From NCBI GenBank assembly GCA_016936555.1, contig JAFGXR010000012.1:1-41028 (forward strand): DNA of 41,028 nt. The letters are read 5' to 3'. The notes under the pieces were generated by a model. That model had not been told where the DNA came from. It did not search any database and saw only the letters and a list, made by a program, of their open reading frames with translations. Made by a program: the position numbers and the translations under genes. Origin of the DNA: Spirochaetales bacterium. Its GTDB lineage: Bacteria > Spirochaetota > Spirochaetia > DSM-2461. Position 1 is the first letter of the stretch, and each line of letters starts with the position of its first letter. This document shows, piece by piece, positions 1-41,028 of the stretch.

Positions 1-471
1 AGGATAGGAATTGAAAACCGGTATGAGCTTTTCGATCTCCCTGTGATTCAACTGTCCCGTTCGCACTTTGACCGACAGGGGGAGCCGCAGTTTCGGCAGA
101 ACCGCATCGAGAAACCCATCGACTCTTTCGGGATGAGGCAGGAACCCTGCGCCGCGCCCTTTGTTCACAACAGCATCGGCGGGACAGGCCATATTGATAT
201 TAATCGACTGGAATCCCTCATCGGCCAGAAGATTAGCCAGAGCAATAAAAGCCCCGGGATCCTTGCTGAGGATCTGCGGTTCCACGGGAATGCTCTCGTG
301 GAGAGCCGGCAGTAAGCCCTGAACCGATTTTTTCCTGTAGCGGCTGTTTTCCGATACGACGATAAAGGGCGCGAGAGCCCTGTCGATTCCCGGGAAATGG
401 CGGAAATAAACTTCACGGAAAATACAGTCCGTATAAACGAGCATGGGAGCCATATAGAGAGTTTTATCCAT
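1..471 (-). CDS. dus: tRNA-dihydrouridine synthase family protein, C-terminus cut by the window edge
   Basis: The visible 157 codons are the N-terminal part of a Dus-family FMN-dependent TIM barrel, which reduces specific uridines in tRNA to dihydrouridine. Seen in the translation: an opening MAPM loop followed by YTD and FR (residues about 8-19), a QIL strand near residue 75, the signature NINMACPA followed by NKGRGAGFL (about 100-118), and VKVRTG (about 140-145). The ACP segment carries the expected catalytic cysteine. The ATG at 471 is preceded by GAGGAG and lies 10 bp after the stop of the upstream gene, so it is the fourth gene of the nfeD-floA operon. The second half, with the RNA-binding helical domain, lies outside the window, so the subfamily (DusA, B, C or another) cannot be assigned. 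Confidence 0.85.
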   Translation of the reverse strand, partial: MDKTLYMAPMLVYTDCIFREVYFRHFPGIDRALAPFIVVSENSRYRKKSVQGLLPALHESIPVEPQILSKDPGAFIALANLLADEGFQSININMACPADAVVNKGRGAGFLPHPERVDGFLDAVLPKLRLPLSVKVRTGQLNHREIEKLIPVFNSYP

Positions 472-481
472 CGGTCTGAGA

Positions 482-853
482 TCACTCCTCGAAATCGCGC
501 AAAGCTGTAGGTTTTCCCAGGATTTCACTCCATATCAGCGCTTTTTTCAAGGGGGGAAGGCTTTCAATTCTCTCACGGGCCGGTAGCGGATTTATTTCTG
601 CCGGTACAGTGGGAGAGAGACCGGCTGACGGCTCTGAAAATTCCCACTGTTCTCCCGTATCATGATGAACGGACATCCTCTCGACGACTCTTGCCGAATC
701 TACGGTGCCGTAGGCCGAGTCTTCACTGGGCGTCACACCGTTATGGCGGAACGTTCCCTCCGACCGTAAAAGCTTTCGCAGAACAGGTCCGGCGATAAAG
801 AGAACCATGAGAACGAGGGTGATTATACTATAGATAAGATCGCCCAGCTTCAT
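482..853 (-). CDS. small membrane-anchored hypothetical protein in the nfeD-floA operon
   Basis: This 123-residue protein has one hydrophobic N-terminal segment (about residues 6-24, rich in I, L, V) and then a polar, low-complexity linker. It ends in a more conserved-looking tail, LPPLKKALIWSEILGKP. The tail resembles a short motif I recall at the C-terminus of other small single-span proteins, so it may be a docking peptide; that is inference. The ATG at 853 directly abuts the floA stop codon, so translation is probably coupled. I do not recognise a family. Its place between the flotillin gene and dus suggests a membrane role linked to FloA/NfeD rather than to tRNA modification. Confidence 0.7.
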   Translation of the reverse strand: MKLGDLIYSIITLVLMVLFIAGPVLRKLLRSEGTFRHNGVTPSEDSAYGTVDSARVVERMSVHHDTGEQWEFSEPSAGLSPTVPAEINPLPARERIESLPPLKKALIWSEILGKPTALRDFEE

Positions 854-1852
854 TTATTTTGCCCCTGTATTACCGGAATTCGTCTCCCCGCCGATACTGT
901 TCCGCATAGATGTATCGGCCTGAATGTTTTTCATTCTGTAGTAATCCATGATGCCCAGATTTCCCGACCGGAACGATTCGGCCATGGCTTTGGGAATTTC
1001 CACTTCCGCCAGAACGACCTTGGCCCGGTTTTCCTGGATTTCCGCCAGCATTTCCGCTTCCCTCGCCTTCGCCGCGGCACGCCTCTGCTCCGCCACGGCC
1101 TGAAACCGGCGCATATCCGCTTCCGCCTGATCGGCCTGAAGTTTGGCCCCTACATTGGAGCCCACATCGACATCAGCGATATCTATGGAGAGGATTTCAA
1201 ATGCCGTCCCCGCGTCGAGTCCTTTGGCCAGAACTGTTTTGGAAATTTTATCGGGATTCTCCAGCACATCCTTGTAGGTCTGTGCCGAACCGATGGTCGT
1301 GACGATCCCCTCGCCGACGCGGGCGATTATAGTTTCTTCCGTAGCCCCCCCGATCAGTCTTTCGATGTTGGTGCGGACGGTTACCCTCGCTTTGGCTTTC
1401 AGCTGAATCCCGTCTTTAGCTACGGCATCAATGGTGGTTTTCCCTTTATCGGGATGAGGGCAGTCGATCACTTTCGGATTGACGCAGGTCTTGACCGCTT
1501 CGAGAACGTCCCGTCCCGCCAGATCGATGGCCGCGGCTTTGGAAAAAGGAAGGTCCAGTTCGGCTTTGTTGGCGGCGATAAGGGCTTTGCTGACATTGAT
1601 GACATTCCCCCCCGCCAGATAATGGGTCTCCAGAAGATCGGAACTTGTCGCCAGTCCCCCTTTTACGAGCATGATCCGGCTGTCGACGATCTGCCTGGCG
1701 CTGACTTTCCTGATCCACATTCCGATAATCCGGTTCATCTTGACCGATGCACCGGACAGCAGGGCCCGGAACCAGAGGCCGAAAAACATGATAAATATGA
1801 AAAGGAATATCAGACTGATGATTCCCGCAACTATATACAGAGCTATAAACAT
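854..1852 (-). CDS. floA: flotillin-like protein FloA
   Basis: The 332-residue protein matches the bacterial FloA (YqfA) family, which scaffolds functional membrane microdomains. It has a hydrophobic hairpin at about residues 3-33, followed by an SPFH/band-7 region containing the [22 protein letters not shown] stretch and the [12 protein letters not shown] segment. A long Ala/Glu/Arg-rich coiled coil follows (about 230-290, with repeated QAEAD and [10 protein letters not shown] patterns). Length equals the usual FloA length (about 330). An AAGGAG ribosome site precedes the ATG. It lies 2 bp downstream of the NfeD gene and abuts a small membrane protein, the arrangement known for NfeD-flotillin pairs in Bacillus. 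In that pairing the NfeD OB-fold domain and the flotillin act together at the membrane. Confidence 0.93.
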
Positions 1853-1854
1853 TT

Positions 1855-3333
1855 CTACACTCCTTTCCGGACTACGACACGCAGTCCTTCATTTCTGATA
1901 ACGATAAGGTCACAATCCTTTTCGATATACTCGCCGTCGGTCTGGACGATGAGGACATCTTCGCCGAACCTGGCCTTTCCCACGGGCCTTAAATCTGTCA
2001 GGGCCGTTCCCCTCTCGCCGATCCGGTCATGAGATTCCTGCGATTGGTGTTTCTTTTCGTCCGGCGGGAGTTCGGCATCGCTTTTCAGAACGAGACGGCT
2101 GAACAACCGGGACTGGGGAAGTGCGATCATCAGAACGCCGATCAGAATAAGAGCGCCGATAAGGCTCAGCGAGACATAGAGAAGATTTTTCCGGAAGAGG
2201 TCCCACTGCCAGACAAACTCGGGGACCACAAAATCCTGCCGGGAGAGAACCAGCGACAGAAGAATGAGAATAATGCCGCTGATGCCCGTCACACCGAACC
2301 CCGGTATGATGAAAATCTCGATGAGAAGCAGAACGACTCCCGCCAGGAACAGAAGAAGCTCCAGCGAACCCATATTGCCGATCATGGTGCTGGCGGCGAA
2401 CACCACGGCAAAGCAGATCAGGGCGATGGTGCCGGGAATGCCGAATCCGGGACTGGTCACCTCCAGATAGAGAGCCACCAGACCGACCATGACGAGGAGG
2501 CTGGTCACAGCGGCGCTGCTGATAAAAGCCACGAGCCAGTCCGATCTGTTCTTCTCAAGAATGACGACGGAGGATCCGGCAATCCCCAGATAGCCGAAGA
2601 GACTGTCCCGTCCCGAAACGGTGGCCGATGAAACGCCATACCGCTCCATCTCCCCCGCTGTCAGAGTCAATAGCTTGCCGCCCGCCGAAAGCAGGCGCCC
2701 CCGCAGGATTTCGCGACCGGTCACCCGTTCCATCTCCATGATTTCATCGGGTGTGAGCAGGCGGAGCCCCTCGGCGGTTTCCACTTCATAGAGCTCCAGG
2801 TCATCGTCCACCATGGCCAGCGCCACGGATCGGGGGTACCCGTTTTTTTCGGCGAGAGCTGCCATCTGACCTCTTACGGCGCTGACGGTTTTCTCCTCGG
2901 CCATGACCATGCCCTCCGACGACTGATAGACCGGGGCCGCCGCCCCCATGGAGGTTCCGGCGTCCATTACGATTCTGTCGCAGGAGAAGGAAATGAGAGC
3001 CCCGGCGGACCAGCTGACGCCGGTCCCTCCCGATGCCGAAGGAATATAAGCCACCGTTTCGGCCCAACTGACCGAGCCGATCAGAGAGGTGATTTCAAGA
3101 GCCGAATCGACCCGCCCTCCGAAGGTATTGAGCTCGAAGACAATCATGGGGGATTTGGCCTCTTTTGCCCTGACAATACTGCGCTTGAGAAAAATGACCA
3201 GGAACGGATCGATCTCTTCGTTAACAGGAATGATATAAACCGGTCCGTCCTGAACTGGAGATCTGTTTTGGCCGGAAATGGTATGAAGAGCCGTAATGGA
3301 AAACAGTAGCACCAGAAATGTAATCTTTTTCAT
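1855..3333 (-). CDS. nfeD: NfeD-family membrane serine protease with ClpP-like and OB-fold domains
   Basis: The 492-residue protein begins with a signal peptide (residues about 1-20, ending ISG). A ClpP-class serine protease domain follows (about 30-235), with the [16 protein letters not shown] strand typical of NfeD/SppA folds. The [13 protein letters not shown] segment holds a plausible nucleophile, Ser109; Lys148 is a candidate catalytic lysine. Four or more hydrophobic spans run from about 262 to 400. The soluble tail (about 425-492), with [19 protein letters not shown], is the NfeD OB-fold. This is the long, protease-containing NfeD class, which in characterised archaeal members cleaves membrane-associated substrates such as stomatin partners. 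An AGAGGTG ribosome site precedes the start. It is the first gene of the nfeD-floA-hypothetical-dus operon. The catalytic residue assignment is inferred from spacing only. Confidence 0.92.
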
Positions 3334-3412
3334 AGGGGTGCACCTCTACTGTAAAGACTAATCTCCCGGGAGGAACCTGTCAAAGGCAATAGGATCTGAT
3401 TGAATCAGGGAC

Positions 3413-4642
3413 TCAGTCCACATCGGGATGCTGATTTTTGACCTGTATGATGTGGGGAAGGATGTCGAAGAAAATATCGATAAGCTCGGGATCGAATTTT
3501 TTCCCTCTGGTTTTCTTCAGCTCATCATAGACTTTCTCTTCATCCCAGGCCTCTTTGTAGACCCTCCGGCAGGAAAGAGCATCATAGACATCGGCGAGAG
3601 AGACAATTCTGGCCATGATGGGAATTTCCTCCCCTTTCAACCCGCGATGGAGGGTGGCTCCGCTTTCCGAGTCCAGAGGCCGGCCCGTTTCCAGATCGAT
3701 ATGTCCGGGATAACCGCTTCCGTCCCAGTTCTCGTGATGATAGAGTGAAATTTCCATGGACATCTGATCGAACTCGGACTGTTTCCCGAAGAAGAGCTGG
3801 GCGCCGATATAGGCGTGGGACTGCATGATAAGGAATTCCTCTTCGGTAAAACGGCCGGGTTTTTTCAGGATCAGGTCGGAGATGCCGACTTTTCCCACAT
3901 CGTGGAGCATGGCCGCCATGCGGAGAATATCCTTGTTTTTCTCAATTTCGCCCTGATCGATCTTTTTCCGCCGGGCCCACTCTTCGTAGAGTTCGACGGC
4001 GTAACCGGCGACCCTCTTTACATGGGGACCCGTTTCCTTCGGATCGCGCATCTCCGCCATCTGTATCATCCGCAGCAGCAGCTGCCGGGTCATCTGGGCG
4101 CGCTGGATGGCTACGGTGGCCACGCTGGCAAAATGCATCAGAAAGGATTCGTCGGTTTTCTTAAAGCGGACGATGTTGCCCTCGTCGTCTTTGGCATTGA
4201 TCAACTGAAAAACGCCCAGAAGCTCCCCCTGATTGGAAACGAGGGGAATCGTCAGCGAAGAAATGCACTTATAGTTGGATTTCTCATCATACCAGGTGCT
4301 GTAACTGTATGGTTTGGACTTGGGGATATTGTACATATCGGGAATGTTCAGGGGAATCTGATTCGCCGCGACATAGCCGGAAATGGACTCTTCGTTTATT
4401 TCAAGGGTAAAATAGGAGTATATCAGTTTCTGTCCGGGAGCCAGTTCCCTCTGTTTCGTTTCATTATGGGAGTATTTGAAACTGAGTTTCCCCTTCTCTT
4501 TGATATAAAGGGTTCCCGCGTCGGCGTTGGCGGAACGTCTCGCTTCGAGAAGAACACGGTCCAGCAGGAGGTCGAGGTCCTGCACGCGATTGAGATCGGA
4601 ATCAATTTCGAGAATTCTTTTTATTTTGTTCGTTACTGCCAT
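3413..4642 (-). CDS. GAF domain plus HD-GYP domain protein, probable cyclic-di-GMP phosphodiesterase
   Basis: The 409-residue soluble protein has an N-terminal GAF sensor domain (about residues 20-180, with DAGTLYI, SLTIPLVSNQGELLGVFQLINA). A C-terminal HD-GYP domain follows (about 190-395). Metal and signature residues are present: His207 in GPHVKRVAGYA, HD at 247-248 in AMLHDVGKVGI, HH at 302-303 and the GYP triplet at 310-312. HD-GYP enzymes hydrolyse cyclic di-GMP, so the protein probably turns a cytoplasmic signal sensed by GAF into lower c-di-GMP. The ligand cannot be deduced. AGGAG stands about 12 nt before the ATG. It lies 45 bp downstream of the Dabb gene on the same strand and is probably co-transcribed. 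Such proteins are common in motile bacteria. Confidence 0.93.
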   Translation of the reverse strand: MAVTNKIKRILEIDSDLNRVQDLDLLLDRVLLEARRSANADAGTLYIKEKGKLSFKYSHNETKQRELAPGQKLIYSYFTLEINEESISGYVAANQIPLNIPDMYNIPKSKPYSYSTWYDEKSNYKCISSLTIPLVSNQGELLGVFQLINAKDDEGNIVRFKKTDESFLMHFASVATVAIQRAQMTRQLLLRMIQMAEMRDPKETGPHVKRVAGYAVELYEEWARRKKIDQGEIEKNKDILRMAAMLHDVGKVGISDLILKKPGRFTEEEFLIMQSHAYIGAQLFFGKQSEFDQMSMEISLYHHENWDGSGYPGHIDLETGRPLDSESGATLHRGLKGEEIPIMARIVSLADVYDALSCRRVYKEAWDEEKVYDELKKTRGKKFDPELIDIFFDILPHIIQVKNQHPDVD

Positions 4643-4687
4643 AATCTAAACGCAATCTCCTGACCGCAGGGATCAAAATCTGTTTTA

Positions 4688-4969
4688 TCAGCCGGGAAAA
4701 TCGACTACGGCCCTTTCCGATGCCACGGATCCGATAAAGTTCCTCACTTCCACGTGTTCGGGATGAACCTGATAGGAATCGAGAGCCTCTTTCGAATCAT
4801 GGGTCGAAACCAGAACCACGTCCCACGCCGCTTCGCTTCTATTAGTATCGGCCCCCGCCTCTATACTGATTAGCCCGGGAATTCTGCCGTCGAGACTTTT
4901 CAGCCTCCGGACCACCTCATCTCCATCGGAGATATCTTTCAACTTCCACATGACAACATGACTGATCAT
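4688..4969 (-). CDS. Dabb (stress-responsive alpha/beta barrel) domain protein
   Basis: The 93-residue protein matches the Dabb fold, a dimeric ferredoxin-like alpha/beta barrel. It starts with the typical MISHVVMWKLKD strand. A LKSLDGRIPGLISIEAGAD segment follows, then YDVVLVSTHDS-like text (here WDVVLVSTHDS) and the conserved YQVHPEHVEVRNFI helix, in the expected order over the whole length. Members include stress-induced proteins and some small enzymes; no specific reaction can be assigned. AAGGA lies about 11 nt upstream of the ATG. It heads a two-gene unit with the HD-GYP protein. The 177-bp gap to rpsD holds divergent promoters. Confidence 0.88.
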   Translation of the reverse strand: MISHVVMWKLKDISDGDEVVRRLKSLDGRIPGLISIEAGADTNRSEAAWDVVLVSTHDSKEALDSYQVHPEHVEVRNFIGSVASERAVVDFPG

Positions 4970-4994
4970 AAACAGTTTTTCCTTACTATCATTT

Positions 4995-5022
4995 ATAATA
5001 TACCTTCGGCTTATTATTCCAA
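4995..5022 (-). promoter_or_regulatory. putative sigma-70 promoter of the Dabb/HD-GYP unit
   Basis: On the minus strand TTGGAA (5022-5017), a 16-nt spacer and TATTAT (5000-4995) stand about 26-54 bp upstream of the Dabb start codon. Predicted from sequence only. Confidence 0.4.
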
Positions 5023-5063
5023 TAATTAATCGAAGAAAGGTTTAACGAGCCGCTCCGGCGCAA

Positions 5064-5093
5064 TTGACACGCTCCTCTCATCGGTTATATTAT
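5064..5093 (+). promoter_or_regulatory. rpsD: putative sigma-70 promoter of rpsD
   Basis: TTGACA (5064-5069) is followed by overlapping -10 candidates: TATATT (5086-5091, 16-nt spacer) and TATTAT (5088-5093, 18-nt spacer). A consensus -35 with A/T-rich -10 boxes fits a strongly expressed ribosomal protein gene. The leader to the ATG would be about 50 nt. Confidence 0.55.
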
Positions 5094-5146
5094 GTGAACC
5101 CGGTTCGTATGGACCGGCAGAATATTTTAAAGGGTAAGGTATAGTA

Positions 5147-5764
5147 ATGGCAAGAAATACCAAAGCGAAAGGTAAAATTGTCCGCCGTCTCGGTGTCAAC
5201 ATTTATGGTAACCATAAATACGATAAATTACTGAAAAAGAAACCTCATGGTCCCGGTGTAGAAAAAGGGAAAAGAGTCAGAAAGAAAGAGAGCGACTACG
5301 GTAAACAGCTCGTAGAAAAGCAGAAGATCAGATTTGCTTACGGAATCAGCGAAAAGCAGTTCTACAACATCTTCCTTCACGCTAAAAGACTCAAAGGTCT
5401 TACCGGTGACAACATGATGATCCTCCTCGAAAGAAGACTGGACAATGTTGTTTACAGACTCGGAATGGCTCAGAGCCGCGCTCAGGCCAGACAGTTCGTA
5501 AGCCACGGTCACATCAGACTGAACGGCAAGAGATCCGATATTCCTTCAATGGTAGTCAGAGAAGGCGACGAGATCCTTGTAAAAGATAACGATGCCACTA
5601 AAAAACTCCTGAGAGAGTGCGTTTCCAAAAACGACAGAACTGTTCCTTCATGGCTCAGCTTCTCCGAAGACGCCCTCAAGGGTAAAGTCGAAAGAATTCC
5701 TTTCAGAGTTGATATTGACTCCACTGCCAACGAGCAGATGGTCGTCGAGTTCTACTCTAAATAA
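5147..5764 (+). CDS. rpsD: 30S ribosomal protein S4
   Basis: The 205-residue protein is full-length S4, a primary 16S rRNA-binding protein that nucleates 30S assembly. Visible are the basic N-terminus (RNTKAKGKIVRRLGVNIYG), the helical core with QKIRFAYGISEKQFYNIF, and the S4 RNA-binding domain from about residue 93 (LERRLDNVVYRLGMAQSRAQARQFVSHGHIRLNGK). The C-terminus ends VVEFYSK as expected. This is the form without an N-terminal zinc cysteine cluster. AAGGGTAAGG precedes the ATG. The gene stands alone between its own promoter and a strong terminator, not in the usual rpsM-rpsK-rpsD-rpoA operon. An isolated rpsD is known in several lineages and implies separate regulation here. Confidence 0.97.
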   Translation: MARNTKAKGKIVRRLGVNIYGNHKYDKLLKKKPHGPGVEKGKRVRKKESDYGKQLVEKQKIRFAYGISEKQFYNIFLHAKRLKGLTGDNMMILLERRLDNVVYRLGMAQSRAQARQFVSHGHIRLNGKRSDIPSMVVREGDEILVKDNDATKKLLRECVSKNDRTVPSWLSFSEDALKGKVERIPFRVDIDSTANEQMVVEFYSK

Positions 5765-5782
5765 AAGCACCTTCTTTCAAGG

Positions 5783-5810
5783 AAAGAGTCCTCCGGGGCT
5801 CTTTTTTTTT
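5783..5810 (+). terminator. Rho-independent terminator of rpsD
   Basis: A 9-bp stem (AAAGAGTCC with GGGGCTCTTT, including one G-U pair), a 4-nt loop and a run of nine T residues follow the rpsD stop by 18 bp. Confidence 0.9.
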
Positions 5811-5829
5811 GCTTTGTTTCCCCCGAATG

Positions 5830-5858
5830 TTGACCGGTAAATAAAACAGAATTATACT
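5830..5858 (+). promoter_or_regulatory. sigma-70 promoter of umuDC, very close to the start codon
   Basis: TTGACC (5830-5835), a 17-nt spacer and TATACT (5853-5858) end only 6 nt before the umuD ATG at 5865. The transcript would start at or within a base or two of the ATG. No Shine-Dalgarno sequence is present, so a leaderless mRNA is predicted. No clear LexA box (CTG-N10-CAG, GAAC-N4-GTTC or TTTG-N5-CAAA) is visible. Confidence 0.6.
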
Positions 5859-5864
5859 TAACAT

Positions 5865-6293
5865 ATGATTAGTTTTATTTATTCTCCGGTACAGATCGCC
5901 CCGGTTGTGGAAGTTCCTCTTTTCTGCGATCTGATCAAGGCGGGCTTTCCCTCTCCCGCCGATGACTACTCGGACAGCGCACTCGATTTCAACGAGTACC
6001 TCATAAAAAACCGCGCCTCCACCTTTATAGTCCGCGTCCAGGGCGACTCCATGATCGGAGCGGGAATCGACACGGGCGATCTTCTCGTCGTGGACCGCTC
6101 CATAAAGCCTGAACAGGGGCGGATCGTCGTAGCCGTGGTCGATAGCGAGTTTACCGTCAAAAGGCTGCACCGCGAACTGGGGCGCTGGTGCCTCCTCCCG
6201 GAAAACCCCGACTATCCCGTCATCGAAATCACCGGAGAAATGGATTTCCAGGTGTGGGGAGTGGTCACCCACGCCATCCACAGCTTCCTATGA
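5865..6293 (+). CDS. umuD: UmuD-like S24 peptidase, translesion polymerase subunit
   Basis: The 142-residue protein has the length and layout of UmuD. In characterised members it cleaves itself when bound to RecA filaments and then activates UmuC. Self-cleavage site: Ala26-Gly27 in KAGFPSP. Catalytic dyad: Ser62 in VQGDSMIGAGI and Lys99 in FTVKRL, matching the Ser60/Lys97 spacing of E. coli UmuD. The C-terminal strands include WGVVTHAIHSF. The stop overlaps the umuC start (ATGA), so the two are translationally coupled. The start codon lies 6 nt after a -10 box, which suggests a leaderless message. No SOS box could be found, so damage control is inferred from the family only. Confidence 0.94.
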   Translation: MISFIYSPVQIAPVVEVPLFCDLIKAGFPSPADDYSDSALDFNEYLIKNRASTFIVRVQGDSMIGAGIDTGDLLVVDRSIKPEQGRIVVAVVDSEFTVKRLHRELGRWCLLPENPDYPVIEITGEMDFQVWGVVTHAIHSFL

Positions 6294-7537
6294 AGTACGC
6301 TCTGGTGGACTGCAATACCTTCTACGCCTCCTGCGAGAAGGTGTTCCGGCCCGATCTGAAAAACAGACCGGTTATCGTTCTCTCCAACAACGACGGGTGC
6401 GTCGTCGCCATGAGCCGCGAGGCCAGGGCTCTGGGGATTCCCCGCGGGATCCCCCTTTTCAAGGTGGAGTCCCACATAAAAAAATACGATATCGCCGTCT
6501 TTTCATCGAATTACACGCTCTATCACGACCTGTCCTCGCGGGTCATGAACATCCTGCGCAATTTCGCTTCCGAACTGGAGGTGTACTCCATCGACGAGGC
6601 CTTTCTCATACTGGGGGGGGAGAGTCAGGACGATATAGCCCGGCTCATTCGGGGAACGGTTATGACCTGGACGGGAATTCCTGTGTCCGTGGGGATCGGC
6701 CCGACCAAGACACTGGCCAAAGCGGCCAACAAGGTAGCCAAACAACGCCCTGAAGGCTATTTCGACTTCAGCAGCCGTGACAGCCGGCTCTTTCTTAAAG
6801 ATCTCGAAGTGGGGGATATCTGGGGAATAGGCCGCCAGTATCAGGCCTTTCTCAACAGAAACGGGATTTTTACAGCCCTTCAGCTGACACAGCAGAGCGA
6901 CTCCTGGGTCAAGAAAAATCTAACTATGGTGGGTCTGAGGACAAAATGGGAGCTCGAGGGAAAACCGTCGATTGATATGGAGCAGGCCCCCCCCCCGAAA
7001 AAGGGGATCCTCTCCTCCAAAAGCTTCAGCTATCCCGTAACGGACCTTCTGGACCTGATGGAGGCGGCAGCCGATTACGGAACAACGGCGACGGGAAAGC
7101 TCAGAAAGCAGAAATCGGTGTGCCGCTATGTCAACATATCCCTTTCGACCAATTACTTCCGCCAGGGAGACCGTCAGTATTCCAATGCCGCCACAATTGA
7201 GCTCGCCGTCCCCAGCGCCTACCCCCCCGATATCATCAGCGCGGCACGGCGCGGGCTGGAACAGATTTACCGCAAAGGATTCAAATACAAGAAAATAACC
7301 GTTTATCTCACCGGGATAGAGGATGAGAAGAGAGGCCAGCTGGATCTGTTCCTCAAGGAAGACCCGAGGAAATACCGGATTATGGAATCGGTGGACAGGA
7401 TAAACCGGAAGTACGGGCGGAACACGGTCAACTGTATGAACATTCGGGAAACGAGCCACTGGCAGATGAAGCGGGAGCAGCTGTCTCCCTGCTACACCAC
7501 GAACTGGAATGAACTGCCCCGTATTTCCTCCGGATAA
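6290..7537 (+). CDS. umuC: UmuC, Y-family DNA polymerase V catalytic subunit
   Basis: The 415-residue polymerase carries out error-prone synthesis past DNA lesions. Motifs seen: MKYALVDCNTFYASCE with catalytic Asp7, VYSIDEAFL with Asp102-Glu103, and the palm/little-finger regions, including SVGIGPTKTLAKAANKVAK. Length is close to E. coli UmuC (422). I chose ATG 6290 over the in-frame ATG at 6188: the latter would add 34 residues with no homology before the canonical MKYALVDCN start and would overlap most of the end of umuD. The ATGA overlap with umuD supports this. Two homopolymer runs lie inside the frame: G8 at 6613-6620 and C10 at 6987-6996 (encoding PPP). Confidence 0.95.
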   Translation: MKYALVDCNTFYASCEKVFRPDLKNRPVIVLSNNDGCVVAMSREARALGIPRGIPLFKVESHIKKYDIAVFSSNYTLYHDLSSRVMNILRNFASELEVYSIDEAFLILGGESQDDIARLIRGTVMTWTGIPVSVGIGPTKTLAKAANKVAKQRPEGYFDFSSRDSRLFLKDLEVGDIWGIGRQYQAFLNRNGIFTALQLTQQSDSWVKKNLTMVGLRTKWELEGKPSIDMEQAPPPKKGILSSKSFSYPVTDLLDLMEAAADYGTTATGKLRKQKSVCRYVNISLSTNYFRQGDRQYSNAATIELAVPSAYPPDIISAARRGLEQIYRKGFKYKKITVYLTGIEDEKRGQLDLFLKEDPRKYRIMESVDRINRKYGRNTVNCMNIRETSHWQMKREQLSPCYTTNWNELPRISSG

Positions 7538-7542
7538 AATCA

Positions 7543-7572
7543 TTGTATAAGAATGATTAATCTACATATAAT
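7543..7572 (+). promoter_or_regulatory. sigma-70 promoter of the NtrC-family regulator
   Basis: TTGTAT (7543-7548), an 18-nt spacer and a consensus TATAAT (7567-7572) end 6 nt before the ATG at 7579. No Shine-Dalgarno sequence is seen, so the message is probably leaderless. Confidence 0.6.
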
Positions 7573-7578
7573 ATACAT

Positions 7579-8967
7579 ATGTCACAAATGAGCGTACTTA
7601 TAGTTGAAGATGATAATCTCCAGAGAAAATACATTGAATCTCTCTTCGAAGAAATTAAGCAACCCGTTTTTGAATTATTCTCAGCCGACAGCATGGAGCC
7701 GGCTCTGGAAATCGTCAGGAGAAGAAATATAGACCTGGTCCTGACCGACTATATGATGCCGGGCGGATCGGGAATGGATCTTCTAAAAGCGGTTAAGGAA
7801 ATCAACCCTCATATAGATGTTGCCCTGCTCACAGCTCAGACAGACATTCAGATTGCGGTCGACCTGATGAAGGAAGGAGCCAGAGATTATCTGACAAAAC
7901 CGGTAACGGCTCCTATGCTTCAGAAACTGCTGCTTTCCGTCGAGGAAAAAAGCCTTCTTGTCCGGGAAAACCGGATGCTCAGAGAGCAGCTCGAGGAGAA
8001 ACACGGATTTCAGTCCATCATTTCCCAGAGCGGCACCATGGAAAACATACTCAACACAGCCTGGAGGATCTCCGCCAGCGACGCATCGGTTCTTATAACC
8101 GGCGAAAGCGGAACAGGAAAGGAGATGCTGGCCAATGCCATTCACTATGCCAGCTCGCGCAAAGATAAAATCATGCGGGTGGTCAACATTGCCGCTCTGT
8201 CGGAGACACTTATCGACAGCGAGCTCTTCGGTCATGTGAAGGGAGCTTTTACCGGAGCGGTAAGCGAAAAAAGCGGTGTTTTCGAAATAGCCGATGGCGG
8301 AACCCTTTTTATAGATGAAGTGGGAGACATCCCTATGGCCGTCCAGGTTAAGCTTTTAAGAACCATTCAGTTCGGACAGATCCAGAAGGTCGGCTCGGAA
8401 AAACTTGAAACCTGTGATATACGGATAATCGCCGCGACGAACAAAGATCTGAAGAAAATGATTGAAGAGGGGACATTCCGGCAGGACCTCTATTACAGGC
8501 TGAATGTCGTGCATATCGATATTCCGCCCCTGAGAATGAGAAAGGCCGATATCACACCTCTTATCAACCATTTCGTGGAGAAATTCAGCCACAAAAACCG
8601 CAAGGAGATAACTGGAGTATCCCATGACGCCATGGACGCTCTGATGAAATACGAGTATCCCGGAAACATCAGGGAGCTTGAAAACATCATCGAAAGAGCC
8701 GTTATCTTCAGCCGTTCCAATACGATAAAAATGATAGATCTCCCCCCGCTTATAGATATGGCCAGGGATGAAAAGAACAGCCGGGTCCTCCTGAACAAAA
8801 ATTTCGATGAATTGATGATAGGCTACGAAACCGATCTCATAGTCCAGGCCATGAAAGAATCGGAAGGGAACAAAAGCGAAGCGGCGAGAAAGCTCGGCAT
8901 CAGCGAAAGAAGAATACGGTCCAGGATTCAAATTCTCGACATAGATACATCTGAATGGGAAAAATAA
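7579..8967 (+). CDS. NtrC-family sigma-54-dependent response regulator
   Basis: The 462-residue protein has three domains. The receiver (1-120) has Asp11/Asp12, phospho-acceptor Asp57 in LVLTDYMMPGG and Lys107. The AAA+ sigma-54 activation domain (about 145-375) has Walker A GESGTGKE at 175-182, the sigma-54 contact loop GAFTGA at 222-227 and Walker B TLFIDEV at 242-248. A Fis-type HTH ends it (about 430-450, NKSEAARKLGISERRIRSRI). Such proteins bind upstream sites and, once phosphorylated, drive open-complex formation by sigma-54 RNA polymerase. It lies 205 bp upstream of a pilin gene with a -24/-12 promoter, so it is the obvious candidate activator; no partner histidine kinase is encoded here. 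ATG 7588 (MSVLIVEDD) is an alternative start. Target and kinase are inferred. Confidence 0.95.
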   Translation: MSQMSVLIVEDDNLQRKYIESLFEEIKQPVFELFSADSMEPALEIVRRRNIDLVLTDYMMPGGSGMDLLKAVKEINPHIDVALLTAQTDIQIAVDLMKEGARDYLTKPVTAPMLQKLLLSVEEKSLLVRENRMLREQLEEKHGFQSIISQSGTMENILNTAWRISASDASVLITGESGTGKEMLANAIHYASSRKDKIMRVVNIAALSETLIDSELFGHVKGAFTGAVSEKSGVFEIADGGTLFIDEVGDIPMAVQVKLLRTIQFGQIQKVGSEKLETCDIRIIAATNKDLKKMIEEGTFRQDLYYRLNVVHIDIPPLRMRKADITPLINHFVEKFSHKNRKEITGVSHDAMDALMKYEYPGNIRELENIIERAVIFSRSNTIKMIDLPPLIDMARDEKNSRVLLNKNFDELMIGYETDLIVQAMKESEGNKSEAARKLGISERRIRSRIQILDIDTSEWEK

Positions 8968-9005
8968 GTCGACAATAATGTCGAACGACAGAACCGGTTA
9001 GTCGA
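8968..9005 (+). promoter_or_regulatory. candidate upstream activator sites for the sigma-54 pilus promoter
   Basis: This region repeats GTCGA at 8968, 8980 and 9001. It includes a perfect dyad TGTCG-AA-CGACA (8979-8990), GTCGAC (8968-8973) and AACCGGTT (8992-8999). It lies about 110-145 bp before the -24 box, a usual enhancer distance. The sequence between it and the promoter is A/T-rich (9057-9111) and may be bent. Binding by the adjacent NtrC-type regulator is inference. Confidence 0.45.
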
Positions 9006-9111
9006 ATTTAACAACCAACACAAAGGCGAAATCTTTATCCAATCTCCTTTAAAGCTAGAAAAAAAACAGATTCGAGGATTTTTATACTTATTTTTACATT
9101 TTTTTATTTTT

Positions 9112-9127
9112 TGGCACACTTAATGCA
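9112..9127 (+). promoter_or_regulatory. sigma-54 (-24/-12) promoter of the pilus operon
   Basis: TGGCACACTTAATGCA matches the consensus TGGCAC-N5-TTGCA with exact spacing and one mismatch (A for the first T of the -12 element). Transcription should start near 9138, leaving a leader of about 35 nt with an AAGAGG ribosome site at 9161-9166 before the ATG at 9173. Confidence 0.85.
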
Positions 9128-9172
9128 TATAGAATCCCGTAAACAAATTAAAACGACCAAAAGAGGTATAAA

Positions 9173-9649
9173 ATGAAAAATATGAAATTTATTATGACAC
9201 TGGCCATCGCGACCCTTATGACAATGCCCGCTGTTGCGGCAACTACGGGAACTCTGACTCTTACCGGAACTGTTAACGGAAATGTAGAAATCATAGTTAC
9301 TCCCGAAGCTGCAGCTTCCAACCTGGATCTACTCAATGACGCGACAGATCTCAAAGTCGCAACAGTAACTGAAAAAAGCAATACCGGATACGAAGTTACA
9401 GTAACATCGGCCAACTCTGCCGAACTGACCGGACAGAATGCCGCAACACCTGACACTCTGGCATACAGCCTCAAGTACGATGGAGCCGCCGTCAACTTCA
9501 CAGCAGGTTCAGCCCTTATCACCGACACGACTTCCCAGACAGGGACCAGCGGTATCGATAAAGATCTGACCATAAGTTACACAGGCAACGTTAACCTGAA
9601 AGCCGATACCTACGAAGATACACTGACATTTACAATCGTAGCCAAATAA
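9173..9649 (+). CDS. chaperone-usher major pilin subunit
   Basis: The 158-residue protein has a clear signal peptide (residues 1-22, ending PAVA). A small all-beta domain without cysteine follows. The mature N-terminus (TTGTLTLTGTVNG) alternates hydrophobic and polar residues, as expected for a donor strand. The C-terminus KADTYEDTLTFTIVAK matches the final strand of pilins in the alternate/archaic chaperone-usher families. High Thr, Ala and Val content also fits. In assembled pili each subunit is completed by the donor strand of the next. It is the first gene behind the sigma-54 promoter and is followed by a hairpin that should make it the most abundant product. Pilin identity rests on these features plus the downstream chaperone and usher; overall sequence similarity to known pilins was not tested. 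Confidence 0.82.
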   Translation: MKNMKFIMTLAIATLMTMPAVAATTGTLTLTGTVNGNVEIIVTPEAAASNLDLLNDATDLKVATVTEKSNTGYEVTVTSANSAELTGQNAATPDTLAYSLKYDGAAVNFTAGSALITDTTSQTGTSGIDKDLTISYTGNVNLKADTYEDTLTFTIVAK

Positions 9650-9677
9650 CTTAGAATTTAATCGTTACACGTTGAGA

Positions 9678-9704
9678 GGTCCGCGCTTTGCGGACCATCT
9701 TTTT
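9678..9704 (+). terminator. hairpin terminator or attenuator between pilin and chaperone genes
   Basis: A perfect 7-bp GC-rich stem (GGTCCGC with GCGGACC), a 5-nt loop and ATCTTTTT follow the pilin stop by 28 bp and precede the chaperone start by 21 bp. In an operon this would act as a partial terminator or 3' mRNA stabiliser, raising pilin over assembly proteins. Confidence 0.7.
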
Positions 9705-9725
9705 CCATTGAAGCCGGAGAGGAAT

Positions 9726-10463
9726 ATGAGAAAAAAAACAATATTGATCACGACATTATTGCTATTTGGTGTAATATCGGTTTTTTCTTTTCAATTGACT
9801 CCCATTTCCGCAGAGCTGACCCCGACAGGATCCGGATCAATTCAAAACTTCAAAGTATTAAACAATACCGGAGAGATAATTGCCGTCCAGTTGAGCATGC
9901 ATACGCGCTCCACGATGGTAACGGGCGAAGAAATCAACGAACCGGCAGATCATTTATTTATCGTCTATCCCGCACAGATAATTCTGAAACCCGGAGATGA
10001 ACAGATCGTCAGAGTGCAGTGGAAAGGCGAAACAGAATTGGCGGTAGAACGCCCCTTCAGAATCATAGCCGAACAGCTGCCAGTTGATTTCTCTCAGGAA
10101 AGTTCTGTCACTGGCGGTCTGAAAATAATGTTCCGCTACATCGGTTCCGTATATGTCGGCGATAAAATCATGAAATCCGACGTAAAAGTCGATAAAGTAG
10201 AAAGAAGAACCGGCCTCTCGGGGCAGGATGAGCTCTCGGTGACGCTCTATAACAGCGGTACGGCTCATGCGATACTTGATAATCTGAAACTGAATCTCAC
10301 AGATTCAAATGGGAATATCTTAAAGACTCTGGAGGGAGAGTCTCTCGATGGAATCGAAGGCGAAAACATCCTGGCTGGAGAAAAAAGAGAATTTGCTCTC
10401 AATATTCCTCCCGATCTTACAGAGAGAGAACTGAATGCCAATATTTCGTATAGAGACAGCTAA
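9726..10463 (+). CDS. periplasmic pilus-assembly chaperone (PapD-like)
   Basis: The 245-residue protein begins with a signal peptide (about 1-22, hydrophobic TILITTLLLFGVISVFS). Two Ig-like domains follow. Family marks: the N-terminal strand FQLTPISAELTPTG, a V/N-rich VLNNTGEIIAVQL strand, and the block YPAQIILKPGDEQIVRVQWKG followed by ERPFRIIAEQLPV. That block is the G1 strand and cleft region which holds pilin subunits. In the family the chaperone donates this strand to unfolded subunits and delivers them to the usher. I chose ATG 9726: it is preceded by GGAGAGGA and opens the signal peptide. An upstream TTG at 9672 would place the terminator hairpin inside the gene. The 3' end overlaps the usher start by 29 bp. 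Confidence 0.93.
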   Translation: MRKKTILITTLLLFGVISVFSFQLTPISAELTPTGSGSIQNFKVLNNTGEIIAVQLSMHTRSTMVTGEEINEPADHLFIVYPAQIILKPGDEQIVRVQWKGETELAVERPFRIIAEQLPVDFSQESSVTGGLKIMFRYIGSVYVGDKIMKSDVKVDKVERRTGLSGQDELSVTLYNSGTAHAILDNLKLNLTDSNGNILKTLEGESLDGIEGENILAGEKREFALNIPPDLTERELNANISYRDS

Positions 10464-13299
10464 ATCTAAATTTACAATATCTCTGCTCTTTGCCCTTCTT
10501 TTCATTCTGGAAAATCTGAACTCACAATCGACTCTTCTTCTCGTAAACCAATCCGAACCTGAGTATTTGTCCCGGTTGTCCGAAATCATTTCGGATATCA
10601 ATCAGTCGTTCAGGAACAATACAAACCATAAAATTGAAGTCCCCGATTCAGAAGAAAGATTTCTCCCGCCCCGGGACGTGAGCTATTACCTGGAACAGGC
10701 ATACATCAGTAATTACAGTTTCGTCGTCATTAACAATTTCTCCATCAGCGACAGCAACATTTCCATTGAATCGACCGCTTATAGAGCCGATAACGGAGAA
10801 TCTGTTTTCACTCTCAACTCCTCAGGATCAATCAGCCTGGGTCTTGATACAAAGATCAATTTTATCATCAGGAAAATAAACCAGAAACTCATCGATGTGC
10901 AAAAAGAGATCGAAGAAGAGAAAACCGGGGCTCCTGATGAAACAGGTATTTTTCTTTCGGTTTTCGGAGAACAGCCTCCGCAGGAGATTCCTGAAATCGA
11001 AGTTCCTCTTTTTATAAACAGCAAATACGACAGTCAGGTAAGTATCATCCCGAATGGAGATGGATCAATCAAGATTCATTATGATTCACTTTCTGAACGT
11101 CTGCTCCCCCTGGTGACAGATTATTTCGCATCGAGGTTCTCTGAAACTGATTTAGACGGGGATTATATTACAATTGAAGCGCTTAGCCGGATGGGAATAG
11201 AAGGGGAATACAGCGATTCACAGCTGCTTCTGATTCTGACGATTCCCGTAGATTTGCTGAAAGAACAGAGGATTGCATTCAGAAAAGATTCCACTCTGCT
11301 GTCGAGCGATATAACAAACCAGGCTCCATTCAGCTTCTATATAAACCTTTTCCACAATCAGCAATGGTCCTGGGATTCCATCGGAGCCAATAATGAACAC
11401 CAGTTTCCCGGCTCATTAACCTTCGAAACGGCGTTTAACTTCCGCGATTGGGTTTTATCAGCGGATTACACATTGAACTATCCCGACAGTAGCGAGCTGC
11501 CTTCATTTGATATCACCCGGGACTTTCAGAAAATTTCCTCACGCCTGACTGCAGGTCACTATTCAGTCGAAAGCCGGGGCTACCAGAGCTTCGGTCGCTA
11601 TCAGGGTATCAGTTTCAAAAAAATGCCGGAAATCAGTATGTCTCCCCGCAGGGAAAACCCTCTCTACGATTTTACAATCGAATCACCTTCTTCCGTTCGT
11701 ATATATATCAATGGCATTCTGGTAAAGAGCGCCGATCTTGATACGGGACGATACAGCCTGATCGATTTTCCCCTCGCCGCCGGAGTCAATGAAGTAACAC
11801 TGAAAATTGAAGACAGTTACGGAAATAAAGAGGAAGTGGATTTCTTTGTCCCTCTGGCAGTCAGAGGTCTTAAAAGGGGAGATATGTCATATTCAGCTTC
11901 CGCCGGCATCCCGCCCTATGTTTTGGAACCGCCACTTATCTCCGGTCACTTTATATACGGATTCACCAGTTTCTTTACAGGTGGTATCAACTTTCAAAGC
12001 GATTTCAATAGTGAACTGGCCGGACTGACTCTCATCATTCCGACTCTGGCCGGAACAATTGACCTGGAAACGGCGCAAAGCTGGTCTCACGACAATGGGT
12101 TCGGATTTTCAGCTCTCATTTCCTATTATTTCGCTCCCGCGGGCAATCGCCGTTTACCGACTTTCAGTCTTTTCGGACGCTATAACAGTCCCGCCTTTTA
12201 CACAGTGGGCTCCGGCGGCGAAACAGTTCCCGATATTGCCGAATTCAAAGCCTCTCTATCCTATAATCTGTCGGACTTCATCCAGATTATTCCAAGAGGT
12301 TCGATCCGTCTTGGAAGAGAATCCAATGGAAACAGCGGATCGGTACAGCTGGGCTTGAGAAAACGGTTCTCAAAAAACATATCGGCCAGCCTGGACGCCG
12401 GAGTAGATTTTCCATCGCAAGGCGACCCCATATTCTCAGCATCGCTGATGCTGTCCATTCAGGACAGGGAAAAAGACCAGTCCTTAAGTATCAGAAGCGC
12501 AACATCCCAGCAAGGAGGAGATATTAACTGGAACAAGTCTTTTCCGGGTTCCGGCAACCCTTCTCTTTCCGCCGGATTATCAGGGCTGCCATTCAACGAG
12601 GGAACAAGCAGCACCCTATACGCAAGAGGCAGAAACTCGTTTAACCGTTTTAACGGCTCTCTATCCGCATCATTGAACAGAAGTTTCGAAGGAGACTTCT
12701 CCTATTTCGCTCAAAGCCGCCTCTCTTCCGCACTGGTTTTCGCAGGAAAACACCTGGCGGTTTCAAGGCCGGTATCCGACAGTTTCGCTATTATCGTACC
12801 GCAGTACAATCTGGCGAATATCGATGTGGGCGTCAATCCCAACAGCTATGGTTATGACAGCCAATCGGATTTTCTCGGCAATCCGGTTCTCAACAATCTC
12901 AGGTCTTACAATGCTCAAAGAGTCATAATCAATGTGACCGAACCGGAAACCGATATCGATACGGAGCTGGGGGACTCATCCTTTTTCCTCAACCCCCGTT
13001 ACAGAAGCGGCACCGTCATTTATACCGGCACGAAATTTAATGTATATTTAACAGGTAGGCTCATAGATGAAACGGGGTCACCTCTTCCTTTAGAAACTGG
13101 AAAATTAACTGACAGGGAAGGTGAATCCAGGCTGTTTTTTACAGACAGAGAGGGAATCTTCTATATCTACGGACTCCAGAGAGGAGAATGTGAGATCAAT
13201 CTGAACAACCACCCCTTCACATTGGATTTCCGGATTCCCGAAGATACAGAGAAAATATTCGATCTTGGTGATTTGACGATTCAACGGTCAGACAGGTAA
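10435..13299 (+). CDS. outer-membrane usher with an extra N-terminal domain
   Basis: The 954-residue protein has a signal peptide (about 1-31). It then shows an unexpected region at 32-185, described under findings. The usher N-terminal subunit-binding domain follows (about 186-280, VPLFINSKYDSQVSIIPN to LLLILTIPVDLL), then a long beta-barrel region rich in aromatic and Ser/Gly strands. The plug domain is inserted at about 412-470 (YDFTIESPSSVRIYINGIL, GRYSLIDFPLAAGVNEVTL). A C-terminal Ig-like domain runs from about 868 to 954 (VYLTGRLIDETGSPLP, DREGIFYIYGL). Ushers accept chaperone-subunit complexes and secrete the growing pilus. Total length exceeds the usual 800-870 because of the extension. 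Translation starts within the chaperone gene, so the two are coupled. It is cysteine-poor; the two-cysteine pair of gamma ushers is not evident at the C-terminus. Confidence 0.9.
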   Translation: MPIFRIETAKSKFTISLLFALLFILENLNSQSTLLLVNQSEPEYLSRLSEIISDINQSFRNNTNHKIEVPDSEERFLPPRDVSYYLEQAYISNYSFVVINNFSISDSNISIESTAYRADNGESVFTLNSSGSISLGLDTKINFIIRKINQKLIDVQKEIEEEKTGAPDETGIFLSVFGEQPPQEIPEIEVPLFINSKYDSQVSIIPNGDGSIKIHYDSLSERLLPLVTDYFASRFSETDLDGDYITIEALSRMGIEGEYSDSQLLLILTIPVDLLKEQRIAFRKDSTLLSSDITNQAPFSFYINLFHNQQWSWDSIGANNEHQFPGSLTFETAFNFRDWVLSADYTLNYPDSSELPSFDITRDFQKISSRLTAGHYSVESRGYQSFGRYQGISFKKMPEISMSPRRENPLYDFTIESPSSVRIYINGILVKSADLDTGRYSLIDFPLAAGVNEVTLKIEDSYGNKEEVDFFVPLAVRGLKRGDMSYSASAGIPPYVLEPPLISGHFIYGFTSFFTGGINFQSDFNSELAGLTLIIPTLAGTIDLETAQSWSHDNGFGFSALISYYFAPAGNRRLPTFSLFGRYNSPAFYTVGSGGETVPDIAEFKASLSYNLSDFIQIIPRGSIRLGRESNGNSGSVQLGLRKRFSKNISASLDAGVDFPSQGDPIFSASLMLSIQDREKDQSLSIRSATSQQGGDINWNKSFPGSGNPSLSAGLSGLPFNEGTSSTLYARGRNSFNRFNGSLSASLNRSFEGDFSYFAQSRLSSALVFAGKHLAVSRPVSDSFAIIVPQYNLANIDVGVNPNSYGYDSQSDFLGNPVLNNLRSYNAQRVIINVTEPETDIDTELGDSSFFLNPRYRSGTVIYTGTKFNVYLTGRLIDETGSPLPLETGKLTDREGESRLFFTDREGIFYIYGLQRGECEINLNNHPFTLDFRIPEDTEKIFDLGDLTIQRSDR

Positions 13300-13304
13300 G
13301 AAAT

Positions 13305-14252
13305 ATGAAGAAAATTGCAAGAAGATTGTTAATAGTAATCCTTCTGAGCACGGCATTGCCTATACAGGCTCAGAACCTCGGCTGGTCAGGCGGATCATGG
13401 ATTGCAAACAGAATTGAATACGACGCCAGCAGAGAGCTGGTTCTGGATATCACGGTCACTGTCTCGCACAGCGGAAATGCAACACCCTACTTCATTGTTG
13501 TGACCGGCGGGAAGGAAGGCAATACATCGGCACGGGCCCTGAGCACCTGGAACGGAGAAAAATTGTATTATCACATCTACGATAACGTCATAGATAAAAA
13601 TATCCTGAAAGATTTTTCCGATAATCCGGGCTATGCCAATGTTCTCAGCGGCAGTTTCAATTACAGCGCATCGACCCAATACCGGAACCACACATTCTCT
13701 CTGGTCATACCGGTTCCGGCTCAGTTTCCCTCCATGGCCTCAGAATACAGTGATTCCGTAAATGTCATTCTCTACCAGGGAACACTTTCAAGCCCGACCC
13801 GGCTATGGAATGACAGAACAGTCAATACGGTTGCCAACGTGTCGGTTTCCAGCCTTCAGGTCTGTGAAGTATCCATTGTCGATACGAATGCCCCGTTCGA
13901 CAAAACCAGTACAGACAAGAACTTCGCCTTCGGAACATTGACAACAGGAGAGAAACAATCGGCAGATATCATAGTCCGCTCGACTGAACCCTATGAACTT
14001 CGTCTGAATTCTGATAACAATGGCGTATTGGCCAGAACAGATGCCGTCGATCCGGGATCGACCATTCCCTATTACTGCTACATCAATGGAAGCCAGGTGA
14101 ACCTGAGTTCGGGTTACACTCAGGTCGCTTCCGGTCCCGAGACGCCTCCCGAAGGAGATCGTCATGAAATCGAAATTGAGATCGGAGATTTCTGGGGCAT
14201 CAGCACAGGCGATTACGAAGATATCATTTACGTGGAATTGATCAGCCAATAG
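13305..14252 (+). CDS. two-domain pilus tip subunit or adhesin
   Basis: The 315-residue secreted protein has a signal peptide (1-22, ending PIQA). An N-terminal beta domain (about 23-175) is rich in Asn, Ser and Tyr. The C-terminal pilin-like domain (about 180-315) has Cys187 (VCEVSIVD) and Cys258 (YYCYIN) placed as a disulfide pair, and FAFGTLTTGE, which resembles the spore-coat-U/archaic-pilin pattern. It ends with a beta strand (EDIIYVELISQ). The gene follows the usher by 5 bp. In archaic (Csu-type) operons the last gene after the usher encodes a two-domain tip adhesin, so a tip role is likely. The receptor is unknown. I infer the function from architecture and position, not from recognised similarity of the N-terminal domain. 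Confidence 0.72.
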   Translation: MKKIARRLLIVILLSTALPIQAQNLGWSGGSWIANRIEYDASRELVLDITVTVSHSGNATPYFIVVTGGKEGNTSARALSTWNGEKLYYHIYDNVIDKNILKDFSDNPGYANVLSGSFNYSASTQYRNHTFSLVIPVPAQFPSMASEYSDSVNVILYQGTLSSPTRLWNDRTVNTVANVSVSSLQVCEVSIVDTNAPFDKTSTDKNFAFGTLTTGEKQSADIIVRSTEPYELRLNSDNNGVLARTDAVDPGSTIPYYCYINGSQVNLSSGYTQVASGPETPPEGDRHEIEIEIGDFWGISTGDYEDIIYVELISQ

Positions 14253-14259
14253 TGAGAAT

Positions 14260-15288
14260 ATGAAAGACAAAGAAAATTTATTCGGAAAAACACTCCCCCA
14301 GCTAAAGGAGATCTGCAGCGACCTCAAACTCCCCGCCTTTACGGCGAAACAGATCTGCAGCTGGCTCTACGAAAAAAACGCATCTGACTTTGATGAGATG
14401 ACCAATATATCCAAAGCCAACCGCGCCCTTCTTACAGGAACATGCTCTATTGGTAAGGTGAAGCCAGAAAAAGTGAGCGTCTCCCGGGACGGCACGAAGA
14501 AATATCTCTTTGATCTGGGACAGAACCGGTTTATCGAAGCGGCCATGATTCCCGACGGGGACCGGAACACCCTCTGCCTCTCATCCCAGGCGGGCTGTAA
14601 AATGGGCTGTACCTTCTGCATGACGGCAAAACAGGGATTCCAGAGTCACCTGACTCCCGCGGAAATTCTGAGTCAGTTCACGGAGATTGAAGAAGCGGGA
14701 CGGATTACCAATATAGTCTATATGGGCATGGGCGAACCGATGGACAACATCGACAGCGTTCTGGCTACCCTGGACATACTCACCGCCGATTACGGCTACG
14801 CCATGAGCCCCAAGAGGATCACGGTCTCCACCATAGGCGTCATCCCCGCCATGAAGCGGTTCCTCGAAGAGAGCAAATGCCACCTGGCCATAAGCATTCA
14901 CAGCCCTTTCCCCGAAGAGCGTCAAAGGCTGATGCCTGTGGAGAAAAAATACCCTATTGAGGAGATTGTGGAAATTCTGAAACAGCACGATTTCGGTGGT
15001 CAGAGACGGGTCTCTTTCGAATATATCATGTTCGCGGGAGTCAATGACGACGACCGGCACAGCGCCGCTCTGTCCAGTCTCCTGAAAGGACTCGACACAA
15101 GGGTAAACCTTATCGGCTTCCACCCCATACCGGATTCAAATCTCAACGGATCGGCACGTCCGGTTATGGAAACCTTCCAGGCTCATCTCCAGAAAAAGGG
15201 AATTACGACAACAATCCGCCGCTCCCGGGGACAGGACATCGATGCGGCCTGCGGCCTCCTCTCCACCAAAGAAAGGCTGAATAATTAA
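14260..15288 (+). CDS. rlmN: 23S rRNA (adenine2503-C2)/tRNA (adenine37-C2)-methyltransferase RlmN
   Basis: The 342-residue radical-SAM enzyme methylates C2 of A2503 in 23S rRNA and of A37 in some tRNAs. The iron-sulfur cluster motif CX3CX2C is at Cys113, Cys117, Cys120 (GCKMGCTFC). The two catalytic cysteines of the family are present: Cys106 in NTLCLSS and Cys331 in IDAACG. Also seen are [11 protein letters not shown] and the final [13 protein letters not shown]. Length is normal. The ATG is 7 bp after the tip-subunit stop, so read-through transcription from the pilus operon is likely; no separate strong promoter is seen. The last 4 bp overlap the convergent folE gene. Confidence 0.96.
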
Positions 15289-15860
15289 ATCGAGAAGTTG
15301 GAGCGGCTGTTAATAAGACTCATAAACTCTTCCCTCGTTGCCAGGTCATTGTGAAAACTGCCCAGAACGGAAGAGGTGATCATCGAGGAATTGAGCTTTT
15401 CCACACCGCGCATCATCATGCACATATGGCGCGCTTCGATAACGACGCCGACGCCCTCGGCGCCCACGGCATCCATAACGGCCCGGGCGATCTGGTTTGT
15501 CAGGCGCTCCTGAATCTGAAGACGCCTCGCGTAAAAGTCGACGATGCGGGCCAGCTTGCTCACACCGAGAACCCGTCCTTCGGCGATATACCCGATATGG
15601 GCGACCCCGTAAAAGGGGAGCATATGGTGTTCACAGAGGCTGAAAACCTCGATATCGCGGGAAATGATCATGTTGTTGGCATCGGACTCGAAAATGGCGT
15701 CGTTGATGACTGTTTTCAGATCCATATTATAGCCGCTGGTCAGATAGGAATAGGCTTCGGCGACTCTCCGGGGCGTCCGCACCAGTCCTTCTCTCTCGGG
15801 ATCCTCTCCGATTTCTATCAACAACTCTTTTACAAGATGGGCAACTCGTTCTTTATTCAT
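15285..15860 (-). CDS. folE: GTP cyclohydrolase I
   Basis: The 191-residue enzyme converts GTP to 7,8-dihydroneopterin triphosphate, the first step of folate (and biopterin) synthesis. Zinc ligands are Cys76, His79 and Cys147; His78 is also conserved ([10 protein letters not shown] and RHMCMMMRG). The [11 protein letters not shown] and GVVIEARH segments are also typical. Length matches the family. It lies 49 bp downstream of an SDR gene on the same strand. It also has its own promoter-like sequence: TTGCAT, 18-nt spacer, TTTAAT, ending 7 nt before the ATG with no Shine-Dalgarno. It may therefore be both co-transcribed and independently expressed as a leaderless message. Its 3' end overlaps rlmN by 4 bp. 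Confidence 0.96.
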
Positions 15861-15909
15861 GGTTTGTATTAAAATACCTTATATAGTAAAAATGCAATAG
15901 AAAATGCCT

Positions 15910-16662
15910 TTAAAGGCCGTAAAAACTCCCTTTCAGATGCCTTCCACCGTCAACAAAAATAATCTGGCCGGTCACGAAATCATTGCGGATCAGAAATTCT
16001 GCCGCATCACAGACCTGCTGTGCCGTTCCGATACTCTCCAGGGGATTGCTTTTCTTCATTCTCTCTGTCCATCGTTCCGCTTCGGCCGGCGTCGCTCCGA
16101 TGGGAGGGAGGACCACCCCGGGTGCCACAGCGTTAAACCGGAAGCCGGGAGCCAGTTCTTCGCTGAGCATTCTGGTCAGGGAGAAGAGCGACAATTTGCT
16201 CAGATGATAGGGAGCGTGGAGCCTGTCGAAATCGGTGATCCGCGAATCCAGCATATTGATCACGACACCGGAACCGACCCTTTTCGCCATTTCCCGGGAA
16301 AGGAGGAGGGGAACCAGAGCATTGATATCGAGGTTCCTGTGAAAGGACTCCTCATCGGCATCCAGAAGTTTGCCGGCATCAAAAATCGAAGCACTGTTAA
16401 TCAGTATCTCCGGATGAAAATCCATCGCATCGAGTTCTTCAAAGAGACCCTGTACCGCGCCGCTGCAGGATAGATCTCCGGCTATGGGAAAAGCCGTTCC
16501 GCCGTCATTGCAGATCATATCGCACAGATCATATGCCTCTGTCTCCGAACGGTTGTAGTGAACCGCCACTTCCGCTCCGGCGCCGGCGAGCATAAGGGTC
16601 ATGGCATTGCCCAATCTTTTAGCCCCTCCCGTCACAAGGGCTTTTTTACCGTTTATATCCAT
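15910..16662 (-). CDS. short-chain dehydrogenase, pteridine-reductase-like (FolM/PTR1 type)
   Basis: The 250-residue Rossmann-fold oxidoreductase carries TGGAKRLG at 11-18, the TGX3RXG variant typical of pteridine reductases and FolM. It also has NSAS at 89-92 and Tyr152-X3-Lys156 (YHLSK). The C-terminal FVTGQIIFVDGGRHLKG is the classical SDR end. FolM-type enzymes reduce dihydromonapterin or dihydrofolate with NADPH. The neighbours fit this: folE directly downstream and 5-formyl-THF cyclo-ligase divergently upstream. The substrate is therefore inferred from the motif and context; a generic 3-oxoacyl-ACP-reductase-like role cannot be excluded. The start is ATG 16662, without a Shine-Dalgarno sequence; TAATCT stands 8 nt upstream. 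Confidence 0.78.
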   Translation of the reverse strand: MDINGKKALVTGGAKRLGNAMTLMLAGAGAEVAVHYNRSETEAYDLCDMICNDGGTAFPIAGDLSCSGAVQGLFEELDAMDFHPEILINSASIFDAGKLLDADEESFHRNLDINALVPLLLSREMAKRVGSGVVINMLDSRITDFDRLHAPYHLSKLSLFSLTRMLSEELAPGFRFNAVAPGVVLPPIGATPAEAERWTERMKKSNPLESIGTAQQVCDAAEFLIRNDFVTGQIIFVDGGRHLKGSFYGL

Positions 16663-16670
16663 AGATTTTC

Positions 16671-16722
16671 AGATTAAACGTTACTCTTGCCACTTGTAAA
16701 GAGAAGCGGCGGCTTTTACACT
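16671..16722. promoter_or_regulatory. back-to-back promoters of the folate genes sharing one -35 region
   Basis: Plus strand: TTGTAA (16694-16699), 17-nt spacer, TACACT (16717-16722), ending 6 nt before the cyclo-ligase ATG. Minus strand: TTTACA (16700-16695), 18-nt spacer, TAATCT (16676-16671), ending 8 nt before the SDR ATG. The two -35 hexamers overlap by 5 bp. Predicted from sequence only. Confidence 0.5.
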
Positions 16723-16728
16723 CTTCCC

Positions 16729-17292
16729 ATGGACAAAAAAGCGCTTCGCAGAGAAATCAATACCTTGATCGAAAATATGGATGATACCGTCCTTACAGAG
16801 CTGAGCCGCATAGTATCCGGTCTTATTATTGAGCAACCCCTTTGGCAGGAAGCTGAACAGATTCTTTTGTTCCTCAGTTTCAGGAAAGAATTTGAAACAG
16901 GCTATCTGCTGGAACAGGCATTCAAAGAGGGAAAAACAGTTGCTGTTCCACGAATCTACGGTAACGACATGGCTTTTCATTATTTAAATAGTCTGGATGA
17001 TAACCTGGAAACGAACAAATGGGGGATAAGGGAGCCTCTGGTCGACTCACCCCGGTGGAATCCCGAAAAGGGACGCACGCTGATGCTCACACCGGGTGTT
17101 GCATTCGGCCCGGAAGGTTCCCGGCTAGGGCGGGGAGGCGGATTTTACGACCGTTTTCTGACGCAACACGGTCATACCCTCAAAACGGTCGGCCTGTCCT
17201 TCCAATGTCAATTCAGAAACAACATTCCTATGGAAGAACAGGACCGGCGTCTCGACGGATTATGTACAGAAAAGCGCTTCCTGCTCTTTTGA
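16729..17292 (+). CDS. 5-formyltetrahydrofolate cyclo-ligase
   Basis: The 187-residue protein belongs to the MTHFS/YgfA family, which converts 5-formyl-THF to 5,10-methenyl-THF with ATP. Marks seen: the N-terminal KKALRREIN helix, LFLSFRKEFETG (phosphate/folate region), VAVPRIYG, and the signature LMLTPGVAFGPEGSRLGRGGGFYDRFL. I chose ATG 16729 (MDKKALRRE). The 14 extra residues from 16687 are not typical, and a -10 box ends 6 nt before 16729, so the longer start would precede the promoter. It is divergent from the SDR-folE pair, so three pterin/folate genes share this locus. It ends 6 bp before a convergent gene. Confidence 0.94.
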   Translation: MDKKALRREINTLIENMDDTVLTELSRIVSGLIIEQPLWQEAEQILLFLSFRKEFETGYLLEQAFKEGKTVAVPRIYGNDMAFHYLNSLDDNLETNKWGIREPLVDSPRWNPEKGRTLMLTPGVAFGPEGSRLGRGGGFYDRFLTQHGHTLKTVGLSFQCQFRNNIPMEEQDRRLDGLCTEKRFLLF

Positions 17293-17298
17293 CAGTGA

Positions 17299-17667
17299 TC
17301 AGTCAGCCTGGGCAAGCTCTTTGCTCATATTTTTTCCCGTTTCGTGGGAAAAAACCTTATGGAGTGTATTTCGGGGATCGATGGTCTCTCCCGAAAAATC
17401 GACAAGCTCTTTCATAGCCTGGTCGAAAGCGGCAAGACTCTCTTTGGATAGTTTCAATTCCACATCTCTGATAATTATGGAATGGAGCCCTCTTTTGACC
17501 TCCGTCCAGGAAGCCTCCCTGGCGTCGCTCATGGACAGTGTTCCCTGAGCCATGACGTCGAGAAGGATAGTCTCCTCCCTATCCCAGGTATAATTCTCCA
17601 GAAGGAATTGTGCCCGTGTCTGAAATTTCTCCGCTTTATGACGTTCGCTTCTTCTATTCTTTTTCAT
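17299..17667 (-). CDS. hypothetical protein, 122 residues
   Basis: The small soluble protein has a very basic N-terminus (KKNRRSERHKAEK) followed by helical, mixed-charge sequence. No signal peptide, membrane span or known motif is recognised. The basic start could contact nucleic acid, which is speculation. TTGAAT, an 18-nt spacer and TAAGAT on the minus strand end 8 nt before the ATG, with no close Shine-Dalgarno sequence. The reading frame is open over its full length and no competing frame looks better, which supports it being a real gene. It is convergent with the cyclo-ligase gene. Confidence 0.6.
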   Translation of the reverse strand: MKKNRRSERHKAEKFQTRAQFLLENYTWDREETILLDVMAQGTLSMSDAREASWTEVKRGLHSIIIRDVELKLSKESLAAFDQAMKELVDFSGETIDPRNTLHKVFSHETGKNMSKELAQAD

Positions 17668-17731
17668 ATATGTAAATCTTAACCCTAATCCTCTCCTTGA
17701 TTCAATTTACCAATGATATTATTTTCATAAT

Positions 17732-18313
17732 ATGGCAAAAATCAAATCAGCACTGGAACTGGCCCTGGAAAAAACCGAAGGGCTTTCGATCGACAGAGAA
17801 AAACTCAAACAGAAGGATCTGAAGGAAAAAGGACAGAGGCTGGCCTCATCCCTGATCAGCGGAGCAGAAAAGGAGGGGGAAGAAAAACTGAAAGAATTTT
17901 CAGCGGAAGAGCTGCCCTATATTAAGGAAGGTTTCGCCGAAATCATCCTCTCCAATATCAGGCTCCCCCTCTATATCAACAGCGATAACAGACTGGACCA
18001 GCTGGAAGCGGCTTTTGCCCTTATATCCGAAAGAGATGATATCTACAGGCTGGTATTCAGCCAGATCGGGCAGCTCTTCGAAAAATATGTGGAAGATATC
18101 CAAAACCTGTCCGAAGCTCTGAAGCAGCAGTACATGCCTGTTCTGAGGCAGAAGCAGCACCAGATCCGGCAGCAGACCGGCCAGGACATTGCCCTTGAAC
18201 CAGAACAGGATCCCGAATTCATGGAACTGCTGAGCCGGAACCGAAGAGCCCTGGAGGAGCAGTACAGCGAAGTGATTGCCCAGGCGAAAGCGGAACTGAA
18301 GAAAGTAATCTGA
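17732..18313 (+). CDS. hypothetical protein, helical, 193 residues
   Basis: The protein is soluble and almost entirely helical by composition (Glu, Lys, Gln, Leu rich), with coiled-coil-like stretches at about 1-60 and 110-190. No catalytic motif is visible and I do not recognise the family. It precedes the RarA fusion gene by 13 bp on the same strand, so the two are likely co-transcribed, which might point to a helper role in replication or repair. No Shine-Dalgarno sequence is seen. TATTAT (17717-17722) stands 9 nt before the ATG, without a convincing -35 at the right spacing. Confidence 0.75.
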   Translation: MAKIKSALELALEKTEGLSIDREKLKQKDLKEKGQRLASSLISGAEKEGEEKLKEFSAEELPYIKEGFAEIILSNIRLPLYINSDNRLDQLEAAFALISERDDIYRLVFSQIGQLFEKYVEDIQNLSEALKQQYMPVLRQKQHQIRQQTGQDIALEPEQDPEFMELLSRNRRALEEQYSEVIAQAKAELKKVI

Positions 18314-18326
18314 TCCGGATATTTAC

Positions 18327-20534
18327 GTGGATCTTTTTGAAAACAGCAGGAAAACCGAGAGAGAACCACTCGCCTCACGCATGCGCCCCCGCACACTCGA
18401 CGAATTCGCAGGCCAGGAGCATATAGTCGGTAAAGGCCGGCTGCTCAGGCGCTCCATTCAGGCGGACCAGCTCTCGTCGCTCATTTTTTACGGCCCCCCG
18501 GGAACAGGAAAAACGACTCTGGCCAGGGTTATCGCCGGGACGACGAAAAGCAATTTCATAAGTCTCAACGCCGTTCTCTGCGGTGTCAAGGATATCCGGG
18601 AAGCCATAGAGGAAGCCAAAAGCAATTTCGATCACTACGACCGGAAAACCATACTTTTCGTCGACGAGGTTCACCGCTGGAACAAAGCCCAGCAGGACGC
18701 CCTGCTTCCCTGGGTGGAAAACGGGACCTTTATCCTCATCGGCGCAACCACGGAGAACCCCTATTTTGAGGTAAACAGCGCCCTGGTCAGCCGGAGCCGC
18801 ATTTTCCAGCTCAGGGAACTGCAGGACGATGATCTGATGAAAGTCGCGGCGAACGCTCTGGAAAACAGAGCCCGGGGGTACGGGAAATGGAACGTGATCT
18901 TTGAAGAGGGAGCCCTGGAGCATCTTGTAAGGATTGCCTCCGGCGATGCCCGTACCCTGCTCAACGCCCTGCAGCTGGCGGTTGAAACGACACCGGAATC
19001 CTTCCCGCCCCCCGAAGGGGAAGAGATCCGCATCAATCTGCAGACCGCCGAGGAAAGCATTCAGCAGAAAGTCGTCCTCTACGATAAGGAGGGGGATTAT
19101 CACTTCGATACGATCAGCGCTTTTATAAAATCAATCAGGGGTTCCGACCCCGATGCGGCGCTTTACTGGATGGCCAAAATGATACGCGCCGGCGAGGATC
19201 CGAAATTCATCATAAGAAGAATGATCATATCCGCCTCGGAAGATATCGGGCTGGCGGACCCGAATGCCATTTCCGTCGTCACAGCCGCGGCGGCGGCCTA
19301 CGACCGGATAGGGATGCCCGAGGGCGCGTTCCCCATGACCGAAGCGGCCTTATACCTGGCGACAGCGCCCAAATCAAACTCCGCCATGGCCTACTTCGAT
19401 GCCCTGCGGTCCGTCGTGGAGGAGGAAAACAGGGAGGTGCCCAACCACCTGAAAGATCCGAGCCGCGACAAGCACAGTTTCGGCCACGGAGAGGGATACA
19501 ATTACCCCCATGCCTACCGGGACCACTGGATCGCCCAGGCCTATCTGCCTGAAGAGCTGAAGGGCCGTTACTTCTACCAGCCCTCCTCGATGGGTTATGA
19601 AGCGACCATTCAGGAAGATGTCGTCCGCCGGCGGGAAGCTCAGATGGCGGTTATGCTCGAAAGCAGCCGCGACGAAGTCCTCACCTACTCCCCCGGAGAC
19701 AAAACGCGGGAAAAATGGGTCAAGAGAATCGCGTCTGGACAAAGCCTCTACCTGCAGGAGATCCGGGATATCGTTTTCGACCGATTAAGTATCGTCCGCC
19801 ACGAAAGGGTCCTGATTCCCGAAGAGAAAAGCGGCCTGTTCCTCTGGGAAGCCTTCCGCAGAGCGCCGGAAGGACTGGTTTGCGGACTCATTTCCGACGA
19901 AAGGGATTTCTCCCTTACGGAACACTACTCCCGCACTCTTCCGGAAAACGAAAGGCCACTGATTTTCGCCTCGAGCCTTGAGTCCTGGAAAGGAGAAGAA
20001 AGAGAGGAGACAAAGGGTGTTCTTTTCGACTGTCTCGCCGCCAGGGATCTGTTCGGAACGAACAGGGATATCGAAACTCTGCTGTCTGCAGCAGAACGGC
20101 TTATGGAAAGTGGGGGGCGTCTCGTTATCATGGAAACGCACCGCGCCGGGGGAACCAAACTATCAGCCTTTCTCTCGGCAGAGATCCATGAGGAACTCAA
20201 GGGAAAAATCAGGGAAATTGAAAAGGAGCTCTACAACGCCAAAGGTTACGACAGAAGAGCGGAATTTGACCGGTATCTGAAAAAATTCTTTGCTGAAAGT
20301 TCTGTAGAGGAAATACGGCTCACGGAAAAACGCCTCATTCTCCCCGAGCAGCTTGACCGCTGGCTCGACAGCCATACGGAAAATTCCTACGGAGCCGCGG
20401 TACTGCGGGAAACAGATGAGGCATCCTATAAACTGATATGCTCGGACCTGAAAAAACAGCTGTCAGGTAAAACAGTTTCCTGGGAGAGATCAAGCCTGAT
20501 ACTCTATGGGAAAAAGTGCCCTGACGCAACCTGA
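18327..20534 (+). CDS. rarA: RarA/MgsA AAA+ recombination factor fused to a C-terminal domain
   Basis: The 735-residue protein starts at GTG 18327 (DLFEN). Residues 1-430 are a complete RarA clamp-loader-like ATPase acting at stalled replication forks. It has Walker A GPPGTGKT at 56-63, Walker B ILFVDEVHR at 109-117, sensor 1 GATTENP, and the C-terminal oligomerisation part with DIGLADPNA and YNYPHAYRDHW. Residues from about 435 to 735 are an added domain. Its LMESGGRLVIMETHR strand-helix pattern recalls a degenerate SAM-methyltransferase fold, but no SAM-binding glycine motif is evident. This RarA/unknown-domain fusion is a recurring architecture I recall from other bacteria, so it is not unique here. 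The function of the extra domain is unknown. No good ribosome site precedes the GTG. Confidence 0.93.
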   Translation: MDLFENSRKTEREPLASRMRPRTLDEFAGQEHIVGKGRLLRRSIQADQLSSLIFYGPPGTGKTTLARVIAGTTKSNFISLNAVLCGVKDIREAIEEAKSNFDHYDRKTILFVDEVHRWNKAQQDALLPWVENGTFILIGATTENPYFEVNSALVSRSRIFQLRELQDDDLMKVAANALENRARGYGKWNVIFEEGALEHLVRIASGDARTLLNALQLAVETTPESFPPPEGEEIRINLQTAEESIQQKVVLYDKEGDYHFDTISAFIKSIRGSDPDAALYWMAKMIRAGEDPKFIIRRMIISASEDIGLADPNAISVVTAAAAAYDRIGMPEGAFPMTEAALYLATAPKSNSAMAYFDALRSVVEEENREVPNHLKDPSRDKHSFGHGEGYNYPHAYRDHWIAQAYLPEELKGRYFYQPSSMGYEATIQEDVVRRREAQMAVMLESSRDEVLTYSPGDKTREKWVKRIASGQSLYLQEIRDIVFDRLSIVRHERVLIPEEKSGLFLWEAFRRAPEGLVCGLISDERDFSLTEHYSRTLPENERPLIFASSLESWKGEEREETKGVLFDCLAARDLFGTNRDIETLLSAAERLMESGGRLVIMETHRAGGTKLSAFLSAEIHEELKGKIREIEKELYNAKGYDRRAEFDRYLKKFFAESSVEEIRLTEKRLILPEQLDRWLDSHTENSYGAAVLRETDEASYKLICSDLKKQLSGKTVSWERSSLILYGKKCPDAT

Positions 20535-20593
20535 CCGTTCTTCTACAGATATAAAACCGGGGCTTAAAGATTTTTTCGAATTTTATACGGGAC

Positions 20594-20622
20594 TTGTTGA
20601 CAAAAATCAGCAAATATATAAT
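20594..20622 (+). promoter_or_regulatory. putative promoter of the tRNA cluster
   Basis: A consensus TATAAT (20617-20622) is preceded at 17 nt by TTGTTG (20594-20599). A consensus TTGACA (20597-20602) overlaps it but sits at a 14-nt spacing. It lies 46 bp before tRNA-His. Confidence 0.5.
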
Positions 20623-20667
20623 TATTGCCTTCGTTCAGCGGATGCGACGTATTCCGCCGGAAGACAT

Positions 20668-20741
20668 GGTGAATGTAGTTCAGTTGGTAGAGCGCCAGAT
20701 TGTGGTTCTGGTTGTCGCGGGTTCGAGTCCCGTCATTCACC
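20668..20741 (+). tRNA. tRNA-His (GTG)
   Basis: Cloverleaf with acceptor GTGAATG/CATTCAC, an extra G at -1 paired to discriminator C (the His identity element), anticodon stem CCAGA/TCTGG and loop TTGTGGT (anticodon GTG), and T-arm GCGGGTTCGAGTCCCGT. The 3' CCA is not encoded. Confidence 0.95.
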
Positions 20742-20752
20742 CGAAGTAATAT

Positions 20753-20826
<74 letters not shown>

Positions 20827-20851
20827 AACTTACTTTGTATATTATGAATGC

Positions 20852-20924
20852 GGGCCGTTAGCTCAGCTGGTAGAGCAACAGACTCTTAATCTGTGGGTCA
20901 AAGGTTCGAACCCTTTACGGCTCA
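20852..20924 (+). tRNA. tRNA-Lys (CTT)
   Basis: Acceptor GGGCCGT pairs with ACGGCTC, anticodon stem ACAGA/TCTGT, loop CTCTTAA (anticodon CTT), T-arm AAAGGTTCGAACCCTTT. Discriminator A; CCA is not encoded. Confidence 0.95.
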
Positions 20925-20973
20925 TTCCTGCATCGAAGGGATTGACTGTAAAGTTGATTTGTTAGTATAATGC

Positions 20974-21054
20974 GCGAGCGTGGTGGAATTGGTAGACACG
21001 CTGGTCTTAGGAACCAGTGCCTCCGGTGTAAGGGTTCGAGTCCCTTCGCTCGCA
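20974..21054 (+). tRNA. tRNA-Leu (TAG)
   Basis: Class II tRNA: acceptor GCGAGCG/CGCTCGC, anticodon stem CTGGT/ACCAG, loop CTTAGGA (anticodon TAG), and a variable arm TGCCTCCGGTGTA. Discriminator A; CCA is not encoded. Confidence 0.95.
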
Positions 21055-21068
21055 TGAAACAAAATTTT

Positions 21069-21140
21069 GCGAAAGTAGCTCAGTGGTAGAGCTCCACCTT
21101 GCCAAGGTGGATGTCGCGGGTTCAAGTCCCGTCTTTCGCT
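21069..21140 (+). tRNA. tRNA-Gly (GCC)
   Basis: Acceptor GCGAAAG/CTTTCGC, anticodon stem CCACC/GGTGG, loop TTGCCAA (anticodon GCC), T-arm GCGGGTTCAAGTCCCGT. Discriminator T; CCA is not encoded. Confidence 0.95.
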
Positions 21141-21154
21141 TAACTAAAGGTTTG

Positions 21155-21189
21155 GGCGATCTGGATGTTATCTGGATCGTCTTTTTTTT
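21155..21189 (+). terminator. Rho-independent terminator of the tRNA cluster
   Basis: A 12-bp stem (GGCGATCTGGAT with ATCTGGATCGTC, three G-U pairs), a 3-nt loop and eight T residues end 31 bp before the trigger factor start. Confidence 0.88.
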
Positions 21190-21220
21190 ACACCTTAACT
21201 CACTGTAGAAGGAAAACGCC

Positions 21221-22567
21221 GTGATTGCTAAAAAAAGCGTTGAAAAACAGGAAAATTCCTCAGTTAAACTGTCCATCACCGTAAAGGGTGACGAGGCGCA
21301 AAAAGAATACAACGAGCTTCTGAACAAGTATGGAAAAGAAGCCCAGATCAAGGGATTCAGAAAAGGAAAAGTCCCCGCTGCCGTTCTCGAAAGAAAATTC
21401 GGTGAGGGTATCCGCGTTGAAGCCGCCGGAAACATAATGGATAAATCCCTCAGAGAAGCATTTGAAACAGTCGAGGAGAAACCCCTCGGATACACACATC
21501 CCGAAGTTGTCGGAGAACCGGAACTGAGGATCGGTGAAGATTTTTCATTTGAAGTAAAATACGATGTATTCCCCGAGTTCGAACTGAAAGACTGGAAAGG
21601 TCTGGAGCTTAAGGAAACTCAGGTTTCCGTAACCAAAGCCGACGAGGATGCCGAACTGAAGGCGATCCAGGAGCAGAACTCCGTCGTCATGGACAAAAAA
21701 GACGGCAAAGTGACTGATGACTCCATCGTAACGGTGGATTACTGTGAACTCGATGAAGAGAAAAACGAAGTGGATGGCAAAAAGCGCGAGGACTTCGTAT
21801 TCACTGTCGGAACAGGATACAACTACTACAAAATCGACGAAGAAATCAAAGGTATGAAAAAAGATGAAGAAAAAATCATCGAAAAAGAATACCCCGAAGA
21901 TTTCGAAATGAAAGACCTGGCGGGCCGCAAGGTAGCTGTAAAAGTTCTCGTCAAAGCCGTTAAGGAAAAAATTCTTCCCGAACTGGACGACGAGCTGGCA
22001 CAGGATGTCGATGAGAAATACGAAACTCTCGATGATCTGAAAAAAGCTTTGAAAGATCAGTGCAAAGACAGAGCCAGAGAGAAAGTCGACGCCGAACTGA
22101 AAACGCAGGCTGTTGACAAACTGGTTGAAGCCACAGAGATCGCCGTTCCCAGATCCATGGTAGACGTGGAACTGGAACAGAGCTGGAGAAACTTTGTTCA
22201 GCAGTCGAGAATGCAGGAGGAACAGCTCCTCGGTTTCCTCGAAATGCAGGGGCAGACCAAAGACCAGCTTCTCGAAACCTGGCGCGCCGACGCTGAAAAA
22301 AGCGTAAAGGGCCAGCTGATTATCGGAAAGATCCTCGAAGATGAGAAAGTCGAAATCAGCGACGAAGAATTTGAAGAAGAACTTAAAAAACAGGCCGATA
22401 TGTACAGTATGCCCGTAGAGGACCTGAAAAAATCATTTGGCGATAACAACCTTACTGAGTATCTTAAAAGCGATATGAAAACCAGAAAGGTTTACGACAT
22501 GCTCATCAAAGAGGCGAAAATCGTCAAAGGTGACAAAGTTAAATACGCCGATTACATTAAAGGCTAA
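21221..22567 (+). CDS. tig: trigger factor
   Basis: The 448-residue ribosome-associated chaperone folds nascent chains. The N-terminal ribosome-binding domain shows the signature GFRKGKVP (about residues 45-52). A PPIase (FKBP-like) domain follows (about 160-245, with DDSIVTVDY and FVFTVGTG), then the long helical arm domain, rich in Glu/Lys, to the end. The start is GTG 21221, with AGAAGGA at the right distance. It is the first gene of a tig-clpP-clpX-lon proteostasis cluster, a widespread order. The gap after the tRNA terminator is only 31 bp and shows no obvious promoter. Confidence 0.96.
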
Positions 22568-22590
22568 ATATTAAGGCAAGGACCTGCAGT

Positions 22591-23208
22591 ATGAATGAAC
22601 AGAACAGCACATTGGTACCATATGTAGTGGAGCAGACGGGAATCGGAGAGCGTTCCTATGACATTTTCTCCCGCCTGCTGAAAGACAGAATTATCTTCCT
22701 CGACGGTGAAATAACCGATGTGACTGCGGACCTTGTCGTCGCCCAGCTGCTGTTTCTCGAATCCCAGGATCCGGAGAAGGATATCAACCTGTATATCAAT
22801 TCCCCCGGCGGTTCGGTAACGGCAGGTCTGGCGATATATGACACCATGCAGTACATCAAACCCGATGTCACGACTATCTGCATGGGTCAGGCCGCTTCGA
22901 TGGGAGCGGTTCTTCTGGCGGGAGGAACAGCCGGCAAAAGGCTCGCCCTCCCCTCGTCCCGCGTTATGATCCACCAGCCCTGGGGCGGTGTACAGGGACA
23001 GGCCAGAGATATCGGAATTCAGGCCAGAGAGATCGTAAGACTCAAAAAAATGCTCATCAGTTACTTCGCCGCCAATACGGGCAAGAGCGAGGAACTTATC
23101 TCACAGGATCTGGAAAGAGACTTTTTCATGTCTGCCGAGGAAGCCACGGAGTATGGAATCGTAGACAGGATTTTAAGAAGAGAGACAGATGGCCAGATCA
23201 AAAAGTAA
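22591..23208 (+). CDS. clpP: ATP-dependent Clp protease proteolytic subunit ClpP
   Basis: The 205-residue serine peptidase forms the tetradecameric chamber of ClpXP. The catalytic triad is Ser103 (GQAASMGA), His128 (MIHQPWGG) and Asp177 (SQDLERD), with the normal spacing. [15 protein letters not shown] is also present. A short propeptide-like N-terminus precedes LVPYVVEQT. It follows tig by 23 bp, with AAGGCAAGGA upstream of the ATG. Its last 20 bp overlap clpX, so the two are translationally coupled. Confidence 0.98.
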
Positions 23209-24481
23209 AGATATGAAAGTGTGCTCTTTCTGCGGAAAGACATCGGACTCAGCAAAAAAACTCATAGCCGGACCGGGAGTCTATATCTGTGACGAATGCG
23301 TCAACGTATGCAACAAGATTCTCACAGAGGAAAACGACCTTATCACCGCCGACTTCGATGAAGAGCTGCCCACTCCCAGAGAAATCAAGGAATTCCTCGA
23401 TTCCTACGTAGTGGGCCAGGACAAGGCGAAGAAGGTTCTCTCCGTTGCGGTCTATAATCACTATAAAAGAATCACCCACAGCGGCAGGATCGAAGATGAT
23501 GTGGAAATCGAAAAGTCCAACGTTCTTTTCATCGGTCCCACCGGTACAGGCAAGACCCTCCTGGCCTCAACACTGGCCAAAAGGCTCAAAGTTCCCTTTG
23601 CCATCGCCGACGCCACAACGCTGACCGAAGCGGGGTATGTCGGTGAGGATGTGGAAAACATTCTCCTCAAGCTTATCCAGGCAGCGGGCAACAACATAGC
23701 CGCGGCGGAAAAAGGGATCATCTATATCGACGAAATCGATAAAATCGCCCGAAAAAGCGAGAATGTCTCCATAACAAGAGATGTTTCCGGAGAAGGGGTT
23801 CAGCAGGCCCTCCTCAAAATAATTGAGGGGACCGTCGCTTCCGTGCCTCCCCAGGGCGGAAGAAAACACCCCAACCAGGAAATGCTCAAAATAGACACAT
23901 CCAATATTCTCATAATCTGCGGTGGAGCCTTTGTCGGGCTGGACAGCATTATTGACTCCCGCGTTTCCCAGCACCCTCTGGGATTCGGAGCGGATATAAA
24001 AGTGTCAGGAGACAAGGATCTGGCGAAACTATACGACCAGATGCATCCCGACGATCTGATCAAATTCGGACTGATTCCCGAGTTTATCGGAAGACTCCCC
24101 ATTCACGTATCGCTGGATAATCTCAAAAGAGATGATTTGATCCGCATAGTGACAGAACCAAAAAACTCGATTATCCGACAGTACGAAGCGTCTATGAAAC
24201 TGGATAATGCGGAGCTGCATTTTGAAACCGCAGCAATCGAGGCAATTGCCGATCTGGCTCTGGAGAGAAAGACAGGGGCCAGAGGCCTGCGGTCCATCGT
24301 CGAAAAAGCGATGACCGAGATCATGTATGAGCTTCCGTCCATTCAGGGTAAGAAGAAAGTGATCGTCACCAGCGATGTTATCAAAGACAATCACAAACCG
24401 GTCATTATTACCGATCCGGAAAAAATGAACGAACCCTGGAAGAACGAGCTCTATGAAACTACTAAGCAAATCTCCGCTTAA
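23189..24481 (+). CDS. clpX: ATP-dependent Clp protease ATP-binding subunit ClpX
   Basis: The 430-residue unfoldase feeds substrates to ClpP. The N-terminal zinc-binding domain has Cys12, Cys15, Cys34 and Cys37. The AAA+ domain has Walker A GPTGTGKT, the pore loop GYVGED, Walker [13 protein letters not shown], the RKH loop (GGRKHPNQE) and the ClpP-docking tripeptide LGF within PLGFGAD. Sensor 2 GARGLRS is present. Length is normal. It overlaps clpP by 20 bp and lon by 29 bp, so all three proteins are probably made in step. Confidence 0.98.
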
Positions 24482-26921
24482 TAAAAACAATCCGAACAAT
24501 AACAGTAAAAACCAGCTTCCCCTCATACCCCTGAGGGAGCTGGTTATTTTTCCCTATTCGGTGGTTCCCTTTTTCGCCGGGCGCCCCGCAACCATCAAAG
24601 CCATAGAAAAAGCCATGGAAGGCGACAAGAACATCTTCCTGGCTTTTCAGAAAAATAAAAACGACAATCCCACACCAGAGGATCTTTTTCCCGTCGGAAC
24701 GGTGGCTCATATACTCCAGATTCTCAAGCTGCCCGACGGCAGCCTCCGCGTCCTGGTGGAGGGAAAATCCCGGGCCGATGTCCTGAAAGTCTTTGAAAAA
24801 GACGGCATGGCCAATGTTTCCTACCGCCCTATCGCCGAACCGGGAGCCCCGACCAAGGTGGAGGCGTCTCTCATGGCTACGGTAAAAACATCATTCAGAG
24901 AACACAGCAAGCTGATCAAAAAGCTTCCGCCCGAAGTCGTGGCGAATATTGAGAAAGCCGATTCCCCCGACCGGCTTATCTCTCTGGTCGTGACGAACCT
25001 GAAGCTGACTGCTGACAAGAAAATGGAGTTTCTGACAACCCGGGACAACAAGGACCGCATGGAAAACCTCGCTGTCTCGCTTGAAATGGAAAACGAAGTC
25101 ATCACCCTGAAGAACAATATAAACGGCCGTGTGAAGAAGAAGATGGAGAAGACCCAGAAGGAGTATTTTCTCAACGAACAGCTGAAGGAGATTCAGAAGG
25201 AGCTGGGATCCGAGGAGAGCGATTCCTCCGGTTCCAAAGAGCTGGAAGAGAAAATCATGGAACTGGATCTCCCCGAGGAAGTTGAAGCCAAAGCCATGAA
25301 AGAGCTCAAGCGCCTGACACGGCTGCAGCCCATGTCTCCCGAATCGGGCGTGCTGAGGACTTATCTGGAATGGATAACGGACCTTCCCTGGGGCATCAGA
25401 ACCGAAGACAACAAGAGCCTGAAAGCCGCGGCGGAAATACTGGACAAAGATCATTACGACCTGAAAAAAGCGAAAGAGAGAATCCTCGATTTTATTGCTG
25501 TCCGCCAGCTGAAAGAACATCTGAAAGGGCCGATTCTCTGTTTCGCCGGTCCTCCGGGAACGGGAAAAACCTCTTTGGGACGCTCCGTCGCCAAGGCGCT
25601 GAGCCGCGAGTTCATCCGTATATCCCTGGGAGGCGTCCGCGACGAAGCGGAGATCCGGGGACACAGAAAAACCTATGTGGGGGCTCTTCCCGGGAAGATC
25701 ATACAGTCTCTTAAGAAGGCGAAAACGGAAAATCCCGTCTTCCTTCTCGATGAGATTGACAAAATGAGCAGCGATTTCCGGGGCGATCCCGGCGCGGCCC
25801 TGCTGGAAGTACTCGATCCGGAACAGAATTCAACATTCGTCGACCATTATCTCGAAGTGCCTTTCGATCTTTCGAAAGTGATGTTTATCACCACGGCCAA
25901 TTCGCTCCACAATATCCCCCGCCCTCTTCTGGACAGGATGGAAGTCATAGAGATTCCCGGATACACCGATTTCGAGAAGCTGGAAATCGCCTCGCGGTTT
26001 ATCATCCCCAAGCAACTGGAAGAGAACGGAATAGACCAGGCCGATATCACCTTCGATGACGATGCGGTGCTGCAGATCATCCGCTCCTACACCATGGAAT
26101 CGGGTGTGAGAAATCTCGAAAGGGAAATCAGCCAGGTAATCAGAAAAATAACCAGAAAATCGATCGAGGAGTATCAGGACCGCCTGGGCGAAGAATCGAC
26201 CGTTCCGGAATCTTCCGGGGAGAATCACGAAGGGAATGAAGCCGGAAAGATCGATGACAAGACCCCGATTGATCTGTCTCAGGTCAGTATTCACGTCACG
26301 GCCGACATGATAAGCGAATATCTGGGCAAGGAAAAATTCTCCGAATCGGATCTGAAAAGCAATGCAAAAAGCGGAATGGCAACGGGCCTGGCCTGGACCG
26401 AGCTCGGAGGAAGAGTCCTGCCTGTCGAAGTCAAGCTATACGAGGGCGCTGGCAAACTGATCCTCACGGGAAAACTGGGAGATGTTATGAAGGAAAGCGC
26501 CCAGATTGCCCTCTCCTTTCTGCGTTCCAACGCCGAAACTCTCAGGATCGATCCGGCATTCAGCAAGGACAAAGATATACATATCCATGTTCCTGAGGGA
26601 GCCATTCCTAAGGACGGCCCCTCTGCGGGCATAACCATGACAGCGGCGCTGCTCTCCGCCATAAAGGATGTTCCCCTGAAAAAAGGGATAGCCATGACCG
26701 GTGAGATAACACTGACGGACCGCCTTCTACCCATAGGCGGGCTGAAGGAAAAGGTTCTGGCGGCCCACAGAAATAATCTCTTTACCGTTCTCATTCCCGA
26801 AAAGAACAGAAACGACAAAGAGGAGCTCCCGGCGGAAATTCAGGAGTCCATGAAATTCCATTTCTGCAGTTCAGTTATTGACGCTCTGGAAAAACTGTTT
26901 CCCCGGGGCACCTTCAAATAA
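24453..26921 (+). CDS. lon: ATP-dependent protease Lon
   Basis: The 822-residue AAA+ protease degrades misfolded and regulatory proteins. The N-terminal LON domain (about 20-215) begins [20 protein letters not shown]. Walker A GPPGTGKT is at 366-373 and Walker B LLDEIDK at 431-437. The catalytic dyad is Ser724 (PKDGPSAG) and Lys767 (GGLKEK), 43 residues apart as in E. coli. Between the AAA+ and protease domains (about 580-610) is a polar Glu/Ser/Asn-rich insert that looks like a flexible linker. The start codon lies inside clpX. Lon ends the proteostasis cluster; a hairpin at 27013-27027 may help end transcription. Confidence 0.98.
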
Positions 26922-26948
26922 GTCTCTTTGAAAAAAAATGAGGAGTGC

Positions 26949-26977
26949 TTGATAATTAAACCGAGTTGTCGGATAAT
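26949..26977 (+). promoter_or_regulatory. putative sigma-70 promoter of the secreted-protein/DHH operon
   Basis: TTGATA (26949-26954), a 17-nt spacer and GATAAT (26972-26977) would give a leader of about 70 nt that includes a GC-rich hairpin. Confidence 0.45.
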
Positions 26978-27012
26978 TTAATCTGGACGTAAAATCCGCG
27001 ATTCGGCAGACC

Positions 27013-27033
27013 GGGCGGAGACCGCCCTTTCTT
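27013..27033 (+). terminator. GC-rich hairpin after lon, inside the leader of the next operon
   Basis: A perfect 6-bp stem GGGCGG/CCGCCC with a 3-nt loop is followed by TTTCTT. It could terminate lon transcripts or act as an attenuator for the downstream gene, whose GTG lies 20 nt further on. The broken T run makes it a weak terminator. Confidence 0.5.
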
Positions 27034-27052
27034 AATATCAGGAGGCTTTCAG

Positions 27053-27457
27053 GTGAAACACAAGATTCTTACGGTTTTATTGGTTCTCTTTATCTTTACG
27101 GGGATATCGGTTTTTGCGGACACAGCGGAATCAGATCTCTACGTCAAAACGATTTATATAGTCAAAGTATACAATGATAATGCGGGGTTCCGCGTGGATT
27201 ACCAGAATTCCAATATGAAATTGTACTCTATTTACATGCCTCAGAAATGGTTCGGCGAAGCGGCGGGGTACGGCGAAGTGGTATACGGAAACCACCCCTC
27301 GGCTCCTTATATGTCGGTCTGGTACAAAGACGGCAAAGTCGATCATTTCAGACTGTATGTGAAAGAGGATTTCAATGACCCGTCCTGGGGTGCTTTCCAA
27401 CTCACAGGAGTCAATGAAGAGCTCTTCCAGGTTGAGGAACTGACAATCATATACTGA
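27053..27457 (+). CDS. secreted hypothetical protein, 134 residues
   Basis: The start is GTG, preceded by CAGGAGG. A signal peptide (1-22, ILTVLLVLFIFTGISVFA) leads to a mature part of about 110 residues, rich in Tyr, Val and aromatic residues (YVKTIYIVKVY, NMKLYSIYMPQKWFG, YMSVWYKDGKVDHFRLYV). This pattern suggests a small all-beta periplasmic or outer-membrane-associated domain. It has no cysteine and no lipobox, so it is not an obvious lipoprotein. I do not recognise the family. Its stop shares one base with the start of the DHH phosphoesterase gene (TGATG), so the pair is coupled although the products go to different compartments. Confidence 0.75.
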   Translation: MKHKILTVLLVLFIFTGISVFADTAESDLYVKTIYIVKVYNDNAGFRVDYQNSNMKLYSIYMPQKWFGEAAGYGEVVYGNHPSAPYMSVWYKDGKVDHFRLYVKEDFNDPSWGAFQLTGVNEELFQVEELTIIY

Positions 27458-28428
27458 TGGAAAAAGATTACCGGCCCATACTCGAAGCTCTGGATTCATT
27501 CGACAATTTCATTATTGCCGGACACCAGGAACCCGATGGAGATTGCCTCTGCTCTCAAATGGCGCTTTCGAGTTTTCTCAAGCGCAAAGGGAAAAATGCC
27601 AGGCTCGTTTCCGCCGGCCCTTTCAAACGTCCGGAAATCCGGAGCTGGGAAAAATTTTTCTCGGGAACGATTGATGACAATGACCTGAAGGGAAAGACCC
27701 TCGGAATTATCACAGACTGCAGTTCCCCGGACCGCACGGGGTCTCTGGGAGATCAGCTGAAAAAAATCCCCCTGATGGTTATAGATCACCACAGTTCCGG
27801 AGAGATGTTCGGTGATTACCGCTTTGTCGATTCCGACAGCCCCTCCACGACACTCCTTGTCCAGCAGCTCATCGAATCTTCGGGAATGGAACTGACCGAA
27901 GAGGAAGCGGAGTTCATTTTTCTCGGATTCTGCACAGATACGGGCTTTTTCCGCCATATCGGATCGGGTAAGCCCGACGTTTTTCAGGCAGTGTCACGCC
28001 TTGTCGAGGCGGGGGTCTCGCCCAATGCGACCCATAGAGTTATGACAGGCGGTAGAACTCTCGGTTCCAGACGGCTTCTCGGGCGCATTCTCGACCGTTC
28101 CAGACTGCATTACGAGGGCAAACTCCTCATATCCTGGGAAACTCTTGAAGATAGAAAAGAATTGGAGACAGAAGACAGGGATTCCGATTCCATGTATCAG
28201 ATGCTTCAGAGCATCGGAGGTGTCGAATCGGTTGTCATCGTTCAGGAAGAGAGTGAAAACACCTATTCCGTCGGCCTCCGTTCCACTTTCGATATCGATG
28301 TGGGTTCCATTGCAAAAAGCTTCGGAGGGGGAGGCCATAGAAAAGCAGCCGGCTGCACTCTGACAGGCTCCCGGAATGAAGTCATTCAGAGACTCATAGA
28401 TTCTTTCCAATTATTAAATAACAGTTAA
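27457..28428 (+). CDS. DHH/DHHA1 phosphoesterase, NrnA-like oligoribonuclease or pAp phosphatase
   Basis: The 323-residue protein has the DHH-family metal motifs: His23, Asp27 and Asp29 in AGHQEPDGDC, Asp87 in IITDCSS, and Asp110-His111-His112 (VIDHHSS). The DHHA1 substrate domain carries the GGGGH motif at about 290-294 (FGGGGHRKAAGC). Length and order match NrnA, which degrades nano-RNAs and dephosphorylates pAp. Single-domain relatives act on cyclic dinucleotide products (pApA, pGpG), so a role in second-messenger turnover is also possible. It is translationally coupled to a small secreted protein. The exact substrate cannot be read from the sequence. Confidence 0.93.
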   Translation: MEKDYRPILEALDSFDNFIIAGHQEPDGDCLCSQMALSSFLKRKGKNARLVSAGPFKRPEIRSWEKFFSGTIDDNDLKGKTLGIITDCSSPDRTGSLGDQLKKIPLMVIDHHSSGEMFGDYRFVDSDSPSTTLLVQQLIESSGMELTEEEAEFIFLGFCTDTGFFRHIGSGKPDVFQAVSRLVEAGVSPNATHRVMTGGRTLGSRRLLGRILDRSRLHYEGKLLISWETLEDRKELETEDRDSDSMYQMLQSIGGVESVVIVQEESENTYSVGLRSTFDIDVGSIAKSFGGGGHRKAAGCTLTGSRNEVIQRLIDSFQLLNNS

Positions 28429-28483
28429 TATTCAATTTTCTCTATGAATTCACTTGCCCATTAAGGCCTCTGTTGATATTTTC

Positions 28484-28522
28484 TTACCAACCGGTCGTTA
28501 ACTGTTAACAACCGTTCGGTAA
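28484..28522. promoter_or_regulatory. composite operator of the efflux operon
   Basis: A 39-bp inverted repeat: 19-nt arms (28484-28502 and 28504-28522) match at 16 of 19 positions around T28503. Nested in it are ACCAACCGGT (28486-28495) and ACCGTTCGGT (28511-28520), each of the form ACC-N4-GGT, and two GTTAAC palindromes (28497-28502 and 28504-28509). It ends 11 bp before the tandem-TetR start codon. Autoregulation by that protein is inference. Confidence 0.75.
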
Positions 28523-28533
28523 CAGAAGAACAT

Positions 28534-29715
28534 ATGAAAAGTGAAAAACATCTGAACAGAAAAGAGGAAATCATCGATACCGCCTTCAAAGTGTGGCAAT
28601 TGAATTGTTTTACCTCAACATCTCTAAACGATATAGCCGAAAGCCTGGGGATGACCAAACAGGCGATTTACCGCTATTTCAAGGGCAAGAACGGCCTTAT
28701 ATCCGAGATGGGCTCCCGTATAACCGATCATTACAGAAATAATTTTCTGGAATTCCGCTCAAAGGCGGAAACAGAAACGCCGGAAGAAATTGTCAGGGGC
28801 TTTATAAAGAACCAGATTGAGTTTTTCAGAAGCCATGGCGAATATCTCTCCTTTCTCATTTCCAAAATGCGTCTCGCCGACGAGGGAAGAAAGAGTTTCA
28901 TAGATGTAATTGCCGAACAGACCGGTTATCTCCGGGAAAAACTGAGCGTCAAGCCTACGGCGGTCAACTACATACTGAACCTTATCGTTTTTTACATTTT
29001 TATCGATTCTGCAAAAAGCACCTCCGAACTGACCGACAGGATTTATACCCTCGTCCATGAAGGCTTCGGGACCGATCTCCTCAAAAAACCTTCAGACCCC
29101 GAAAAGCTGATCCTGGCAAACCGTATACCCGAAACCGATATGACCGAAGAGAATAAGGTTCTCCAGGCCATCTCCGAGGTCGTGATGGAAGAAGGTCCTC
29201 ATAACGCCTCTCTCGATAAAATCGCAAAACGGGCCGGAATGACCAAGAGCAGCCTTTACTTCTACTTCAGCAACAAAGAGGAGATGATAACGGAGACCAT
29301 CAACAGGCAGACAGAAGCTTTTACGGAATACTATTTCGGGAAGATTTCCGGCTATGATGATGTGGGGGAACAGCTTTTCGCCCATTTTGTCCTCACAGCC
29401 AGCATGACCATCGAAAGGCCCAGAACCGTATCGATGATCCACTGGTTCGTCAGAAGGGGAATCGGAGACAATTTCCGCAAGCCCACGGAATTCAAAAATT
29501 ACCGTGTATTTTTCGAAAATGCCGCCAATTGCCGCTATCTCGATACCCACGGGATAACGGCGGATCAATTGTTATTACTGGTCAATTTCTGTGTGACCTT
29601 TGAAGTCAATAATCAAACAAATAAGGATCTGGACAAGGAGAGCAAATACGGACTGGTCAACGACCTGTTCGATCTCTTCATCCACGGATTGAAAGCATTA
29701 CAGGAGAAGAAATAA
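28534..29715 (+). CDS. tandem TetR-family transcriptional regulator (two TetR units in one chain)
   Basis: The 393-residue protein contains two complete TetR N-terminal DNA-binding domains. The first is at about 9-57, with its HTH at 28-47 (STSLNDIAESLGMTKQAIYRYF). The second is at about 206-255, with its HTH at 225-245 (NASLDKIAKRAGMTKSSLYFYF). Each is followed by a helical ligand-binding region (about 60-190 and 260-390). The linker near 190-205 is short. TetR proteins are usually about 200 residues and act as dimers, so this is a fused pair. It is the first gene of a TolC/MFP/RND efflux operon and has an operator directly upstream. Repression of its own operon, relieved by a pump substrate, is the likely job. 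Its stop shares a base with the TolC start (TAATG). Confidence 0.93.
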   Translation: MKSEKHLNRKEEIIDTAFKVWQLNCFTSTSLNDIAESLGMTKQAIYRYFKGKNGLISEMGSRITDHYRNNFLEFRSKAETETPEEIVRGFIKNQIEFFRSHGEYLSFLISKMRLADEGRKSFIDVIAEQTGYLREKLSVKPTAVNYILNLIVFYIFIDSAKSTSELTDRIYTLVHEGFGTDLLKKPSDPEKLILANRIPETDMTEENKVLQAISEVVMEEGPHNASLDKIAKRAGMTKSSLYFYFSNKEEMITETINRQTEAFTEYYFGKISGYDDVGEQLFAHFVLTASMTIERPRTVSMIHWFVRRGIGDNFRKPTEFKNYRVFFENAANCRYLDTHGITADQLLLLVNFCVTFEVNNQTNKDLDKESKYGLVNDLFDLFIHGLKALQEKK

Positions 29716-31121
29716 TGAAAAAAATGTACTTAATGATTTCAGGATTGATATTGCTGATGGCGCCCCTTGCAGCCGAAGCGGAAGTCATCACACTCGATAA
29801 GGCGATCCAGCTGCTCCATACGAATAATCTGGATATCAAAGCCAAGGCTTATGATCTGAAAGTCGCCGAGAGGAACAGGAAGACGGTTTGGAATAACTTT
29901 CTGCCGACGCTGGGGGTCTCTGCCGGATCGGCACTGATGATGAATCCGGGGTATATGGAGTCGATGTCGCTGACAGGCCCTACTTCTTCTACACCATCAT
30001 TTAATGATCCTATTGTCTATCTTGGACAAGTCGACGAACCCGCCGGACCGGACGACGCAAGAATGGGTCTCGATGTGAGCTTCAACGCCCAGCTCATGAT
30101 CAACACGGCACTGGGAGCGGGTATCAGAAACTATGTTCTTCAGTACGAAGCCGGAGAGATCTCCTATGAAATGGCCGTCAAAGGGCTGGAGATGAATACC
30201 AAAATCCAGTTCTACAGCCTTCTGAATATGCAGGAGCAGATTAAAATCATGACCAAGGGAATCGATCTGGCGGAAAAACGCTACCTTCAGGTCCAGGAAA
30301 ATTACCGGAACGGCCTTATCCCGGAACTGGATGTCCTGAGAACCCGCGTTGCCTACGAGAGTCAGAAGCCCGCCCTCTCTACAATGGAGACGCAGTACGA
30401 GAACATGATAATGGGTTTCAAAGTCATGCTGGGGATTAACAGGAATCAGGAAGTCGAGCTCGACGGATCTCTCAATATCGACACATACCGGTTCGACGCT
30501 GACAATCTTATCGAGAAATATCTGGGGAAATCACTGAGCCTCAAAGCCATGAATAAAAACCTTGAAGTTCTGGAAAACACAAAAAAGATGCAGTCGCTCT
30601 ATTCCAGGACACCGACTCTCATGCTCGGATATTCCCTGAAAGCCGCCAGCTACAACCCCTGGGCTGAAGAATATGCGTCGGAGACGGACTCATGGTCCTT
30701 TCCCGAAGATTTCGGAACGATTACTTTCGGGCTCTCCATAAACCTGGACAACTACATCCCCGGCTCGAAGAAGAGCGTCGAGATCAGCAATATGAAAGAT
30801 CAGATCGCCCAGCTGAAGCTGTCGATAGAGCAGTCGGCTCTACAGGCGGAAGTCAATGTACTAAACACCCTTTCCAAACTGGAAAACTCCATCGAGCAGC
30901 TGGATGCCAACAAGCTGAACGTCGAACTGGCCCGCAAAGCCTATGAGATGACCAGCGAAGCCTACAATCTGGGAACAAAGGAACTGCTCGATGTGGAATC
31001 GGCCCAGAACGACCTGCTCAGCGCCGAAGCTAAAGTCCTGGGCGAGCAGTTTAATTACCTTTCCGGGCTTCTGAACCTGGAATACACACTGAATACGTCA
31101 ATTGAGGAGATTATAAAATAA
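29715..31121 (+). CDS. TolC-family outer-membrane efflux protein
   Basis: The 468-residue protein has a signal peptide (1-22, ISGLILLMAPLAAEA). Two OEP repeats with long coiled-coil helices follow: ITLDKAIQLLHTNNLDIKAKAYDLKVAERNRK at the start, then a second half with SVEISNMKDQIAQLKLSIEQ and YNLGTKELLDVESAQNDLLSAEAKV, the typical signature of the second repeat. The predicted trimer would form the outer-membrane and periplasmic channel for the RND pump encoded 1 kb downstream. It is coupled to the TetR gene by a one-base overlap and lies 2 bp before the membrane fusion protein gene. Confidence 0.94.
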   Translation: MKKMYLMISGLILLMAPLAAEAEVITLDKAIQLLHTNNLDIKAKAYDLKVAERNRKTVWNNFLPTLGVSAGSALMMNPGYMESMSLTGPTSSTPSFNDPIVYLGQVDEPAGPDDARMGLDVSFNAQLMINTALGAGIRNYVLQYEAGEISYEMAVKGLEMNTKIQFYSLLNMQEQIKIMTKGIDLAEKRYLQVQENYRNGLIPELDVLRTRVAYESQKPALSTMETQYENMIMGFKVMLGINRNQEVELDGSLNIDTYRFDADNLIEKYLGKSLSLKAMNKNLEVLENTKKMQSLYSRTPTLMLGYSLKAASYNPWAEEYASETDSWSFPEDFGTITFGLSINLDNYIPGSKKSVEISNMKDQIAQLKLSIEQSALQAEVNVLNTLSKLENSIEQLDANKLNVELARKAYEMTSEAYNLGTKELLDVESAQNDLLSAEAKVLGEQFNYLSGLLNLEYTLNTSIEEIIK

Positions 31122-31123
31122 CA

Positions 31124-32101
31124 ATGAGTGATACGGTAAAGAAAAAGAGTAAAATACCGGGACTGCTGATAACTCTGGCGGTTCTGGTACTGGCTGTCGG
31201 GACAGTTTTTGTCCTGACTCAGCGGAGCAAAGCCTCCCAGGCGGAACTGGTCTCCGATGCGAACGAGGAAATCGAGCAGGTATTTGCCGTCAATACGACG
31301 GCAGCGACCCGCGGGCGGATTATGGACTACCTCTATGTCAACGGGGATATTGTCTCCGGGGATATTGTCGATGTCTATCCCGATACAGCGGGAAAACTGA
31401 CGGATATCCGCGTCTCCACAGGAGACCGGGTGAAAAAAGGCGATCTGCTCGCCTATGTCGACCCCTCCCGTCCCGGAATGAATTTTACAAACAGCCCCGT
31501 TTACAGCCCCATAAGCGGAACTGTAACGTCCTTCTCCGGTAATGAGGGCTCGACCGTTGCCGGTCAGGCTCCTATCGCCACGATCGGAGACCTGAGCAAC
31601 CTCCAGGTGAGAACCTATATCTCGGAGAGAAAAATTTCCATGATCGCTCTGGGGATGCCGGCCGAACTGACTTTCGAAGCTTATCCCGGAGAGACTTTCT
31701 CGGCGAGGATTACGGAAATCAGTCCTGTAGTCGATCCTTCCTCAAGATCTATGGAAATAAAACTGAGCCTGAACAGCCGCAATACCCGGATCAAATCGGG
31801 AATGTTCGCCAAAGTTAAAATCACCACGTCGGTAAAAGATAACGTGGTAAAAATCCCCACAGACTGCATCAGCGAAAGATATGATGAGAAATTCGTCTAT
31901 GTCGTCAACAGCGATGACAAAGCGGAAAAGAGAATTATCGTATCGGGTATTTCCGTGGGAGATGTGACCGAAATTCTTTCAGGTCTGGCGGCAGATGACA
32001 AGGTTGTCATACAGGGACAGTCTCTTCTCGAAGACGGCGTACCGGTAAAAGTAATCAAAGAAGTGGCACCGCTGACAGAAACGGCAGATAAAGAGGGCTG
32101 A
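31124..32101 (+). CDS. RND efflux membrane fusion protein (HlyD/AcrA type)
   Basis: The 325-residue periplasmic adaptor is anchored by an N-terminal hydrophobic span (about 12-31, GLLITLAVLVLAVGTVFVL). A short lipoyl domain follows (about 70-145, VYPDTAGKLTDIRVSTGDRVKKGDLLAYVDPS and SPISGTVTSF). The beta-barrel comes next (MPAELTFEAYPGETFSARITEISPVVD), then a membrane-proximal domain ending in GLAADDKVVIQGQSLLEDG. The coiled-coil hairpin that usually interrupts the lipoyl domain is almost absent, so this is a short adaptor. It lies 2 bp from both its neighbours and links the RND pump to the TolC-like channel. Confidence 0.94.
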   Translation: MSDTVKKKSKIPGLLITLAVLVLAVGTVFVLTQRSKASQAELVSDANEEIEQVFAVNTTAATRGRIMDYLYVNGDIVSGDIVDVYPDTAGKLTDIRVSTGDRVKKGDLLAYVDPSRPGMNFTNSPVYSPISGTVTSFSGNEGSTVAGQAPIATIGDLSNLQVRTYISERKISMIALGMPAELTFEAYPGETFSARITEISPVVDPSSRSMEIKLSLNSRNTRIKSGMFAKVKITTSVKDNVVKIPTDCISERYDEKFVYVVNSDDKAEKRIIVSGISVGDVTEILSGLAADDKVVIQGQSLLEDGVPVKVIKEVAPLTETADKEG

Positions 32102-32103
32102 TT

Positions 32104-35100
32104 ATGAGCATTACCCGAACAGTCGTCAACAAGCCGGTAACCATATTCGTTGCCTTTGTCATTCTAATCGGTCTGGGTCTCTATATCAGCCCGCAGATCC
32201 CCCTGGACCTCTATCCGGAGATCAATCCCCCGATTCTTGTCGTATTCTCCAATTACGAAGGAGCCGGACCGGAAGAGGTGGAGAACACTCTGACACGGCC
32301 CCTCGAGGGTCAGCTGACCAACGTCAGCAATATAAAGGGCATGACATCGACCTCCTCGGAGGGAACCAGTATGATTCTGCTGGAATTCGGCTGGGGTCAG
32401 GATATATCCGAATCGGCCAACGAAGTCAGGGACAAACTGGAATTCATTAAAGACTATCTGCCGGAAAAAGCCGGTTCACCTCAGATATTCAAGTTCGATC
32501 CCTCCATGCTGCCGATTCTCGACCTGGTTATCCGGGGGGACAGAACTCCCGAGGAACTGCTTCAGATCGCCGAGGATACGGTTCAGCCCCTCATCGAACA
32601 GGTCGAAGGCGTTTCCATGACCTCCGTGACCGGGGGAAGAAAACCCATCGTCAAAGTGGAGATTTCCGCCAACAGACTCGATGCCTACGGCCTGACACTC
32701 ACTCAGGTGGCGCAGGCCCTGCAGACCCAGAACATACAGATCGGAGCGGGAAGCATTGAAGAGGGATCGAAGAAATTCCTCATCAGAACGTCGGGAGAAT
32801 ACGATTCGCTCGACGATATCCGCAATACGGTCGTAACCTATAAAGGCGGTATCGTTATGCCCGGCCAGCCGGTCAACCCCGCCAAAGTTATCAAACTGGA
32901 CGACATAGCCGATGTCACCATGGGCTTTGAAGACCAGGCCAGCGCCGTGTACATCAATGGTGAGCCGGGCGTCAATATTTCCGTACAGAAACAGACGGGA
33001 ACCAACTCGGTCCAGACAGCCGACAATGTCATAGCCCGGCTCGAGGAAATCAACAAAGTCCTGCCCTACGGCGTCAAGGTGGAGGTCATCAGCGACACGA
33101 CGCAGATGATCCGGATGACTCTCGATCAGGTTATCTCTTCGGCTCTGACCGGCGCCATATTCGCCATGGTGATCCTCTTCATCTTCCTGCGGAGCCTTAA
33201 GAGCACATTCATCGTCGGACTTTCCATCCCCGTATCGCTGCTTATAACCCTGATGGCCATGTACTTTTTCGGCCTGACCCTGAATCTTCTGACCCTGACC
33301 GGTCTGATTCTGGGTATCGGTATGATCGTGGACTCATCGATCGTTATTCTCGAGAATATCTACCGCTACAGGGAAAAAGGCGCCAAGCTGACGGCTTCAG
33401 CCCTCCTGGGAACCCAGGAAATGATTATGGCCATTACAGCTTCGATCCTGACGACCATCTGCGTTTTCCTCCCCATGCTCATGTTCAAATCGGAGCTCGA
33501 CGTCATCGGGGTCATGTTTCAGGATCTGGCCTTTACGATCGTAATCGCCCTCCTCTCCTCCCTGTTTATCGCCATAACCCTTGTGCCGACTCTGGCGGGA
33601 CGGTTCATTCCGCTCCACACGAAAAAGCAGAAGCCCGTGAAGAACAGGGTGCTCCGGTCCATCGATGATTTTATGGAAAAGATGTTCACGGGACTGGATA
33701 ATCTCTACATGAAATCCCTCCATAGGGTTCTGGACCACAAAGGCGCGACAGTTTCCATCATCATCATTATCTTCGCTGCATCTGTTGCTCTCTTTTCTAC
33801 GGTGGGAATCAACTTTCTGCCGACAGCGGGAGACGACTTCGTACAGGTCAGCATCGAGCTGCCCGTGGGAACGAAACTCGATGTCACGGAAGATGTCATC
33901 AACCAGTTCCAGTATTATGTGGAAAATGAAATCGAAGGCTATACGGATATAATCGTCACAACCGGAAGCGGCGGCGGGTTCTTCGGGGAAACGCCGAGCA
34001 ACCAGGGATCGATCAAAATCCTTCTTCCCAAATATGAAGAGCGCATCGAAACATCCGATGAGATCAAGGAGCTTCTCCGATCCCATTTCGAGGACTTCCC
34101 TTCGGTTAAATTCAGCTTTTCTTCCGGCCAGATGGGAATGGGCGGATCGGCCAGCCCCATCGACGTTATCGTCAAGTCCGAAGATCTGAAACTGGCCGGG
34201 GAAACGGCGATTCAGATCCGCGACCTGATCAAGGAAAACATTCCGGAAGTAACGGAGCCCACGGTCAGCCTGAATGAAGGCCTGCCCCAGATCGAAGTCA
34301 ATGTCGACAGGGAGAAAGCCTATGCTCTGGGTCTGAACATCTACAGCATCGGAAGCGAAATCAGCGCCAATATCGATGGAAAATCGGCGGGAACCTACCG
34401 TTCCGGCGGAGATGAATTCGATATAAAAGTCCTTCTCGAAAAGGAGGACCGGAAAAGCCTGGACGACCTCAACAATATTTTTATCATGAGCCAGATGGGG
34501 GAAAAGATTCCCGTATCCAACTTCGCGACGCTCGAAAGAACGACAGGGCCGATCAGCATCAACAGGGAGGACCAGTCAAGAGTCCTTCACGTAACGGGCG
34601 GTCTGAAACCAGGCGCGTCGACCAGCGGTGTGGAGGCGAAGGTGAGAGACCTGATCATGTCCAACATCGTCGCCGATGACAATGTCATTATCGACTTCGG
34701 CGGAGACTGGTCGCAGATCATGGAAATGATCGTCAAATTCCTGGTCATTATGATTATCGCCGTCGCGCTGGTTTTCGCCGTCATGGCCTCGCAGTTCGAA
34801 TCGCTCGTGGATCCTTTCATCATATTTCTCTGTCTGCCCCTCATGGCGGTTGGCGTTATCTGGATCTATATTCTTACGGGAACTTCATTCAGTATGTTCA
34901 CAGCCGTCGGACTGGTCATGCTGGCCGGTATCGTCGTCAACAACGGAATCGTTCTGGTCGACTACACCAATCTTCTGAGAGAACGGGGCCTGACGATCCG
35001 CGACGCCTGCGTCCGGGCCGGCGGAAACAGACTGAGGCCGATCCTTATGACGACCCTCACCACGATTCTGGGAATGGTCCCCATGGCCTTCTTCCCGGGA

Positions 35101-35256
35101 GAGGGTTCGGAACTGGTTCAGCCTATCGGCCTGACCGTTATCGGAGGACTTACGGTCAACACTCTGGGTACGCTTTATCTCGTACCGGTTCTCTATTCGG
35201 TTTTCAACCGGAAACACAAAAACAACAGACTGGAAATCGGGGAGGCCGCTAAATGA
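32104..35256 (+). CDS. RND-family inner-membrane efflux transporter (AcrB/HAE type)
   Basis: The 1050-residue protein has the usual RND length and a two-fold repeat with 12 membrane segments: TM1 near 12-30, a block from about 335 to 530, a segment near 550, and a final block from about 875 to 1035. Large periplasmic loops lie between. The N-terminus SITRTVVNKPVTIFVAFVILIGLGLY and segments such as GLILGIGMIVDSSIVILENIYRYRE and GIVVNNGIVLVDYTN (near the second block) fit the hydrophobe/amphiphile group rather than the heavy-metal group. It would pump substrates out using the proton (or sodium) gradient with the adaptor and channel encoded upstream. Its stop overlaps the next start (ATGA). The substrate cannot be deduced. 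Confidence 0.95.
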   Translation: MSITRTVVNKPVTIFVAFVILIGLGLYISPQIPLDLYPEINPPILVVFSNYEGAGPEEVENTLTRPLEGQLTNVSNIKGMTSTSSEGTSMILLEFGWGQDISESANEVRDKLEFIKDYLPEKAGSPQIFKFDPSMLPILDLVIRGDRTPEELLQIAEDTVQPLIEQVEGVSMTSVTGGRKPIVKVEISANRLDAYGLTLTQVAQALQTQNIQIGAGSIEEGSKKFLIRTSGEYDSLDDIRNTVVTYKGGIVMPGQPVNPAKVIKLDDIADVTMGFEDQASAVYINGEPGVNISVQKQTGTNSVQTADNVIARLEEINKVLPYGVKVEVISDTTQMIRMTLDQVISSALTGAIFAMVILFIFLRSLKSTFIVGLSIPVSLLITLMAMYFFGLTLNLLTLTGLILGIGMIVDSSIVILENIYRYREKGAKLTASALLGTQEMIMAITASILTTICVFLPMLMFKSELDVIGVMFQDLAFTIVIALLSSLFIAITLVPTLAGRFIPLHTKKQKPVKNRVLRSIDDFMEKMFTGLDNLYMKSLHRVLDHKGATVSIIIIIFAASVALFSTVGINFLPTAGDDFVQVSIELPVGTKLDVTEDVINQFQYYVENEIEGYTDIIVTTGSGGGFFGETPSNQGSIKILLPKYEERIETSDEIKELLRSHFEDFPSVKFSFSSGQMGMGGSASPIDVIVKSEDLKLAGETAIQIRDLIKENIPEVTEPTVSLNEGLPQIEVNVDREKAYALGLNIYSIGSEISANIDGKSAGTYRSGGDEFDIKVLLEKEDRKSLDDLNNIFIMSQMGEKIPVSNFATLERTTGPISINREDQSRVLHVTGGLKPGASTSGVEAKVRDLIMSNIVADDNVIIDFGGDWSQIMEMIVKFLVIMIIAVALVFAVMASQFESLVDPFIIFLCLPLMAVGVIWIYILTGTSFSMFTAVGLVMLAGIVVNNGIVLVDYTNLLRERGLTIRDACVRAGGNRLRPILMTTLTTILGMVPMAFFPGEGSELVQPIGLTVIGGLTVNTLGTLYLVPVLYSVFNRKHKNNRLEIGEAAK

Positions 35257-35531
35257 AACGGGTGGAACTAATAGCCAATCACTCCGTAGAGGAGGATTTG
35301 TTCGAGAGCTTTGAAAAGCGCAATATCGTAAAAGCGTTCACCAAGATCCCGTCGGTCCACGGCGCCGGAAACAGCACACCCAAAAGGGGTGACCATATCT
35401 GGCCCGAGGAGAACTTTCTCCTTCTCATTTTCTGTGAAGATGAGGAGGCGGAGCTGATAAGGGAATCGGTCGCGGAAGTGAAAGAACACTTTACCGATGA
35501 GGGTATCAAGCTCTTCATCTCTCAGATGTAA
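35253..35531 (+). CDS. small PII-like protein at the end of the RND operon
   Basis: The 92-residue protein has the beta-alpha-beta pattern of PII/CutA-type ferredoxin folds: MKRVELIANHSVEEDLFESFEKRNI, then a loop with VHGAGNSTPKRGD, then EENFLLLIFCEDEEAELIRESVAEVKEHF. The GAG-rich loop sits where the T-loop/nucleotide-binding region of PII proteins lies. I recall similar small PII-like proteins linked to RND operons (the DUF3240-type neighbours of metal pumps), but membership in that family is not certain. The start overlaps the pump stop by 4 bp, so it is made in step with the pump. It might sense a nucleotide or the substrate and adjust pump activity; that is inference. Confidence 0.72.
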   Translation: MKRVELIANHSVEEDLFESFEKRNIVKAFTKIPSVHGAGNSTPKRGDHIWPEENFLLLIFCEDEEAELIRESVAEVKEHFTDEGIKLFISQM

Positions 35532-35546
35532 AAAAAAAGAAATTCA

Positions 35547-35583
35547 GGAGCTGCCGCAGGAAATCTGTGTCAGCTCTTTTTTT
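35547..35583 (+). terminator. Rho-independent terminator of the efflux operon
   Basis: Stem GAGCTG-C-CGCAG pairs with CTGTG-T-CAGCTC (one internal mismatch, one G-U pair), loop GAAAT, then a run of eight T residues, 15 bp after the PII-like gene. Confidence 0.9.
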
Positions 35584-35589
35584 ATGTTC

Positions 35590-35608
35590 CAATCTTAATC
35601 AATCTTAA
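35590..35608 (+). repeat. 10-bp-phased direct repeat upstream of a sigma-54 promoter
   Basis: CAATCTTAA occurs at 35590-35598 and again at 35600-35608, one helical turn apart. The block is flanked by TTCCAAT (35587-35593) and its inverted copy ATTGGAA (35633-35639). It ends about 40 bp before the -24 box. It may be an activator site. Confidence 0.4.
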
Positions 35609-35647
35609 GTAAAACTTAAATAATTGACTCATATTGGAAATCCTCCC

Positions 35648-35663
35648 TGGCATACATCTTGCT
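35648..35663 (+). promoter_or_regulatory. sigma-54 (-24/-12) promoter of the sigma-like gene
   Basis: TGGCATACATCTTGCT matches TGGCAC-N5-TTGCW with exact spacing and one mismatch. Transcription would start near 35674. A GGAGG ribosome site stands at 35689-35693 and the chosen ATG at 35704. Confidence 0.85.
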
Positions 35664-35703
35664 AATGTATATCCATCAATATGACATCGGAGGAATGAGA
35701 AAA

Positions 35704-36549
35704 ATGGAATCAATTACGGAGGCGGTGCTGAGATATCAGGATACGGGAGAAGGATACGATTCGCTGGTCGAGAGAATCAGCCTCATTATTTACAACTATC
35801 CGGACCGTATCGCCTCTTTATCGGAAGAAGACAAGTGTGATTTTTACCTGAGTTTCTTCACAAGAATAAAAGGGCTTATCAATAACTTCTCCTATCAGGG
35901 CCGGGCTTTTGAAGCCCTTCTGATCCAGACACTGAAGTGGCATTCGATCTCCTATCTGGCCAGACAGAAAAAAGAGAAACACCTGTTTGCCATGGAAATA
36001 AGGGAAGAGGAAATTCGGCTGAAAGATTTCCTGAGGACAGAATCCGGAGACAGGGGAACCGGCCGTATGGAAATAAAACTGAAGAACGATGCGTCCCGGA
36101 AAAGACTCCTCTTTCTGGTTCTGATGGACACACAGAATATCAGTGACAGCGAAATGGAAAGGTTTTCTGTAATATCCGGGTATGACCTGAACTGGCTTCT
36201 GGAGAAGAAAGACAGGATCAACTGCATGCTGCACGAAAGAAGCGGAAGGCTGTCCGACCTTCGGGAGAAACGGAACAATTATTTTTCCAAAATGCAGTAT
36301 TTTCAGATTCTTCTCTCAGAAGAAATCAATCCTGATAAAATCCGGATTCTGAAGGGGAAAATTTCATCATTGAAAAAACGGCTCGAGGATACGCGTAAGG
36401 AAATTGCAAAAGTTCCGGTCAGACCGACTCACAGCGAAATCGCCGAATTGCTGGGAATTCCCAAAGGAACTGTCGATTCGGGTCTGCACTATTTCCGTAA
36501 AAGAGTCGGCGATTCCCATCGGGAAATAAGTTATAGTCTAATTCCCTGA
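35704..36549 (+). CDS. sigma-70-like regulatory protein with a C-terminal HTH
   Basis: The 281-residue protein shows two parts of a sigma-factor layout. A helical region at about 55-95 (FTRIKGLINNFSYQGRAFEALLIQTLKWHSISYLARQKKEK) resembles sigma region 2. A C-terminal HTH (about 240-270, THSEIAELLGIPKGTVDSGLHYFRKRV) resembles sigma region 4.2. The middle (about 180-240) is strongly basic and coiled-coil-like, which is unusual. It could be a divergent sigma factor or a DNA-binding regulator derived from one. I chose ATG 35704: it has GGAGG 10 nt upstream, whereas the longer frame from 35659 begins inside the sigma-54 promoter. The gene is alone between a terminator and rdgB. Function is inferred. 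Confidence 0.7.
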   Translation: MESITEAVLRYQDTGEGYDSLVERISLIIYNYPDRIASLSEEDKCDFYLSFFTRIKGLINNFSYQGRAFEALLIQTLKWHSISYLARQKKEKHLFAMEIREEEIRLKDFLRTESGDRGTGRMEIKLKNDASRKRLLFLVLMDTQNISDSEMERFSVISGYDLNWLLEKKDRINCMLHERSGRLSDLREKRNNYFSKMQYFQILLSEEINPDKIRILKGKISSLKKRLEDTRKEIAKVPVRPTHSEIAELLGIPKGTVDSGLHYFRKRVGDSHREISYSLIP

Positions 36550-36559
36550 AAGGTATTAT
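36531..36559 (+). promoter_or_regulatory. putative sigma-70 promoter of rdgB
   Basis: TTATAG (36531-36536, inside the end of the upstream gene), a 17-nt spacer and TATTAT (36554-36559) end 10 nt before the rdgB ATG. No Shine-Dalgarno sequence is seen. Confidence 0.4.
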
Positions 36560-36569
36560 CCTTTTCCCC

Positions 36570-37169
36570 ATGGAAATAGTTTTAGCAACAGGCAATCTCC
36601 ACAAGAAAGAGGAGCTTGCCGAAATTTTAAATGGTCACAGAATATTACTTCCTTCCGATCTCGGCTGCGCTTTCGATTGTATCGAAGATGGAGAAACCTA
36701 TCTGGATAACGCCCTGATAAAAGCACGGGCCTTGTATAAAGTAACGGGAAGACCGGTTATAGCAGATGATTCCGGAATATCCGTCCCCGCTCTGGGCGGA
36801 GCTCCCGGAGTCTATTCGGCGCGCTACGGATCGGAAGAGGCGGGAAGGATGCTGGAGAGCCCGGAGAGGAACGACTTTCTTCTCAAAAAAATGGAGCACA
36901 TCACAGACAGGAAAGCTTTTTTTGTCTGTTCCATGGTTCTTATGCTCGACGAATACAGAATTTATACCGTTCAGGAAACCTTTACAGGCGAGATCGCCCG
37001 CGAGCCTTTCGGAGGTGGCGGTTTCGGTTACGATCCCCTCTTCTACCTGAAGGAGTACGGAAAAACGGTCGCCCAGTTACCGTCCCAAGTGAAAAACCGG
37101 ATATCCCACAGGGGGAAAGCCGGCGCCGCCATAAAAGAGATTATGGATAGCCTCGACTCAAAAAAATAA
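36570..37169 (+). CDS. rdgB: XTP/dITP diphosphatase (RdgB/HAM1 family)
   Basis: The 199-residue enzyme removes non-canonical purine triphosphates (XTP, dITP), which keeps them out of DNA. Family motifs: LATGNLHKKEEL at the start, the active-site block GRPVIADDSGISVPALGGAPGVYSARYG, and FGGGGFGYDPLFY followed by SHRGKAG near the end. Length is normal. The ATG lies 20 bp after the sigma-like gene. The nearby -10 box and lack of a ribosome site suggest its own leaderless or near-leaderless transcript. pepF follows after 20 bp with a good AAAGGAG site. Confidence 0.96.
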   Translation: MEIVLATGNLHKKEELAEILNGHRILLPSDLGCAFDCIEDGETYLDNALIKARALYKVTGRPVIADDSGISVPALGGAPGVYSARYGSEEAGRMLESPERNDFLLKKMEHITDRKAFFVCSMVLMLDEYRIYTVQETFTGEIAREPFGGGGFGYDPLFYLKEYGKTVAQLPSQVKNRISHRGKAGAAIKEIMDSLDSKK

Positions 37170-37189
37170 AGAAAAGGAGTAAAAAAAAT

Positions 37190-38986
37190 ATGTCAAAATC
37201 CATACCGGAAAGAAAAGATGTGAAGAAAGAGGACCAGTGGAATCTTGTCAGGCTCTTTGAATCGGAACAGAAATGGGAAGAAGATCTTAAAGAATTCGAA
37301 GATAAAATCCCCGGACTCGGGAGTTTCAAAGGAAAACTGGCCGAATCAGCGGATAACCTGAAAAGCTGTCTCGAGTACATGAATGATGTAGACCAGCTCG
37401 ATGAGCGCCTGGGAGTCTACGCCTTTCTCCGTCAGTCCGAAGATCAGGGGAACAGCAATTCGACAGGGAGAATGTCCCGATATACGAGAGTCGCCACAGA
37501 GGCGGGAGCTGCTTCGAGCTGGTTCCGCCCCGAACTGCTCTCTCTCGACGACAAGACAATAAACAGCTATTTGAATGACGCAAAACTGGCCGATTACAGA
37601 ATTTCACTCAATAAGCTGCTCCGCTATAAACCTCATACTCTGAGCGAGAAAGAAGAAACACTTCTGGCGAAACAGCAGGAGTTTACATCGACACCCAACA
37701 AAGCCTTCAACGCCCTGACAAATGTGGATATGGATTTCGGGACAATTGAAACAAAAGAGGGTGAGCGCCCTTTGACCAATGCGACGTTCAACCTCCTTCT
37801 CCAGAACGAAGACCCGGATGTAAGAAAGAAAACCTACGACCAGTTCTACGGAAAACTGGAAGAACACAAGAACACCATCGCCGAACTCTACAACGGAAGC
37901 GTGCAGACTGATATTTTCCGCTCCTCCATCAGGGGCTTCTCCAGCGCCAGGAAAGCCAGTCTTTTTGCCGACGACGTTCCCGAAGAGGTATATGACAGCC
38001 TGATAAAGGCTGTTAACGAGAACCTTCCGGCTCTACACGACTACTACGCCTTGAGAAAAGAAGTGCTCGGGCTGAAAGAACAGCATATATACGACACGAA
38101 AACACCGCTTGTCAAAGATATAAAAGCCCTGCACACCTATGAGGAAGCCGTCGAAAAAATCTATTGCGCTCTGGAACCGATGGGTGATGAGTACAGATCG
38201 ACGCTCCGGGACGGGCTTCTGGGGAACTGGGTCGACCGCTACGAAAACAAGGGGAAACGCTCCGGTGCCTTCTCCTACGGAACCTACAACGGCGAACCCT
38301 ACATCATGATGAATTACAACGATGAAAATATCCGCGATATGTTTACCCTGGCTCATGAGGGCGGGCACTCCATGCATTCCTGGTATTCCGTCAGAAACAA
38401 CCCCTTCCAGCATTACAATTATGCTATTTTCGAAGCGGAAGTCGCCTCGACGTTCAACGAGCAGCTTCTGGCCGAATACATGATGAAAAACACCGATTCG
38501 AAAGAGATGAAAGCCTATCTGATCGGCAATCAGATCGACGATATCCTCGCCACGATCTACCGTCAGACCATGTTCGCCGAATACGAGCACATCTGCCACA
38601 GAATGGTCGAAGAGGGGCAGCCCCTGACCATTGATTCGCTGCGTAGCGAGTACCGGAAACTGCTGGAGAAATACTTCGGCCCCTCTGTTATCCTGGAGGA
38701 GACCAGCGATCTGGAAGGGCTCAGAATTCCCCACTTCTACAGAGCCTTCTATGTCTACAAATACGCTACGGGCCTTTCCGCCTCTATTTCTCTGGCAAGA
38801 AGAGTTCTGGGCGGCGGCGAACAGGAACGGGAGGACTACCTGAATTTCCTCAAGTCCGGAGGATCGCGTTTCCCCCTCGAATCGCTGAAACTGGCCGGTG
38901 TGGATATGAGCAAGCCGGAACCTGTGAAAATAGCGCTCGAACACTTTGCCTCGCTCCTTAAGGAATTGAGAGCGCTGCTTACCTGA
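37190..38986 (+). CDS. pepF: oligoendopeptidase F (M3 family metallopeptidase)
   Basis: The 598-residue cytoplasmic zinc peptidase hydrolyses short peptides. The zinc motif HEXXH is HEGGH at 389-393 (LAHEGGHSMHS), followed by the third-ligand region AIFEAEVASTFNEQLL. Also seen are the N-terminal PepF domain (WNLVRLFESEQKWEEDLKEFE) and GLRIPHFYRAFYVYKYATGLSAS near the end. Length matches PepF (about 600). AAAGGAG precedes the ATG. It is probably co-transcribed with rdgB, 20 bp upstream, and is followed by a hairpin. Confidence 0.96.
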   Translation: MSKSIPERKDVKKEDQWNLVRLFESEQKWEEDLKEFEDKIPGLGSFKGKLAESADNLKSCLEYMNDVDQLDERLGVYAFLRQSEDQGNSNSTGRMSRYTRVATEAGAASSWFRPELLSLDDKTINSYLNDAKLADYRISLNKLLRYKPHTLSEKEETLLAKQQEFTSTPNKAFNALTNVDMDFGTIETKEGERPLTNATFNLLLQNEDPDVRKKTYDQFYGKLEEHKNTIAELYNGSVQTDIFRSSIRGFSSARKASLFADDVPEEVYDSLIKAVNENLPALHDYYALRKEVLGLKEQHIYDTKTPLVKDIKALHTYEEAVEKIYCALEPMGDEYRSTLRDGLLGNWVDRYENKGKRSGAFSYGTYNGEPYIMMNYNDENIRDMFTLAHEGGHSMHSWYSVRNNPFQHYNYAIFEAEVASTFNEQLLAEYMMKNTDSKEMKAYLIGNQIDDILATIYRQTMFAEYEHICHRMVEEGQPLTIDSLRSEYRKLLEKYFGPSVILEETSDLEGLRIPHFYRAFYVYKYATGLSASISLARRVLGGGEQEREDYLNFLKSGGSRFPLESLKLAGVDMSKPEPVKIALEHFASLLKELRALLT

Positions 38987-38992
38987 ATTTGA

Positions 38993-39023
38993 GGGAGATG
39001 GGAATTTATTTGTTCCATCTCCC
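38993..39023 (+). terminator. hairpin after pepF, possible terminator
   Basis: A perfect 9-bp stem (GGGAGATGG/CCATCTCCC), with partly paired GAA/TT inside, stands 7 bp after the pepF stop. The following ATCTTGATTT has no clean T run, so it may be a weak or Rho-aided terminator. It directly precedes the -35 of the next gene. Confidence 0.5.
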
Positions 39024-39026
39024 ATC

Positions 39027-39056
39027 TTGATTTCCACATATCACAGCCGATATAAT
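39027..39056 (+). promoter_or_regulatory. sigma-70 promoter of the EXPERA-like gene
   Basis: TTGATT (39027-39032), an 18-nt spacer and a consensus TATAAT (39051-39056) end 6 nt before the ATG at 39063. The gap is six C residues, so no Shine-Dalgarno sequence is possible. Confidence 0.65.
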
Positions 39057-39062
39057 CCCCCC

Positions 39063-39581
39063 ATGAACGATCCAAAGAACCTCCCTCTCCGGGAACGCCC
39101 CATTGATATCTTTTTCATTATCATGTTCGCCCTGTTCATCGTCACCTCGGGCATAGCCGATCTTCTGCCCACAATAGGCGTTCACATGGCTCCCGACAGC
39201 CCCAATTTCATTGCCAGAGCCAACTACAACTACGCCTGGGAAACTGATCCCCTCTTTCTCTTCACAGCCGATCACCCCGTACCGGTCTGGATGAGATTCG
39301 TCACGGGACTTTCGGCTTTCGTCTATCCGGTGTTTTATCTCTTCTTCATCATCTCCGCCGTAAGAGGCTGGAACAGAATCCAGGTCCCGGCGATTATGTA
39401 CGGAACGGCCATTTCCGTTATTACGGGAGTCATCGTTTTCGGTGTGGAGTTTTTCGGCGAGCCGGAATGGCGCTGCCAGAACATACCCAAGTTCCTGAGC
39501 CTCAACCTCCCTTACGTGCTGATTCCGATACTTCTAATCATAAGGATGAGAAGAGAAAACCCCTTCCACAGAAAATTCTAA
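39063..39581 (+). CDS. four-span membrane protein, EXPERA/TMEM97-like
   Basis: The 172-residue protein has four predicted membrane segments (about 15-38, 77-98, 110-130 and 145-160). The layout recalls the EXPERA domain of TMEM97/emopamil-binding proteins: an LRERPIDIFF start, a GIADLLP turn, a DPLFL stretch, FVYPVFYLFFIISAVRGW, a buried acidic residue in VIVFGVEFFGE and LNLPYVLIPILLIIRM. In eukaryotes this fold is a sterol-isomerase or ligand-binding domain; bacterial members are uncharacterised. I chose ATG 39063 because a consensus -10 ends 6 nt before it, and the longer frame from 39027 would start in the -35 box. It is a single gene with its own promoter. The family assignment is moderate. 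Confidence 0.65.
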   Translation: MNDPKNLPLRERPIDIFFIIMFALFIVTSGIADLLPTIGVHMAPDSPNFIARANYNYAWETDPLFLFTADHPVPVWMRFVTGLSAFVYPVFYLFFIISAVRGWNRIQVPAIMYGTAISVITGVIVFGVEFFGEPEWRCQNIPKFLSLNLPYVLIPILLIIRMRRENPFHRKF

Positions 39582-39607
39582 ACTGATACAGCGCTCTGTC
39601 CTCACAC

Positions 39608-39637
39608 TTGCACCACAGAGCGCTCAAATGCTATATT
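39608..39637 (+). promoter_or_regulatory. sigma-70 promoter of serS
   Basis: TTGCAC (39608-39613), an 18-nt spacer and TATATT (39632-39637) end 7 nt before the serS ATG. No T-box or Shine-Dalgarno sequence is present; a leaderless message is predicted. Confidence 0.6.
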
Positions 39638-39644
39638 CTCATCT

Positions 39645-40919
39645 ATGTTAGACCTTAAATTTATCAAAGAGAACATTGACGCCGTCAAAGAAAACATCCG
39701 GAACAGAAACGTTCAGGCCGATGCCGACAAAGTTGTGGAACTTTACGACGCCAGAAACAAAGCGCTCCAGGAACTGGAAGAACTGCGCCGTCTGAGAAAT
39801 GAGAACGCGGCCAAAATGAAGGGAAAGCTGGAACAGAACGTCCGCCAGGCTCTTATCGAAGAAGGGAAATCCCTCAAGGAACAGATCGCCGCGAAGGAAG
39901 CCGCATCGGAGGAGATTTTCTCATCCCTGAAAGAACAGGCTTCGCTGATTCCCAACATGGCCCATCCCGATGCTCCCGTTGGTAAAGAAGACAAGGACAA
40001 TACAGAAATTAAGCGGAGCGGAACCGTTCCCCGGTTCTCCTTTAAAGCGAAGGACCATGTGGAACTGGGAGAATCTCTCAAACTCATCGATTTCGAAACA
40101 GCGACGAGAGTCTCCGGATCCAAATTCTACTACCTGACAAACGAAGCGGTCATTCTCGAACTGGCCCTTACCAGATATGCCCTGGACATCCTGCAGAAGC
40201 ACGGATTTATGATGACCCTGACACCGGATATCGCCCGGGAGGAAATCGTCGAAGGGATCGGATTCAATCCGAGGGGAGAGGAATCCAACATCTACACGAT
40301 CGAAGGAACGGGGACCTGTCTCGTCGGAACAGCGGAAATCACCCTCGGGGGATATCACGCCGGCCAGATAATCGACCTTTCGAATGGCCCCATCCTGATG
40401 GCGGGAGTCAGCCACTGTTTCCGCCGTGAAGCGGGATCGGCCGGCCAGTACTCCAAAGGGCTATACAGAGTTCATCAGTTTTCCAAGATCGAGATGTTCG
40501 TCTACTGCAAAGCCGAAGAGTCCGATGCCCTCCATGAAAAGCTGAGGGAAATCGAAGAAGAGATATTCTCATCGCTGGATATACCCTTCCGCGTTGTCGA
40601 CACCTGTACCGGAGACCTCGGTGGCCCCGCCTACAGAAAATACGACCTGGAAGCCTGGATGCCCGGAAGAGGCGAAGAAGGGGACTGGGGAGAAATAACC
40701 AGTACCTCAAACTGCACGGATTACCAATCCAGACGCCTCGGCATCCGCTATAAGGATGAGAAGGGAAACAACATCCACGCCCACACTCTGAACGGTACGG
40801 CCATAGCCATCTCAAGAGCCATCATTTCCATAATGGAAAACTTTCAGCAGGAAGACGGATCGATCAAAATCCCGGAAGCCCTGGTGCCCTACACCGGATT
40901 CTCTGAAATCCGCCGCTAA
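39645..40919 (+). CDS. serS: serine--tRNA ligase
   Basis: The 424-residue class II synthetase charges tRNA-Ser (and tRNA-Sec). The N-terminal helical arm that grips the long variable arm spans about 1-110 (MLDLKFIKENIDAVKENI, long Glu/Lys-rich coiled coil). Motif 2 is CFRREAGSAGQYSKGLYRVHQF and motif 3 LNGTAIAISRAIISIMENFQ, then DGSIKIPEAL. Length is normal. The promoter directly abuts the start codon, so translation probably begins on a leaderless mRNA. A terminator follows by 20 bp. Confidence 0.98.
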   Translation: MLDLKFIKENIDAVKENIRNRNVQADADKVVELYDARNKALQELEELRRLRNENAAKMKGKLEQNVRQALIEEGKSLKEQIAAKEAASEEIFSSLKEQASLIPNMAHPDAPVGKEDKDNTEIKRSGTVPRFSFKAKDHVELGESLKLIDFETATRVSGSKFYYLTNEAVILELALTRYALDILQKHGFMMTLTPDIAREEIVEGIGFNPRGEESNIYTIEGTGTCLVGTAEITLGGYHAGQIIDLSNGPILMAGVSHCFRREAGSAGQYSKGLYRVHQFSKIEMFVYCKAEESDALHEKLREIEEEIFSSLDIPFRVVDTCTGDLGGPAYRKYDLEAWMPGRGEEGDWGEITSTSNCTDYQSRRLGIRYKDEKGNNIHAHTLNGTAIAISRAIISIMENFQQEDGSIKIPEALVPYTGFSEIRR

Positions 40920-40939
40920 AAAAATATCTAAATTAATCC

Positions 40940-40964
40940 GGCGCCTCTCAAAGGCGCCTTTTTT
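40940..40964 (+). terminator. Rho-independent terminator of serS
   Basis: A perfect 7-bp stem (GGCGCCT/AGGCGCC), a 5-nt loop and six T residues. The last 64 bases of the window after it show no gene I can support. Confidence 0.9.
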
Positions 40965-41028
40965 ATCCCATCTCCTATCTCCGCTCCCTCCCCCGACGTA
41001 CTGGCCGAGAGCAGAAATCATGAGTCAT

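Follow-up and report, generated by a model that had tools for sequence, protein, structure and literature searches.

The locus studied here lies in a 41,028-nucleotide contig (the window) and comprises genes for a pilin, a PapD-like chaperone, an outer-membrane usher and a two-domain tip subunit, arranged in that order behind a -24/-12 site. A preliminary description had recognised this arrangement from motifs; its coordinates hold, and Pfam and fold matches agree with its chaperone, usher and tip calls. Directly 5′ of the pilus operon is a gene absent from that description, which encodes an NtrC-family response regulator with a receiver domain, a sigma-54 AAA+ domain and a Fis-type helix-turn-helix (Table 1). 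Nor did that description include the candidate dyad, the terminator-like hairpin or the additional usher N-terminal domain.

Table 1. Features of the pilus locus (window coordinates) and two giant surface protein genes elsewhere in the host genome (G000)
Feature	Position	Strand	Details
NtrC-family response regulator	7579-8967	+	Pfam Response_reg 6e-25, Sigma54_activat 8e-67, HTH_8 4e-8
Candidate enhancer (UAS) dyad	8969-8984	.	TCGACA-ATAA-TGTCGA; directly 3′ of activator stop codon
Predicted -24/-12 sigma-54 promoter	9112-9127	+	TGGCACACTTAATGCA; GG-N10-GC; 10/12 consensus positions
Major pilin	9173-9649	+	158 aa; signal peptide; donor-strand-like N-terminus GTLTLTGTV; cysteines 0
Terminator-like hairpin and T run, pilin-chaperone gap	9678-9696	+	GGTCCGCGC-TTT-GCGGACC type stem, then ATCTTTTT
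Periplasmic chaperone, PapD-like, archaic subtype	9726-10463	+	PapD_N 1.3e-5, above Pfam cut-off
Outer-membrane usher	10435-13299	+	954 aa; PF00577 (Usher) 5.9e-14, above cut-off
Extra usher N-terminal domain	10525-10935	+	~135 aa; profile search
Two-domain tip subunit, proposed adhesin	13305-14252	+	SCPU 2.5e-4, 0.6 bits below Pfam cut-off
Giant secreted protein	G000:C19 (L229:2343-7286)		~1.6 kaa; Pfam Big_7 (bacterial Ig) domains
Giant lipoprotein	G000:C72 (L233:4234-16965; also L230)		~4.2 kaa; Ig-like sequence, outside Pfam scan

The host genome (4.73 Mb in 134 contigs, 95% complete) is placed in one genus with ‘Spirochaetaceae bacterium MAG4’ (G003) and ‘BB7’ (G001), both of which carry the operon among similar neighbouring genes. 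Because the genus and the neighbourhood are shared with these named Spirochaetaceae genomes, the host is a spirochaete, as had been supposed from the sequence. The umuC, activator, rlmN and folE genes beside the operon are 90-96% identical between the window and a further relative, G002. Just 5′ of the activator gene, a umuDC-like pair (an S24 peptidase and a Y-family polymerase; 5865-7537) is kept in the genus.

A divergent archaic-like pilus operon

Homologues of the pilin occupy the equivalent operon position in relatives, and a pilin profile also picks up pilins of non-spirochaete archaic-type operons, while Pfam and PDB profile searches with the pilin gave no match. Its translation lacks the cysteines regarded as invariant among archaic pilins. 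The chaperone ORF as listed begins with a TTG at 9672; an ATG at 9726 is preceded by GGAGAGG. A chaperone profile built from 12 relatives had CsuC as its only PDB match (4e-5). Pro, Arg and Tyr residues invariant in these relatives align with CsuC P59, R89 and Y116, 30 residues separating the Pro from the Arg. The alignment ends at residue 179, short of the archaic subunit-carboxylate anchor Tyr196, and is unsure at that end, near the second anchor Arg174. Such Pro, Arg and Tyr residues typify archaic chaperones, and the Arg is restricted to archaic and alternative chaperones (PMC4654587).

The usher comprises a barrel and plug (~aa 299-770) and a C-terminal domain (~849-949). FimD and PapC were the PDB matches of its profile, and its structural model (pLDDT 79, low in the N-terminal region) matched FimD in Foldseek (1.4e-38, TMt 0.68). 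Among 61 genomes, a profile of the extra N-terminal domain found ushers of the host and G002 only, together with one weak match (2.2e-4) in another host protein, encoded beside an Ig-like protein gene (L015/L235). The low-confidence model of this domain has a helix-strand-strand-strand-helix order. An MMM1/SMP lipid-binding assignment scored below the Pfam cut-off, and we make no claim of it. The tip profile matched CsuE (1.2e-3) and CsuA/B (1.7e-3) in the PDB, and the tip model (pLDDT 85) matched the folds of CfaE-CfaB (3e-10), CsuE (1e-9) and FimH (5e-8).

A PapD-like chaperone, a barrel-plug usher and pilin subunits are thus encoded together, in an order conserved in many Spirochaetia, as in a chaperone-usher (CU) system. 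The archaic, Csu-type affinity that had been read from gene order is supported by matches specific to CsuC and CsuE, the latter to the two-domain tip, and by the three archaic-chaperone residues. The operon shares with the Csu pilus of Acinetobacter baumannii these matches and residues, as well as a first-placed pilin and a last-placed tip. However, Csu has three pilin genes where the spirochaete operon has one, which lacks cysteines, and the spirochaete system also differs in its host and in the extra usher N-terminal domain of two genomes. Because the pilin cysteines are absent, we classify the operon, on sequence criteria, as a divergent archaic-like lineage instead of filing it as a strict Csu member, although its pilus would presumably operate as Csu pili do. 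By fold, the architecture and presumed mechanism of its usher (barrel, plug and C-terminal domain) agree with those of FimD and PapC from the classical type 1 and P pili, but the spirochaete chaperone and tip sequences fall in the non-classical branch. In an usher tree with FimD alone as outgroup, and with CsuD and other family references left out, non-spirochaete ushers formed one group of their own (85% SH-aLRT) and spirochaete ushers fell into several separate lineages.

The resemblance of the first tip domain to SCPU raises the possibility that the operon builds a surface coat or a capsule-like fibre with no adhesive role, of the kind that spore-coat-U proteins form in some bacteria; a single pilin without a solved relative by sequence would suit such a coat. 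Yet the two-domain tip is predicted to match CsuE, CfaE and FimH, and the apparent co-regulation with giant surface proteins described below suits adhesion, so that we give the coat reading a small though real chance.

A linked regulator and a predicted -24/-12 promoter

We propose, from its architecture and position, that the NtrC-family protein is a dedicated activator of the pilus operon. The host genome encodes RpoN; the immediate neighbours of the activator gene include no recognised kinase gene. The protein has the receiver, AAA+ and Fis-type helix-turn-helix domains of AtoC/ZraR-type NtrC activators, and likewise a dyad lies 5′ of the -24/-12 promoter. Unlike those activators, it scores under the equivalog thresholds of the listed NCBIfam models and belongs to a pilus-linked clade.

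The putative promoter is intergenic, 45 bp 5′ of the pilin ATG, and its copy in G002 is identical though the rest of the upstream sequence diverges. A single exact -24/-12 match in 41 kb is insignificant taken alone. A second -24/-12-like site, TGGCATACATCTTGCT, lies at window positions 35648-35663, at the start of an unassigned ORF (35659-36549).

The activator gene adjoins the pilin gene in nine spirochaete operons, namely four of the host genus and those of G055, G340, G295, PLM2.Bin22 and CSSed165cm_582. A -24/-12 site (scores of 10-12 of 12) is present in every one of the nine, versus two of 18 unlinked operons (SZUA-426 and M74, where the sites are non-coding). This association gave p=1.2e-5 (Fisher), or p=2e-4 with the host genus counted once, values that are indicative because the operons are related sequences. 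Candidate promoters of CSSed162cmA_133 and DLM2.Bin42 fall within coding sequence and were kept out of the tally as not genuine; including them would give p=1.5e-4. In a tree, the nine linked activators group together, and 13 further NtrC-family proteins from these genomes fall outside their cluster (100/100). A paralogue on a long branch (L151) does not separate clearly from the linked clade, in part through a long-branch effect.

The sigma-54 control put forward in the preliminary description is therefore supported, at the level of sequence, by RpoN, an adjacent activator and conserved promoter and enhancer anatomy. It is not general, because in many CU operons of spirochaetes neither the activator nor the promoter is present. 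Among Bdellovibrionota, three archaic-type operons (L113, L116, L118) have -24/-12-like sites 5′ of the pilin, with scores of 9-11 of 12.

A genuine archaic CU pilus could nonetheless be driven by a sigma-70-type promoter while the adjacent NtrC-family gene regulates some other target. Housekeeping promoters would be usual for pili, and a good -24/-12 site was missing from seven of the 12 operons of our first pass. Against this stands the presence of the site in every regulator-linked operon, across differing gene neighbourhoods. In addition, a consensus scan covering 8900-14400 lists nothing resembling a sigma-70 site in the stretch from the activator stop codon to the pilin. We consider sigma-70 control of the pilus improbable.

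Within the transcription unit, the hairpin of the pilin-chaperone gap is possibly a leaky terminator, judging from its stem and T run. Hairpins occur in this gap in four other operons and are missing from most.

A candidate enhancer dyad and a probable wider regulon

The dyad pattern TCGMCM-N4-KGKCGA (TCGMCMNNNNKGKCGA) occurs at 11 sites in 10 loci of the 4.73 Mb host genome, and at four of these loci, the pilus locus included, a -24/-12 site follows 3′ of the dyad. Behind the activator gene the dyad is single in the host and G295, whereas G340, PLM2.Bin22 and CSSed165cm_582 (G340, G434, G435) have tandem pairs spaced by 30-31 bp. These last three genomes have 9-11 sites each and G295 has 52. 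No dyad of the TCGMCM-N4-KGKCGA form was found 5′ of the pilus in G055, and the pilus dyad is variant or weak in G002, MAG4 and BB7.

Because the pattern was originally spotted by eye in pilus loci, only non-pilus sites test it. At three of the nine non-pilus host loci a -24/-12 site lies 58-111 bp on, for which the probability by chance is ~1e-7 (the -24/-12 pattern used, TGGCAYN5WTGCW, has 34 sites genome-wide in the host). The three loci precede a gene for a 495-aa lipoprotein (L169) and the two giant surface protein genes of Table 1. Promoter and dyad are kept at both giant genes in G002 and at the Big_7 gene in G003; in G055, which belongs to another family, they are found at its Big_7 gene. 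We rejected a reading in which the G055 candidate promoter serves a short ORF: the giant gene begins ~190 bp further on. Relatives of both giant proteins are encoded side by side in G055, G001 and G007.

These observations suggest that the pilus activator probably also activates the two giant surface proteins and the lipoprotein, and an NtrC/sigma-54 adhesion regulon that includes the archaic pilus is the most likely interpretation of the shared sites. A functional parallel is found in CupE of Pseudomonas aeruginosa, where PprA-PprB is the activator and a large secreted adhesin is expressed along with the pilus (PMC10104325): there too, an archaic CU pathway is under a two-component response regulator alongside a large adhesin. 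The regulators differ, PprA-PprB standing in place of the spirochaete NtrC-family protein with its -24/-12 promoter and putative enhancer. Csu is reported to be under BfmRS (PMC7315123), in contrast to the sigma-54 activator that we infer for the spirochaete operon.

Distribution, history and proposed working

The preliminary description had called for a search of spirochaete genomes, and our search found that an equivalent operon recurs across Spirochaetia. Ushers of this kind were present in 13 of the 61 relatives searched and in 38 of 393 genomes sampled from across the phylum (3 of the 38 at weak E-values), and most of these spirochaete operons have the gene order pilin-chaperone-usher-tip. 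In family f9 (L132-L136) the ushers are longer (1100-1250 aa) and a chaperone is present, with no pilin or tip recognised nearby. Genome contigs scanned with the chaperone alignment also yielded relatives in Cyanobacteria, Bdellovibrionota, Proteobacteria, Acidobacteria, Verrucomicrobia and Elusimicrobia.

The earlier statement that CU pili are not a recognised spirochaete feature stands in part. Two papers on the archaic pathway name only Proteobacteria, Cyanobacteria and Deinococcus-Thermus as its hosts (PMC4654587, PMC10104325), but the table of a 2016 survey lists Spirochaetae among the phyla with fimbrial ushers (PMC4827864). Our literature search, which covered few subscription journals, found no paper on sigma-54-controlled CU pili or on spirochaete CU pili.

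Within the genus, the pilus proteins of the window and G002 are 49-60% identical, versus 74-96% for flanking proteins, so that the pilus genes evolve much faster than their surroundings; at this slot MAG4 and BB7 carry operons that diverge far more. In the tree, the window and G002 join B32_G16 (97/94) and not the same-genus MAG4 and BB7, and an AU test does not reject a single genus clade (p=0.075). This grouping suggests that, within the genus, the pilus operon may have been exchanged at its original site. The drop in identity from flanks to operon could also be taken to mean a contaminant contig or recent import from a proteobacterium, which is highly improbable given flanks syntenic with same-genus genomes and an usher tree that sets non-spirochaete ushers apart.

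We regard it as likely that a free-living spirochaete here has a four-gene archaic-like CU pilus operon that is under sigma-54 control and belongs to an adhesion regulon. What the sequences show directly is the gene content, the matching folds, the anatomy of promoter and dyads, and co-occurrence; binding, activation, transcript stoichiometry, the fibre and adhesion are proposed from them as follows. A signal would act on the upstream NtrC-type response regulator, which would bind the dyads just behind its own gene and loop to RNA polymerase-sigma-54 at the -24/-12 promoter, where its ATPase would open the promoter. Some transcripts would end at the hairpin 3′ of the pilin gene, giving a surplus of pilin. 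In the periplasm, the chaperone would cap pilin and tip subunits via donor-strand complementation, and the usher would secrete and polymerise them into a presumably adhesive fibre with the two-domain subunit at its tip. The same regulator would co-activate the two giant surface proteins and the lipoprotein, making the pilus one part of the regulon.

We lean towards a broader reading in which a dedicated NtrC/sigma-54 regulator controls the archaic pilus in several environmental spirochaete families, and giant surface proteins too in at least two families. This would amount to a regulon for sessile life among bacteria whose phylum is noted for its motility, and sigma-54 control of archaic pili possibly extends to Bdellovibrionota. 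A conserved, regulated archaic-like CU system in spirochaetes would extend the range of a pathway reported chiefly from Proteobacteria, Cyanobacteria and Deinococcus-Thermus. The linked promoter, enhancer and activator make the putative regulon predictable from sequence, and the regulon would tie to the pilus surface proteins of thousands of residues that are otherwise unlinked to it. For the organisms themselves, a CU pilus suggests a capacity for a switch to attached life.
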